Shown here: positions 1 to 49,778 of the stretch, one piece after another
Layout of the letters: each line of letters starts with the position of its first letter
Position numbering within the stretch: position 1 is the first letter of the stretch
Assembly: GCA_002841295.1 (NCBI GenBank)
Contig: PHEU01000026.1
Coordinates: 1-49,778 of the forward strand
DNA length: 49,778 bases
Direction: 5' to 3'
From: Actinobacteria bacterium HGW-Actinobacteria-6
GTDB lineage: Bacteria; Actinomycetota; Coriobacteriia; Anaerosomatales; Anaerosomataceae
Program-made: the position numbers and the translations under genes
Notes under the pieces: generated by a model
Told to the model about the DNA's origin: nothing
The model's input: only the letters and a program-made list of their open reading frames with translations
The model's database searches: none

Positions 1-1
1 C

Positions 2-1204
2 GAGGTCACCGTGACGCTCACCGACGACGACACGGCCGGTGGTGCGGCGAAGACGCATATCGAGAAGTTCACCATCACCGTTGACGCCGTCAACGACGCG
101 CCAGTCGCGCTCGAAGACGCATTTGGTTGCTCCGAAGACGCGAGCGCCTCGGCCAATGTTCTCGACAACGATAGCGATGTAGACGGAGACACACTCACGG
201 CGCAGTTGATGCGCGATGTGGCGCATGGCGTGCTCGAGTTCGATTCCAGCGGTGAGGTGACCTACACGCCGACAGCTGACTGGAGTGGCGTAGATACCTT
301 CACGTACCAGGCTTCCGATGGATTGCTTCTCTCGGCAGTGACAACGGTGACGATCACGGTCGCCGAGGCCATCGATGTTCCTGTGGCACTTGATGATGCC
401 TACGCAACGGACCGCAACGTGCCACTGGTTGTCGACGTGAGTGAGGGTGTACTCGCCAACGACCTCTACGTGGACCTAGGCGTCCTGCAGGCAACCCTTG
501 AGATGGCTCCCGAGCACGGCAAGGTGAACCTTGCAGCCGACGGTTCCTTCATCTACACGCCGGATACCGGCTATTGGGGTAGCGACGAATTTTCGTACCG
601 CGCTCATGACGGTATAAGCACCTCGCAGGCGGTCACGGTCACCATCGACGTGAACCATGCCGATAGCACGCCCCCCGTGACGAAATCGAATGCGCGCGCA
701 AGCTACGTGAGTTCGGCGAACATCGCGCTCTCTGCAACAGACGACATCACAGGTGTGGCGTGGACGAAGTATCAAATCGATGCCTCCGCTGTGCACACGG
801 GTTCTGTCGTGTCAGTCACAGGGGTTGGGACGCACACGCTCACGTTCTGGTCCGAGGACAACGTCGGCAACCTTGAGGCAACTCACAGCGTAACGTTCAC
901 GATCACCAGGGCTGCGTCCTCGAGCTCGGCGTCTGGGTCGGGGGCATCGACGGACAGCAGCGGCGATGCGCAGGACACGCCGTCAGGAGTAGCCGAGGCT
1001 GATGAGCCGGCCGGAGCGGGCGAGGCCGGAGCAGGCGAGAGCGATTCGAGCGAGAGCAGCTCGAGTGTTCCTGCAGGCTCAGGTGAGACCGAAGAACCTG
1101 CGGCTGATTCCAACTACGGAACCACCGTGCTGTGGGTCGTAATCATCCTTGTGCTGGGACTCGGGGCATTTGCCTTCATCGCGTGGCGCCGGCGTCGAAA
1201 GTAG
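2..1204 (+). CDS. Large surface protein, C-terminal fragment (cadherin-like/Ig repeats, membrane-anchored)
   Basis: The frame is already open at base 2, so the start lies left of the window and only about 400 C-terminal residues are seen. Two tandem cadherin-like/VCBS-type repeats are visible, each with the NDAP / VLDND / GDTL-like start and the YTP-x-x-x-W/Y-x-G-x-D-x-F-x-Y signature (about residues 30-120 and 125-215). A further Ig-like domain of the kind that follows PPVT and ends in S-E-D-N-x-G-N follows (about 220-300). Next comes a Ser/Glu/Gly-rich linker (about 305-370). The protein ends in one hydrophobic helix (VLWVVIILVLGLGAFAFIAW) and RRRRK, a tail anchor with positive-inside charge and no LPxTG motif. 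It is probably an adhesin or stalk protein outside the membrane. Family assignment of the repeats is confident; ligand unknown. Confidence 0.85.
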   Translation, partial: EVTVTLTDDDTAGGAAKTHIEKFTITVDAVNDAPVALEDAFGCSEDASASANVLDNDSDVDGDTLTAQLMRDVAHGVLEFDSSGEVTYTPTADWSGVDTFTYQASDGLLLSAVTTVTITVAEAIDVPVALDDAYATDRNVPLVVDVSEGVLANDLYVDLGVLQATLEMAPEHGKVNLAADGSFIYTPDTGYWGSDEFSYRAHDGISTSQAVTVTIDVNHADSTPPVTKSNARASYVSSANIALSATDDITGVAWTKYQIDASAVHTGSVVSVTGVGTHTLTFWSEDNVGNLEATHSVTFTITRAASSSSASGSGASTDSSGDAQDTPSGVAEADEPAGAGEAGAGESDSSESSSSVPAGSGETEEPAADSNYGTTVLWVVIILVLGLGAFAFIAWRRRRK

Positions 1205-1235
1205 CCGGACTCCTCCGGCGCTGTCGTGCGTGCCG

Positions 1236-1604
1236 CTAGCTGTGTGCCCGCGCGGTTGTCGGGTAGAGCTCCACGCCAGCCGCCACAAGCTTGGCGGTCC
1301 ACATTTGGAGTAGCACAGTGAGGTCATCTGCGGGGTCGTAAGCCGGGTCATCGGGTAGCTCGAGCTCATCGAGCACATCGAACTCGAACGCGCTTTCGCC
1401 AAGCGCGTTCCAGTCAGACTGCAGCTCCCTGTCTCGATGTGAGCCGTCGTTGAGGGTGAATCGGTGGCGGTTGATGATTCCCGGCAGGTTAGGGCTTGCG
1501 CCCAGAAGACACCGCCCGGTCGCCGTGTTGCGCACGCGGTAGATCCCGGCTGGCCTCGGCGTCTGTTTGTATTCTTGTGCCATGGCCTTGCGGTCCACGC
1601 TCAC
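1236..1604 (-). CDS. GIY-YIG nuclease family protein
   Basis: 122 residues on the minus strand. The motif G-I-Y-R-V-R-N at about residue 20, then the segment with LLGASPNL and N-R-H-R-F, matches the small GIY-YIG family in which the second YIG is degenerate (here LLG). The D-W-N-x-x-G-x-x-x-F-x-F-x-V-L-x-E-L-E block is also typical of these short proteins. The family fold is that of an endonuclease, but many short members have unproven activity and no DNA-binding domain is visible here. Its first codons overlap the end of the DUF2239 gene by four bases (ATGA), so the two are translationally coupled and share the palindrome-flanked promoter upstream. Confidence 0.75.
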   Translation of the reverse strand: MSVDRKAMAQEYKQTPRPAGIYRVRNTATGRCLLGASPNLPGIINRHRFTLNDGSHRDRELQSDWNALGESAFEFDVLDELELPDDPAYDPADDLTVLLQMWTAKLVAAGVELYPTTARAHS

Positions 1605-2182
1605 GATGCATCCCCGGGCGCGAATGCACCTTCGGCCATACGTCGAGCTTCCGAGCGCACGTCAAACGGCCACGCCTCGGTGATCGCCGAGAACCGCCCG
1701 GCGTCGCCAGCGAAAAGCGCCCGGGTCGCCTCCTCAAACCCAGCTTCGTTGCCGGCGACCGTGCTCATGAAGCGGTAGGCGGCCTCCTGTGAGCGCCGTA
1801 CTCTATTCGCGCCGTCGCCTTCCCTGCGTGCGGCTTCCACGAGTTTGCGCAGCGTCACCGAGGCACTGCCTGGCTGCGACGCGAGCCACTCCCAGTGGCG
1901 GGGAAGCAGCGTGACTTCGCGTGCGACCACGCCAAGCTTCGGGCGTCCCGGTGAGCGCGGTGCCAGTGGTGCGGGCGCGAGACGCGCTCGCACATCCGCC
2001 TCGCTGCCGCGGAGGTCGACCTCGGTCTGCTCGCCGGTCTCGGCATCGAAGATGAGCGGCTGCAGGGCCGGCTCGGCATCGAGCGCGCGCCTGACGGCTG
2101 CTGCAACGTCGGCGATCTCTCCGGCGGCCAGTCGTGTGTTCCCGGCGAACGCTACGTAGTGCTTCTCGGCAGTCTCAGCCAT
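1601..2182 (-). CDS. DUF2239 family protein
   Basis: 193 residues. The N-terminal Y-V-A-F-A-G-N-T-R-L and the highly conserved core L-G-V-V-A-R-E-V-T-L-L-P-R-H-W-E-W-L, followed by R-R-S-Q-E-A-A-Y-R-F-M and F-E-E-A-T-R-A-L-F-A-G-D, are diagnostic of DUF2239. No biochemical function is established for the family. An ATG six bases further upstream (2188) is possible, but GGGAG lies directly against it; the same GGGAG is spaced six bases from the ATG at 2182, which I therefore chose. The gene is first in a two-gene unit with the GIY-YIG gene. The promoter carries two identical palindromes, so a repressor is likely; the protein itself shows no obvious helix-turn-helix. Confidence 0.85.
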   Translation of the reverse strand: MAETAEKHYVAFAGNTRLAAGEIADVAAAVRRALDAEPALQPLIFDAETGEQTEVDLRGSEADVRARLAPAPLAPRSPGRPKLGVVAREVTLLPRHWEWLASQPGSASVTLRKLVEAARREGDGANRVRRSQEAAYRFMSTVAGNEAGFEEATRALFAGDAGRFSAITEAWPFDVRSEARRMAEGAFAPGDAS

Positions 2183-2217
2183 GTGCATCTCCCGTCGGAT
2201 GTCTTGCTCCGGGCAGG

Positions 2218-2260
2218 ATTGTATCCGGATAAAACTTCCTGAGTCAATACTATCCGGATA
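2218..2260 (-). promoter_or_regulatory. Promoter with two identical TATCCGGATA operators
   Basis: On the minus strand there is a -35 TTGACT (2242-2247), an 18-base spacer and a -10 TACAAT (2218-2223). The perfect palindrome TATCCGGATA occurs twice, at 2222-2231 (touching the -10) and at 2251-2260 (just upstream of the -35). Their starts are 29 bp apart, close to three helical turns, so one repressor could hold both sites on the same DNA face. It drives the DUF2239 and GIY-YIG genes. Confidence 0.7.
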
Positions 2261-2266
2261 GAATGG

Positions 2267-2758
2267 TTAGCCGAGCGACCGACCGAGCATCGCTCCCCAC
2301 TCTTTCGCACGCTCGATCTCGCCGACTTTGAGTGGCCCATACCGTCCCGTGACGAGGAACTTCTCGCCCTTGGGAGGCGTTGAGTAGCCGGCATCGTTCA
2401 GCATGCGCGCGATGGCGTTCGCGGCGCTACCGGGCGACCACCAGATGCGCGTCTCAAAGCTGGCGCCCCTTCCTGTGCCTTTCGGGAGATCCGCAAGCCA
2501 CGAGCGCATCGTCGGCACTGATAGCGTGGGCTTCTTCTCACGCGGATTCGAGTCGATGCTCTTGCGCATACCCTCGGTTGGCAGCGAGAAGCCGAGAAGC
2601 GGCGCCCCGGCGACAAAGAGGTCAACACCCTTGATCTCTTCGCCGATTGCCTCGGCGGTGCTCAGCGCTTTCGTGTCAGGTCCCAGCCCCTCGGCGATGG
2701 CGTGCGCGATGGCGGCGGTGTTACCCCAGAGCGATTCGTAGACGACGACGGCTTTCAC
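2267..2758 (-). CDS. Flavodoxin family protein
   Basis: 163 residues starting at a GTG (2758) preceded by GGGGGA five bases away; an in-frame ATG further upstream (2803) lies inside an inverted repeat and lacks a ribosome site. The protein begins with a beta strand and the FMN phosphate loop, Y-E-S-L-W-G-N-T, the equivalent of the T-x-T-G-N-T loop. It continues with D-L-F-V-A-G-A-P-L-L-G-F-S-L-P and the flavodoxin-like G-x-x-F-E-T-R strand near residue 100. It should bind FMN and move electrons in the cytoplasm. The partner is unknown. It is separated from the MFS gene upstream by a strong stem-loop. Confidence 0.85.
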   Translation of the reverse strand: MKAVVVYESLWGNTAAIAHAIAEGLGPDTKALSTAEAIGEEIKGVDLFVAGAPLLGFSLPTEGMRKSIDSNPREKKPTLSVPTMRSWLADLPKGTGRGASFETRIWWSPGSAANAIARMLNDAGYSTPPKGEKFLVTGRYGPLKVGEIERAKEWGAMLGRSLG

Positions 2759-2779
2759 GGTTCCCCCAAACGACGAAGA

Positions 2780-2821
2780 GCCCGGAACATTCCTCACTAC
2801 CATCAGTAAGGAACTCCGGGC
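2780..2821 (-). terminator. Stem-loop between MFS and flavodoxin genes
   Basis: GCCCGGA (2780-2786) pairs with TCCGGGC (2815-2821), and the inner part (TCCTCACT / AGTAAGGA) continues the stem with one mismatch. It lies just after the stop of the MFS gene; the minus-strand tail is only moderately T-rich (TCTTCGTCGTTT). Confidence 0.6.
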
Positions 2822-2844
2822 CCTGAGTCAAGCGCGATGTCAGG

Positions 2845-4110
2845 CTAGGCGGCCTTCGTCTTGTGCGCCTTCACCTTGAGTTCAACGGGTGCGCGCAGCG
2901 GATCGGGAGCTTTCGTGATGAACGTGGTCGCCGCTGCAAGCAGGCAGAGTCCGGCGGCCACTACGTAGGCCACCGCATACGATCCGGTCGAGTCCACAAT
3001 CGTACCCGCGGTCATCGACCCGAATACGCCACCAACGCCCCAGGCCGTGAAGACCAGGCCGTAGTTCACACCAAGGTGCTTCGTGCCGAAGAAGCCCGCA
3101 GTGGCCGAGGGGAACAGTGCCAGGTTTGCGCCGTAGCAGAAGCCCACAGCCGCGGCGACGGGGATGAGCGACAGCGGCGTGTGGGCGAACGAGATTGCGC
3201 CCATCATGATCGCCTGCATCACGAACACGACGAACATGGTGCGCGTCTCGCCGAACCTGTCAGCCGCAGTTCCGGCGGCCACCCGGCCACCGGCGTTACC
3301 GATGGCGAGCACCGCGACCAGGCCAAAGCCGAGGTCGATTCCCGGAAGCTGGGCGACGGCTATTTTCGCCATGTGGCCGATGATCATGAGCCCGGCGAAG
3401 GCCGAGAACGCGTACATGATCCACAGCAGCACGAACTGCTTGGTCCTAACCATGTCGCGCCAGTCCAGATCGCGGCGCACGGGCTTTGTCTTGGCGGATG
3501 CAGTGCTCATCTTCATCGGAGCTACGTAGCCTGCAGGCGGGTTAACGAGCATCTGCGCCAGACCGATGATGGCGACGAAGAATGACACGCCAAGGATCCG
3601 CAACGTCACGCCGATGCCGGAGCCGTGGATGAGTGCGGTCGTGAGTGGCGCGATGTAGACGGACGCAAGGCCGAAGCCGCTCACAACAAGGCCGGTGATA
3701 AAGCCCTTGCGTTGCGGTGGGAACCACTTGACCGCAGCGGGCGTGGCCGAGGCATACCCGAGGCCGATACCCGCGCCGGCCAACACGCCGAACCCGACGA
3801 TCATCGGCCAGGCGACGGTTGCGCTCGCGTACGACGCAACGAGTAGCCCGACGCCGGTGAGAACGCCGCCGACTGTGGCGACAATCCGGGGGCCGAATCT
3901 GTCTTGTGCGCGCCCCGCGAAGACCATCGAGAGAGCGAAGGTTCCCACGGCGGTCGCGTACGGGAGGCTTGACTGTCCGGCGGACCAGCCCCATTCGGCA
4001 GTCAGCGCTTTGGCGATGATGCTCCAGGAATAAAGGACGCCGAGCGCAAGGTTGATGCCGAGGCCAGCGAGCGTGACGATCCAACCACGCGCGGAAGCGC
4101 GATCAGTCAT
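2845..4110 (-). CDS. OFA-type MFS transporter
   Basis: 421 residues with about 12 membrane helices. Start at the ATG at 4110 because GGAG lies six bases upstream; the more upstream in-frame ATG at 4131 has no such site. The opening G-x-x-x-N-L-x-L-G-x-L-Y-S-W-S, the loop G-R-A-Q-D-R-F-G-P-R after helix 2, and the segment G-I-G-L-G-Y-A-S-A-T-P-A-A-V-K-W-F-P-P-x-R-K-G are typical of the oxalate:formate antiporter-like branch of the major facilitator superfamily. Members move small carboxylates such as oxalate, formate, lactate or pyruvate; the substrate cannot be told from sequence. A cytoplasmic loop follows helix 6 (about residues 200-220). The gene stands alone. Confidence 0.88.
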   Translation of the reverse strand: MTDRASARGWIVTLAGLGINLALGVLYSWSIIAKALTAEWGWSAGQSSLPYATAVGTFALSMVFAGRAQDRFGPRIVATVGGVLTGVGLLVASYASATVAWPMIVGFGVLAGAGIGLGYASATPAAVKWFPPQRKGFITGLVVSGFGLASVYIAPLTTALIHGSGIGVTLRILGVSFFVAIIGLAQMLVNPPAGYVAPMKMSTASAKTKPVRRDLDWRDMVRTKQFVLLWIMYAFSAFAGLMIIGHMAKIAVAQLPGIDLGFGLVAVLAIGNAGGRVAAGTAADRFGETRTMFVVFVMQAIMMGAISFAHTPLSLIPVAAAVGFCYGANLALFPSATAGFFGTKHLGVNYGLVFTAWGVGGVFGSMTAGTIVDSTGSYAVAYVVAAGLCLLAAATTFITKAPDPLRAPVELKVKAHKTKAA

Positions 4111-4260
4111 TGAGACTCCAAGGGGTCGCATGCGTATGATGGCGCGGCCTCAAAGCCCCCAGTGGGCCGCCGCACGCTTCGGTCAGTCTGCCATGCCTGG
4201 CGGGTGAGTAAAACCTAACAGCGGGTAAGTGGTGGCACTCAGCCGGTGAGCGGCAGATGA

Positions 4261-4298
4261 GCGGCGCCCGCACCGCCGGGTGGCGATGAGGGCGCCGC
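4261..4298 (-). terminator. GC-rich stem-loop after rubrerythrin gene
   Basis: GCGGCGCCC (4261-4269) pairs perfectly with GGGCGCCGC (4290-4298) and a small inner stem CACC/GGTG extends it. It sits about 25 bases past the rubrerythrin stop on the minus strand. There is no clear T run, so a terminator is likely but not certain. Confidence 0.5.
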
Positions 4299-4322
4299 AC
4301 GACGAGCTGAATCGTCCGGTTT

Positions 4323-4895
4323 CTAGTAGTTCTCGCAGAGCACTTCGTAGTAGGCCTGGGGGTGCTTGCAGGCAGGGCACTCCATCGGCGCTTCGGGGCC
4401 CTCGTGCACATACCCACAGTTGCGGCACTTCCAGAAGACGACACCGTCCTTCTTGAAGACTTTGTAGCCGTTCACGTTCGCGAGAAGCTTGCGATACCGC
4501 TTCTCGTGGTGAGCCTCGACCTCTGCGATTTCACGGAATGACGTGGCCACGTCGGCGAAGCCCTCCTCATCGGCAATCGCGGCGAAGTCGGGGTAGAGCG
4601 TGGTCCACTCCTCAAGCTCACCTTCGGCTGCAGCAAGGAGATTCTCGGCGGTCGTGCCGATTTTCCCTGCGGGGTACGTTGCCGTGATTTCGGCGGGGCC
4701 GCCCTCAAGGTACTTGAAGAAGACTTTCGCGTGCTCCTTCTCGTTGTCAGCGGTTTCGGTGAAGTACCCGCTGATCTGTTCGAAGCCCTCTTTCTTAGCG
4801 GCGCTTGCGAAGTAGTTGTAGCGCATGCGGGCCTGCGACTCACCCGCGAAAGCTTTCAGTAGATTCAGCTCCGTGCGTGAACCTTTGATACTCAT
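4323..4895 (-). CDS. Rubrerythrin
   Basis: 190 residues, the usual family length. The ATG at 4895 is chosen because GAGGAGG lies six bases upstream. The N-terminal ferritin-like four-helix domain carries the diiron ligands: E-S-Q-A-R-M-R-Y, E-T-A-D-N-E-K-E-H and E-V-E-A-H-H-E-K-R-Y. The C-terminal rubredoxin-like domain has the two Cys pairs, C-R-N-C-G-Y and C-P-A-C-K-H-P-Q, that bind the [Fe(SCys)4] centre. The enzyme reduces hydrogen peroxide in the cytoplasm of anaerobes and microaerophiles, using electrons from rubredoxin or a flavoprotein. No rubredoxin gene lies next to it. It is divergent from the next gene. Confidence 0.95.
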   Translation of the reverse strand: MSIKGSRTELNLLKAFAGESQARMRYNYFASAAKKEGFEQISGYFTETADNEKEHAKVFFKYLEGGPAEITATYPAGKIGTTAENLLAAAEGELEEWTTLYPDFAAIADEEGFADVATSFREIAEVEAHHEKRYRKLLANVNGYKVFKKDGVVFWKCRNCGYVHEGPEAPMECPACKHPQAYYEVLCENY

Positions 4896-5065
4896 TGGTG
4901 CCTCCTCGGCTCTCGTGTTCTCTTCGTGTACTGCTACCCGATTCATGCCCGGTGTTCACGCGTTCAGTAAGAAGCGGATCGACCCGGAGAGGAAAGTGAG
5001 GCGGGATTCGAGAATCGGCGCCCCGGTGCCTCCAGAGTCGACCACGTGATGCCGATACGATTCGC

Positions 5066-5704
5066 ATGGACTCCAAAGACCTCCATGACATGCCCCTTGC
5101 CGAGACACCGGCCGCTGCATCGCGCCTCTGGCAGGACACGCTCTGTCCGCTCTTGCTGGGTGCCCTTGTGGTCGCGCTCGCGGTCGCATCCGTTCGCGGT
5201 CATGGCTGGGTGCCGCTCGTGTCGCACGTGGACCTCGGCATCCACGAGTTCGGACACATGATCGCCGCCTGGATGCCACAGGTCGGTATGGCACTGGCCG
5301 GCTCAGGGCTCCAGGTGCTCGCCCCGACTGCGCTGGTCGCGTACTTCTGGTTCGCGCGCCACGACCTTCCTGCGGCGACTGTGCTGGTTGCGTGGCTGGG
5401 TGTGTCGCTTCGCAACGTCGCCGTCTACATGGCCGACTCGAACGTCCGAATCCTCCCGCTTATCGGCGGGCAAGACGGACACGACTGGGCGTTCATCTTC
5501 GGGCAGTGGGGAGTCCTCAACCGCGCCGAGAGTATCGCCGGGGTCGTCTCGGCGATGGGGTGGCTCTTGTTTGCGTGTGCGCTCGGGCTGGCGGTGTGGG
5601 CGTTCGTGCAGCCCCGGCTGGCGGCGCACCGGGCGCAGCACCGTGAGGCGTACCTCGACACGCTGCCCGTTCGCGAGCCGAGAAACCGCCCACCGGTCGC
5701 GTGA
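5066..5704 (+). CDS. Membrane protein with an HEFGH motif (putative zinc metalloprotease-like)
   Basis: 212 residues, about five hydrophobic segments. At residue 57 the sequence I-H-E-F-G-H sits in or next to a helix, the HExxH zinc-protease signature. Downstream there is a long G-x-x-L-Q-V-L-A-P segment, V-A-V-Y-M-A-D-S and then G-G-Q-D-G-H-D-W, which offers extra His/Asp ligands. The arrangement recalls small site-2-protease-like (M50-like) membrane proteins, but I do not recognise a named family and activity is unproven. Ribosome site for the ATG is weak. The gene is divergent from rubrerythrin and followed closely by the zinc-finger membrane protein. Confidence 0.7.
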   Translation: MDSKDLHDMPLAETPAAASRLWQDTLCPLLLGALVVALAVASVRGHGWVPLVSHVDLGIHEFGHMIAAWMPQVGMALAGSGLQVLAPTALVAYFWFARHDLPAATVLVAWLGVSLRNVAVYMADSNVRILPLIGGQDGHDWAFIFGQWGVLNRAESIAGVVSAMGWLLFACALGLAVWAFVQPRLAAHRAQHREAYLDTLPVREPRNRPPVA

Positions 5705-5740
5705 TATTCTGCTTCGTGTAGCCCGCGAAAGGAGTGTCTT

Positions 5741-6184
5741 GTGGCCGAGTGCGCCTTCCATCCCGGAGTCGAGACGAACGTCCGGTGCGCCGAATGCGAG
5801 CGTCCGATCTGTCCCAAGGACATGGTGTCGACACCTGTCGGCTACAAGTGCCGTGAATGTGCGAGGCCGGCGAAGAGCGCTCTGCACTTCGTGAAGCCGC
5901 GTCAGTGGGCGCTCGGCGTTGTCGCGGGGTTGAGTGCGGGCGTAGGCGGCGGAATCTTGTTGGGCTGGGTGTTGCGTTTCGGTTCCTGGTTCGCGTACAT
6001 CGGCCTCGGCATCCTAGTTGGAGAGGCCGTCAGGCGAGGCACGGGCGGCCATCGAACCCCTGGTGTGACTGCGCTTGCTGCCGCATGTGCGGCATTCGGT
6101 GCGTTTGTTGGCGGGTTGGAAATCGTCGGCATGGCGATGGCTTCTGTGGCAGCTGCGTTCTATCTGTCATACAGTCGCCGGTAG
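5741..6184 (+). CDS. Small membrane protein with N-terminal B-box-like zinc finger
   Basis: 147 residues from a GTG preceded by AAAGGAG. The first 45 residues hold a treble-clef/B-box-like set of ligands: C-A-F-H-P, C-A-E-C-E-R-P-I-C-P-K-D-M and Y-K-C-R-E-C, a pattern often seen at the N terminus of bacterial rhomboid-type and other small membrane proteins. Three to four hydrophobic helices rich in Gly and Ala follow (about residues 55-143). No catalytic residues of a rhomboid are present. The finger should be cytoplasmic; the function is unknown. Confidence 0.75.
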   Translation: MAECAFHPGVETNVRCAECERPICPKDMVSTPVGYKCRECARPAKSALHFVKPRQWALGVVAGLSAGVGGGILLGWVLRFGSWFAYIGLGILVGEAVRRGTGGHRTPGVTALAAACAAFGAFVGGLEIVGMAMASVAAAFYLSYSRR

Positions 6185-6186
6185 AA

Positions 6187-6212
6187 GTGCCATTACCTGG
6201 CACACGTTTTGC
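6187..6212 (+). terminator. Short stem-loop after zinc-finger membrane gene
   Basis: GTGCCA (6187-6192) pairs with TGGCAC (6198-6203), followed by ACGTTTTG. Weak but correctly placed after the stop. Confidence 0.4.
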
Positions 6213-6252
6213 GTATCTCTCATCAGTTCGCTCGAGGGAAAGCAGCGCACCT

Positions 6253-6666
6253 GTGAAGTTCGGCAAAGGCATATTCGGCGTGTATGCGCCGGTCATGCTC
6301 GCGGCGGTCATGATCATGACCGTGGCGCCGACGTGCCTTATGCCCTCATGCGGCGACCTTGGTGGCAACGCGGCCACCGCGTGCGCCCAGCCTCAGTCGC
6401 AGTTCAAGTCGGCGTGCGAGCTTGACTCGGCACCCTCCTCGACGCAGGCCCCGTGCCACGGCGGCGAGTGCGATGACAGCGCCATGTCCCATGGTGCTCC
6501 CGACGCGGTCGTGGTGCAGACCGCCGAACTTCCCTCGCCGATCGCAGTAGCGGTCTCTCAGGCACCGGCTGTCTCTGCGGTTGCGTTGTGCGGCTATATT
6601 GATGCGATCAAGCAGCTTCCCGACACTCATCCGCCCGATCCTCTCGGGGTCCGGCTCTCGGTATAA
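6253..6666 (+). CDS. Small secreted or membrane-tethered Cys/His-rich protein, unknown
   Basis: 137 residues from GTG 6253. A hydrophobic N-terminal stretch (F-G-V-Y-A-P-V-M-L-A-A-V-M-I-M-T-V) is followed by a Cys-rich exported part: P-T-C-L-M-P-S-C-G-D, A-T-A-C, S-A-C-E-L, then P-C-H-G-G-E-C-D-D-S-A-M-S-H-G, a plausible soft-metal site of Cys, His and Met. The ribosome site is weak (GAGGGAAA about 13 bases upstream). It lies directly before the copper genes but is separated from them by a terminator. I know no family for it; role in periplasm-side metal binding is inference. Confidence 0.55.
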   Translation: MKFGKGIFGVYAPVMLAAVMIMTVAPTCLMPSCGDLGGNAATACAQPQSQFKSACELDSAPSSTQAPCHGGECDDSAMSHGAPDAVVVQTAELPSPIAVAVSQAPAVSAVALCGYIDAIKQLPDTHPPDPLGVRLSV

Positions 6667-6681
6667 GAACTCCTCGTGCTT

Positions 6682-6703
6682 CCGGACGCCTCATCGCGTC
6701 CGG
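6682..6703 (+). terminator. Rho-independent terminator or attenuator before the TauE/cupredoxin gene
   Basis: CCGGACGC (6682-6689) and GCGTCCGG (6696-6703) form a perfect 8-bp stem with a CTCATC loop, followed by CTGTTGTCGTTTTCT. Confidence 0.7.
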
Positions 6704-6737
6704 CTGTTGTCGTTTTCTCTGACATCGAGGAGTATCC

Positions 6738-7961
6738 GTGAACCTGTTTCTTCCTATGCTTGGCGTGGGACTCGTCACCAGCATTCACTGCGTGGCGATG
6801 TGTGGCCCGCTCGTTCTCACCTATGCGGTGAAGGGCGCCGATGGGGGCTCGTTCGCCAAGCGCATGTTTCCGCATTTTGCCTATCAGAGCGCGAAGATCC
6901 TGAGCTACATGCTCGTGGGCCTGTTGCTGGGTAGCCTTGGGTCGCTCTTCGACATCGGCGGCCTGCGTGGTTGGGTCACCGTCTTTGCCGGTGCATTCAT
7001 GGTCGTGCTCGGCGTGCAGATGACGGGGAAGGTTCCCGCACTCAAGCGCCTGGCGATCAAGCCGCCGAAGGTGTTCGTGAAGACGCTCAGCTCGTTGCGC
7101 AAGAAGGCCGTGGCCGATGAAGCATCAGGCCACGTCAGCATCGCCACTCCGATCACATTCGGGTTGCTCACCGGTCTCATGCCATGTGGCCCGCTCATGA
7201 CCGCCCAAGTGGCGGCTGCAGGCACCGGCTCCGCCGTGAACGGCGCCCTTGCGATGCTCGGCTTCGGCCTGGGTACCGCACCGCTCATGCTCGGCTTCGG
7301 CGCCGTGTCAGGCGCGCTGACCGTGACGTTCAAGCGGCGCATGATGTTCGTTGCCGCGATATTGGTGGCGCTCCTCGGCCTGGTCATGCTGAACCGCGGA
7401 CTCAATCTCGTTGGCTCACCCGTGACCGCGCAGACCATCCAGTATTCAATAGCTGGTACACCGTCCGTCGAGTCGCCGACCACCGAGTACGTGACCGCGG
7501 CTGATGGAGTCGTTGAGATCCCGCTGGTGATCGAGAACACCCGGTTCGTGCCGCGAGTGGTCTCCATCCCGGCTGACACCCCGGTTCGCCTCGTGGTAGA
7601 CCGCCGGGAGGCTGGGGCCTGCTCGGATCAGATAGCGCTCCCGCAGCTTGGCGTGCTGCAAGACCTCGCGCCGAATGCGACCACCGTTGTGGAGCTTCCG
7701 GCGACCAAGGCCGGCACCTACACCCTCACCTGCGGCATGGGAATGATGGATGGGCTGCTGCAAGTCGGAACCGAACCGGTCAGTTCAGGATTGCCGCCAG
7801 CCGTGCCGCTTTCGGCCGGAGCCATCGTGCTCCTTGGCAGCGGACTTTGGTGGGGCACGCGCAACTCGAAGCTTAGCCAGAAAGAGGCGCTCGTGATAGG
7901 AGTTGCCGTGGCAGCCGCGATCATCGCGGGGCTGTCCATCGGCGGCATGTTCAACAACTAG
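6738..7961 (+). CDS. TauE/SafE-DsbD_2 type membrane protein fused to a cupredoxin-like domain
   Basis: 407 residues from GTG 6738 with GAGGAG upstream. Residues 1-220 form about six helices with the two internally repeated signatures S-I-H-C-V-A-M-C-G-P-L-V and T-G-L-M-P-C-G-P-L-M, typical of the DsbD_2 / sulfite-exporter TauE-like family linked to copper and cytochrome oxidase assembly. About residues 250-340 form an exported beta domain with A-C-S-D-Q and the end motif Y-T-L-T-C-G-M-G-M-M-D-G, a cupredoxin-like copper site also found in the next gene. Two more helices close the protein. It probably moves copper or reducing equivalents across the membrane. It starts the copper module. Confidence 0.85.
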   Translation: MNLFLPMLGVGLVTSIHCVAMCGPLVLTYAVKGADGGSFAKRMFPHFAYQSAKILSYMLVGLLLGSLGSLFDIGGLRGWVTVFAGAFMVVLGVQMTGKVPALKRLAIKPPKVFVKTLSSLRKKAVADEASGHVSIATPITFGLLTGLMPCGPLMTAQVAAAGTGSAVNGALAMLGFGLGTAPLMLGFGAVSGALTVTFKRRMMFVAAILVALLGLVMLNRGLNLVGSPVTAQTIQYSIAGTPSVESPTTEYVTAADGVVEIPLVIENTRFVPRVVSIPADTPVRLVVDRREAGACSDQIALPQLGVLQDLAPNATTVVELPATKAGTYTLTCGMGMMDGLLQVGTEPVSSGLPPAVPLSAGAIVLLGSGLWWGTRNSKLSQKEALVIGVAVAAAIIAGLSIGGMFNN

Positions 7962-7998
7962 AAGACACCCGGAAATGACTGAATCAAAGGAGAGCACC

Positions 7999-8529
7999 AT
8001 GACTGAGAACGGCAAGAAGGTTCCCGCGAAGAGCAGCAACACCGTGCGCTATGCCATCGTCGGCGCCATCATTCTAGCGGCGTTCGTCGGCTCCTACAGC
8101 CTGGCTGTGGCCAGGACCGGCACAGTGAATGCTGATCAGGGCGCGGTCGCAGCGCTTGCGACAACGCCAGTGGTTTACGGCGACCCTACGGTGGATGGCG
8201 GTGCCGCATGCGCATGCTGTGGCAGCGCTGGTTCAAGTGAGCCTATCGAAGGCAGCGCCACCGTTGAAGGTGACGTACAGAAGATCTCGGTCGACCTGTC
8301 CACCGGCTCCTATAACCCGAACACGATCAAGCTCAAGGCAGGCGTACCCACCGAGATAACCTTCGGTCAGGGCAGCGGGTGCACCGCCGAGGTGCTTTCG
8401 AAGGATCTTGGATTCTTCGAGGACCTAACGGCTGGCCCCGTCACCGTGAAGCTCGGGGCGCTTGAGCCCGGAACGTACAGCTTCAGCTGCGGCATGGAGA
8501 TGGTGTTCGGAACGATCGTCGTCGAGTAG
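7999..8529 (+). CDS. Membrane-anchored cupredoxin-domain protein
   Basis: 176 residues; ATG 7999 has AAAGGAGAG upstream. A single N-terminal helix (about residues 18-38) anchors it facing outward. A C-A-C-C-G-S cluster follows near residue 73, then a cupredoxin_1-type domain (about 90-176). That domain has E-I-T-F-G-Q-G-S-G-C-T-A-E-V and the C-terminal loop F-S-C-G-M-E-M-V-F-G, giving Cys and Met ligands. It probably binds copper at the outer face and hands it to or from CopA. It follows the TauE-like gene at 37 bases and precedes copA. Very similar wording of the copper loop occurs in the cassette gene at 43927, so the two are paralogues. Confidence 0.87.
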   Translation: MTENGKKVPAKSSNTVRYAIVGAIILAAFVGSYSLAVARTGTVNADQGAVAALATTPVVYGDPTVDGGAACACCGSAGSSEPIEGSATVEGDVQKISVDLSTGSYNPNTIKLKAGVPTEITFGQGSGCTAEVLSKDLGFFEDLTAGPVTVKLGALEPGTYSFSCGMEMVFGTIVVE

Positions 8530-8547
8530 TGAGCCCCGCGACAAGCA

Positions 8548-8570
8548 GGGTACGTATACCCTATGGGGTA
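8548..8570 (+). promoter_or_regulatory. CsoR-like operator upstream of copA
   Basis: Three alternating pentamers, GGGTA (8548-8552), TACCC (8557-8561) and GGGTA (8566-8570), each separated by four bases. TACCC-N4-GGGTA is the usual form of the copper repressor CsoR site before copZA genes. No csoR gene is in the window. Confidence 0.65.
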
Positions 8571-8595
8571 CGGACCGCTGAAGAGGAGAGTCCAA

Positions 8596-11505
8596 GTGAG
8601 TAGCACCAGTAAGAACCAGACGTTCCGCGTGGCCGTCGAGGGCATGCATTGCCACTCGTGCGAGCGCACGCTTATAGGTGAGTTGTCCGGCGTCGCCGGG
8701 GTTCAGGCCGTCTCGGCCGACGCCGTGGCAGGGACAGCGACGATTCTCGCTGATCCTGAGGTGATTGATGCGGGCGCAGTTGCCGGCGCGATCATGGCCG
8801 CCGGATTCGTGGCGACCGACGGCGGGGCGCTAGCGCCCACAACCGATGAGGTGCAGCTGCCTGAACCTGCACCCGTGGCCGAGGAGACCGCGTGTGAGAC
8901 CGGCGCGTGTCCGGTGATTCCGGATGGACCAGACCCGGAGCCCGTGGCGGTTCCGGCAGGAGCCGATGTCACGAAATCCACCTTCGCAGTCACGGGCATG
9001 ACATGCGCGTCGTGCTCCGCGATCATCGAGAAGGTCGTCGGCCGCTCGCCGGGAGTTGTCTCGGCGAATGTGAACCTCGCGATGGAGCGACTCGACGTGC
9101 AGTTCGATCCGAACTCGACGACGCTGGCGGCTATCCGCAGCGCCGTCGAAGGCGCGGGCTACGGCGCGACCGAGCTTGTCGCCCCTAAGGCGGAGGTCAG
9201 CGGCAAGCTGACGTTCGCGGTGACGGGCATGACGTGCGCATCGTGCGTGATGGTCGTTGAGAAGACGCTGGCCAAGCTCGCCGGTGTCACGAGCGTCGTC
9301 GTCAATCTCGCTCTTGAGACGGCCACGGTCGAAGTTGACCCCACGATGATCGGGCCGGACGAGGTCATCTCGGCGATTGAAGGCGCTGGCTACCACGCCA
9401 TCCTGAAGGTTGAGACACCGGCCGGACAGGCGCCCGCCGAGGACCTGCAGCGCGCCGCGCAGCGCAAGCACGAGCGTCACGAGCAGCGACTGTTCGCGAT
9501 GTCGCTCGCCCTGTCGCTGCCGCTGCTGGCGCTCATGATCCCATCGGTGATGGAGAAGGTGCCGATGGTCGTGGCGACATGGCTCGCCGATACGTTCGGC
9601 GGCGCCTGGGACCCGATGATGGTGTTCAAGTACATCGGCCTCGTGCTGTCCACGCCGGTTCAATTCATAGCCGGCGCTCAGTTCTACCGTGGCTTCTATC
9701 ACGCGATCAAGCGGCGCTCCGGCAACATGGACACCCTGATTGCGATCGGCACGAGCTCAGCGTACTTCTACTCGCTGGCTGCGACATTCATCCCGTCGCT
9801 TTCCGCAGAGCCGGTCTTCTACGAGACCGCAGCGCTCCTGATCACCTTCGTGATTCTCGGCAAGCTGCTTGAGGCGCGTGCGAAGGGCAAGACCAGCGAT
9901 GCGATCAAGAAGCTCATGGGTCTTGCGGCCAAGACCGCCCGCGTCGTTCGCGGCGGCGAAGAGGTTGACGTCCCGATCGAGCAGGTCGTTGTGGGCGACG
10001 TCGTTGTCGTCCGGCCTGGCGAGAAGGTTCCGGTCGACGGTGTACTCATCGACGGTCACTCGGCTGTGGATGAATCCATGCTCACCGGCGAATCTATTCC
10101 GGTTGAGAAGAGTGTTGGCGACACCGTCATCGGCGCGACGATGAACAAGCTTGGCTCGTTCAAGTTCCGGGCTACCAAGGTCGGGGCTGACACCGCGCTC
10201 GCGCAGATCGTGAAGCTGGTGGAGGACGCGCAGGGTTCCAAGGCGCCCGTTCAGCGATTCGCTGACCGCATCAGCGCCGTGTTCGTTCCGGCTGTTGTGG
10301 GTGCGGCCATCCTGACGTTCCTGGTGTGGCTGTTCGTGGTTCCCAACTTCGTTGACGCTTCCTTCTATGCAGTCGCGTCCCCGTTCGTGAAGGCGCTTCT
10401 CGCTGGCACGGCCGTAGTCGTGGTCGCGTGCCCGTGCGCTCTCGGTCTGGCTACGCCTACCGCCATCATGGTGGGTACCGGCAAGGGCGCCGAGAATGGC
10501 ATCCTGATCAAGAACGGCGAGGCACTCGAGACCACGTACAAGATCAAAGCGGTCGTGTTCGACAAGACCGGAACGCTTACGCACGGCAAGCCAGTCGTGA
10601 CAGAAGTCGAATTGGCCGATGGTCACGATACGGCGCGCGTCTTCAAGCTCGCCGCCGCGCTCGAGCGCAATTCCGAGCACCCGCTTGCCGAGGCGATCGT
10701 CTCGCACGCGAAAGCGACGGGCGTTGAGCTGCCGGAGGTCGAGGGCTTCTCGGCCATCCCGGGTCACGGCGTCGAAGGCAACGTCATGGGTATGCGAGTC
10801 GCGTTTGGCAACCGCAAGCTTATGGCGCGTGACGGTATCGACATCTCAAGGTTCGAGGATCGCATCGCCGCACTTGAGAGCGAAGGCAAGACGGTCATGC
10901 TCGTAGGTGTCGGCGGCAACAAGCTCGCCGGCATGATCGCGGTGGCCGACACGCTCAAGGAGAACTCCAAGGAAGCGGTGGAGCGTCTCACGGCGATGGG
11001 CGTTGAGGTCTTCATGATCACCGGAGACAACCGTCGCACTGCCGAGGCCATCGCCTCGCAGGCCGGTATCGCGCCTGATCACGTGCTTGCGGAGGTGCTT
11101 CCCGAGCATAAGGCTGAGGAAGTCGCCAAGCTTCAGGCCCGCGGTCTGAGCGTCGCCATGGTTGGCGACGGCATCAACGACACCCCTGCTCTTGCACAGG
11201 CTGATGTTGGCATCGCAATGGGTGCCGGCACCGACGTAGCGATGGAGACCGGCGGCATCGTGCTTATCAAGAACGACCTGCGCGACGTTGTCACCGCCAT
11301 CGAGCTGTCGCGCGCAACCATGCGCAAAATCCGCCAGAACTTCTTCTGGGCGCTCGGCTACAACACGCTGGGTATCCCGGTTGCGGCTCTCGGCTTGCTC
11401 CGACCGGAGCTTGCCGGGGCAGCCATGGCGCTCTCAAGCGTCAGCGTCGTCACAAGCTCACTGATGCTCAAGCGCTTCAAGCCGAGCATGTCGAAGGCTG
11501 CGTAA
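8596..11505 (+). CDS. copA: Copper-exporting P1B-type ATPase with three HMA domains
   Basis: 969 residues from GTG 8596, chosen because GAGGAGAG lies five bases upstream; the earlier ATG at 8563 lies inside the operator. Three N-terminal metal-binding domains carry G-M-H-C-H-S-C (Cys 19/22), G-M-T-C-A-S-C (from Cys 137) and G-M-T-C-A-S-C (from Cys 214). Between the first two is a Cys-containing linker (C-E-T-G-A-C-P). Membrane helices follow, with the actuator loop T-G-E-S (497-500), the transport motif C-P-C (612-614), the phosphorylation site D-K-T-G-T (Asp 656), the S-E-H-P-L nucleotide motif and G-D-G-I-N-D (857-862). CPC predicts Cu(I) export from the cytoplasm. The extra HMA domain makes it longer than the usual one- or two-domain enzymes. 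Confidence 0.95.
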
Positions 11506-11516
11506 ACACACATTCC

Positions 11517-11538
11517 GCGGGCGGCGCTGGCCGCCCGC
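11517..11538 (+). terminator. GC-rich hairpin after copA
   Basis: GCGGGCGGC (11517-11525) and GCCGCCCGC (11530-11538) form a perfect 9-bp stem with a GCTG loop. There is no T tract, so it may only weaken or stabilise transcript into the lipoprotein gene. Confidence 0.5.
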
Positions 11539-11562
11539 GCGTACCCTGAAAGGGATGATCGC

Positions 11563-12396
11563 ATGAGGAAGATCCTCATGATCGGAATCGTCGCGGCGCT
11601 GGCTGTTGGCGTGCTCGGCCTGGCAGGTTGCTCGAAGGAACCCGCCGCAGAAGAGGAGACGATGGGCGTCTGGGGATATGTCGCCTCCGGCGACGACGCT
11701 CTGATCGAAGTCGCCGAGTCACAGCCCGGCGTTGACGTGCTTGTGGTCGACCGCGTGCTGGCACCTGAGGACTCGTGGCTCGTAGTGCACCTTGAGGTCG
11801 ACGGGATGCCTGGAGAGCGCGTGGGTCTGATCGCCGTCCCCAAGGGTGAGAGCACCAGCGTTGAGATTCCGCTCGAGGGCGTCACGACGCCGAACGTGAT
11901 TGTGGCACTCCATGCCGACCGCGGTGTTGCGGGCGAGTTCGACTTCGACATGGACGCAAAAGAGACGACTCCCGACCGTCCGTTCTTCGTGGACAGCAAG
12001 GAGCTCGCAAAGGTCATCGCGGTCCGTGATTTCGGTGTGAAGGCCGATGCAGGAACCGCTGCCATCGAGGTTTCTAATCAGCCCGGTGCCACCACGACTC
12101 TCAAGATCGATCGTGCCATTGCCCCCACGGGTGCCTGGATCGTCGTGCACCTCGATGATGACGGTATGCCGGGCAAGCGTGTCGGCACCCTTCAGATTCC
12201 GGCTGGCGAGTCCCTGAGCGTGGAGGTGGAGCTCGACCCATCGATTCCGCTCACCGAGAAGCTGTTCGTCGCGGTGCATGCCGATCGCGGCATTGCTGGC
12301 GAGTTCGAGTTCGACATGGAGGACAAGGTGGGTAGTCCTGACCAGCCGTTCTTCGTCGATGGCGCAGAGGTGGCCACGGCGGTTGTAGTCAAGTAG
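11563..12396 (+). CDS. Lipoprotein with two DUF7282 domains
   Basis: 277 residues; AAAGGG precedes the ATG. Signal peptide with lipobox L-A-G-C (Cys 23) predicts a lipid anchor at the outside of the membrane. Two homologous domains (about residues 50-163 and 165-277) share the pattern D-R-x-x-A-P-x-x-x-W-x-V-V-H-L-x-x-D-G-M-P-G-x-R-V-G, then V-A-L/V-H-A-D-R-G-x-A-G-E-F-x-F-D-M, then P-F-F-V-D. This matches DUF7282, known mainly from haloarchaeal and some bacterial exported proteins; no function is established. Conserved His, Asp and Glu are surface candidates for metal binding. Closeness to copA suggests, but does not prove, a copper-related role. Confidence 0.8.
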   Translation: MRKILMIGIVAALAVGVLGLAGCSKEPAAEEETMGVWGYVASGDDALIEVAESQPGVDVLVVDRVLAPEDSWLVVHLEVDGMPGERVGLIAVPKGESTSVEIPLEGVTTPNVIVALHADRGVAGEFDFDMDAKETTPDRPFFVDSKELAKVIAVRDFGVKADAGTAAIEVSNQPGATTTLKIDRAIAPTGAWIVVHLDDDGMPGKRVGTLQIPAGESLSVEVELDPSIPLTEKLFVAVHADRGIAGEFEFDMEDKVGSPDQPFFVDGAEVATAVVVK

Positions 12397-12420
12397 CGGC
12401 ACGGCTTTCGACCTGTTCAC

Positions 12421-12459
12421 GAGGGCGGCACCCGCAGCGGTGTCGCCCTCGTTCGTTCT
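12421..12459 (+). terminator. Terminator after DUF7282 lipoprotein gene
   Basis: GAGGGCGGCACC (12421-12432) pairs with GGTGTCGCCCTC (12439-12450), one mismatch in 12 pairs, followed by GTTCGTTCT. Confidence 0.75.
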
Positions 12460-12611
12460 CGGGCAGTGCCGGCGCCATCCCGGGCTTCCGTTCTGTCTTG
12501 CGCGCTTATGGCAATCGGACACCGTCGCAGGTATGCTTGGGAGGACTTGTCATGTGTTAAGGCTCTTCACGGGGGAGCGCCGGCGCACGCAGCATGCGAA
12601 AGGGGGTCGCG

Positions 12612-15221
12612 ATGCGCGTTTCGATGCACCGGCGACTACTACCGATGGTCGTGGTCTTAGCTCTACTCGCTTCGTTTGTGCCGGTCTTCCCGGCGATCGC
12701 TATTCCTGCCGAGCCCAAGACCATCTACGTCGACGCTGTGAATGGCGACGACGTGGGCGGCGACGGCACGGCCGGCAGCCCGTACATGAGCATCACGATG
12801 GGTCTCGGCGACGCCAACTATGGCGACACGGTCGATATAGCCCCTGGCACGTACAGCGTGTCCGAGACGGGCGAGACATTCCCGCTTCCGATCTCGCCCT
12901 CCAAGATCACACTCCAGGGCAGCGATCCGTACGAGTGTGTCATCGATGCGGAGTGGAACGACACCATCATCTGGATGATGGATGGTTCCGAGTTCGGCAT
13001 CTCCGGCCTTACGCTCGCTCACGGCTTCGCTGAAGCGGGCGGTGCTGTCATGGTCGGTCTGGCTACGCTGACGATGACCGATTGCATCCTTACGCAGAAC
13101 TTCGCACAAACCGGCGGAGCCATCTACGCCACAGATTCCACCGTCATGCTCACCGACTGCGAGTTCACCGAGAACGGAGAGACGGCGTTTGCCATGGTTC
13201 CCGCCGGGGTGACCCCGCAGGGCGTTACCGGGTCCTACTCATGCGGTGCCATCATGGCATTGGGCTCCACGTTTGAGATCGACGGCTGCACCTTCGGTGA
13301 CAACAGCGCGGGCGTACTTGCCGGCGCGATTGGTGCGGAGGCGTCTGAACTCAACATCTCGGACTCCTCGTTCTATGAGAACGCACTCGCCGAAACCATG
13401 AATCCTCAATCTGCATTCGACTTCTCGGGTCCGGGCCTTGCCCCCACTGAGGCATTCCTTCCGAACTTCGGCGGCGCGGTCCTCGCCATCGCTAGTGGCG
13501 TATCTGTGACTGACAGCGCCTTCTGGGAGAATTCCGCCTTCATCGGTAGCAGTCTGATGGGTCTGGACGCGTCGATGACGGTCGAAGGCAGCTGGTTTGA
13601 AGGCGATACGACTATGGCGGGTGTCGTCGCGAGCATTGGGGATCTGTTCTCAAGCGCGTCGACGGACGCGCTGGGCGAGCTTGCGCCGACAGTTGAGATG
13701 CTCGCAACCTCGCTCACCGTCGAAGGCTCTACGTTCGACGGCAACGAAGGTGCACCAATTGCCGTAGAGGCGGTGCCTGCGCGGATCAGCAACTGCCTCA
13801 TCACCAATAACCAGGGGAGCGGAGGCGAAGGCCCAGACCGGGGCGTGCTTCTGTTCTTCGATTCGGATGCCGACCTCATCAACACGACGCTTGCCGATAA
13901 CACGACGAGCGGGTACTCGATCTACTCGGAGGCGTTGGGTGTCCAGGGAGCGCCTGCGGGTGGCCTCCGAGTGACCAACTCCATCGTCTGGGACGAGTTG
14001 GCGGCGATGGGCCCGGTCTCCGGCGCTGACGTCTCGTACTCGGATCTCTACTCCGCCGACCCGATCATCGCGGAAGCGTATGGCGAGGATGTCATCTCCG
14101 AGGACCCGATGTTCAGGGATCCTGAATCCGGCGACTACTCGCTGGCGGCAGGCTCGCCGTGCATCGACACGGGCGTCGACTTCGGCCTCGCCCCCGATGC
14201 TGACATCGACGGCACGCCCCGTCCGCTCGACGGTGACGCAAGCGGTACCGCCGAATGGGACATGGGCGCCTACGAGTTCGGCGGCGTCACTGACGGACGA
14301 CTTGCCGGTGCCAATCGGTATGAAACGGCCGTTGCTATCTCGCAGGACCACTTCGCAAGCGCGAAAACCGCCATTCTCGCGACCGGTCGCGTCTTCGCGG
14401 ATGGGCTCTCCGCCGCAGGTCTTGCCGGGGCATACGACGCGCCGATCCTGCTCACTCAGCCGAAGATGCTCCCCGGGGCAGTAGCAGCTGAGCTCGTTCG
14501 TCTGGGAGTCAGCCACGTCGTCATATGTGGCGACGAGCAAGCGATCTCTGATTCGGTCGCAAAGGCGGTTGCCGCTCTTGGCGATATCGAGGTCGAGCGT
14601 ATCGGCGGCAGCGATCGCTATGAGACCTCCGCCATGATCGCCGACGAGATCGTCGCGGTGAGAGGCGACGACCCTGGACTTGTCTTCATCGCGCGGGGTG
14701 ACACCTTCCCGGATGCCCTCGCGGTCTCGCCGATCGCGTGGGCGCAGAGCGCTCCGATCCTTCTGGTTCGGCCGCAGCATCTGCCGCGCTACACGGTCGA
14801 TTTCTTGTACGGACTCGCCGACGCCACGAAGACGATCATCGTGGGCAGCGAGGCCGCTGTCTCACTCAGCGTTCAGGGCGAGCTGTCTGTGACGAAGTCG
14901 GGTCCCGATCGAATCGGTGGTACCGACCGCTACGATACGGCCGCTTTGGTCGCGACGTGGGCCGATGACGAAGGCCTTGCCGGCTTCGGTGTCACGGGTG
15001 TGGCGACTGGCGAGCGGTTCGCCGACGCATTGTGCGCAGGCCCGGGCCTCGGCATGTCGGGTGGCGTACTGCTCCTGACGCCGCGTCTCACCGCCGCCGC
15101 GCCCACGCTTGAGACTATCAGCGAGCACGCGCCAGGCATCTCGGCGCTGCAGGTCTTCGGAAGCGGCGCCGCAATCGCCGATTCCGTGGATGCACAGCTG
15201 AGGGCCGCGCGTTTCAAGTAG
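12612..15221 (+). CDS. Beta-helix surface protein with three CWB2 cell-wall-binding repeats
   Basis: 869 residues. ATG 12612 is preceded by AAAGGGGG; an in-frame ATG at 12594 overlaps that site. Signal peptide about 1-30 (ends A-I-A-I-P-A). From I-Y-V-D-A-V-N-G-D-D the protein shows the start seen in right-handed parallel beta-helix proteins (DUF1565/choice-of-anchor-Q type), with repeated short segments such as D-S-x-F-x-E-N, L-T-D-C and N-T-T-L-A-D-N to about residue 550. The last third (about 560-869) is three cell-wall-binding repeat 2 units, each starting with a form of G-A-N-R-Y-E-T-A or G-S-D-R-Y-E-T / G-T-D-R-Y-D-T-A. These anchor proteins to the cell wall or its polymers. Substrate unknown. 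Confidence 0.88.
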   Translation: MRVSMHRRLLPMVVVLALLASFVPVFPAIAIPAEPKTIYVDAVNGDDVGGDGTAGSPYMSITMGLGDANYGDTVDIAPGTYSVSETGETFPLPISPSKITLQGSDPYECVIDAEWNDTIIWMMDGSEFGISGLTLAHGFAEAGGAVMVGLATLTMTDCILTQNFAQTGGAIYATDSTVMLTDCEFTENGETAFAMVPAGVTPQGVTGSYSCGAIMALGSTFEIDGCTFGDNSAGVLAGAIGAEASELNISDSSFYENALAETMNPQSAFDFSGPGLAPTEAFLPNFGGAVLAIASGVSVTDSAFWENSAFIGSSLMGLDASMTVEGSWFEGDTTMAGVVASIGDLFSSASTDALGELAPTVEMLATSLTVEGSTFDGNEGAPIAVEAVPARISNCLITNNQGSGGEGPDRGVLLFFDSDADLINTTLADNTTSGYSIYSEALGVQGAPAGGLRVTNSIVWDELAAMGPVSGADVSYSDLYSADPIIAEAYGEDVISEDPMFRDPESGDYSLAAGSPCIDTGVDFGLAPDADIDGTPRPLDGDASGTAEWDMGAYEFGGVTDGRLAGANRYETAVAISQDHFASAKTAILATGRVFADGLSAAGLAGAYDAPILLTQPKMLPGAVAAELVRLGVSHVVICGDEQAISDSVAKAVAALGDIEVERIGGSDRYETSAMIADEIVAVRGDDPGLVFIARGDTFPDALAVSPIAWAQSAPILLVRPQHLPRYTVDFLYGLADATKTIIVGSEAAVSLSVQGELSVTKSGPDRIGGTDRYDTAALVATWADDEGLAGFGVTGVATGERFADALCAGPGLGMSGGVLLLTPRLTAAAPTLETISEHAPGISALQVFGSGAAIADSVDAQLRAARFK

Positions 15222-15245
15222 GGAACATCTATCGTGCACTAACTG

Positions 15246-15277
15246 GGCCGCATCCTTCGGGGTGCGGCCTTCTTGTT
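15246..15277 (+). terminator. Rho-independent terminator after CWB2 protein gene
   Basis: GGCCGCATCC (15246-15255), a TTCG loop, and GGGTGCGGCC (15260-15269) with one U-G pair, followed by TTCTTGTT. Confidence 0.88.
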
Positions 15278-15299
15278 CCTGGAGCCAGGAACGCAGCGC

Positions 15300-15344
15300 T
15301 TGTTTCCGTCAGCGGGTACGGCGTATACTTCGATAAGCGTCGAA
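15300..15344 (+). promoter_or_regulatory. arsR promoter with an overlapping dyad operator
   Basis: -35 TTGTTT (15300-15305), 18-base spacer, -10 TATACT (15324-15329). The inverted repeat TTCGA (15329-15333) N6 TCGAA (15340-15344) covers the expected transcription start, the usual place for ArsR autorepression. Confidence 0.65.
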
Positions 15345-15367
15345 CTATTGAACCCGAGGAGATGCAG

Positions 15368-15691
15368 GTGAACGCCACGCAGTCTTGCACTCTAACCGCC
15401 GAGCAAGTCAACGCGGCTTTCAAGGCGCTCGCCTCCGAGCAGCGCCGCGAGATCCTTCGGATGCTGGCGACATGTCCAAGCGAGCCGGGCGCGCCGTGCT
15501 CAGCGACAGGCGAGGTATGCGCGTGCAAGATCACGGAGCGGCTGAATCTGGCAGCATCGACGGTCTCTCACCACATGGGTGTGTTGCGGGCAGCCGGGCT
15601 GGTCTCGGCACGCAAGGAGGGAACCTGGGTGCACTACGCGCTTCAGCGCGACGTCATGGAACAGGTAGCTTCCGAGCTGCTCGGCTTCTAG
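15368..15691 (+). CDS. arsR: ArsR/SmtB-family metalloregulator
   Basis: 107 residues from GTG 15368, six bases after GAGGAG; the ATG at 15362 abuts that site. A winged helix-turn-helix is visible: F-K-A-L-A-S-E-Q-R-R-E-I-L-R-M-L, then L-N-L-A-A-S-T-V-S-H-H-M-G-V-L as recognition helix and the wing A-R-K-E-G-T-W-V-H-Y. Candidate sensor thiols are Cys in A-T-C-P, A-P-C-S and V-C-A-C-K, the last being the E-V/L-C-x-C position used by ArsR-type sensors in helix alpha3. It should bind the operator at 15329-15344 and release it with As(III) or a similar thiophilic metalloid. First gene of the operon that ends with ACR3. Confidence 0.88.
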   Translation: MNATQSCTLTAEQVNAAFKALASEQRREILRMLATCPSEPGAPCSATGEVCACKITERLNLAASTVSHHMGVLRAAGLVSARKEGTWVHYALQRDVMEQVASELLGF

Positions 15692-15724
15692 ATTCGCAAC
15701 GAAACAAACGAGAGGACAACCGGA

Positions 15725-15961
15725 ATGGTCATCAAGATCCTGGGTTCGGGCTGCAAGAGCTGCAACACGCTGGAGGAGCGGACTCGTGAGGCGGTCGCGT
15801 CTCTCGGCATCGACGTCACGATCGAGCATGTGACTGACATCGCGCAAATCATGGCTTACGGCGTCATGTCGACGCCGGCACTTGTGGTCGATGAGCAGCT
15901 CAAGCTGTCCGGTCGCGTCGCGTCTGTCGACGAAATCACCGCGATGCTGTCGCGGGCGTAG
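15725..15961 (+). CDS. Small thioredoxin-fold protein (redox-active disulfide protein 2 type)
   Basis: 78 residues, one domain of the mini-thioredoxin/glutaredoxin-like family commonly found beside ArsP-type permeases. Active site G-C-K-S-C (Cys 10 and 13), then helix, and a cis-Pro loop M-S-T-P-A-L-V-V-D near residue 53. It is expected to be cytoplasmic (no signal) and to exchange thiols with a partner membrane protein in the same operon. GAGGACAACC lies upstream. 33 bases after arsR and 8 before the permease gene. Confidence 0.85.
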   Translation: MVIKILGSGCKSCNTLEERTREAVASLGIDVTIEHVTDIAQIMAYGVMSTPALVVDEQLKLSGRVASVDEITAMLSRA

Positions 15962-15968
15962 GCGCATC

Positions 15969-16937
15969 ATGGATCCGTTCTACCCACTGCAACTGCTCTC
16001 CGACTGGCTGACCTTCGACCTCATCGGGCTCGCCCGCACGAGTAAGGCCGGGCTGTCGGTCAACTTCTTCTTGTACGACGTCCCGAAGGTGCTCATCTTG
16101 CTCGCGGTGGTCATCTTCTTCGTGGCGATCATCCGGTCGTTCTTCCCGCCCGAGAGAACACGTAAGCTCCTGTCCAATTCCAAGCTGTACGCGGGCAACG
16201 TTGCTGCGGCGCTTCTCGGCATCGTCACGCCGTTCTGCTCCTGCTCGGCGGTGCCGCTGTTCATCGGCTTCGTGGAAAGCGGCGTGCCTCTGGGCGTGAC
16301 GTTCTCGTTTCTCGTGGCGAGCCCGATGATCAACGAGGTCGCGATCATCCTGCTCTTCGGCCTCTTCGGCTGGAAGATCGCCGCGCTCTACGTGGCCTCG
16401 GGGCTCTTCATCGCGATCACGAGCGGCATCATCATCGGCAAGCTCGGGCTTGAGAGCTGGGTCGAGGAGTACGTGTACAAGATCCGCATGGGCGATGCCG
16501 GTGAGATGCCCGAGCAGACGTGGGCCGAGAAGCTCCGTTACGCGCGCGGCTACGTGGCCGAGATCGTCGGCAAGGTGTGGCCGTACGTGGTCGTCGGCAT
16601 CGGAATCGGTGCCGTCATGCACGGCTACATTCCGGATGACTTCCTCGTGCAGTACGCAGGTCCCGGCAATCCCTTCGCCGTGCCGCTTGCGGTCCTCATC
16701 GGCGTACCGCTCTACAGCAACGCCGCCGGCGTCATCCCGCTCGTGAGCGTGCTCACCGAGAAAGGGATGGCGATGGGCACGGTGCTCGCCTTCATGATGG
16801 CCGTGGTTGGCCTGTCACTTCCCGAGGCGATCATCCTGCGCAAGGTACTCAAGCCAAAGCTCATCGCTGTGTACTTCGGCATCAACGCCGCCGGCATCGT
16901 GGCGATCGGCTACCTGTTCAACGTGGTACTGCACTAG
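15969..16937 (+). CDS. ArsP-type permease (DUF318/PF03773)
   Basis: 322 residues, eight to ten helices. The diagnostic block G-I-V-T-P-F-C-S-C-S-A-V-P-L-F-I-G-F with A-S-P-M-I-N-E-V-A in the next helix, and the second-half repeat G-V-P-L-Y-S-N-A-A-G-V-I-P-L, match the permease family that includes ArsP, an exporter of trivalent organoarsenicals. Several family members outside ars operons have other or unknown substrates. The FCSC cysteines may bind metalloid. Start ATG 15969, 8 bases after the mini-thioredoxin stop; the next gene starts at the base after its stop. Confidence 0.88.
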   Translation: MDPFYPLQLLSDWLTFDLIGLARTSKAGLSVNFFLYDVPKVLILLAVVIFFVAIIRSFFPPERTRKLLSNSKLYAGNVAAALLGIVTPFCSCSAVPLFIGFVESGVPLGVTFSFLVASPMINEVAIILLFGLFGWKIAALYVASGLFIAITSGIIIGKLGLESWVEEYVYKIRMGDAGEMPEQTWAEKLRYARGYVAEIVGKVWPYVVVGIGIGAVMHGYIPDDFLVQYAGPGNPFAVPLAVLIGVPLYSNAAGVIPLVSVLTEKGMAMGTVLAFMMAVVGLSLPEAIILRKVLKPKLIAVYFGINAAGIVAIGYLFNVVLH

Positions 16938-17426
16938 ATGGAGTCGCCAGTGATTGATCCCCAAAGCTCGACGCCCGCTGCGGGCCGGACGCGCACCCTG
17001 ATCGTGGTGGCGATACTGGTTGTTTTCGCTGTCATCCTCGGCGTGAAGCTCGCCACGACGTCGGAGATACAGACCGGCGTCGCATCGAGGCCCTCGATGG
17101 TGCAGGACGACGCGGTGGTTACGTATGACGCAGCGCTGGCAACCGGCAAGCCGGTCTACGTTCTCTTCCACTCGCTCACGTGCGACCCGTGCGTGCAGAT
17201 ATCGGCGGTGGCGGACGAGGTCGTTCCCGAGTATGCGGACACCGTAATCTTCGTCAACGCGATCACCGATAGCCCGTCTGGCCAGAAGCTCGCGGCCAGG
17301 TTCTCGTTTGAGTACATTCCGACCTCGTTCTTTGTGCTCCCGGACGGGACTGTGTCCGACTCATTCACAGGCGTCCTCTCCGCCGAGGAGATGCGTGTTC
17401 GGCTCGATGGGTTGGGCGCTAAGTGA
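16938..17426 (+). CDS. Membrane-anchored thioredoxin-like protein
   Basis: 162 residues. One N-terminal helix (about 19-40) anchors an external thioredoxin-fold domain. Active site S-L-T-C-D-P-C-V-Q (Cys about 80 and 83), cis-Pro in Y-I-P-T-S-F-F-V-L-P-D-G-T. The CDPC centre and the position directly before CcdA suggest it receives electrons from CcdA outside the membrane. Starts one base after the permease stop and its own stop overlaps the ccdA start (GTGA). Partner inside the envelope unknown. Confidence 0.85.
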   Translation: MESPVIDPQSSTPAAGRTRTLIVVAILVVFAVILGVKLATTSEIQTGVASRPSMVQDDAVVTYDAALATGKPVYVLFHSLTCDPCVQISAVADEVVPEYADTVIFVNAITDSPSGQKLAARFSFEYIPTSFFVLPDGTVSDSFTGVLSAEEMRVRLDGLGAK

Positions 17427-18127
17427 TCTCGATTGAGACACTGGCCGCGCCGTTGGGGTCGGGCAGCATCGTCGGTGTGGCCGCCTTTGGTGTTGCATTC
17501 CTCGGCGGCGTGGTTGCCGGCTTCGGGCCATGCATCCTGCCGATGCTGCCGGCTGTCTTCGGCTACGTCACCGGCACGGTAGAAGGAGGCGAGGGCGTCT
17601 CCTGGCGTCGGTCGCTCGCTCTCTCGGCTGTCTTCGTGCTCGGTATGAGTCTGGTGTTCGCGGTAATCGGCGCGATTGCCGGCGCGCTTGGCCGAGCGGT
17701 GCTCATTGGTTCCTGGGCCTCATACGGCGTCGCGCTGGTCTGCTTGGTTCTCGGTCTCAGCATGCTTGGCCTCGTCGATCTGCGATTTGATGCGCTCAAC
17801 CGATTCTTGCCGACCGGACGCCCGAAGCGTCGGGGAGCGGTGGGTGCGTTCATCTTCGGAATGCTCTTCGGCCTTGTCGCGTCTCCGTGCTCTACACCGA
17901 TCCTCGCAGCGATTGCCACAATCGCGGCGGCACGCGGATCGGCTGTGCAAGGCGCGGCGTTGCTGTTCGTGTACGGCCTCGGCAAGGGTGTTCCGCTTCT
18001 GGCACTGGGGCTGGCTTCGGGTTCTTTGACGAAGATGCGGTCGCTGTCACGTGCGACGGGCGTGCTCACACGGGTGGGCGGCGTCGCTCTGCTCGGCGCG
18101 GCGGCGTATCTTGTTTGGACGGCATAA
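17423..18127 (+). CDS. CcdA/DsbD-type transmembrane thiol transporter
   Basis: 234 residues, six helices. The two redox cysteines lie in G-F-G-P-C-I-L-P-M-L-P and V-A-S-P-C-S-T-P-I-L, the paired P-C motifs of the CcdA family, which carries electrons from cytoplasmic thioredoxin to outward-facing thiol proteins. The GTG start overlaps the previous stop. In this operon it would feed the CDPC protein and possibly the thiol centres of the permease. A ribosome site for the following selenoprotein candidate lies just beyond its stop. Confidence 0.9.
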   Translation: MISIETLAAPLGSGSIVGVAAFGVAFLGGVVAGFGPCILPMLPAVFGYVTGTVEGGEGVSWRRSLALSAVFVLGMSLVFAVIGAIAGALGRAVLIGSWASYGVALVCLVLGLSMLGLVDLRFDALNRFLPTGRPKRRGAVGAFIFGMLFGLVASPCSTPILAAIATIAAARGSAVQGAALLFVYGLGKGVPLLALGLASGSLTKMRSLSRATGVLTRVGGVALLGAAAYLVWTA

Positions 18128-18145
18128 GGGAAGCAAGGAGACAAC

Positions 18146-18493
18146 ATGGATGAGATAGTCGTCTACGTAGTGGACGAGCCCTGCGGTTGAGGCAGTGGCG
18201 GCTGCGGTGATGACATCGCGATGATTCTCGGCACGACGGCCGAGGGAACATCATGCGAGGTCGTCCTGCAGGATCCTCTTCAGGTTCTGGAGAGCGAACT
18301 GATGTCCGCGAACGAGCGGCCGATAACCATCATCTCGACCGACGTCTATGGCGTGCAGGGAGACGCGCGTCACGCGGCGCTCGACGCTCTCATAGAAGGC
18401 GCGACACTACCGTACGTGATCGTCGACGGTACGCTTGTGTGCACCGGCGGCATCGACATACCGGCCGCTGTAGAGCGAGTGCGGAGCCTCTAG
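18146..18493 (+). CDS. Probable selenoprotein: thioredoxin-fold protein with in-frame UGA (C-G-U-G-S-G-G-C)
   Basis: ATG 18146 has AAGGAG six bases upstream. Reading on gives 14 codons, then TGA at 18188-18190, then an open frame to 18493: 115 residues if TGA is selenocysteine. The site reads E-P-C-G-U-G-S-G-G-C-G-D-D (Cys13, Sec15, Cys20). Predicted strand/helix order and an end segment L-P-Y-V-I-V-D-G-T-L-V-C-T-G-G fit a thioredoxin fold, broadly like the ArsD metallochaperone, which has a similar N-terminal Cys cluster. The only start after the TGA, ATG 18221, has no ribosome site and would lose the active site. A hairpin follows the TGA (separate entry). It sits between ccdA and acr3. Alternatives are a sequencing error or nonsense mutation; sel genes are not in the window. 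Confidence 0.7.
18188..18219 (+). promoter_or_regulatory. Candidate bacterial SECIS element
   Basis: After the UGA (18188-18190) and a 13-base gap, GCGGTG (18204-18209) pairs with CATCGC (18214-18219), six pairs including one G-U, with loop ATGA. The apical loop begins 22 bases from the U of UGA, inside the 16-37 base range described for bacterial SECIS. A G closes the loop. Judged by eye; no folding run. Confidence 0.5.
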
Positions 18494-18551
18494 TCGAACG
18501 TGGCCAGATGTGCGACCTTGAATTGAAGTGACGAGATAAAGGAGCCCCGTG

Positions 18552-19619
18552 ATGACTGAGTCCACCCAACCCGCTGAGAAGAAGCGTATGGGCGTCTTCG
18601 AGCGGTACCTCTCGCTCTGGGTAGCACTCTGCATCGTGGTAGGCACGCTCGTTGGCAACTCGTGGCCCGGCGTGGCGACGTGGCTATCGAAGTTCACGTA
18701 CGCGCAGATATCGATCCCGGTCGCCGTGCTCATCTGGCTCATGATCTACCCGATGATGCTGCAGATCGACTTCAAGTCGATAAAGCGGGTCGGGGAGCGC
18801 AAGCAGGGGCTCGTCGTTACGACTGTCACCAACTGGCTCATCAAGCCGTTCACCATGTACGCGATCGCATGGTTCTTCTTCAACGTCGTGTTCAGGACCT
18901 GGATACCGGTCGAGCTTGGACGTGAGTATCTGGCGGGAGCGGTGCTTCTCGGCGCCGCACCGTGTACGGCGATGGTGTTCGTGTGGTCGTATCTGGCTGA
19001 TGGCGACCCGGCGTACACGCTCGTGCAGGTCGCGGTCAACGATCTCATCCTGCTTGTTGCCTTCGCGCCGATTGTGATGCTTCTGCTCGGCCTGAGCGAC
19101 ATCGTCGTGCCGTACGACACGGTGTTCCTCTCAGTGGTGCTGTTCGTGGTCGTACCACTGGTTGCAGGCTGGATCTCCCGCGTGCAGCTCATCAAGCGCA
19201 AGGGTATCGAGTGGTTCGAGCACACGTTCCTGCCCGCACTCGCGCCGGTGACGATCACGGCCCTGCTCGCAACGCTCGTCATTATCTTCATCTTCCAGGG
19301 ACAGACGATCGTCGCGAACCCCCTTCACATCTTGCTGATCGCCGTGCCGCTCATCATCCAGACGTACCTCATCTTCGCGATTTCGTACGGCTGGGCGTGC
19401 ACATGGCGGTTGCCGCATGCGGTGGCGGCACCGGCGGGCTTCATCGGCGCGTCGAACTTCTTCGAGCTTGCGGTGGCAGTTGCGATCGCGCTCTTCGGGC
19501 TGACCTCGGGAGCGACGCTGGCGACAGTGGTCGGCGTGTTGACCGAGGTGCCCGTCATGCTCTCGCTCGTGTGGATCGCGAAGAAGACCCGACCCTGGGC
19601 CGAGCAGCGCGCTCTCTAG
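18552..19619 (+). CDS. acr3: ACR3-family arsenite efflux transporter
   Basis: 355 residues with about ten helices. ATG 18552 is seven bases after AAAGGAG; a GTG directly before it is possible. The sequence G-A-A-P-C-T-A-M-V-F-V-W-S in helix 4 contains the essential ACR3 cysteine, and N-D-L-I-L and A-P-A-G-F-I-G-A-S-N-F-F-E-L-A-V-A-V-A are family signatures. The protein exports As(III) using the proton motive force. It ends the operon that begins with arsR. Its stop overlaps the stop of the converging spermidine-synthase-like gene. Confidence 0.95.
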   Translation: MTESTQPAEKKRMGVFERYLSLWVALCIVVGTLVGNSWPGVATWLSKFTYAQISIPVAVLIWLMIYPMMLQIDFKSIKRVGERKQGLVVTTVTNWLIKPFTMYAIAWFFFNVVFRTWIPVELGREYLAGAVLLGAAPCTAMVFVWSYLADGDPAYTLVQVAVNDLILLVAFAPIVMLLLGLSDIVVPYDTVFLSVVLFVVVPLVAGWISRVQLIKRKGIEWFEHTFLPALAPVTITALLATLVIIFIFQGQTIVANPLHILLIAVPLIIQTYLIFAISYGWACTWRLPHAVAAPAGFIGASNFFELAVAVAIALFGLTSGATLATVVGVLTEVPVMLSLVWIAKKTRPWAEQRAL

Positions 19620-21169
19620 TTCACGTTGATGAGCGAATCCGTCGGCGCGAAAGCATCGGTGAGTTCAGGCACGTCCGCGACCGGCACGATCTCGGTCCAC
19701 AGATCCCGGCCGTAGGCCTCAAAGCCGGGAATCTGCACGCGCCCGCCGAGGCGGCTCTCGATCCTGCCGAGCAGCTCTGCCCGCGGCACATCGCTGTCGC
19801 TCGCGAGCACGATGATGTTGCGGTTCACTTCGCTCGTGTGGTCGGCACTGATGCCGATCGGGAATGCCCATGTATGGTCCCAGACGCCCGTGGCTGTCCG
19901 GTACATGCTGCGGAAGAGGTCGCTCTGCGCGCCCTGGACCGGGGAGATCACGTTGTAGGCGATGACGCCATCGGGCGCGAGGCGCGACTTCAGCTCTTCA
20001 AGGAATTCCCGGGTGGTGAGATGGAAGGGCAGCGAGTCGGCGTAGTACGCGTCAACGATGATGATGTCGTACGTCTCCTCGGTCGTCTGCACGTATCGGC
20101 GGGCGTCGGCGACCGTCACGCGCAGCCTGTCGTCTTCGGGTAGGCCGAAGTACCGCTCGGCAACATCAACGACGACGGGGTCGATCTCCACCGAGTCGAT
20201 TCGCATCTCGGGGTAGTCGTGCCACATGCGCTTGGTGACGGCGCCTGCGCCCAGGCCGAGGACGAGCACGCGCTTCGCATCGGGCTTCACGGTTAGTGCC
20301 AGGTGCAGGTAGTTCGGGTAGTCGATGAGGCTGGTATAGCCGTCGGAGAGGTCGATCATCGACTGACGGCTCTTGTCGAAGCGAAGCGATCGGGCCCCGT
20401 CCGCCTCGGTCACGGTGATTCGGTGATACTGCGTGTCGGCCCTGAAGAGCACCTGCTCGCCATCGGCGTTGACAGTCGTGGGCTGGTTCACCGTCATGAA
20501 CATCGCGAACGCGACCACGCAGCCCACCATCGCCAGCGCTATCACTGCCGAGGTAGCGCGCAGCCCGAGTTCGCGGGGCGCGATTTCCGGCTCGGCCTCA
20601 GGTGAGAGTCCAAGCGTGAGGAACGCCGTCATCGCGAGAATCGCTCCGATACCGACGATGAGCGGCTCGACCTGCAGCAGCGGAATCAACCAGAACGACG
20701 TCGCCAGTGTGCCCACGATGCTGCCCGCTGTCGACACCGCGTACAGGCTGCCTGCCGAGCGACCGATGTGTGCGAGCCCGTTCGACGCTGCCAGCCGCAC
20801 ACCCATCGGGGAGACCATCGCGATAAGCAATGCGGGCCCAAAGAAGATGAGCGTTGTGGCCACCAGCGGTCCCAGCCTTGGGCCGAGACCCGCCGACCAC
20901 TCGAGGCATGCGTTCGCGGCGAGCGGGGAGAGCGCGGTCCAGAGCCCGGCACCGCCGATGACCATGCCGAGGGTGCGCGGTGCGCCGTAGCGGTCTGCGA
21001 TGCGTCCGCCCAGCCAGTAGCCGATGGAGAGCGCGATCATGAAGCTCGAGATGACGCTGCCCCAGACGAAGATCGAGTTGCCCATCGTCGGGGCAAGAAC
21101 GCGCGCGCCCAGGAGCTCGAGGCCCATGAGCGATGCGCCGCACAAGAATACGATCACGTTTAGAATCAT
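19616..21169 (-). CDS. Fused membrane protein / spermidine synthase-like protein
   Basis: 517 residues. The N-terminal half (to about 235) has six to seven helices with E-L-L-G-A-R-V-L-A-P and G-Y-W-L-G-G-R-I-A-D-R, typical of the membrane part of fused MFS/spermidine synthases. The C-terminal half is a Rossmann methyltransferase-like fold: V-L-V-L-G-L-G-A-G-A-V, V-E-I-D-P-V-V, D-A-R-R-Y and I-I-V-D-A-Y. In real spermidine synthases the aminopropyl acceptor pocket has G-G-x-G and a catalytic Asp in a D-x-x-D context; here G-L-G-A-G and V-D-A-Y differ, so polyamine synthesis is unproven. Converges on acr3 with a four-base overlap. Confidence 0.85.
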   Translation of the reverse strand: MILNVIVFLCGASLMGLELLGARVLAPTMGNSIFVWGSVISSFMIALSIGYWLGGRIADRYGAPRTLGMVIGGAGLWTALSPLAANACLEWSAGLGPRLGPLVATTLIFFGPALLIAMVSPMGVRLAASNGLAHIGRSAGSLYAVSTAGSIVGTLATSFWLIPLLQVEPLIVGIGAILAMTAFLTLGLSPEAEPEIAPRELGLRATSAVIALAMVGCVVAFAMFMTVNQPTTVNADGEQVLFRADTQYHRITVTEADGARSLRFDKSRQSMIDLSDGYTSLIDYPNYLHLALTVKPDAKRVLVLGLGAGAVTKRMWHDYPEMRIDSVEIDPVVVDVAERYFGLPEDDRLRVTVADARRYVQTTEETYDIIIVDAYYADSLPFHLTTREFLEELKSRLAPDGVIAYNVISPVQGAQSDLFRSMYRTATGVWDHTWAFPIGISADHTSEVNRNIIVLASDSDVPRAELLGRIESRLGGRVQIPGFEAYGRDLWTEIVPVADVPELTDAFAPTDSLINVN

Positions 21170-21263
21170 AATGGTTCATAGTTCTGCACAAATAGGGGAA
21201 TACCTTCGGAAGAGGGCCGGCACCCCGCTACAATTGAAGTGATGGCGGGCACCGGGAGGACTC

Positions 21264-22871
21264 ATGGACGGCATCGAGGTTCGGTTCGAACCGGCGGGGA
21301 AGGTCGTCCGCATCGCTCGCGGTATCACCGCCCATGCGGCCTCCATAGCCGCCGGAGTCGCGATAGATGCGCCATGTGGAGGACTCGGTCGCTGCGGCCG
21401 CTGCATCGTCCAGGTGCAAGGCGAGGTCTCACCGCCCACCGTCGACGAGGTCGAGCTGCTCGATGCGGCTGAGATGGCCCGCGGCGTACGTCTCGGCTGT
21501 AGAGTCCGTCTTCTCGGCGATGCCGTGATCTCTGTCGTGGCCCCCGGTTCGATTCGCGTTGTGGATCAGGGCGTCTCTGCCGAGATAGAAGTGGAGCACC
21601 CCTCCGATCGTGGCATCGACCCTAGTGACGACAGCCCGTATCTTCTCGGCGCGGTCGTCGATATCGGGACGACGACACTTGCGGCTGCGCTGGTCAACCT
21701 CGACAACGGCGACGAGCTCATCCGCTCGGGCGCGTTGAATGTGCAGTACCCATGGGGCGCCGATGTCATGACGCGCGTGACGATGGCGGTGCACGAGGGC
21801 GTGGACGTTCTCCATGACCCGCTCATCACGCAAGTCGAGCGCATGTTGCTTGCGATGCTTGAGCCGATCGGCGCAAGCGCTGCCGATATCCGCGAGATCG
21901 CGGTCGTTGGCAACACCGCGATGACGGGGTCGTTTCTCGGCGTGGATCTCTCGCCGCTCGCCGCCGCTCCCTATGAGGGCGTGCAGCTTGAGTCGGCGTA
22001 CGTCTCCGCGGAGCGCCTCGGTATGGAGCGTCTCGATCAAGCCAGCTGCTACGTTCTTCCGGCCATCTCGGCGTTCGTCGGAGCTGACATCGTTGCGGGG
22101 CTCCTTGCAACGGCGCCAGACCCGGCTGACGGCCCCGTGCTACTGCTCGACCTCGGCACCAATGGTGAGCTTGCGCTCGTGACCGCCGACGGAGTGCTTG
22201 CCGCCTCGGCAGCCGCTGGTCCCGCGCTTGAAGGTGCGGGCATCGAGTCCGGCATGCGCGCCGAGCCGGGTGCCGTTGAGCGTGCATGGCTCGAGGACGA
22301 CGACCTCGTCATCGCGACCATCGGCGGCTTTCAGCCTGTGGGCATCTGTGGGAGCGGCGCGCTTGATCTGATGGCAGTCATGCTCGATTCCGGCGTGCTG
22401 GACACAAGCGGTCGCGTGCGCGATGACGTACACGGCGCAATCGGGTGGCGTGTCTTCGAGCGCGAAAAAGTGCGCGCTTTTGTAGTGGATCCCGATGCCG
22501 GCATCGTCATCACCCAGAAAGACGTCCGCCAGTTGCAGCTCGCAAAAGGCGCTGTCCGCACCGCAATCGACTCGCTGCTAGCCGAGGCCGGCCTCACGCC
22601 AGACGACGTCACTCGGGTGCTCGTGGCCGGCGGTTTCGGCCTCCATGCTGACGGGCGCACGCTCGCGCGTCTCGGCATGATACCTGCCGAGTGGAGCGAT
22701 CGCCTCGAGTTCGTCGGCAACACGGCCAAGGAAGGCGCGCGCCTTGCGCTTGTGAGCAGCTCGACTCGACGACGTGCCGAGGAACTCGCCAGCACCGTGC
22801 GAACACTGTCGCTCGCGTCACATCCGGACTTTCAGCGTCGCTATATCGCGTCACTCGATTTTCCCGAGTAG
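21264..22871 (+). CDS. ASKHA ATPase with N-terminal [2Fe-2S] ferredoxin domain (RACo-like corrinoid activator)
   Basis: 535 residues; GGGAGGA upstream of the ATG. A plant-type [2Fe-2S] domain comes first, with Cys 38, 44, 47 and 79 (C-G-G-L-G-R-C-G-R-C then L-G-C-R-V). The ASKHA ATPase follows: D-I-G-T-T-T-L (phosphate 1), V-G-N-T-A-M, D-L-G-T-N-G-E-L, G-P-A-L-E-G-A-G-I, G-S-G-A-L-D and V-A-G-G-F-G. This is the architecture of DUF4445/RACo proteins, which use ATP to reduce Co(II) corrinoids back to Co(I) in anaerobic methyltransferase systems. It is shorter than RACo of about 630 residues. No corrinoid protein or methyltransferase is adjacent, so the target is unknown. Confidence 0.85.
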   Translation: MDGIEVRFEPAGKVVRIARGITAHAASIAAGVAIDAPCGGLGRCGRCIVQVQGEVSPPTVDEVELLDAAEMARGVRLGCRVRLLGDAVISVVAPGSIRVVDQGVSAEIEVEHPSDRGIDPSDDSPYLLGAVVDIGTTTLAAALVNLDNGDELIRSGALNVQYPWGADVMTRVTMAVHEGVDVLHDPLITQVERMLLAMLEPIGASAADIREIAVVGNTAMTGSFLGVDLSPLAAAPYEGVQLESAYVSAERLGMERLDQASCYVLPAISAFVGADIVAGLLATAPDPADGPVLLLDLGTNGELALVTADGVLAASAAAGPALEGAGIESGMRAEPGAVERAWLEDDDLVIATIGGFQPVGICGSGALDLMAVMLDSGVLDTSGRVRDDVHGAIGWRVFEREKVRAFVVDPDAGIVITQKDVRQLQLAKGAVRTAIDSLLAEAGLTPDDVTRVLVAGGFGLHADGRTLARLGMIPAEWSDRLEFVGNTAKEGARLALVSSSTRRRAEELASTVRTLSLASHPDFQRRYIASLDFPE

Positions 22872-22928
22872 CGCCGCGCGATAGCGGGAACACATCACAA
22901 GACTGTAGCCAGCGAGTGGAGGACTGAG

Positions 22929-23141
22929 ATGCTGTTCGGAATCACCATCCCACCGATTGCGCTCATCATGGGTGGCACGAGCATGTTCGGGTTGCTTGTG
23001 TTCCAGATACTCGTCGGCCAGCGCAAGATCAAGTTCAAAGGCGCGTTGCACATGAAGGTTCACAAGTGGGTCGCGTACTTGATCGTGCTCCTCGCGGCAT
23101 TTCATGCAGTTGCCGCGCTGGCGTACGTTGACGTCTTCTAG
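22929..23141 (+). CDS. Two-helix small membrane protein with conserved-looking histidines
   Basis: 70 residues, ATG with GGAGG seven bases upstream. Helix 1 spans about residues 5-29, then a basic loop Q-R-K-I-K-F-K-G, then M-K-V-H-K-W-V-A-Y-L-I-V-L-L-A-A-F-H-A-V-A-A-L. The spacing of His 44 and His 59 across one helix resembles half of a haem b-binding four-helix membrane protein. No family recognised. Follows the RACo-like gene by 57 bases and may share its transcript. Confidence 0.65.
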   Translation: MLFGITIPPIALIMGGTSMFGLLVFQILVGQRKIKFKGALHMKVHKWVAYLIVLLAAFHAVAALAYVDVF

Positions 23142-23150
23142 AGACACGAA

Positions 23151-23175
23151 AGGGTCGCACGTGCAGTGCGGCCCT
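23151..23175 (+). terminator. Stem-loop between converging small genes
   Basis: AGGGTCGCAC (23151-23160) pairs with GTGCGGCCCT (23166-23175), one U-G pair, loop GTGCA. It follows the two-helix gene and can serve both strands. Confidence 0.6.
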
Positions 23176-23205
23176 CTCATGTGCCAGGGGTGTTGGCGGT
23201 TTGTG

Positions 23206-23433
23206 CTACACGCAGTCGTGTAGTCGGGTCCTGATCTGATCAGGGATTCCGTCGCCGATCGGCTCGCAGGTCTCATCGCAATCTCGGATTCTGTCGCGAA
23301 TCTGATCTCCGGCAGTCAAGCATGATCCGTCATGAAGACGATCACGCACGATATCGCCCTTCGCCATTCCCGCTGAAGCGGTTGCAAGCGCTACGGCTGC
23401 GAAACCGATGACTAGGTGTTTTGCGTTCAGCAT
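23206..23433 (-). CDS. Small exported protein with R-D-R / D-C repeats, unknown
   Basis: 75 residues. The ATG at 23433 is chosen because GGAGGGAGG lies seven bases upstream; longer frames extend into the promoter. A signal peptide (L-V-I-G-F-A-A-V-A-L-A-T-A-S-A) ends near residue 22. The mature part is a short degenerate repeat: I-V-R-D-R-L-H-D-G-S-C, Q-I-R-D-R-I-R-D-C, Q-I-R-T-R-L-H-D-C, separated by C-D-E-T-C and D-G-I-P-D. The five Cys could form disulfides or bind metal. No family recognised. Confidence 0.6.
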   Translation of the reverse strand: MLNAKHLVIGFAAVALATASAGMAKGDIVRDRLHDGSCLTAGDQIRDRIRDCDETCEPIGDGIPDQIRTRLHDCV

Positions 23434-23577
23434 GTCGTAACCTCCCTCCGTTCGTCGTACGCCGGACGTAAAGAGAAACGCGATAGCTGGACGCCCTGAT
23501 ACGACGAGCGTATTCACGCGGCGGAATAGGGGCTCCGAATTGCGGACGCCGCCGGTCACCATGAAGGCCCAGTGACC

Positions 23578-23606
23578 TTACCGTCTGCTGCGGTATCGCC
23601 TACAAT
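23578..23606 (+). promoter_or_regulatory. Likely purC promoter
   Basis: -10 TACAAT (23601-23606) with a weak -35 TTACCG (23578-23583) at 17 bases. The 5' leader that follows contains a GC-rich imperfect hairpin (about 23616-23652) before the start codon. Confidence 0.5.
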
Positions 23607-23681
23607 GCACGCATAGCCGCGCGGCACGGCGCTCCGCGCGCCACGCTGCGGCTGTCCGTCACAATGCCGGGAGGAACCCAC

Positions 23682-24566
23682 GTGCAGCCGATCGAACTCA
23701 AGCCCGACGCGCAGGGGAAAGTACGCGACATCTTCGACCTTGGTGGCGAGCTGCTGATCGTGGCAACGGATCGCATCAGCGCATTCGACGTCGTGCTCCC
23801 TGACCCGATTCCTTACAAAGGCGAGGTCCTCACCCGTATATCGCTCTTCTGGTTCGACGTGCTCGCAGACGTGGTCCCGAATCATCTCATCTCGGCCGAG
23901 ATGGAGGATCTGCCCGAGGAGTACGCTGCATACGCCGAGTCGCTCGCAGGGCGTTCCATGCTGGTCCGCAAGGCCGAGGTGTTTCCTGTCGAGTGCATCG
24001 TGCGCGGCTACCTCGCGGGCAGCGGCTGGAAGGAATACAGCGAGCATGGCACGGTTTGTGGCCACCCACTGCCGACCGGTCTCGTTGAGTCGCAGAAGCT
24101 GCCTGAGCCGATCTTCACGCCGTCGACCAAAGCCGCTATTGGTGATCATGACGAGAACATCAGTTACGAGCGGATGGTCGAGATCATCGGCGAGGCGCAC
24201 GCTGCGGGACTCCGTGATGCATCGCTGGCGCTCTACTCCCGTGCCGCTCAGCATGCCGCCCTGCGTGGCATCATCATCGCCGACACCAAGTTCGAGTTCG
24301 GACTCATCGATGGCGAGATCGCGCTCATCGACGAGGTCCTTACGCCGGACTCCTCGCGTTTCTGGCCGGCCGACACGTACGAAGCGGGTCACGGCCAGCC
24401 GTCATTCGACAAGCAGTTCGTGCGCGACTGGCTCGAGGCCGCCAACTGGAACAAGCAGGCACCAGCACCCTCGCTGCCCGAGGACATCATTACCATCACC
24501 GCCGAGAAATACGTCGAGGCGTACGAGATGATCACGGACGAACCATTCGTCCCGGAAGGCGATTAA
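23682..24566 (+). CDS. purC: Phosphoribosylaminoimidazole-succinocarboxamide synthase
   Basis: 294 residues from GTG 23682, which has GGGAGGA upstream; the ATG at 23664 overlaps that site. The enzyme joins CAIR and aspartate with ATP to give SAICAR in purine synthesis. Family hallmarks: G-K-V-R-D-I-F-D-L near the start, A-T-D-R-I-S-A-F-D-V, E-C-I-V-R-G-Y-L-A-G-S-G-W-K-E-Y, and D-T-K-F-E-F-G followed by D-E-V-L-T-P-D-S-S-R-F-W. The long form (about 290-300 residues) seen in many actinobacteria and fungi. First gene of the pur cluster. Confidence 0.95.
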   Translation: MQPIELKPDAQGKVRDIFDLGGELLIVATDRISAFDVVLPDPIPYKGEVLTRISLFWFDVLADVVPNHLISAEMEDLPEEYAAYAESLAGRSMLVRKAEVFPVECIVRGYLAGSGWKEYSEHGTVCGHPLPTGLVESQKLPEPIFTPSTKAAIGDHDENISYERMVEIIGEAHAAGLRDASLALYSRAAQHAALRGIIIADTKFEFGLIDGEIALIDEVLTPDSSRFWPADTYEAGHGQPSFDKQFVRDWLEAANWNKQAPAPSLPEDIITITAEKYVEAYEMITDEPFVPEGD

Positions 24567-24567
24567 C

Positions 24568-25056
24568 ATGGCAAAACGCTCACCGTTCAACGAGCGCTAT
24601 CAGAAGCAGAACGCGCACGCTGGATCCACCCGCAAGAGCGCGTCGTCGGCCAAGCCCAAGCGCAGCGCGGGCACCTACTCGGCGGCTCCTGACAAGAAGT
24701 CGCCCGTGAAGAAGAAGCAGACGTGGTCTGAGATGGTGCCCAGCACTCCTGAGATCAAGAAGTGGCGGCGCATCTGGTACGTGCTGCTCTTGCTCGCGGT
24801 GGCTTCTTTCGGCCTCGCGTACTGGGGGCAGAGAATCGAAAATGACTTGATGGCGACGGTCGGCTTCGTCATCGAGCTTGTAGCGGTCGGCGTGGCTATC
24901 GCCATCGACCTGGTGGTTATCCGCAAGCTGCGCACCCAGGCGATCAAGGACAACGCTGCCGCCAAGAAGGGCAAGCCGACCAAGACGGCCGAGAAGGCAA
25001 TGTCCAAGAGCGACAACGACAAGACTGCAGGCGACGCAGGGAAGGACCCCTCGTGA
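24568..25056 (+). CDS. Two-helix membrane protein with basic, Lys-rich ends
   Basis: 162 residues starting one base after purC. Residues 1-65 are hydrophilic and basic (Lys, Ser, Ala), two helices occupy about 69-87 and 94-112, and the tail is again Lys-rich. The middle part P-S-T-P-E-I-K-K-W-R-R-I-W-Y is the only patch with recognisable order. Similar short proteins occur beside purine genes of actinobacteria, to my recollection without a known role. Its stop overlaps the next gene's GTG start. Confidence 0.7.
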   Translation: MAKRSPFNERYQKQNAHAGSTRKSASSAKPKRSAGTYSAAPDKKSPVKKKQTWSEMVPSTPEIKKWRRIWYVLLLLAVASFGLAYWGQRIENDLMATVGFVIELVAVGVAIAIDLVVIRKLRTQAIKDNAAAKKGKPTKTAEKAMSKSDNDKTAGDAGKDPS

Positions 25057-25346
25057 GCCTGAAAGACGTCCCGGCGCACGTTCGCAGGTACATGTACCTC
25101 ACCTGGGCGGGCATGGCGCTCGGCGCGCTCGGCGTGCTCGGCTTTATCCTGTCGTTCTGGCAGGTGGGAAGTCCCGCGCAGGCGGCCACCGACTTGCAGT
25201 CACCGATCCCCTGGGGCGCGTACTTCGCGATACTCATCTGGGTCGTTGGCATGGTGGTCACATGGATTGGACGACGTAAGCTGGACTCGGCGGTTCGTGA
25301 GCGTAAGCGTGAGCTCGCTGCGGCTGCTACGGTGGAACTCGACTGA
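25053..25346 (+). CDS. Small two-helix membrane protein, unknown
   Basis: 97 residues from GTG 25053, overlapping the previous gene by four bases. V-R-R-Y-M-Y-L-T-W-A-G-M-A-L-G-A-L-G starts helix 1 (about 12-35), helix 2 is about 57-75, and the end is charged. No family recognised; it is sandwiched between purC and purS, in tight translational coupling. Confidence 0.7.
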   Translation: MSLKDVPAHVRRYMYLTWAGMALGALGVLGFILSFWQVGSPAQAATDLQSPIPWGAYFAILIWVVGMVVTWIGRRKLDSAVRERKRELAAAATVELD

Positions 25347-25360
25347 AGGAGCGGCATCGC

Positions 25361-25603
25361 ATGGCACGGTTCCAGATTTTCGTGACGTACAAGAAGGGCA
25401 TCTTCGACCCGCCCGGCGCCACGGCCGAGCGCGCGCTCGTGAGCCTCGGTTACGACGAGGTCTCCTCGGTGAAGATCGGCAAGTTCATCCAGCTCGAGGT
25501 CGCTGACGGCACGTCTGAAGAGCGCGTTGCCGAGATGTGCGGCAAGCTGCTCGCCAACCCCGTCATCGAGGACTTCCGCATCGAGCCGGTCGAGGAGGCG
25601 TAA
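25361..25603 (+). CDS. purS: FGAM synthase subunit PurS
   Basis: 80 residues. Begins A-R-F-Q-I-F-V-T-Y-K-K-G-I-F-D-P-P-G, the typical first strand of PurS, and continues with A-L-x-x-L-G-Y and V-K-I-G-K-F-I-Q-L-E-V. PurS bridges PurL and PurQ in the three-part FGAM synthase that converts FGAR, ATP and glutamine to FGAM. AAGGAG precedes the ATG; its end contains the purQ ribosome site. Confidence 0.92.
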   Translation: MARFQIFVTYKKGIFDPPGATAERALVSLGYDEVSSVKIGKFIQLEVADGTSEERVAEMCGKLLANPVIEDFRIEPVEEA

Positions 25604-25605
25604 GT

Positions 25606-26301
25606 ATGCGCTTCGGCGTCGTCATCTTCCCGGGTAGCAACTGCGAGCAAGACGTCGTCCATGCTGCTCACGTCCTCGGCCATGAGGCCGACTACGTGTG
25701 GCATGGCGACACCGACCTCGCTGGCTTCGACGCGATCGTCCTCCCCGGCGGCTTCAGCTACGGCGACTACATCCGTTGCGGCGCGGTCGCCAGGTTCTCG
25801 CCGGTGATGGCCGAGGTCGTCCGCTTTGCCGAGCGGGGCGCACCCGTTATCGGCATCTGCAACGGCTTCCAGATCCTTGCCGAGGCACACCTGCTCCCCG
25901 GCGCGCTCCTGCGCAACCAGGGACTCAAATTCATCTGCAAAGAGATCACCGTCACAGTCGAGAAGAGCGCGTGCCAGTGGATGGATGCAACCCCCGGAAG
26001 CCTCCTGCGGCTACCGATCAACCATAACGAAGGCAACTACATCTGCGATCCCGAGACGCTTGCGCGCATGGAGGCCAACGGCCAGATCGTGCTGCGCTAT
26101 TGCGAATCAGACGGCTCACGCGCCGAGGGAGGCAGTGCCCCCAACGGTGCGCTCGACGATATTGCGGGAATCTGCAACGAGCGCGGCAACGTGTTCGGCC
26201 TCATGCCGCACCCGGAGCGCGTCGTTGACCCCGCGACCGGTCACACCGACGGCGCGGTGGTCTTCGCGTCCATTGCCAGGCGATTGGCGGAGGTGGGATA
26301 G
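25606..26301 (+). CDS. purQ: FGAM synthase glutaminase subunit PurQ
   Basis: 231 residues from ATG 25606, with GAGGAGG inside the end of purS. A class I glutamine amidotransferase: F-P-G-S-N-C-E-Q-D near the start, nucleophile elbow G-I-C-N-G-F-Q-I-L (Cys 85), and the catalytic His/Glu in M-P-H-P-E-R-V. It supplies ammonia from glutamine to PurL. Next gene starts right after the stop. Confidence 0.96.
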   Translation: MRFGVVIFPGSNCEQDVVHAAHVLGHEADYVWHGDTDLAGFDAIVLPGGFSYGDYIRCGAVARFSPVMAEVVRFAERGAPVIGICNGFQILAEAHLLPGALLRNQGLKFICKEITVTVEKSACQWMDATPGSLLRLPINHNEGNYICDPETLARMEANGQIVLRYCESDGSRAEGGSAPNGALDDIAGICNERGNVFGLMPHPERVVDPATGHTDGAVVFASIARRLAEVG

Positions 26302-26736
26302 GTGCACGGCGACTCGCTCGCAGGCCCGGGAATCATCTTCTTCCAGGTGCTGACTTTCGTGCTCGTGGTTGGTGCTATCGCGATGATCGTGCATGCGCTC
26401 ACCCGAAAGGCCGAGCGCTGGAACCACCCGTGGACGCGCTTCATCTGGGTGCTTCTCGGGGCAGCGTGGGCGATCTCGCTCGTGTTCGCGCTCATCTGGC
26501 CCAATGACACCACCTATACCATCGTGGGCATCGCCTTCGTAGTGATTCTCGTGACCGAGGTCGCGTATCTGCTCCGAGTGGTCTTCCCTGGCCGAGGAGC
26601 GCGAGCGATCGCGCCTGAGCCGGCACCCGCACCCCCTGCGCCCGATTCTGCAGAGCCCGTTTCCGTTGAGCCGCTTGAGTTTGACGCCACTGACATTCCC
26701 GACTCGACCACCGAGGAGCAGTCGCCTGATGCGTGA
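26302..26736 (+). CDS. Three-helix membrane protein with Pro/Ala tail
   Basis: 144 residues from GTG 26302, immediately after the purQ stop. Helices at about 9-30, 46-64 and 71-92, with K-A-E-R-W-N-H-P-W-T-R-F-I-W between the first two, a layout like the short phospholipase-D-nuclease N-terminal (PLDc_N) membrane proteins. The last 45 residues are a Pro/Ala/Glu-rich tail. Overlaps the start of purL by eight bases. No function known. Confidence 0.65.
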   Translation: MHGDSLAGPGIIFFQVLTFVLVVGAIAMIVHALTRKAERWNHPWTRFIWVLLGAAWAISLVFALIWPNDTTYTIVGIAFVVILVTEVAYLLRVVFPGRGARAIAPEPAPAPPAPDSAEPVSVEPLEFDATDIPDSTTEEQSPDA

Positions 26737-28978
26737 GGACCTCTCGCCTGAACTCGCACCGAAGCTCGCCGTAGAGCTAGGTCTAAAGCCCGCCGAGTAC
26801 GACAAGGTCGTTGAGATTCTCGGCAGGACTCCGTCTATCACCGAGTTGTACATGTACTCGCTCATGTGGAGCGAGCACTGCAGCTACAAGCACTCGCGCA
26901 AGGCGCTTCGCATGTTCCCGACCGAGGGCGAGCATGTGCTCCAGGGCCCCGGCGAGAACGCGGGCGTCATCAGCGTGGGCGACGGCTGGGCGCTTGCATT
27001 CAAGATGGAGTCGCACAACCACCCCTCGGCCATCGAGCCGTATCAGGGCGCGGCAACCGGTGTGGGCGGCATCATCCGCGACATCTTCACGATGGGGGCG
27101 CGCCCGATCGCGAGCCTCAACTCGCTGCGCTTCGGCACGCTTGACAAGCCGCGTCAGCGCTACTTGTTCGAGGGCGCCGTCGCCGGCATCGGCGGTTACG
27201 GTAACTGCCTCGGCGTGCCGACTGTTGGCGGCGAGGTGTACTTCGACGAAGCGTACGAGGGCAACTGCCTCATCAACGCGATGTCGCTCGGTCTCATGCG
27301 CGAGGAGAAACTCACCAGCGCGACCGCATCCGGCCCCGGAAACCTCGTGCTGCTCATCGGCTCGACGACCGGCCGCGACGGCATCGGAGGCGCTTCAACG
27401 CTCGCCAGCCAGGAGTTCGACGAGAAGGCCGAGGACAAGCGACCCAGCGTCCAGGTCGGCGACCCGTTCGAGGAGAAGCTGCTCATCGAGGCGTGTCTCG
27501 AGCTCCTCGAGGAGGAGCTGCTCGTGGGTCTCGGCGACCTTGGCGCTGCGGGACTCACCTCCTCGGCAAGCGAGATGGCGAGCCGCGGCGGCGTAGGTCT
27601 CGACATCGACGTCACCAAGATCCCCGCGCGCGAAGAGGCGATGAAGCCGTTCGAGTTCATGGTCTCCGAGAGCCAGGAGCGCATGCTTGCGGTCCTCGTG
27701 CCCGAGAACCTTGAGGCTGCCCAGGCCGTCTGCGCGAAGTGGGGCCTGCGATCGACCGTCATCGGGACTGTCACCGATACCGGACGCTTCGTCGTCCGCG
27801 AAGGCGACGAGATCGTCGCCGACATGCCCGCCGCAACGCTCGCTCACGACGCGCCGATCTACGACCCGGCTATGGTGCGCCCGGCGTACCTCGACGAGGT
27901 CCAGGCATTCGATCCGATCACTGGCGTCGATCATCCCGGTTGTGAGTACGTGCTCGACGACATCGTACTTGCGCTGCTCGCGAGTCCCAACGTGTGCTCG
28001 CGCCGCTGGATCTGGCAGCAGTACGACCATCAAGTGATGCTGAACACAGTCGTTCTGCCCGGCGGCGATGCGGCGGTCCTGCGCATCGGCGACACCGGCC
28101 GAGGCGAGATGACCGGGCGTGGTGTGGCGGTCTCGAGTGACTGCAACGGCCGCTACTGCTATCTCGACCCCTATGTGGGTGCGCAGATCGCGTTCGCCGA
28201 GGCCGCACGCAACGTCGCGTGCTCGGGCGGCTATCCGGCGGCGATCACCGACTGTCTCAACTTCGGCAATCCCGAGAAGCCCGAGGTGTTCTGGACGTTT
28301 TACGAGGCCATCCGCGGCCTTTCAGATGCGTGTCGCGCATTCGGCGTCCCAGTCATCTCGGGCAACGTGAGCTTCTATAACGAGAGCTTCGGTTCGCCGA
28401 TCTACCCGACGCCGACAGTCGGGATGGTCGGCGTGATGGAGGACGTATCCAAGCATTGCACCGTCGCGTTCAAGAACGAGGGCGACGTCATCTTCCTGCT
28501 CGGCGAGACCGAGAACGAGATCGGCGGCAGCGAGTACCTCAAGCTCGCGCACGGTGTCGTCTCGGGCAGGCCGCCCGCGCTCGACCTTGAGCTCGAGAAG
28601 GCCGTGCAGGCGACCGTGCTCGCGGCGATTGACGCCGGCATCGCGCGCTCGGCCCACGACTGCTCCGAAGGCGGACTGGCAGTGACACTCGCCGAGTGCT
28701 GCATGGCTGGCGACCTTGGGGCCGACATCCATCTCGATGACGGTCTGCCGGCGTACGCGTCGCTCTTCTCCGAGACGCAGAGCCGTATCGTCGTCACCAC
28801 CGCGCCTGAGGATGCCGAGCGGCTCGTGGAGCTCGCGCTTGCGAACGCGATCCCGTACTCGGTTATCGGTACGGTCGGCGGCGATCGATTTGCCGTCGAG
28901 GACAAGGTCGGCGTCACGCTGGTCCAGCTGCGCGAGGCATGGGAGCCAGCCCTTGAGAGGGCGCTCGCTGGCAAATAA
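26729..28978 (+). CDS. purL: FGAM synthase large subunit PurL
   Basis: 749 residues from ATG 26729 (GAGGAG ten bases upstream). This is the small PurL form, which needs PurS and PurQ, both present here. Motifs: M-W-S-E-H-C-S-Y-K-H-S near the start, M-E-S-H-N-H-P-S-A-I-E-P-Y-Q-G-A-A-T-G-V-G-G-I-I-R-D, D-L-G-A-A-G-L-T-S-S, and H-D-C-S-E-G-G-L-A in the C-terminal half, for the two AIRS-like halves and ATP site. Followed by an intergenic stem-loop, so the transcript may end here. Confidence 0.97.
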   Translation: MREDLSPELAPKLAVELGLKPAEYDKVVEILGRTPSITELYMYSLMWSEHCSYKHSRKALRMFPTEGEHVLQGPGENAGVISVGDGWALAFKMESHNHPSAIEPYQGAATGVGGIIRDIFTMGARPIASLNSLRFGTLDKPRQRYLFEGAVAGIGGYGNCLGVPTVGGEVYFDEAYEGNCLINAMSLGLMREEKLTSATASGPGNLVLLIGSTTGRDGIGGASTLASQEFDEKAEDKRPSVQVGDPFEEKLLIEACLELLEEELLVGLGDLGAAGLTSSASEMASRGGVGLDIDVTKIPAREEAMKPFEFMVSESQERMLAVLVPENLEAAQAVCAKWGLRSTVIGTVTDTGRFVVREGDEIVADMPAATLAHDAPIYDPAMVRPAYLDEVQAFDPITGVDHPGCEYVLDDIVLALLASPNVCSRRWIWQQYDHQVMLNTVVLPGGDAAVLRIGDTGRGEMTGRGVAVSSDCNGRYCYLDPYVGAQIAFAEAARNVACSGGYPAAITDCLNFGNPEKPEVFWTFYEAIRGLSDACRAFGVPVISGNVSFYNESFGSPIYPTPTVGMVGVMEDVSKHCTVAFKNEGDVIFLLGETENEIGGSEYLKLAHGVVSGRPPALDLELEKAVQATVLAAIDAGIARSAHDCSEGGLAVTLAECCMAGDLGADIHLDDGLPAYASLFSETQSRIVVTTAPEDAERLVELALANAIPYSVIGTVGGDRFAVEDKVGVTLVQLREAWEPALERALAGK

Positions 28979-29032
28979 GCTCCTGCAGATATGGTGTGAA
29001 CGGCATCACAAGCTGATAAACGGGCATGAATA

Positions 29033-29071
29033 CAGACGAACGGTCGTAAATGGGCGACGACCGTTCGTCTG
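29033..29071 (+). terminator. Perfect 15-bp stem-loop after purL
   Basis: CAGACGAACGGTCGT (29033-29047) pairs perfectly with ACGACCGTTCGTCTG (29057-29071), nine-base loop. The tail ATTACAGTTT is only moderately T-rich. Most likely a terminator; a regulatory site for the next gene is the other reading. Confidence 0.6.
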
Positions 29072-29171
29072 ATTACAGTTTAGATACCGCTCATCCCCGC
29101 CGATGAACCGTTTAACGTCCCCGGCAAGGACGAAGAACAGTCTGAAGGCTCAGGGGTGAGGGGTGTTGGCG

Positions 29172-31298
29172 ATGAAGATGCACAAGAGGACTCTCTCGGC
29201 AGCGTTGGTGGTGGCGCTGGTCGCAGCGCTCGGGTTGGGATCCGTTTCGGCGTTCGCGCTAGAGGCGCCGGTCTTTGGTGAATCCAGCATGATGCAGGAT
29301 CCGGCCGCTCCGCGCGACGTAGCCGTTGCTGACTTCAACGAAGACGGCTACGACGATGTCGTCAGCGCTGTGCCCGGTTCCGATGCGAATCCAGCGGGCG
29401 TGGCGCTCTCAATGGGCAGCACGAACCCGGTTCTCTCCGCTCCCACGATGATCGACATGGGCGGAGCGACATGGAGTGTTGTCGCCGCAGACTTGAACGC
29501 TGACGGCCACGCGGATGTTGCAGCTTCCCTGGCTGACGGCGCGGGTATCGCTGTTATGTTCGGCAACGGGAACGGCACATTCACCGATCCGGCTACCTAC
29601 ATGACCAGCAACATGGTGCGCGGCCTTCTCGTCGCGGACATGAACGCCGACGGATCGCTCGATATCGTTGGCACAGAGCCGGATATTCAGGTTGTCGTTG
29701 TCCTGACCGGTGCGAATGGTGGATTCTCTGTAGCTGAGTACGACATCGCTGGCGCCGGCAACATCCTTGAGTTGGCAGCCGGGCAGCTTGCCGGCGACGA
29801 GTTTGTCGACCTTGCACTGGTCGACAGCTTCGGGGCGCGCGTCATCATCGCCGAGAACACCGGCTCCGGATTCACGCAGGTCGCAACGCTCGCCACCGGC
29901 GAGCAGCCTCGCGCCGTTGCCGTCGCGGACTTCAACAATGACAGCCACGATGACGTCGTCGCCTCCAGCAGCCTCGCGTCGGACGTCGAGGTCTTCCTCG
30001 GCGACGGTGTTGGCGGATTCGCAGATCCCATGATCGCTTCGGCGGGCGAAGACTCGCGCACCGGTGCGATTGCACCGATCGATCTTGATGGTGACGGTGA
30101 TATGGACCTGCTCGCAGTCAACGCCACAACAGGCGTGCTTGTTGCCTTCGAGAATGATGGAAGCGGTGCCCTCACGGCGATAGAGAGCTTGTCGGTCGCG
30201 TCTGGTCCGACGGCCATTGAACTTGGAAACCCGAATGGCGACGAGATTCTTGACATCGTGATCGCGGACTACGGCGATGGATGCGTTCGCGTGATTCCGT
30301 CTCCGCAGACCGTCATCATCAGCGCATACGAGCTCCCCGTGCCTGTCCCCAACACGCTCGACACGCTTGAGGTCGCCGGTGCGAACCGGTATGAGACTGC
30401 GGTAGAGGCCTCCAAGCTCGCGTTCGAGAGCGGTAGCGACCATGTGATCATAGCCAGTGGCGAGAACTGGCCAGACGCGGTCACAGCCTCGGCGCTCGCG
30501 GGCCGGCTTGGTGCACCGCTGCTACTAACCCGCAATGCGGATTTGCCGCAGGTTGTTGCAGACGAGGTACGGCGTCTCGGTGCCGCTGACGCGGTCGTGA
30601 TCGGCAGCGAAGCCGCGGTATCAGAGGCAGTCGTGCAGACACTCAAGCTGCTCGTCGGCACGGGAAACGTGAGCCGTCTGGCCGGGATCAACCGGTACGA
30701 GACCGCCGACGCGGTCGCCCGTGAGGTCATCGCGCTCGCTGGCGACGCCTACGATGGACGCGCGTTCGTGGCTACGGGTCGTGTCTTCGCCGATGCGCTT
30801 GCCGCATCGCCGCTCGCCAATGTAACAGGCGCCCCGGTCTTCCTGACCCCGCCTGAAGGTCGTGCGGGCTTGCTGGACGAGATGCTCAGTGGCGGCGTCA
30901 CCGACCTCGTCATCCTCGGCGGTCTCCCGTCGGTGGGTGCGAATGTTGAAGCTCAGATGGTCGCGGCGTTCAGCGCCGAGCGTGTGACTCGCTTTGCCGG
31001 TGCCACGAGGTACGAGACCGCCGCGCTGGTTGCCGCATACGGTGTCAGCCACGACGGACTCAGCTGGGACGGCGTGGGCATCGCGACCGGTACGAACTTC
31101 CCGGATGCGCTCGCCGGAGGAACCATGCTTGGCTTCCGTGGCTCGGTCATGCTCCTGACCACTCCTGAGAGCCTTGCCGTTCCGGTCACCCGTGCGCTGA
31201 GCGAGCACGCGGCCGAGATCAACACGATCGTATTCCTTGGTAGCACGCAGGCCGTCAGTAGCGCGACTCGCGACGCTGCAATCAGTGCCCTAAGGTAA
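29172..31298 (+). CDS. VCBS/FG-GAP beta-propeller surface protein with three CWB2 repeats
   Basis: 708 residues from ATG 29172, with a GGGG-rich site upstream; GTG 29163 is a possible earlier start. Signal peptide about 1-33. Residues about 40-385 contain seven FG-GAP-like units with calcium-loop motifs such as V-A-D-F-N-E-D-G-Y-D-D-V, A-A-D-L-N-A-D-G-H-A-D-V, A-D-M-N-A-D-G-S-L-D-I and I-D-L-D-G-D-G-D-M-D-L, predicting a seven-bladed beta-propeller. The last part (about 398-708) is three cell-wall-binding 2 repeats with A-N-R-Y-E-T-A, I-N-R-Y-E-T-A and A-T-R-Y-E-T-A. Exported, wall-attached; its ligand is unknown. It splits the pur cluster. Confidence 0.88.
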   Translation: MKMHKRTLSAALVVALVAALGLGSVSAFALEAPVFGESSMMQDPAAPRDVAVADFNEDGYDDVVSAVPGSDANPAGVALSMGSTNPVLSAPTMIDMGGATWSVVAADLNADGHADVAASLADGAGIAVMFGNGNGTFTDPATYMTSNMVRGLLVADMNADGSLDIVGTEPDIQVVVVLTGANGGFSVAEYDIAGAGNILELAAGQLAGDEFVDLALVDSFGARVIIAENTGSGFTQVATLATGEQPRAVAVADFNNDSHDDVVASSSLASDVEVFLGDGVGGFADPMIASAGEDSRTGAIAPIDLDGDGDMDLLAVNATTGVLVAFENDGSGALTAIESLSVASGPTAIELGNPNGDEILDIVIADYGDGCVRVIPSPQTVIISAYELPVPVPNTLDTLEVAGANRYETAVEASKLAFESGSDHVIIASGENWPDAVTASALAGRLGAPLLLTRNADLPQVVADEVRRLGAADAVVIGSEAAVSEAVVQTLKLLVGTGNVSRLAGINRYETADAVAREVIALAGDAYDGRAFVATGRVFADALAASPLANVTGAPVFLTPPEGRAGLLDEMLSGGVTDLVILGGLPSVGANVEAQMVAAFSAERVTRFAGATRYETAALVAAYGVSHDGLSWDGVGIATGTNFPDALAGGTMLGFRGSVMLLTTPESLAVPVTRALSEHAAEINTIVFLGSTQAVSSATRDAAISALR

Positions 31299-31331
31299 CG
31301 CGGACCCCCCCCACCGCGGCCTTCAGCCCCA

Positions 31332-31360
31332 GGGACCCGTCGCTGCCCGCGGCGGGTCCC
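31332..31360 (+). terminator. Stem-loop between surface protein and purF
   Basis: GGGACCCG (31332-31339) pairs with CGGGTCCC (31353-31360), loop TCGCTGCCCGCGG; tail ACGCCTTTC is weak. Confidence 0.6.
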
Positions 31361-31418
31361 ACGCCTTTCGGGTATGCTACCGCGCATCAGCCCGCCTCAA
31401 GCAGGAGTCTGCCACCGC

Positions 31419-32894
31419 ATGGACCACAATTCGCCCGCTTTGGTCGATCAGTCCCCGCAAAGATGGACACACGAAGAGCGTCCCGACAAACCCGAGGAAG
31501 CGTGCGGCGTATTCGGCGTATACGCTCCCGGTGAAGATGTCGCAAGGCTTGCGTACTTCAGCCTTCACGCGCTCCAGCACCGCGGCCAGGAATCTGCCGG
31601 CATCGCGGTTGCCGACGGGCACTCTCTGACAGTCGTGAAGAGCCTCGGTCTCGTGTCGCAGGCATTCAAAGAGAGCGATCTTGAGACGCTCCAGGGGCAT
31701 CTTGCCATCGGCCATACGCGATATTCCACGACTGGCTCCGGTAAGGCGTGGGAGAACGCCCAGCCGATGATCTCGTCAATCGGTCGCACGACCATCGCGC
31801 TGGCGCACAACGGCAACCTTGTGAATACCGTGGAGCTGCGAGACGCCCTCAAGGGTCGCGGCATCCGCTTCCGCTCCACAACCGACTCAGAGGTCATCGC
31901 AACGCTCGTCGACCACTTCACGCAGGAGCATGGCTCGATCCGTGCCGGCATCCGCGAGACCATGAAGCTTGTGCGCGGCGCCTACTCGGTCGTGCTCATG
32001 TCCGAGGAGGCCGTCTACGCATTCCGCGATCCGTACGGCGTGCGCCCGTTGGCTCTCGGCAAGATGGGCGACTCGTGGGCGGTCGCTTCGGAGACGTGCG
32101 GCCTCGACATCATCGGCGCGGAGTTCGTTCGCGATGTGGCGGCTGGCGAGATGATCAAGCTCGGCCCGAACGGTCTTGAGTCCGAGCAGGCCGTCCCCGC
32201 CGAGAAGCCCAGCCTCTGCATCTTCGAGTTCATCTACTTCGCGCGCCCCGACAGCGTGCTCAACGACTGCAACCTCTATGAGGCTCGCATGAACATGGGC
32301 GCAGCCATCGCGCGCTCCTCGGCGGTTGAGGCCGATATCGTCATCGGCGTTCCCGACTCGGGCGTGCCAGCCGCCGTCGGTTACGCCAAAGAGAGCGGCG
32401 TCCCGTTTGGCGAAGGGCTCGTCAAGAATCGTTACATCGGGCGCACATTCATCTCGCCGAGCCAATCGCTCCGGCAGCAGGGAATCCGCCTCAAGCTCAA
32501 TCCGCTTAAGCACGTCATCGCGGGCAAGCGTCTCATCGTCGTCGATGACTCCATCGTGCGTGGCAACACCTCGCGCAAGCTCGTTGCACTACTACGCGAG
32601 TCCGGCGCCGCCGAGGTGCATATGCGCATCACGTCGCCTCCCGTTAAGTGGCCGTGCTTCTATGGCATCGACACCGACACGCAAGAGCAGCTCATCGCCT
32701 CCAGCAAGTCGGTCGACGAGGTCAGGGATTACATTGGCGCGGATTCGCTCGCGTACCTCTCGGTGCCCGACATGGTCGCGTCCACTGGTGGAACCGTCGA
32801 CCAGTACTGCGCTGCCTGCTTCACCGGCGAGTATCCGGTTGAGATTCCCGAGTCCGTCAAGCGCGGGAAGCTAGGCCTGGAGCCCGCCGAGTGA
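31419..32894 (+). CDS. purF: Amidophosphoribosyltransferase
   Basis: 491 residues from ATG 31419. An in-frame ATG at 31374 coincides with a -10-like TATGCT (31373-31378), so it is probably untranscribed. The first step of purine synthesis: PRPP plus glutamine to phosphoribosylamine. Residue 29 is the catalytic Cys (E-E-A-C-G-V-F-G-V), after a short propeptide that must be removed. Further signs are H-A-L-Q-H-R-G-Q-E-S-A-G, the glutaminase H-N-G-N-L-V, and the PRPP loop V-V-D-D-S-I-V-R-G-N-T. Cys residues near the C-terminal region (D-Q-Y-C-A-A-C-F) and C-x-x-Y-x-x-F-I-Y-F-A-R-P indicate the [4Fe-4S]-containing type, expected in an anaerobe. Overlaps the next gene. Confidence 0.95.
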   Translation: MDHNSPALVDQSPQRWTHEERPDKPEEACGVFGVYAPGEDVARLAYFSLHALQHRGQESAGIAVADGHSLTVVKSLGLVSQAFKESDLETLQGHLAIGHTRYSTTGSGKAWENAQPMISSIGRTTIALAHNGNLVNTVELRDALKGRGIRFRSTTDSEVIATLVDHFTQEHGSIRAGIRETMKLVRGAYSVVLMSEEAVYAFRDPYGVRPLALGKMGDSWAVASETCGLDIIGAEFVRDVAAGEMIKLGPNGLESEQAVPAEKPSLCIFEFIYFARPDSVLNDCNLYEARMNMGAAIARSSAVEADIVIGVPDSGVPAAVGYAKESGVPFGEGLVKNRYIGRTFISPSQSLRQQGIRLKLNPLKHVIAGKRLIVVDDSIVRGNTSRKLVALLRESGAAEVHMRITSPPVKWPCFYGIDTDTQEQLIASSKSVDEVRDYIGADSLAYLSVPDMVASTGGTVDQYCAACFTGEYPVEIPESVKRGKLGLEPAE

Positions 32895-33352
32895 CCCTTG
32901 TGGCGATCTTGACGCATGTGGCAAGCGCGCTCTGGAAGGGTGTGCTGCTCGGCCTCCAGTACAACCCCGTCTTCGGCATCATCGGTGCCGTGGTCGCGGC
33001 AGCTGTGCTCGGCTATCCGAAAGCTCCCCGTGAGCGTCGGTTCTGGGCAGGTGCAGCCATCGTCGTTGCATGGCTCGTCGGCGACGGTCTCATGATCCTC
33101 GGCAGAACCCGCGAGGTAGCCGATGGCCTTGGTGCATTCGCGCAGATGACGCCCGCATGGGTCGCATACGTCTTGCTCGCAGCGTGGGCCATCGTCACCG
33201 TCAGCGTCGGATACATCGCGCCCGCCTGGGCTGGAATCATCGTCGGCCGCCGCGTTACGCACGGCACTGGCTGGCTTGCCGCCATCGCAATCGCGGTCGG
33301 CGTCTCCCTCGGCATCTCCAGCATCATCGCCGGTCTCGGCGTCCTGGGGTAA
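32891..33352 (+). CDS. Four-helix membrane protein, unknown
   Basis: 153 residues from a GTG that overlaps the purF stop by four bases. Four hydrophobic helices rich in Ala, Val and Gly (about 20-40, 52-72, 92-112, 128-150), with a positively charged K-A-P-R-E-R-R-F loop. No family recognised. It is the fourth small membrane protein embedded in the pur genes. Confidence 0.65.
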   Translation: MTLVAILTHVASALWKGVLLGLQYNPVFGIIGAVVAAAVLGYPKAPRERRFWAGAAIVVAWLVGDGLMILGRTREVADGLGAFAQMTPAWVAYVLLAAWAIVTVSVGYIAPAWAGIIVGRRVTHGTGWLAAIAIAVGVSLGISSIIAGLGVLG

Positions 33353-33400
33353 CAGCTCCACGCTCTCGAGCTTTCTGACGTTCGTATGCCGTTGCGCTGC

Positions 33401-33406
33401 TAGAAT
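33401..33406 (+). promoter_or_regulatory. Possible internal -10 before purM
   Basis: TAGAAT lies 34 bases before the purM start, with a poor -35 region. Suggests purM-purN may have their own promoter. Confidence 0.3.
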
Positions 33407-33439
33407 GACTGTGAAAAGCCCGCCGCTGGGGAGGATCTC

Positions 33440-34495
33440 ATGGCTGATACGCCAGACAAGCCCATTTCGTATCGTGACGCCGGTGTCGACATCAATGAAG
33501 GCGCGCGCGCCGTCGAGGGCATCCGCGAGGCCGTGCGCTCCACCTATCGACCGGAAGTCATCGGTGATATCGGTGGCTTCGGCGGGATGTTCTCGGCAGC
33601 GGCATTCAAGGACATGGAAGAGCCGATCATGGTGAGCGGTACCGACGGTGTCGGCACCAAGCTCAAGCTCGCGCAGCTGCTCGGCAAGCACGACACGGTG
33701 GGCATCGACCTCGTCGCTATGTGCGTGAACGACATCCTCGTCACCGGCGCTGAGCCGCTCTTCTTCCTCGACTACATCGCTGTTGGCAAGCTCGATGCCG
33801 CGCTCACCGCGCAGATCGTCGCAGGAATCGCCGAGGGATGCCGCCAGTCCGGCTGCTCGCTCATCGGCGGGGAGATGGCCGAGCACCCCGGCGTCATGGA
33901 CCCGGACGACTATGACCTCTCCGGCTTCTGTGTGGGTGTCGTTGATCGCCCGAAGGCAATCGACGGCTCCACCATCACACCCGGCGACGTTGTCCTCGGG
34001 CTGGCCTCAAGCGGCGCACACAGCAACGGGTTTTCGCTCATCCGTCGCGTGCTCGTCGATGGTCATGAAGCCGAGATGACGCTTCCGCGAGTCGACCTGG
34101 GAGGACGCACGCTCGGCGACGCTCTGCTGGAGCCCACCCGGCTCTATGTGCGTTCGATTCTCGCGCTGCTGCGCTCGGGCGTGAAGGTGAAGGGCATGGC
34201 GCACATCACCGGCGGAGGCATCACCGAGAACCTCAACCGTACGCTGCCCGAGACGTGCGATGCACGCGTGGTTCGCGGCTCGTGGAAGACTCCGCAGGTG
34301 TTCGGACTCATCCAGGACGCTGCGTCGCTTTCTGACGATGAGATGTACCGCACATTCAACATGGGCGTTGGGTTCGCACTTGTGCTCGATTCTCGCGATG
34401 CGCCCGCCGCCGCCGCTGCGCTGCTTGCGGCCGGCGAGGTTGTCTCGGAGATCGGCGAGATCGTAGGCGGGAAGGGGGAGGTCGTGTATGGATGA
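33440..34495 (+). CDS. purM: AIR synthetase (phosphoribosylformylglycinamidine cyclo-ligase)
   Basis: 351 residues; GGGGAGGA precedes the ATG. Converts FGAM to AIR with ATP. Signatures: S-Y-R-D-A-G-V-D-I at the start, S-G-T-D-G-V-G-T-K-L-K, D-L-V-A-M-C-V-N-D, L-I-G-G-E-M-A-E-H-P-G and H-I-T-G-G-G-I-T-E-N. Same fold as PurL halves. Overlaps purN by eight bases. Confidence 0.97.
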   Translation: MADTPDKPISYRDAGVDINEGARAVEGIREAVRSTYRPEVIGDIGGFGGMFSAAAFKDMEEPIMVSGTDGVGTKLKLAQLLGKHDTVGIDLVAMCVNDILVTGAEPLFFLDYIAVGKLDAALTAQIVAGIAEGCRQSGCSLIGGEMAEHPGVMDPDDYDLSGFCVGVVDRPKAIDGSTITPGDVVLGLASSGAHSNGFSLIRRVLVDGHEAEMTLPRVDLGGRTLGDALLEPTRLYVRSILALLRSGVKVKGMAHITGGGITENLNRTLPETCDARVVRGSWKTPQVFGLIQDAASLSDDEMYRTFNMGVGFALVLDSRDAPAAAAALLAAGEVVSEIGEIVGGKGEVVYG

Positions 34496-35156
34496 CATGA
34501 CGATTCCTGGTGGGGAGCTCTTTGACAACCGCGATGGTGAAGGTCGACTGCGCGTAGGCGTTCTCATCTCGGGAAGCGGCACGAATCTTCAGGCGCTCAT
34601 CGACGCATGCGAGCGGCATGAGATCAACGCGACCGTGGCGGTCGTTGTCTCCAACAAGCATGACGCGTTCGGCCTGGAGCGAGCCCGCAAGGCGGGCATC
34701 CCAGCCGTCTTCGTCGACCGCACCGCATACACCACCATCTCGGCGTACAACCATGCAATCGCCGAGGCGCTCGATGACCACGCGGTCGAGCTCGTCGTGA
34801 TGGCGGGCTACATGCGTCTTCTGGGCCAAGAAGTGCTTCACGCGTTCCCGGGCCGGGTCATGAACCTGCACCCGGCGTTGCTGCCGGCGTTCCCTGGGGC
34901 ATCCGGCATCAAAGAGGCGTTCGACTACGGCGCCAAGGTGACCGGCGTGACCGTGCACTTCGCTGACGAGCACTTCGACCGCGGTCCCGTTATCGCGCAG
35001 GAGGTCGTCCGAATCGCCGAGGATGACACGGTTGCGACGCTCGAGGCGAAGATCCACGCTGTCGAGCACGGTCTCATCGTCGAGGCTGTGGGACTCTTCG
35101 CGGACGGGCGGCTTGAGATCGACGGCCGCAAGGTGCGAGTGCTTCCCGAGCGATAA
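34488..35156 (+). CDS. purN: GAR transformylase (formyl-THF dependent)
   Basis: 222 residues. Transfers the formyl group of 10-formyl-tetrahydrofolate to GAR. V-G-V-L-I-S-G-S-G-T-N-L-Q near residue 25 binds the ribose phosphate; the catalytic Asn-His pair is in M-N-L-H-P-A-L-L-P-A-F-P-G and the Asp in H-F-A-D-E-H-F-D-R-G-P. The first 20 residues are an extension before the first strand. Translationally coupled to purM. Confidence 0.96.
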   Translation: MDDMTIPGGELFDNRDGEGRLRVGVLISGSGTNLQALIDACERHEINATVAVVVSNKHDAFGLERARKAGIPAVFVDRTAYTTISAYNHAIAEALDDHAVELVVMAGYMRLLGQEVLHAFPGRVMNLHPALLPAFPGASGIKEAFDYGAKVTGVTVHFADEHFDRGPVIAQEVVRIAEDDTVATLEAKIHAVEHGLIVEAVGLFADGRLEIDGRKVRVLPER

Positions 35157-35187
35157 TCGCGTGTAATCTGACTCCGATACCCCATCT

Positions 35188-35274
35188 GACCTGCCGGTTT
35201 AGATTCTGTTTAGGTCGACGTGCCACGATATGTGCGGGTTCTGTCGTGGCGCGAGGGGGCGCCACGGCAGACCC
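35188..35274 (+). promoter_or_regulatory. Leader region with direct repeats and mutually exclusive hairpins before the class IV aminotransferase
   Basis: Direct repeats GTTTAG at 35197-35202 and 35208-35213, 11 bases apart, as in sites for OmpR/PhoB-type regulators. They lie inside a weak stem GACCT (35188-35192)/AGGTC (35212-35216). Next, GCCACGA (35222-35228) can pair with TCGTGGC (35244-35250); but the same TCGTGGC is part of a stronger stem, 35236-35252 with 35259-35274 (loop GAGGGG). The two structures exclude one another, the pattern of an attenuator or riboswitch. Confidence 0.5.
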
Positions 35275-35318
35275 ACTCCGGGATACTGTATCCGCGGTCG
35301 TGACGGGGGTAGGTTCAA

Positions 35319-36110
35319 GTGTACTCATGGACGATGTTCGGTCCCTTCGCAGGGGCGCCGAGAAGGCAGGAACCGCAAGTGCCAAGGGATGCCACGCCAG
35401 CAGTTCCGCTCAAGGAGACGTGTCGCGTCGCGGCCGGCTGTGAGATTTCGCTGTGGGAGTATCACGCTCGGCGTCTGCGCGCTGGAGGCTGCGGCGACGA
35501 TGCCATACGTGCAGCCGAGACGGCCATCAGCGGCGCTCTGGCGGCCTATGACGGGCCGATGACCTCCAGGGTGCGCCTGACGCTCGTTGTAGGCACAGAC
35601 GGCCTTCCTGACGTTGCTATCGAGCGGCGGCTCTCCTCTCTCGACGTCATCGACGGCGTCCGCGCCGTTCCCGTCATAGTCGACGAGGAGCCACAGCTGC
35701 CTGTTGGCGCTGCCAAGCCGGCGGATCGCTCCTTCTGGGATGCCGCGCACCGCGAGGCTCGTGCAGCAGGCGGGGAGCAGGCGATCATCGCCCGACCGGG
35801 CGGCTACATCATCGACGGCAGCACGGCCTCTGTATTCTGTCGGCTGGGCACGGTTCTGGCGACACCGCCTTCGCCGTCGGCAATAGCGGGCGTGGCGCGC
35901 CGGTGGATTCTCGACAATTGCTCATCGGTCGGATACTCGGCGCTTGCGGCGCCGATCAGCCTGGATGATCTTGATATCGCTGATGAGGTGTTCTTCGCGA
36001 ACGCGTTCGGGGGCATCCGTGAGATGCAGGGGCGCGGCGGCGAGGCATGCATCGCGCTGAGTGAGGCGATGCGCGACGTGTGGGAGCGCAAGCCCCACGT
36101 TCGCGTGTGA
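35319..36110 (+). CDS. Class IV aminotransferase-fold PLP enzyme (PabC/branched-chain type)
   Basis: 263 residues from GTG 35319. The mid-part A-K-P-A-D-R-S-F-W aligns with the catalytic Lys block K-x-x-N/D-R of fold-type IV enzymes, placing the Schiff-base Lys there. Also G-Y-I-I-D-G-S-T-A-S-V-F fits the E-G-S-x-S-N-x-F phosphate motif with Asp for Glu and Ser/Val changes, and A-D-E-V-F-F-A-N-A-F-G-G-I-R-E-M is the usual C-terminal strand. The first 35 residues are unusual and may be leader. It could be 4-amino-4-deoxychorismate lyase (folate) or a branched-chain or D-amino-acid aminotransferase; the sequence does not decide. Folate fits the neighbouring purN and purH. Confidence 0.75.
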   Translation: MYSWTMFGPFAGAPRRQEPQVPRDATPAVPLKETCRVAAGCEISLWEYHARRLRAGGCGDDAIRAAETAISGALAAYDGPMTSRVRLTLVVGTDGLPDVAIERRLSSLDVIDGVRAVPVIVDEEPQLPVGAAKPADRSFWDAAHREARAAGGEQAIIARPGGYIIDGSTASVFCRLGTVLATPPSPSAIAGVARRWILDNCSSVGYSALAAPISLDDLDIADEVFFANAFGGIREMQGRGGEACIALSEAMRDVWERKPHVRV

Positions 36111-36137
36111 CACTTCCTCTCAGTGCCGGTCTGCTGC

Positions 36138-36190
36138 TATATTCATCACCTTGTAGTTTCATGCAGCCTGGTGCATAGCACTTCCGCTAT
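36138..36190 (+). promoter_or_regulatory. Promoter and leader of the binding-protein gene
   Basis: -10 TATATT at 36138-36143, weak -35. Two overlapping small hairpins follow: ATGCA (36161-36165)/TGCAT (36172-36176) and ATAGC (36175-36179)/GCTAT (36186-36190). Confidence 0.4.
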
Positions 36191-36216
36191 GTCGGCTCGC
36201 AGGGAAAGGAACCGGC

Positions 36217-37392
36217 ATGAGGAATACGAAAACCAAAGGGCTGGCGCTGCTGCTCACTGTCGCAGTGTTGGTAACCGGCATGCTCGCCGGCTGCTCGGCC
36301 AAGACCGACACAGCCGAGAGCGCCGATGCACCCGCTGAGATGAAGGTCGTGAAAGTCGGCTTTGCTGCTCCGCTCACCGGCGACAACGCCGTGTACGGCG
36401 AGGGCATGAAGCGCGCTGTTGAGATGGCGATCGAAGAAGCGAATGCGAGCCCCGAGGCCAAGGCCGCGGGCTACACGTTCGAGATCTCCGCACAGGACGA
36501 CCAGGCTGACCCAAAGCAGGCCGTGAACGTCGCCAACCTGCTCGATGGCGACCAGGGCGTTGTGGCCGTTGCCGGTCACTTCAACTCCGGATGCTCGATT
36601 CCCGCCTCGGCGGTCTACGACCGTGCAGGCATGGCGATGGTTTCGGTGTCCACCAACCCGCAGCTGACCGCTCAGGGCTTCGACATCGTGAACCGCATCG
36701 TTGCCAAGGACGACGCGCAGGGGATCTTCGCTGCCGACCTCGTCTTTGATCAGCTCGGCATCAAGAAGGTAGCGGTGCTCGACGACTCGACGCCGTACGG
36801 CTCCGGTCTTGCGACCGAGTTCGTGAAGCGTTTCAAGGAAAAGGGCGGCGAAGTCGTCGTCCAGGAGAAGGTCCAGGCCAAAGAGGTCGACTTTAAGGCT
36901 GTTATCACGCGCGTGAAGGCCGCTGCGCCTGAAGCGCTCTACTACGGTGGCGCACACACCGAAGGCGCGCTCATCTCCAAGCAGGCCAAAGAAGCCGGGC
37001 TGAAGATTCCCGTCATCGGCGGCGACATGCTCTTCTCGGCCGAGTTCGTGACCATTGCGCGTGCCGAGAACGCCGAGGGCGATATCTGCACGAGCCTCGG
37101 ACTCCCGCTTGAGCAGCAGCCGAGGGGCGTCGAGTTCAAGGCCGCGTACCTCGCGAAGTACGGCACGGACCCCGAGGCGTACGACAGCTACGCGTATGAC
37201 TCGGCATGGATCATCATCAACGCCGTGCTCGACGCGGGCACCGACCGCGCCGACGTCGTGAAGGCGATTCGCACGCTCTCGTTCGACGGCGTGACGGGTA
37301 CGACCTCGTTCGACGCGAACGGCGACACCACCAACCAGGTCATCTCGGCATACAAGGTGACCGGCGGCGAGTGGAAGCAGATCGTCAACTAA
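36217..37392 (+). CDS. Branched-chain amino-acid-type ABC substrate-binding lipoprotein
   Basis: 391 residues. AAAGGAACC precedes the ATG. Lipobox L-A-G-C (Cys 26) predicts a lipid-anchored receptor outside the membrane. V-G-F-A-A-P-L-T-G-D-N-A-V-Y-G at residue 48 and onward, D-D-Q-A-D-P-K-Q-A-V, S-T-N-P-Q-L-T and the repeated two-lobe pattern place it in Peripla_BP_6 (LivK/amide family). No permease or ATPase genes are next to it, so it is an orphan receptor or works with distant transporters; the ligand is open. Confidence 0.9.
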   Translation: MRNTKTKGLALLLTVAVLVTGMLAGCSAKTDTAESADAPAEMKVVKVGFAAPLTGDNAVYGEGMKRAVEMAIEEANASPEAKAAGYTFEISAQDDQADPKQAVNVANLLDGDQGVVAVAGHFNSGCSIPASAVYDRAGMAMVSVSTNPQLTAQGFDIVNRIVAKDDAQGIFAADLVFDQLGIKKVAVLDDSTPYGSGLATEFVKRFKEKGGEVVVQEKVQAKEVDFKAVITRVKAAAPEALYYGGAHTEGALISKQAKEAGLKIPVIGGDMLFSAEFVTIARAENAEGDICTSLGLPLEQQPRGVEFKAAYLAKYGTDPEAYDSYAYDSAWIIINAVLDAGTDRADVVKAIRTLSFDGVTGTTSFDANGDTTNQVISAYKVTGGEWKQIVN

Positions 37393-37424
37393 CGACAGCA
37401 TCCCATCCGAGGGTTGGGGGATCA

Positions 37425-37460
37425 AACGGCTCCGGCTACCACGCCGGAGCCGTTTTTGTT
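37425..37460 (+). terminator. Strong rho-independent terminator
   Basis: AACGGCTCCGGC (37425-37436) and GCCGGAGCCGTT (37443-37454), a perfect 12-bp stem with loop TACCAC, followed by TTTTTGTTG. Confidence 0.95.
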
Positions 37461-37501
37461 GCACAATACGCAGTACTACTCGTCAGGGAAGGGGCACCCT
37501 C

Positions 37502-39064
37502 GTGAATCTCGTCAAGGTAAAGCGCGCACTGGTTTCCGTCACCGACAAGACAGGCGTCGTCGATTTCTGCCGAACACTGTCTGAGGAATTCGGAGTGGAG
37601 ATCGTTTCCACCGGAGGCACTGCGGCCGTCCTTGCCGAGGCGGGTGTACCCGTGCGCCCCATCGACGACCTCACCGGCTTCCCGGAGATGATGGATGGCC
37701 GAGTCAAGACGCTCCACCCAAAGGTGCACGGCGGGCTTCTCGCGCGCCGCGACGTCCCCGCGCACATGGCGGCTGCCGAGGAGCACGGCATCGGCATGAT
37801 CGACCTCGTCGTCGTGAACCTGTACGCCTTTGAGGCGACCATCACCAAGGAGGGCGTGACCGAGGCCGACGCCATCGAGAACATCGACATCGGCGGCCCG
37901 AGCATGCTTCGCTCGGCAGCTAAGAACTTCGAGAGCGTGACGGTCGTGACCAACCCGGCCGCCTACGACTCGATCCTGGTCGAGATGCGCGCCAATGATG
38001 GCTCGACGCTGCCCGAGACGCGCCGCGCGTGCGCGACCGAGGTCTTCCGCCTTACGAGCGCGTACGACAGCGCGATCTGGTTCTACCTCTCCGGCTACAA
38101 GAAGACGCCGTTCCCTGCCGAGGCCCGCTTCCGCCTGGAGAAGGTGCAGGATCTTCGCTACGGCGAGAACCCGCATCAGCAGGCGTCGTTCTACCGCTTC
38201 ATGGACGCCAAGGAGCACACGCTTGCCCGTGCCGAGCAGGTGCAGGGCAAGGAGCTCTCGTACAATAACATCCTCGATACCGACGCAGCATGGACCGCAG
38301 TGCGCGAGTTCACCGACGGCCCGGCGTGCGTGATCGTGAAGCACATGAACCCGTGCGGCACTGCAATCGATGACGACCTCGTGGCCGCGTACAGGCGCGC
38401 GCATGCGGCGGATTCCATCTCGGCGTATGGCGGCGTCATGGCGTTCAACCGCACGGTGCCCGCCGAGATCATCGAGGCGATTTCCGAGAACAAGCAGTTC
38501 GTCGAGGTCATGATCGCACCCGACTATACGCCCGAGGCGCTCGAGCTCCTCTCGGCCAAGCCGAACCTGCGCGTGCTGAAGACTGGCGGCGTCCGACCGG
38601 TTGGCGGCCACTACGAGTCGCGCGCTGTTGAGGGCGGCATGCTGGTGCAGACGAGCGATACCGTGGTCGAGGATCCGGCCACCTTCACGGTCGCCACCAA
38701 GCGCCAGCCCTCTGCCGAGGAGATGGAGCAGCTGCTCTTCGCCTGGCGAGTCTGTAAAAGCGTGAAGAGCAACGCCATCCTGCTGGCGAGGGATTTCGTG
38801 AGCGTTGGCGTGGGCGCCGGCCAGATGAACCGCGTGAATTCGGCGCGCATCGCCGTTGAAGCTGCCGGCGAGAAGACCGTGGGCGCTGTCTGCGCGAGCG
38901 ACGCGTTCATGCCGTTCGCGGACTCGCTTGAGGTCGTTGCGGCAGCCGGCGTGACTGCGGTCATCCAGCCCGGCGGCTCGATCCGCGACGAAGAAGTCAT
39001 CGCGAAAGCCGACGAGCTTGGCGTAGCGATGGTCTTCACGGGGCACCGCCACTTCCGCCACTAG
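37502..39064 (+). CDS. purH: Bifunctional AICAR transformylase / IMP cyclohydrolase
   Basis: 520 residues from GTG 37502 with AAGGGG upstream. Last two steps to IMP. The N-terminal MGS-like domain has A-L-V-S-V-T-D-K and S-T-G-G-T-A, with D-G-R-V-K-T-L-H-P and G-G-P-S-M-L-R-S-A-A-K-N for the cyclohydrolase. The C-terminal AICAR transformylase carries the Lys-His pair in V-K-H-M-N-P-C-G, D-A-F-M-P-F-A-D-S and the G-H-R-H-F-R-H end. It is set apart from the other pur genes by the terminator and stands as its own unit. Confidence 0.97.
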   Translation: MNLVKVKRALVSVTDKTGVVDFCRTLSEEFGVEIVSTGGTAAVLAEAGVPVRPIDDLTGFPEMMDGRVKTLHPKVHGGLLARRDVPAHMAAAEEHGIGMIDLVVVNLYAFEATITKEGVTEADAIENIDIGGPSMLRSAAKNFESVTVVTNPAAYDSILVEMRANDGSTLPETRRACATEVFRLTSAYDSAIWFYLSGYKKTPFPAEARFRLEKVQDLRYGENPHQQASFYRFMDAKEHTLARAEQVQGKELSYNNILDTDAAWTAVREFTDGPACVIVKHMNPCGTAIDDDLVAAYRRAHAADSISAYGGVMAFNRTVPAEIIEAISENKQFVEVMIAPDYTPEALELLSAKPNLRVLKTGGVRPVGGHYESRAVEGGMLVQTSDTVVEDPATFTVATKRQPSAEEMEQLLFAWRVCKSVKSNAILLARDFVSVGVGAGQMNRVNSARIAVEAAGEKTVGAVCASDAFMPFADSLEVVAAAGVTAVIQPGGSIRDEEVIAKADELGVAMVFTGHRHFRH

Positions 39065-39116
39065 GGGAGTTAGGTTCTCGTTCAGAGGTGGCTCAGCCGC
39101 GGCCTGTAGCCTGGTC

Positions 39117-39145
39117 TTGTCGACAGGAGGCTATGTGACTACAAT
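39117..39145 (+). promoter_or_regulatory. Promoter overlapping the antitoxin start region
   Basis: -35 TTGTCG (39117-39122), 17 bases, -10 TACAAT (39140-39145). Transcription would begin at about 39152, next to the ATG at 39153, giving a leaderless message. Confidence 0.5.
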
Positions 39146-39152
39146 TCAGGTC

Positions 39153-39431
39153 ATGACTGAACACTACTCATTGGCACACACCAAGGCGCACCTCTCGGAG
39201 ATCATCGACGAGGTCGAGGCCACGCAAGAGCACGTGGTGATTACCCGACGGGGGAAGCCAGCGGTACTCCTCCTCGGTATGGACGAGTACGAGAGCATCA
39301 TGGAGACGCTCGACGCGCTCGCTACACCGGGGCTGGTGGAAGACTTGAAGCAGGCCGAGGCGGACTACGCCGCGGGCAAGTACTTCACGCTCGAAGACAT
39401 CAAGCGAGATCTTGAGAATCGTCGGGAGTGA
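39153..39431 (+). CDS. Phd/YefM-type antitoxin
   Basis: 92 residues from ATG 39153. S-L-A-H-T-K-A-H-L-S-E-I-I-D-E-V, V-V-I-T-R-R-G-K-P-A-V-L-L-L-G-M-D-E-Y-E-S-I-M-E-T is the DNA-binding domain of the Phd/YefM family; the C-terminal tail (E-D-I-K-R-D-L-E) wraps and blocks the toxin. An alternative GTG at 39135 has AGGAGG four bases upstream, giving six extra residues, but it lies upstream of the -10. It normally represses its own operon. The toxin gene follows after 6 bases. Confidence 0.88.
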   Translation: MTEHYSLAHTKAHLSEIIDEVEATQEHVVITRRGKPAVLLLGMDEYESIMETLDALATPGLVEDLKQAEADYAAGKYFTLEDIKRDLENRRE

Positions 39432-39437
39432 TGCTGC

Positions 39438-39707
39438 GTGAGCTCGTATGAGCTGCGCATCGTTCCTTCGACGCGCCGCGCCCTCGGCCGACTCCCTCTG
39501 CGGTTTTCTGCTGCCGTCGTGGCGTTCATGCAGGGTCCGCTGATGGAGAATCCGTGGCGGGTAGGCAAGCCGCTTCGAGATGACCTCGTCGGTTTTCACG
39601 CGGCCCGGGTTGGGATGTATTGCGTCATGTACAAAATCATCGACAGCGAAGACGTCGTTCTCGTCACGCGCATCGACCACCGGGCGGACATCTACCGACC
39701 TCGCTGA
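39438..39707 (+). CDS. RelE/ParE-superfamily toxin
   Basis: 89 residues from GTG. Y-E-L-R-I-V-P-S-T-R-R-A-L-G-R-L-P at the N terminus, N-P-W-R-V-G-K-P-L-R-D-D-L-V-G-F-H-A-A-R-V-G-M-Y-C-V-M-Y-K-I, and V-L-V-T-R-I-D-H-R-A-D-I-Y match RelE, which cuts mRNA in the ribosome A site. The R-x-D-x-Y end fits the family catalytic residues. Pair with the preceding antitoxin. Confidence 0.9.
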   Translation: MSSYELRIVPSTRRALGRLPLRFSAAVVAFMQGPLMENPWRVGKPLRDDLVGFHAARVGMYCVMYKIIDSEDVVLVTRIDHRADIYRPR

Positions 39708-39716
39708 TCCTCGCGC

Positions 39717-40745
39717 TTACGCCTGATGCACGACCCGCTGCGGGAACGGGAACTCGATTCCCTCCTCGGCAAAACGGGCGTGGAGGCTCTTGATGAACTC
39801 ACTCTTGAGCGAGTACTGGTCGCCGTATGCGAGCACCCGCGTGACGGCGTATGCCTGGATCTCGGACGACCCAAAGCCGCCGAAGCGCACGATGGGCTCC
39901 CAGTCGGTGATGTCGGGCTGTAGCTCGGCCATCACGCGCGCGGCGACATCGATTGCGACTGCTTCGACACGGTCGAGATCGCTGCCGTACGCCACGCCGA
40001 ACTCGATGATGACCGAAAGCGGCTGGTCAGGCAGCTGGAAGTTGGTGATGATCGCCTGGCCAAGCTTGGCGTTGGGAACCACGACGAGGTTGTTCGACTG
40101 GGTGCGCAGCGTCGTATACCGCCACGCGATGTCGGTAACGCTGCCTTCCTGGCCAGACTCGAGGAGTAGATAGTCACCGGGGCGAACCTGCTTTGACGCG
40201 ACGATCTGCAGACCCGCAAAGAGGTTGCCGAGCGTGTCCTGGAGCGCGAGCGCAACAGCCAGACCTCCAACGCCCAGAGCGGTAAGCACCGGCGTGATGG
40301 AGATGTTGAGTGCGTTTAAGACTATGAGTGCGCCGAGCAAGACGATCGCGATACGCGTGAGGTTCACGAAGATGCTGGTGGATGGGAGCGGTCCGCTCTC
40401 GGCGACGGCGTAGCCACGCACGAATCCGGTGGCTATCCGCAGCGCTGCAATCGTCACGGTGATGCCCGCGAGCACCACCAGTGTGCGACCGACGTAGAGC
40501 ACGAGCAGCTCATTCCACGTACCCTGCTGGAGGCCGAGCGCCGCGCCGGAGAGTGTGAGCCACCAGGCCGGCATGTGGCCGAGCCCCTTCAGCGTGATCA
40601 TCCACGGTGTCCAGCTGCGCTTCTTCGCCATGCCTCTGAGTGTGCCGAGGACCACCAGGTCGAAGAGCCATCCCACGCCAAACCCGGCGGCGGCATACAG
40701 CGCTAGCACGCCGAGGTCGGCGGCGTTGGTTCCTGTGACGGTCAT
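39717..40745 (-). CDS. MscS-type mechanosensitive channel
   Basis: 342 residues; GAGAGGA precedes the ATG on the minus strand. Four to five helices, then the pore-lining helix and beta domain: L-T-A-L-G-V-G-G-L-A-V-A-L-A-L-Q-D-T-L-G-N-L-F-A-G, followed by V-R-P-G-D-Y and V-V-P-N-A-K-L, typical of MscS/YbdG-like channels. Opens under membrane tension to release solutes. Its extra N-terminal helices make it longer than E. coli MscS. Stands alone, converging with the toxin gene. Confidence 0.9.
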   Translation of the reverse strand: MTVTGTNAADLGVLALYAAAGFGVGWLFDLVVLGTLRGMAKKRSWTPWMITLKGLGHMPAWWLTLSGAALGLQQGTWNELLVLYVGRTLVVLAGITVTIAALRIATGFVRGYAVAESGPLPSTSIFVNLTRIAIVLLGALIVLNALNISITPVLTALGVGGLAVALALQDTLGNLFAGLQIVASKQVRPGDYLLLESGQEGSVTDIAWRYTTLRTQSNNLVVVPNAKLGQAIITNFQLPDQPLSVIIEFGVAYGSDLDRVEAVAIDVAARVMAELQPDITDWEPIVRFGGFGSSEIQAYAVTRVLAYGDQYSLKSEFIKSLHARFAEEGIEFPFPQRVVHQA

Positions 40746-40801
40746 GAGCGTCCTCTCGCTTGGTCGATAGCACTAATTATACGTTTCGGCGAGGTTCTCC
40801 G

Positions 40802-40831
40802 TTGACCCTCGGTTCCAGCGTGGGCTACACT
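40802..40831 (+). promoter_or_regulatory. tRNA operon promoter
   Basis: -35 TTGACC (40802-40807), 18 bases, -10 TACACT (40826-40831), 57 bases before tRNA-Lys. Confidence 0.75.
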
Positions 40832-40887
40832 ACGCGTTGCGCTTCAGGCCGAAAGGTCGCCCGTGGGCACGGCATGTGCTCGAACAA

Positions 40888-40963
40888 GGGCCGTTAGCTC
40901 AGTTGGTAGAGCAGGGGACTTTTAATCCCAAGGTCATAGGTTCGATCCCTATACGGCCCACCA
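40888..40963 (+). tRNA. tRNA-Lys (UUU)
   Basis: 76 bases including the encoded CCA. Acceptor GGGCCGT pairs with ACGGCCC; anticodon loop CTTTTAA gives TTT at 40921-40923; T loop GTTCGATCC. The outer anticodon-stem pair is G-A, slightly imperfect. Confidence 0.95.
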
Positions 40964-40974
40964 CAAACTCATAG

Positions 40975-41050
40975 GCCCCCATCGTCTAGAGGCCAAGGAC
41001 TCCGCCCTTTCAAGGCGGCAACAGGGATTCGAATTCCCTTGGGGGCACCA
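40975..41050 (+). tRNA. tRNA-Glu (UUC), target site of the cassette array
   Basis: 76 bases with encoded CCA. Acceptor GCCCCCA pairs with TGGGGGC; anticodon loop CTTTCAA gives TTC at 41009-41011; stem CCGCC/GGCGG; T loop ATTCGAATT. Its 3' 26 bases form the first part of the 41-bp att-like repeat, so integration leaves the tRNA intact. Confidence 0.96.
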
Positions 41051-41065
41051 CAAAACCGCAGGTCA
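41025..41065 (+). repeat. att-like direct repeat, copy 1 (tRNA-Glu 3' end)
   Basis: 41 bases identical to 42991-43031. It begins in the T arm (GGATTCGAATTCCC) and runs 15 bases past CCA into ACAAAACCGCAGGTCA-type flank. Confidence 0.9.
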
Positions 41066-41159
41066 AAGGCCTGAAATTCCCTGTTGCGTGCTTGAAATCG
41101 GGCTACAATTCGAGGTTTTCTGAGGGCTCGCCAGAGGACAAAACCGCAGTTCAAAGGCC
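41050..41159 (+). repeat. Left-end arm-like repeats
   Basis: Two 22-base copies, 41050-41071 and 41138-41159, 21 of 22 identical and 88 bases apart. CCCTGTTGC also occurs twice (41080-41088 and near 41191), the reverse complement of GCAACAGGG in the tRNA. This fits arm-type integrase or factor sites around an attachment core; no protein evidence. Confidence 0.5.
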
Positions 41160-41252
41160 ATTTCGGCCCCAATATTTCGCCCAAAAATCCCTGTTGCTGA
41201 GAATCGGTCTTCGACGTCGGCGTGTCGCCCGATTTGTCGCCCAAATTGAGTT

Positions 41253-41300
41253 GGCATAAAAACGACTACAGTTGTCCGCAACTGTGGTAACTTATATGCC
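41253..41300 (+). promoter_or_regulatory. Nested dyad operator directly before abiEi
   Basis: Outer arms GGCATA (41253-41258) and TATGCC (41295-41300) and inner arms ACTACAGTTG (41265-41274)/CAACTGTGGT (41279-41288) share the same centre, 41276.5. The last base touches the start codon. AbiEi antitoxins bind such paired inverted repeats to repress their operon. Confidence 0.65.
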
Positions 41301-41915
41301 ATGAGGATACCTTCGGACATGGAACTCGCACGCGCGACAGCCGCATTCGAACGTGCTGGCGGAGTGCTCGGCACTTCCGAGGCGCTTGCCTCAGGCATCG
41401 AGGAGCGCACGCTGTACTGGATGCGTGATGCCGGTCTCGTCGAGGCGCTCTCCCGGGGGGTCTACCATCTCGCCGCATCGCCGCTGCCCGCATATCCCAG
41501 CGTAGCCGCGGTCCTGAGGCGCGTCCCTCGCGCGGTCCTGTGTCTGGTGAGCGCACTCGAGTTCCACGGGATCGGCACGCATATCCCGGCCGCGGTGCAG
41601 ATCGCGCTGCCACGGGGAGTCAAGGCGCCGAGGATCGCCTACCCGCGCATCGAGCGGTTCTCGATGAGCGCCGAGGCCATGGCGGCCGGCGTCGAAGAGC
41701 ACGACATGGACGGAACGCCCATCCGGGTTTTCGATCTCGCCAAGACCGTCGCCGACTGCTTCAAGTACCGCAACCGCATCGGACAGGACGTGGCAGTCGA
41801 AGCACTCCAAGAGACGATCCGTTCTCGCCGAGCGACGCCCGCGCAGGTGATGCGCTACGCCAAGGTCGACCGCGTGGAGCAGGTCATGCGCCCCTACGTC
41901 CAGGCGCTGATGTGA
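41301..41915 (+). CDS. AbiEi-type antitoxin (type IV toxin-antitoxin)
   Basis: 204 residues. N-terminal winged helix (about 1-60: A-F-E-R-A-G-G-V-L-G-T-S-E-A-L-A-S-G-I-x-x-R-T-L-Y-W-M-R-D-A-G-L-V-E-A-L-S-R-G-V-Y-H-L), then C-L-V-S-A-L-E-F-H-G-I-G-T-H and R-V-F-D-L-A-K-T-V-A-D-C-F-K-Y-R-N-R-I-G, which define the AbiEi_4/DUF2083-type family. The family blocks its toxin without binding it and represses the operon; the dyad at its start fits that. No Shine-Dalgarno site is visible before the ATG, so a leaderless or short-leader message is possible. Overlaps the toxin gene by four bases. Confidence 0.9.
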   Translation: MRIPSDMELARATAAFERAGGVLGTSEALASGIEERTLYWMRDAGLVEALSRGVYHLAASPLPAYPSVAAVLRRVPRAVLCLVSALEFHGIGTHIPAAVQIALPRGVKAPRIAYPRIERFSMSAEAMAAGVEEHDMDGTPIRVFDLAKTVADCFKYRNRIGQDVAVEALQETIRSRRATPAQVMRYAKVDRVEQVMRPYVQALM

Positions 41916-42712
41916 GCACCCAGTCCTCGATTGAGATACGCCGTCGACTGAAGGCTCGGGCCACGGAGTTGGGCTTGGACTTCCAGCAGGCGGTCCTCTA
42001 CTACGCGATGGAGCGGTTCCTCTTCCGACTGTCGCAGACGCAGTGGTCGGATCGTCTCGTGGTCAAAGGCGCTGTGATGCTGCGGGTCTGGGATGCCGCA
42101 GTCGCGCGGCCGACCCGCGACATCGACTTCCTCGGACGCGTCGACAACTCCCCGGAGGCGATCCGTGGCATCGTCGCCGAGTGCCTCTCGATCCAGCTCG
42201 ACGATGGGCTCGCGTTCGAATCCGAGATCCACGCCGAGCCCATCACCGTCGAGGATCGGTATCCCGGCGTCCGCGTGAAGGTTGCAGGGGACTTGGGCGG
42301 GGCACGGTTCGTCCTGCGGCTCGACGTCGGGATCGATGACGCCGTCGTGCCGGATCCTGGTTGGGTCGACTACCCCGTTCTGCTGCAGGACGAGTCTCCG
42401 AGGATCCTCGCCTACCAACCCGCCACCGCTATCGCCGAGAAGTTCCAGGCGATGATCGAGATCGGTCTGGCCAACAGCCGGATGAAGGATTATCACGACA
42501 TCTGGATGCTCTTGCGCACCCTGGAGTTCGATGGTCAAGATCTCGCCGACGCCATGAGCGCGACGTTTCAGCGCCGCGGCACGGAGCTGCCCGCCGAGAC
42601 GCCCGCGGAGCTTACGCGCGAATACACCGGGCAGCCGGAGACCTCGCGGATGTGGGACACGTATCGGAAGGGGTTCCCGGGGCCAGTGATGGAACTGCCG
42701 GAGGATCTCTAA
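41912..42712 (+). CDS. AbiEii-type nucleotidyltransferase toxin, C-terminally shortened
   Basis: 266 residues from GTG 41912 in a GTGA overlap with abiEi. Nucleotidyltransferase core: V-V-K-G-A-V-M-L-R-V-W then R-P-T-R-D-I-D-F-L-G (the G-S/A-x-x-L ... R-x-T-x-D-x-D motif), then A-I-A-E-K-F-Q-A-M and R-M-K-D-Y-H-D-I-W-M-L-L, which carry the catalytic Lys and Asp residues. Family members transfer nucleotides to targets (for related toxins, tRNA 3' ends). A TAA at 42710-42712 stops the frame, but the same frame continues after it for 37 more codons (see pseudogene entry). Confidence 0.88.
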   Translation: MSTQSSIEIRRRLKARATELGLDFQQAVLYYAMERFLFRLSQTQWSDRLVVKGAVMLRVWDAAVARPTRDIDFLGRVDNSPEAIRGIVAECLSIQLDDGLAFESEIHAEPITVEDRYPGVRVKVAGDLGGARFVLRLDVGIDDAVVPDPGWVDYPVLLQDESPRILAYQPATAIAEKFQAMIEIGLANSRMKDYHDIWMLLRTLEFDGQDLADAMSATFQRRGTELPAETPAELTREYTGQPETSRMWDTYRKGFPGPVMELPEDL

Positions 42713-42826
42713 GAGGTCGCCGACGCTGTCGCGAGCTTCGTGATGCCCGCTTCCGTCGCGGCGGCCAGCGGCGCCGTCTTCGGCAAGACGTGGACGCCGA
42801 TTTCCGGGTGGGTGCAGGAGAGCTGA
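42713..42826 (+). pseudogene. Detached C-terminal coding remnant of abiEii
   Basis: In the same frame as abiEii, after its TAA, 37 codons read E-V-A-D-A-V-A-S-F-V-M-P-A-S and end in W-T-P-I-S-G-W. The D-A-V/L-x-x-F-x-x-P and W-P-x-x-x-W pattern is typical of AbiEii C termini, so the stop is likely a nonsense mutation (full length 304 residues). Confidence 0.7.
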
Positions 42827-42870
42827 CGGTTCGGAGGACCGAGTATGTCGCGGTCGGTTCGATACCCCTC

Positions 42871-42972
42871 GGATTTGTCGCCCGATTTGTCGCCCAAATA
42901 CCTGGTGACTGTTGGTACTCGTTGGTGCCTTTTGGGACTCGCCGCAGCTCCGCTGTACCAAACGAGTCCCAA
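42871..42972 (+). repeat. Cassette right-end sequence, copy 1
   Basis: About 100 bases that recur at 49679-49778 with four or five differences. Contains the double GATTTGTCGCCC motif and an inverted repeat TTGGGACTCG (42932-42941)/CGAGTCCCAA (42963-42972) with a 21-base loop. GATTTGTCGCCCAAAT also appears at the left end (about 41231-41246). Nineteen bases after it starts the att-like repeat copy 2. Confidence 0.8.
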
Positions 42973-42990
42973 TAGTCACAAGCACAATCA

Positions 42991-43031
42991 GGATTCGAAT
43001 TCCCTTGGGGGCACCACAAAACCGCAGGTCA
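42991..43031 (+). repeat. att-like direct repeat, copy 2
   Basis: Perfect 41-base match to 41025-41065, without the rest of the tRNA. Junction between cassettes A and B. Confidence 0.9.
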
Positions 43032-43065
43032 GCGGCGGTATGGTCGCTGATTTGTCGCCCGAGCT

Positions 43066-43087
43066 ATTTTCATTGCGTAATGAAAAT
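43066..43087 (+). promoter_or_regulatory. Perfect AT-rich dyad before the 67-residue ORF
   Basis: Arms ATTTTCATT (43066-43074) and AATGAAAAT (43079-43087), four-base spacer GCGT. Looks like a repressor or metalloregulator site; it lies just upstream of the start at 43103. Confidence 0.6.
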
Positions 43088-43102
43088 GTTCTAGGAGTGA
43101 AA

Positions 43103-43306
43103 ATGAACGCCGAAGCGTACGCCATAGAGCTGGCACGGCGCCTGACTCAGGCCGAGGCAGGTCGTTTCCGCGCGCAAGGCGAAACGGTGACCCTCGACGA
43201 TGCGGTCGACGACACAGGCCGGATCCAGGTCGTAGACGCGGCGCTTGATGGCGTGGCCTTCTCGAGCGACAACTGTGTCTGCCTGTTTCCTAACCAGCAA
43301 GAATGA
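43103..43306 (+). CDS. Unknown 67-residue protein
   Basis: ATG 43103 with AGGAG five bases upstream, after the dyad at 43066-43087. A-Y-A-I-E-L-A-R-R-L-T-Q-A-E-A-G-R-F-R-A could be an amphipathic helix; the rest is acidic (T-L-D-D-A-V-D-D), and it ends with D-N-C-V-C-L-F-P. Soluble. I recognise no family. It is the first ORF of cassette B. A longer open frame through the upstream right-end sequence exists but is not a gene. Confidence 0.5.
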   Translation: MNAEAYAIELARRLTQAEAGRFRAQGETVTLDDAVDDTGRIQVVDAALDGVAFSSDNCVCLFPNQQE

Positions 43307-43558
43307 CGTGTTCGCAGGTCACTTCAGGTGCTCTCAGGCACCACGAACATGCTCTCAGTTGTGCTCAGATTATGCGGGTTATCCCGCTCGCGGGTGCCAC
43401 ATAGGTGCCAGCAGTGCGTTCTGGAGCAAGGGCAGCGGAGACTCCTGAGGCGGTCTCTTCACACAATCCTCGCTTGTGGGGTCCCTCACATTCGCGTACG
43501 CTCCAACAGTTCAGGCAAGCGTACAGGCTCGGCGACGGTCGCCCCCTCGGGAGGCACG

Positions 43559-43873
43559 GTGTTTGCTCTTCAGCAGCTCAACATGGACAGCCTATTCAAA
43601 TACGCCCTTATCGCGCTGCTGGTAGTCACTAGCATCGTCTTGCTCTCGGTGTGTGCCGACGGGCTGGGCCTCGCTTGTGCTCACGTGTGTTGCACCGGGG
43701 CAAATCGCTCTCGTCCCATCCAGCGGCACGCTCGCAAGCTGAGGATCGTGCTTCGCTCGGCCTTCGCTTGGGCGCTCCTTCTCTTCGCAGGACAACCCAG
43801 AGGTTGTGCTTTGCAGCGCACATCCGTGTTCTTGGTACCAACACTCCTGAAGGTCTCCGCTCTCAGAATCTAG
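43559..43873 (+). CDS. Small two-helix Cys-containing membrane protein, unknown
   Basis: 104 residues from GTG 43559 with GGGAGG four bases upstream. Helix 1 near residues 14-31 (L-I-A-L-L-V-V-T-S-I-V-L-L), a loop with C-A-D-G-L-G-L-A-C-A-H-V-C-C-T-G (four to five Cys and one His), a basic stretch R-S-R-P-I-Q-R-H-A-R-K-L-R, then a second short helix. Might bind metal at the loop. It precedes the cupredoxin gene, as the Cys-rich gene at 6253 precedes the chromosomal copper genes. 252 bases before it (43307-43558) contain only small hairpins (for example GCGGG/CCCGC at 43374-43387) and no gene I can support. Confidence 0.5.
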   Translation: MFALQQLNMDSLFKYALIALLVVTSIVLLSVCADGLGLACAHVCCTGANRSRPIQRHARKLRIVLRSAFAWALLLFAGQPRGCALQRTSVFLVPTLLKVSALRI

Positions 43874-43926
43874 ACTCCGACGACCCGCAATTCGTCGTCG
43901 TTGAGTCCTGAGGACAGGAGAACCCC

Positions 43927-45423
43927 ATGCACCGCAAGCTCCGTTTGATGCTTCCTATCGCCGTGTGTCTACTCACGGTCCTTATCGCGGCCCCCGCAAC
44001 GGCCGCACCCACCGCCTGGCAGAAGATCGACATCACACTGCATGCAGAGCAGTCCGGCGGCATGATGCTCATATCCGGTGACCTCCCGGCGAGTGTGGCC
44101 CTTCCAGCCGAAGCCGAACTCGCGGTTCCGGCTGGCTCCGCGATTCAGTGGATCGGTCAGATTCTCGGGGGCGATCCGTCGGCGGATCCCACGCTTAAGT
44201 ACACCAAGTCGACAGTAGACGAACTCGACGTCTATCGCTTCACACTTACCGAGTCCCGCACCGCTCAAGTCGAGGTGCCCACGACAGAGAGTCTCGGATT
44301 CGACGGCGCGAACTACACTGCTTCGCTGAAGTGGTCGCCAAGCCAGGCCATCCCGGAAGTTCGCATGATTGTGCGGCTGCCCCAGGGAGCACAAGTCGTC
44401 CAGCAGATTCCCGGTGCGACACTCTCGCCGGGAGAGGAGGGCTACAGCTACTACACCAAGACGATCAGCAACGTGAAGCCTGGAGACGCACTCGACCTCA
44501 CGTTCAACTACTCTGCCCCCGCTGCTACAGGCACCGGTGGCACGCAGACGACGGCCAAGTCCTCCTCCGGCACGATCATTCTCATAGTTATGCTCATCGG
44601 CATCGCGACGATTGCGACTATCTTCGCCATCGCGTTGCGCCGGCAGCTGCCCGGGAATGCCTCGACCGTTGAAGTTGCCCCGGCCGCAACACGGGCGCGA
44701 GCAAAGTCCACACACGCGAAGGCTGGGGTCCATGCCAAGGCGCCCCCGGTACAAACTCCGGTGAAGTCCGGCAGTGGTAAGCGCAACGCCCTGACCGTAG
44801 GGGTCATCGGCGTACTCATCGGGGCAGCTATCATCGTCGGAACCCAGACGAGCAAGCCGACGATTGCTGGGGACACCGTGACGCAGACATTCTCCCAGGG
44901 TAAGCCATGCTCGAACGTGAGCATCCCTGTGAATCTGGTGGGTGCCGATCCGCTTGCCGCCGCAGAGACGCTCTTCGATGCGCTCAGAACGCTCGACGGC
45001 ATGAACACCGCGACGCTGAATATCAAGACCTCAACCCTCCAGGTAGGGTACTGCGAATCCTCTTCGAATGATGACCTCGTGCGACAGGGACTGCTCCCGA
45101 CGGGCCTCGTAGCCGATGGGGCGCCCGCCCCTTCGGCACAAAGTGCCGCCCCGAGCGGGACCTCAGGCGCTCAGGCGCTCACCGTCGACACGTCGTCCGG
45201 ATCCTTCTCACCGACGCAGTTGACTGCCAAGTCCGGTGCGCCGATTGAGATCACTTTCGGCCAGGGTACGGGTTGCATCGCGGAGGTGGTGTTCCCCGAT
45301 CTCCAGATCAACCAGAGCCTTGAGAACGGGCCCGTGACGATCAAGCTGCCGGCACTCGCACCGGGCAACTACGCCTTCGCATGCGGCATGGACATGCAGC
45401 ACGGAACCCTGGTGGTCCAGTAG
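43927..45423 (+). CDS. Exported multi-domain protein: N-terminal domain, two helices, HMA-like domain, cupredoxin
   Basis: 498 residues; AGGAG six bases before the ATG. Signal peptide about 1-27, then an exported beta-rich domain (to about 200), a helix (I-I-L-I-V-M-L-I-G-I-A-T-I), a Lys/Ala-rich linker, a second helix (near 295), then a ferredoxin-fold segment (G-K-P-C-S-N-V-S-I-P-V ... T-L-Q-V-G-Y-C-E-S) that looks like an HMA domain without its CxxC. The C-terminal cupredoxin (about 420-498) has I-T-F-G-Q-G-T-G-C-I-A-E-V and F-A-C-G-M-D-M-Q-H-G, very like the protein at 7999. Presumably a copper (or silver) handling protein; the fusion is unusual. Confidence 0.75.
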   Translation: MHRKLRLMLPIAVCLLTVLIAAPATAAPTAWQKIDITLHAEQSGGMMLISGDLPASVALPAEAELAVPAGSAIQWIGQILGGDPSADPTLKYTKSTVDELDVYRFTLTESRTAQVEVPTTESLGFDGANYTASLKWSPSQAIPEVRMIVRLPQGAQVVQQIPGATLSPGEEGYSYYTKTISNVKPGDALDLTFNYSAPAATGTGGTQTTAKSSSGTIILIVMLIGIATIATIFAIALRRQLPGNASTVEVAPAATRARAKSTHAKAGVHAKAPPVQTPVKSGSGKRNALTVGVIGVLIGAAIIVGTQTSKPTIAGDTVTQTFSQGKPCSNVSIPVNLVGADPLAAAETLFDALRTLDGMNTATLNIKTSTLQVGYCESSSNDDLVRQGLLPTGLVADGAPAPSAQSAAPSGTSGAQALTVDTSSGSFSPTQLTAKSGAPIEITFGQGTGCIAEVVFPDLQINQSLENGPVTIKLPALAPGNYAFACGMDMQHGTLVVQ

Positions 45424-46508
45424 TGCCGGGGCCGGACTTTCGCATCAGTCGGAGAAACTTCCGTGTGCTCAACTCCCTAGCAGTGACCCTCATCGCCGTT
45501 GTGGTGCTGTCCCTACCCGCAGTGCTCTCGTCGCCATCTGTAGCGGGCGCAGCTCCTAGAGACGAGCTGCTGACCCGTGCGAGAGAGATCAAGACCCAGG
45601 TCGACGCCCTCGACAAACAGACCGAGCTCCTGTCGGAGGACTACAACGCTGCAAGGGAGCACCACCGGGAGGTGGCCGAGCAGGAAAAGGCAGCGACCGA
45701 ACGACTGGAGCTGACAACGAAGCACACCGCGACAATGCAGGCGCGGCTCAGCTCTCGTGCGGCGAACATGTACCGTACTGACCCTCTGGGCTTCCTGGAC
45801 GTTCTGCTTGGAGCCTCCGACTTCGAAGCGTTTGCCCAGACATGGGACTTCCTGAAACAGCTGAATGAGGATGACGCGCGGATGCTCGCGGACCTGAAGG
45901 AGGCCAAGTCCGAACAGGCCAAGGCACAAACGGAACTGGAGCGACGCACCGAGGAGGCTGCCGCGGTCTCACGCGAACTCGCGTCTCGCAAGGTGTCAAT
46001 TGAGGGCAAGTTAGCTGAGCGCAAGCGCATGCTTTCTGGACTCGAAGCGGAGGTCGCCGCACTTGACAGGGCCGAAGAAGAGAGACTCGCCGCAGAGGCA
46101 GCCCGAGCAGCTCGGGCGGCACCTCGGGCCGAACCGGGCGGCGGCACATTCCCGCCGCCAACGCAGGCCGCACGTTCAGAGGTCGTTTCAATCGCCAAGC
46201 AATATCTCGGAGCACGGTACGTGTGGGGTGCGGAAGGCCCGAACACATTCGACTGCAGCGGGTTCACGATGTTCGTGTACCGACAGGTCGGCGTCAAGCT
46301 GCCCCGCGTGAGCCGCGACCAGATCCGCGCCGGCGAACGCGTGAACAGGAGCGACCTTCAGCCTGGCGATCTCGTCTTCTTCGGCAACCCTATCCATCAC
46401 GTTGGCATCTACGTAGGTGGCGGCATGATGATCCATTCGCCTCGGACTGGAGATGTAGTGAAGATCTCACCTCTGCACAGCGACTATGTCGGCGCCTGCC
46501 GACCGTAG
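45423..46508 (+). CDS. NlpC/P60 peptidoglycan hydrolase with coiled-coil N terminus
   Basis: 361 residues from GTG 45423, overlapping the previous stop by one base. N-terminal hydrophobic signal (about 15-40), then a long coiled coil (about 45-220; R-E-I-K-T-Q-V-D-A-L-D-K-Q-T-E-L-L, M-Y-R-T-D-P-L-G-F-L-D-V-L-L-G-A) as in RipA-like hydrolases, and a catalytic NlpC/P60 domain: Y-V-W-G-A-E-G-P-N-T-F-D-C-S-G-F (Cys 278), L-P-R-V-S-R-D-Q, I-H-H-V-G-I-Y-V-G-G (His 326) and M-I-H-S. Cleaves D-glutamyl-meso-diaminopimelate-type bonds. It is a wall enzyme unexpectedly placed with metal genes. Confidence 0.92.
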   Translation: MPGPDFRISRRNFRVLNSLAVTLIAVVVLSLPAVLSSPSVAGAAPRDELLTRAREIKTQVDALDKQTELLSEDYNAAREHHREVAEQEKAATERLELTTKHTATMQARLSSRAANMYRTDPLGFLDVLLGASDFEAFAQTWDFLKQLNEDDARMLADLKEAKSEQAKAQTELERRTEEAAAVSRELASRKVSIEGKLAERKRMLSGLEAEVAALDRAEEERLAAEAARAARAAPRAEPGGGTFPPPTQAARSEVVSIAKQYLGARYVWGAEGPNTFDCSGFTMFVYRQVGVKLPRVSRDQIRAGERVNRSDLQPGDLVFFGNPIHHVGIYVGGGMMIHSPRTGDVVKISPLHSDYVGACRP

Positions 46509-46526
46509 GCCAGCAACCATTCCGGG

Positions 46527-47156
46527 TCAGTACACGCCGGGAAAGTACCGTTTGGTCCGGGCGAAGTACATCTCGTAGGCTTTGCCATGCTGCCGGAGCA
46601 TATGCTCTTCCTCACTCCGCACCTGCACTTCGAGCATGACCACGAAGAGCGTCCCAAACATCAGTACCGCCCATGTCGGCCATATCAGCCAGAACCCGAG
46701 CGCGAGAGCGAACAACCCCAAGTAGGTTGGGTTGCGGATGAGTTCAAACGGACCTGATGTGACGAAATCCGTCGGGTTGGTCTCGTCGATCCCGACCCGC
46801 CATGAAGACGCCATGGTTCGCTGGGCCAACCAACAGAGCGTGAGACCTGCCGCGCCGAGGAGAAACCCGATCTCATCGACTCCAGGACGATTCAGCAGAG
46901 GCAGTTGCCGAAGCCCCCACGCAGCCGTGGGTGCCAGTCCGTGTGCAATAAGGAGCAGGACCACGTAGCACTGTAGGGCGCGTGACAGACCGGACACGTA
47001 GCCCTGGAGCCCGCCGGAAGGACGCCGCGCGAAGACATCGGGATCGATCCCAGTCGTGCGCCGTTGGCACCGTCGCTTCAGAGACCATAGGGCAGCATAG
47101 CCGCCATAGAGAAGTCCGACGTACAGGACAGCCGGCATGTCGAGGCGAACGCTCAT
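46527..47156 (-). CDS. Isoprenylcysteine carboxyl methyltransferase-like membrane protein
   Basis: 209 residues with about four helices. G-P-F-E-L-I-R-N-P-T-Y-L-G-L-F (the S/G-P-Y/F-x-x-x-R-H/N-P-x-Y-L-G motif), R-S-E-E-E-H-M-L-R-Q-H-G-K-A-Y-E-M-Y and the F/Y-P-G end are the SAM-binding signature of the ICMT/PEMT-like family. Bacterial members methylate small or lipid substrates that are mostly unknown. Four-base overlap (ATGA) with the regulator gene, so co-expressed with it. Confidence 0.82.
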   Translation of the reverse strand: MSVRLDMPAVLYVGLLYGGYAALWSLKRRCQRRTTGIDPDVFARRPSGGLQGYVSGLSRALQCYVVLLLIAHGLAPTAAWGLRQLPLLNRPGVDEIGFLLGAAGLTLCWLAQRTMASSWRVGIDETNPTDFVTSGPFELIRNPTYLGLFALALGFWLIWPTWAVLMFGTLFVVMLEVQVRSEEEHMLRQHGKAYEMYFARTKRYFPGVY

Positions 47157-47512
47157 TGCGGACGACCCGTGTAACGGAGAACCGCCCCGATGAGCGTCGC
47201 GATCGCATCGTCCGTGAGTCGGTAGTAGACGAGCTTGCCTTCACGTCGATACTTCACCGCCCCTACGCGGAACAGGTTGCGCAAGTGGTATGAAACGCTG
47301 GAGCTGCTTGCCTGTAGGAGCGCGCCGACGTCGCATACACATAGTTCCGATCGACTCAGCGCGACCAGAATCTTGAAGCGTGTGTCATCCGCGAAGATCG
47401 ACATGGTCTCACCAACGCCGTCGAGGCCATCCAGCAGCGGTGCTAGGCGGTGTACAACATCAGCGTGCACACACTCGACATCGCAGCTAGGGACGCTTCG
47501 CTTTGAGCCCAT
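47153..47512 (-). CDS. CadC/SmtB-type metal-sensing repressor
   Basis: 119 residues from ATG 47512, GGAGGG five bases upstream. Winged helix with S-E-L-C-V-C-D-V-G-A-L-L-Q-A-S-S-S-S-V-S-Y-H-L-R-N-L, wing Y-R-R-E-G-K-L-V-Y-Y-R-L. The N-terminal S-C-D-V-E-C-V-H and the L-C-V-C-D motif form the Cys4-like soft-metal site of CadC, which senses Cd(II), Pb(II) or Zn(II). It is divergent from the CDF transporter at 47654 and should control both that and the methyltransferase. Confidence 0.88.
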   Translation of the reverse strand: MGSKRSVPSCDVECVHADVVHRLAPLLDGLDGVGETMSIFADDTRFKILVALSRSELCVCDVGALLQASSSSVSYHLRNLFRVGAVKYRREGKLVYYRLTDDAIATLIGAVLRYTGRPQ

Positions 47513-47546
47513 AGCAACCCTCCACATCAATTCTGGCGTTGTATTA

Positions 47547-47590
47547 GGAATATCATTCCCACATCCGCTTGAATGTTTGTTTGTATCAAG
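47547..47590. promoter_or_regulatory. Divergent operator region between cadC-like and CDF genes
   Basis: Two inverted repeats: GGAAT (47547-47551)-ATC-ATTCC (47555-47559), and CTTGA (47568-47572) N13 TCAAG (47586-47590). Either may be the CadC-like site. An AT-rich stretch here can hold both promoters. Confidence 0.5.
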
Positions 47591-47653
47591 TTAGTCTTCG
47601 ACATAGGGTGTCGTCAACCTCATCGCATGCCGTGCACTCGAAAGTTGGAGAAG

Positions 47654-48553
47654 ATGGCCCAGTCGCACCACATACCGGACGGGCAACTCGGCCCGAAGCT
47701 CCTCGCCAGCATCGCGATCAACGTCGTGATCCTCACGGCGCAACTCATCGGCGGCATGCTCGCCGGGAGTATCGCCCTGATCGCCGATGCTCTGCACAAC
47801 CTGACGGATGTTGCTGCTTTGTGTATGAGCTACGGTGCGTTACGTGTATCCAGGCGACCGGCGAGCCCCCGGTACACCTTCGCGTTTCAGCGTGCCGAAG
47901 TACTCGCAGCGGTACTGAATGCTACAAGTCTCATCGCGGTTTCTGCGTTCGTATCGGTGGAGGCCCTCAGGCGACTATCGAGTCCGGAGCCGGTTGCGGG
48001 GGGACTGGTGATGGCATTCGCGGCGTTCGGCATGGTCGCCAATGCCGCAGCCGCATGGCTGCTCAGGGGACACGGGTCGAACTTGAACATCAGAAGCGCG
48101 GTGCTTCATCTGGTGTCAGACTCGGTCGCGTCATTCGGGGTGCTCATTGCTGGAGCTCTGATCCACTGGTTCGGGTGGTTCGTGGTTGACCCGATAGTGT
48201 CTCTGCTCCTCGCTGCGTGGATGATAAAGGAGTCTGTCGGACTACTGCGCACAGCGGCGAACATCCTTATGCAGGGCGTGCCTGACGGAGTCGAGCTGGC
48301 GCTGGTGGAGTCTGCGATCAGAGAGCACCCACTCGTCGAGGACGTTCATGACTTGCACGTCTGGGCGATGACGTCTAGCAACATCGTGCTGTCCGCACAC
48401 GTGGTCCTCCCATGCGAACTGGGTGAGCCGGAGCGGCTGGAGACGGTGAAACAACTCAAGTCGATGCTGCACGATAGGTTCGAAGTGGAGCACGCGACGA
48501 TGGAAACCGAGACGACCGGGGTCTGCACCGGCATGAGTTGCGACAAGGAATGA
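47654..48553 (+). CDS. CDF-family metal cation efflux transporter (CzcD-like)
   Basis: 299 residues from ATG 47654 (GGAG upstream). Six helices: in helix 2 D-A-L-H-N-L-T-D, in helix 5 H-L-V-S-D-S-V-A-S, the two H-x-x-x-D pairs that bind Zn2+ in the membrane. The C-terminal cytoplasmic domain holds V-E-D-V-H-D-L-H-V-W-A-M-T-S and H-A-T-M-E-T-E, typical of CzcD/ZitB, and a Cys end (C-T-G-M-S-C-D). Exports Zn, Cd or Co in exchange for protons. Divergent from the regulator. Confidence 0.93.
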   Translation: MAQSHHIPDGQLGPKLLASIAINVVILTAQLIGGMLAGSIALIADALHNLTDVAALCMSYGALRVSRRPASPRYTFAFQRAEVLAAVLNATSLIAVSAFVSVEALRRLSSPEPVAGGLVMAFAAFGMVANAAAAWLLRGHGSNLNIRSAVLHLVSDSVASFGVLIAGALIHWFGWFVVDPIVSLLLAAWMIKESVGLLRTAANILMQGVPDGVELALVESAIREHPLVEDVHDLHVWAMTSSNIVLSAHVVLPCELGEPERLETVKQLKSMLHDRFEVEHATMETETTGVCTGMSCDKE

Positions 48554-48559
48554 GAGCCC

Positions 48560-49168
48560 ATGTGCGACGCAGATAATGAGTTCCAGGAAGCGGCCGAACT
48601 TGAGCGAAGAACCCTCATGGTTCTGCTGGCTCTAAACGCCCTCATGTTCATCGTGGAAGCACTGACGGGATGGCTCGCAGACGCCGCTGGCCTGCTGGCG
48701 GACTCGCTTGACATGCTTGCCGATGCATCCGTGTATGCAGTCGCTCTCTATGCGGTCGGGCGATCCTCGCGCATCCAGTCAAACGCGGCAACTGCCAGCG
48801 GAATCGTTCAGATCGCTCTTGGCCTCGGCGTGCTGCTCGACGTGGCACGTCGGCTCGTGGGGGGCAGTGAGCCTCAGAGCGTCTTGATGATGATAGTGGG
48901 CGCACTGGCGCTCGCGGCGAACGTCACCTGCCTCACCCTGATAGCAAAGCACCGCCACGGCGGAGTGCACATGAGAGCCTCATGGATCTTCTCGGCGAAC
49001 GACGTGATAGCCAACATCGGGGTCATCGTCTCCGGGGCATTGGTCCTCGTGCTCGGCACGCGCATCCCCGACCTTGTCATTGGCGGTGTAATTGCCATCA
49101 TCGTCGTTCGCGGCGGCATCAGCATCCTTCGCGAGGTTCGTTCAGAACGCGCCGGTGGCGCCTGTTGA
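48560..49168 (+). CDS. Short CDF-like membrane cation transporter without cytoplasmic domain
   Basis: 202 residues, six helices, starting 7 bases after the previous stop. The CDF helix-2 motif appears as A-D-S-L-D-M-L-A-D (Asp where CzcD has His) and helix 5 as S-A-N-D-V-I-A-N (Asn-Asp in place of His-x-x-x-Asp). The C-terminal cytoplasmic domain of ordinary CDF proteins is missing. Such short members occur as cation transporters; metal preference is probably changed. Together with the gene before it, the pair could form a two-part exporter, which is inference. Confidence 0.8.
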   Translation: MCDADNEFQEAAELERRTLMVLLALNALMFIVEALTGWLADAAGLLADSLDMLADASVYAVALYAVGRSSRIQSNAATASGIVQIALGLGVLLDVARRLVGGSEPQSVLMMIVGALALAANVTCLTLIAKHRHGGVHMRASWIFSANDVIANIGVIVSGALVLVLGTRIPDLVIGGVIAIIVVRGGISILREVRSERAGGAC

Positions 49169-49678
49169 GCGTCCCTCATGACGATGGGCCCATCGAGTGC
49201 AGCAGCACTCAAGGGTTCGGGAACGGCTAGGTCGAGACTGAGCTGGGCTGTCCAGTCCTGGCCAGGATGTACTGTGGTTCACGGAGGGATTGACGCGAGA
49301 TCCTCGATTTGGAGTGTCCCCTTGTCGCGCTGCGTGGTCCCATATCGGATGTGCCTCAGGTTGTGCTGCAGGTAGTTGGACAGTACTGACGTTGTGCAAA
49401 CGAGACGGCGCACTCCCTTCAGCAGGTCTGCTAGTGCCTGTTCCTGGTGCTGTAAGCTGGAAGTGCCGGCTCGTTGGTTCCTGGCTCATGGTTACATGCT
49501 CACAGCTCGATCGCCTTGTGTTCCTCATCGACGAGACCCCCGCTGGGGGCATCTCGGTGAAGAGGCTCGATCTCTACGCGATGTGAGTTCGGTCTAACCC
49601 GCGCTTCCACACCGACGCGCGCATGGTGTCTGAAACGCCCCGGGTTTGACGGAGGCTGCTCGGCCGGGATCGCGCCCC
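49169..49678. other. 510 bases without a supported gene
   Basis: Open frames on both strands here are Cys/Arg/Pro-rich, lack good ribosome sites and match no family I know. One short stretch near 49500-49584 (R-L-V-F-L-I-D-E-T-P-A-G-G-I-S-V-K-R-L) looks protein-like but has no start. Possibly a decayed gene between cargo and cassette end. Confidence 0.5.
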
Positions 49679-49778
49679 GGATTTGTCGCCCGATTTGTCG
49701 CCCAAATACATGGTGACTGTTGGTACTCGTTGGTACCTATTGGGACTCGCCGCAGCTCCGCTGTACCAACGAGTCCCA
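49679..49778 (+). repeat. Cassette right-end sequence, copy 2 (cut by window edge)
   Basis: Nearly identical to 42871-42972, including the double GATTTGTCGCCC motif and the start of the TTGGGACTCG/CGAGTCCCAA hairpin. Confidence 0.85.

Follow-up and report, generated by a model that had tools for sequence, protein, structure and literature searches.

A probable new family of thioredoxin-fold selenoproteins encoded among arsenic efflux genes

The locus described here raises the question of whether a TGA triplet near the beginning of a small gene, situated among arsenic efflux genes, is a stop or a codon for selenocysteine (Sec), and, if the latter, what kind of protein is made and what part it might play. 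The gene lies in a stretch of 49,778 nucleotides from Actinobacteria bacterium HGW-Actinobacteria-6 (contig PHEU01000026.1), hereafter the window, in which the gene, its parts and the genes of its cluster given below are on the forward strand. Positions 18146–18493 comprise a reading frame of 115 residues plus stop, which begins at ATG 18146, ends at TAG 18491–18493 and has codon 15 (TGA, 18188–18190) as its sole stop before the TAG. The frame is open if this TGA represents Sec, and its N-terminus then reads MDEIVVYVVDEPCGU15GSGGCGDD, with the motif C-G-U-G-S-G-G-C. A ribosome-binding site (AAGGAG, 18135–18140) is positioned 5 nt upstream of the ATG and is retained in three orthologues from the same genus; the downstream in-frame alternative start is ATG 18221. 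An original prediction made from the sequence alone had proposed a selenoprotein here on the strength of these features, and its start codon, codon-15 TGA, frame open to 18493, ribosome site and motif all held.

Homologues of the predicted protein supply the principal evidence. Matches were obtained in 31 of 298 genomes of the class, one of which (G027) is weak, partial and without the Sec region, while an alignment search of 69 genomes of the order matched 30, though in one (G105) the match is a mere fragment where a contig ends. The first Sec position, site 1, was readable in 31 sequences from 29 genomes, all belonging to the same order, and these are the basis of the count that follows: the codon aligned with codon 15 is TGA in 31/31, a conservation that chance comes nowhere near explaining. 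The original prediction had held that Cys or TGA at this position in homologues would support Sec, and it is therefore supported. Identity to the window protein is 76–78% among same-genus orthologues and about 28–43% among other members; Cys13 (18182–18184), the first residue of the C-G-U motif, is present in nearly all members, Cys99 (18440–18442) is conserved in most, and Cys20 (18203–18205), a possible third ligand, occurs in many but not all. Searches of 298 genomes of the class, 396 genomes of the phylum and 69 of the order turned up no form with Cys at site 1, and since the queries had Cys substituted for Sec such forms would have been detected. A search of plasmids returned no match. 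One match in Clostridia (L002) was judged not to be a homologue and set aside, being a single open frame without the motif, of 28% identity and resembling low-complexity sequence.

Many members are longer, with DUF2703 as the N-terminal half (E 4.4e-23 in the one member scanned, with similar results by tblastn in others) and the Sec domain as the C-terminal half, such that the TGA falls inside a long frame, after DUF2703. Within the genus of the window, dN/dS is 0.02 for codons 2–14, 0.18 for codons 16–25 and 0.14 for codons 46–115. Codons before and after the TGA are thus under purifying selection, among them those that precede ATG 18221, and we conclude that one protein has been selected across the TGA. 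Homologues starting at residue 26 would have refuted the original prediction; none appeared, and residues 1–14 are strongly conserved. That prediction had seen a smaller family, to which the DUF2703 fusions and a second site, Sec in some members and Cys in others, are now added.

Several members depart from the general pattern. The genus of the window also contains a broken extra copy (L128, G057:C137:46393-46554) that keeps both TGA sites and lacks the middle of the domain. A third subgroup, consisting of L050 and L075 (both G095) and L058 (G087), has the motif C-S-U-S-G with Cys at the second site and is mostly found outside clear ars clusters; a clean hairpin with a GGUCU loop follows the TGA in two of the three, and a longer hairpin in the third. 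Seven members (L025, L026, L028, L029, L036, L037 and L038) carry vicinal or closely spaced cysteines at the C-terminus (e.g. KGCCGSGCC), immediately before a TGA stop, which resemble the tails of ArsD.

A UGA codon can be read as Sec only where the decoding apparatus exists, and the original prediction had called for a search for selA, selB, selD and tRNA-Sec. All four were found in the genome of the window, on contig C63, where selA and selB are adjacent, selD itself has an in-frame TGA (KSGUAAK) and the tRNA-Sec has anticodon UCA; this too supports Sec. Among the 28 other genomes bearing the family, selA was found in 23 and a clear tRNA-Sec in 23. Four assemblies with UGA-containing members, G047, G051, G145 and G073 (L062, L060, L063 and L052 respectively), yielded no selA, no tRNA-Sec and no selB over the cut-off; the selB tally is not a clean test of presence, since scoring was limited to four candidates in each genome and relatives of EF-Tu match as well. 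G047, G051 and G145 retain selD with an in-frame TGA (SKAGUAAK in G047), and within the few kilobases inspected around that gene there is neither selA nor selB. Gaps in assembly or binning are the likely cause of these absences in all four genomes, which is unproved, and loss of Sec decoding remains possible. A global reassignment of UGA was considered and rejected, because 11 of the 37 large open reading frames in the window end in TGA, and UGA is therefore a normal stop elsewhere. On this comparative evidence, and without mass spectrometry or 75Se labelling, we consider it very likely that UGA codon 15 is decoded as Sec by the organism's own selA, selB, selD and tRNA-Sec, and that the gene product is a true selenoprotein.

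Selenoproteins are classically recognised by an aligned position at which relatives exchange Sec for Cys, and a second site in the family, corresponding to Cys37 of the window protein (TGC, 18254–18256), behaves in this way. Across the 31 sequences site 2 is TGA in 21, Cys in 8 (the window included), Trp (TGG) in one and absent from one. The tree implies about three changes between Sec and Cys, of which the well-supported branches alone force only one. In the window, Cys37 is followed by a SECIS-like hairpin, CTCTTCA[GGTTC]TGGAGAG (18276–18294), whose spacing of 26 nt equals that in several relatives with TGA at this site. The simplest reading, and a likely one, is that the Cys37 codon was formerly UGA and that this hairpin is its probable relic, with the caveat that the hairpin encodes a conserved LQVLE peptide and that constraint on the protein may contribute. 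The single Trp belongs to a divergent member (L066, G101:C308, at about 6000–6290) in which a SECIS-like hairpin is still found downstream; its TGG could represent loss of Sec by a single base change.

The SECIS evidence at site 1 is weaker. The original prediction had proposed the hairpin at 18204–18219 as the SECIS, and GCGGTG-ATGA-CATCGC does form six base pairs, including one G.U pair, at −6.3 kcal/mol. Its energy is no better than that of synonymous-codon shuffles (p=0.73), and the stem is not kept in the three same-genus orthologues; the hairpin exists, and as a SECIS it remains a weak, unconserved candidate and the weakest part of the original observation. Across the family, the sequences that follow the TGAs could not be told from synonymous-codon shuffles by folding energy (Fisher p 0.33 for site 1 and 0.05 for the site-2 TGAs). 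A motif defined as a hairpin of ≥7 bp with a GGU loop, 16–37 nt after the codon, was present after 14 of the 31 site-1 TGAs. In 300 shuffles the mean was 1.3 and no shuffle exceeded 5, and among random positions 1.8% had the motif. The motif was defined after the folds had been inspected and its null figures are consequently optimistic. Stems vary by subgroup around a constant loop, as in CGACCCC[GGTTC]GGAGGTCG, CTCGGGC[GGTCC]GCTCGAG and CTCGGAC[GGTCT]GTCCGAG. This canonical GGU-loop form was not seen at site 1 in the window gene or its close relatives, and the missing clear site-1 SECIS is the main gap in the case for Sec in the window gene itself.

The genes around the selenoprotein gene bear on its function. 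It is the sixth of a run that begins with an ArsR-family repressor (15362–15691; PF01022, E 1.9e-10) and continues with a small thioredoxin of the Thioredoxin_3 type (15725–15961; PF13192, E 2.8e-27), an ArsP-type permease (15969–16937; PF03773, E 3.6e-76), a thioredoxin with an N-terminal hydrophobic segment, read from its sequence, that is probably membrane-anchored (16938–17426; PF00085, E 1.8e-7), and a CcdA/DsbD-type membrane electron carrier (17423–18127; PF02683, E 6.8e-33). The selenoprotein gene is followed by a transporter (18549–19619; PF01758 (SBF), E 3.8e-39), the identity of which as an ACR3-type arsenite efflux protein is inferred from its position in the cluster. Homologues of ArsR, ArsP or ACR3 occur near 22 of 29 loci, read to about 6 kb, in several families of the order, and many of these 22 also have Thioredoxin_3, a second thioredoxin and CcdA. 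A 23rd locus (L058) has a more distant SBF-family transporter, and for some members no ars cluster is recognisable, the neighbours being, for instance, an MFS or a TauE gene. DUF2703, the fusion partner, is present in an arsenate-induced ars cluster of an actinobacterium (PMC6514093) and has been found fused with ArsD (PMC3091736).

Elsewhere in the window, a heavy-metal P-type ATPase with three HMA domains is encoded at 8563–11505, about 4 kb upstream of the ars cluster. Two large proteins, at 12594–15221 and 29163–31298, each carry three CWB2 cell-wall-binding repeats, together with a beta-helix in one and FG-GAP repeats in the other, and a RACo-type protein (reductive activator of corrinoid proteins) is encoded at 21264–22871.

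What kind of protein the gene specifies was addressed with AlphaFold models of the window protein (mean pLDDT 70) and of a relative with two Sec residues (mean pLDDT 81, with a core near 95). Both have the beta-alpha-beta-alpha-beta-beta-alpha order of thioredoxin, with a proline (Pro89, 18410–18412) predicted to sit just before strand 3; this residue is invariant in 29 sequences and occupies the position of the thioredoxin cis-proline, the cis bond being inferred from position. The loop bearing the Cys and Sec residues runs between strand 1 and helix 1 and is modelled with low confidence in both cases. The closest solved structures to both models were 1xg8 (YuzD/DUF1462) and then three ArsD entries, ahead of ordinary thioredoxins, with modest Z-scores of 5.6–7.8 (7.8 and 6.7 for 1xg8; 5.6–6.8 for ArsD). 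Sequence searches of solved structures found no match, and no Pfam or NCBIfam model reaches its cut-off for the family. Against Pfam ArsD (PF06953) the window protein scores 10.7 bits (E 0.67), below the gathering cut-off of 27 bits, and hhalign with the ArsD profile aligned only 29 C-terminal columns. PF07315 (DUF1462) matches two members at a permissive threshold (best E 0.012) and does not match the window protein; PF13192 (Thioredoxin_3) does not match the selenoprotein, only its neighbour at 15725–15961. The genome of the window has no ArsD match of its own, and in G073 a family member shares its contig with a true arsD (L076, G073:C36), which is situated about 5 kb away and precedes the beginning of an ArsA-like frame. 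Given the sub-cut-off Pfam score, the 29-column alignment and the presence of both genes in G073, we describe the family as ArsD-like without filing it as ArsD. The product is likely to be a small protein with a thioredoxin fold, similar to ArsD and YuzD, insofar as predicted models allow.

The part of our interpretation supported by data is that a Sec-containing thioredoxin-fold protein travels with arsenic efflux genes, which we regard as likely. That the family employs its selenium on arsenic in one way or another, as a ligand or in chemistry, is probable. The explanation that on balance we prefer, by a narrow margin and in the absence of binding or transport data, goes further and makes this protein a partner of the arsenic pumps that would bind As(III) or serve them in a redox capacity. 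The product would be cytosolic, and the loop that joins strand 1 to helix 1 would present Cys13-Gly-Sec15 together with Cys37, the second Sec in most relatives, and Cys20 in many. ArsD has a three-Cys arsenic site (Cys12/Cys13/Cys18), and by analogy Cys13, Sec15 and Cys/Sec37, with Cys20 and Cys99 in many members, may form a soft-ligand site of selenolate and thiolate for As(III). The protein would then buffer As(III) or an organoarsenical, or pass it to the pumps ACR3 and ArsP, whose genes lie alongside, and the flanking thioredoxins may keep the Sec and Cys residues reduced. In favour of such a role are the YuzD and three ArsD structures at the head of the matches, the 22/29 loci linked to ars genes, the fusion with DUF2703 and the vicinal-Cys tails of several members; against it are the modest Z-scores, the low confidence of the active loop and the members found outside ars clusters. 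The specific element of a chaperone with Sec as arsenic ligand is inferred, there being no binding or transport data for arsenic or for the pumps, and could as easily prove wrong as right. The original prediction of a thioredoxin-like or ArsD-like partner of ArsP/ACR3 is backed by the predicted fold and the neighbourhood; the partnership itself is inferred. A bolder reading, in which one or two Sec residues serve a Sec-based chaperone as As(III) ligands for delivery to efflux pumps and the site-1 Sec is never Cys in the genomes searched, leaves us more doubtful than convinced.

The chief rival to the arsenic-handing role is a Sec-dependent oxidoreductase, in which Cys13-Gly-Sec15 would be a redox pair, supplied with electrons by the thioredoxins and CcdA encoded nearby, that reduces an arsenical or a thiol adduct. 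The thioredoxin fold with its invariant proline at the cis-Pro position, the presence of ccdA and two thioredoxin genes in the run, and the supposed redox role of most selenoproteins, whether characterised or predicted (PMC13188914), all speak for it. However, the motif is CxU and not the usual CxxU or UxxC, and a single loop that holds Sec at sites 22 residues apart, with the vicinal-Cys tails of several members, suggests ligands more than one redox pair. We judge this account rather less likely than not, without dismissing it. A role in handling some other soft metal, or in general thiol stress, with only a loose tie to arsenic, would accommodate the members beside MFS or TauE genes that lack a recognisable ars cluster, but it is unlikely given ArsR, ArsP or ACR3 homologues within 6 kb at 22/29 loci in several families of the order.

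A more radical objection is that the UGA is a true stop and the gene a pseudogene, a product of sequencing error or a frame restarted at ATG 18221. The lack of a canonical site-1 SECIS in the window gene and the four genomes without selA, selB or tRNA-Sec in their assemblies can be cited in its support. It is nonetheless very unlikely, because the TGA is common to 31/31 sequences, dN/dS is 0.02 before it (codons 2–14) and 0.18 immediately after (codons 16–25), and the fused forms place it within a long frame after DUF2703.

Returning to the reading of the gene as a selenoprotein, we found no corresponding entry in a 2026 review of 119 prokaryotic selenoprotein families and subfamilies (PMC13188914) and no NCBIfam match above cut-off; the open-licence literature that we searched contains no arsenic selenoprotein of this type, and a description elsewhere is possible. 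No described selenoprotein family of this kind beside acr3 was known to the original prediction either. Within the same limits, this is likely to be a new selenoprotein family of at least 31 sequences on a familiar fold. One predictor, deep-Sep, requires of each candidate that Cys homologues exist or that a Sec homologue is already known (PMC12013277), hence a Sec protein without a Cys form is easily missed, and this may explain the absence of the family from such lists; ordinary annotation, too, would tend to truncate or split these genes at the UGA. Few bacterial selenoproteins are suspected of using Sec as a metal ligand, most being thought to be redox proteins (PMC13188914). Site 1 is never Cys in the genomes searched and natural members have either Sec or Cys at site 2, which makes it directly testable in this family what selenium contributes to the handling of arsenic.

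Among the known systems nearest to the family, ArsD (PF06953; PDB 3mwh, 3kgk, 3ktb) shares the thioredoxin-like fold as far as the predicted models and their modest Z-scores go, a Cys-rich loop directly after strand 1, the ars-cluster setting, the vicinal-Cys tail seen in several family members and a reported fusion with DUF2703, but ArsD sequences read CCSTGVC, a Cys-Cys-x4-Cys site, where the selenoprotein family has C-G-U. YuzD/SA0789 (DUF1462, PF07315; PDB 1xg8) is the top structural match of both models and gives a weak Pfam signal in two members; unlike it, the selenoprotein family has one or two Sec residues and an ars-cluster context, and the sequence match is below significance. Selenium is already associated with proteins of arsenic metabolism in the Sec-type arsenate reductase, an arsenate reductase-like protein and an arsenite methyltransferase (PMC13188914), although these belong to other families, with the motifs UxxS, UxxC and UxxG. 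The thioredoxin-like selenoproteins Sec.1 and Sec.2 (PF13192) are likewise small and thioredoxin-like, and Sec.1 has the same CxU motif, but their PF13192 model does not match the selenoprotein of the window.
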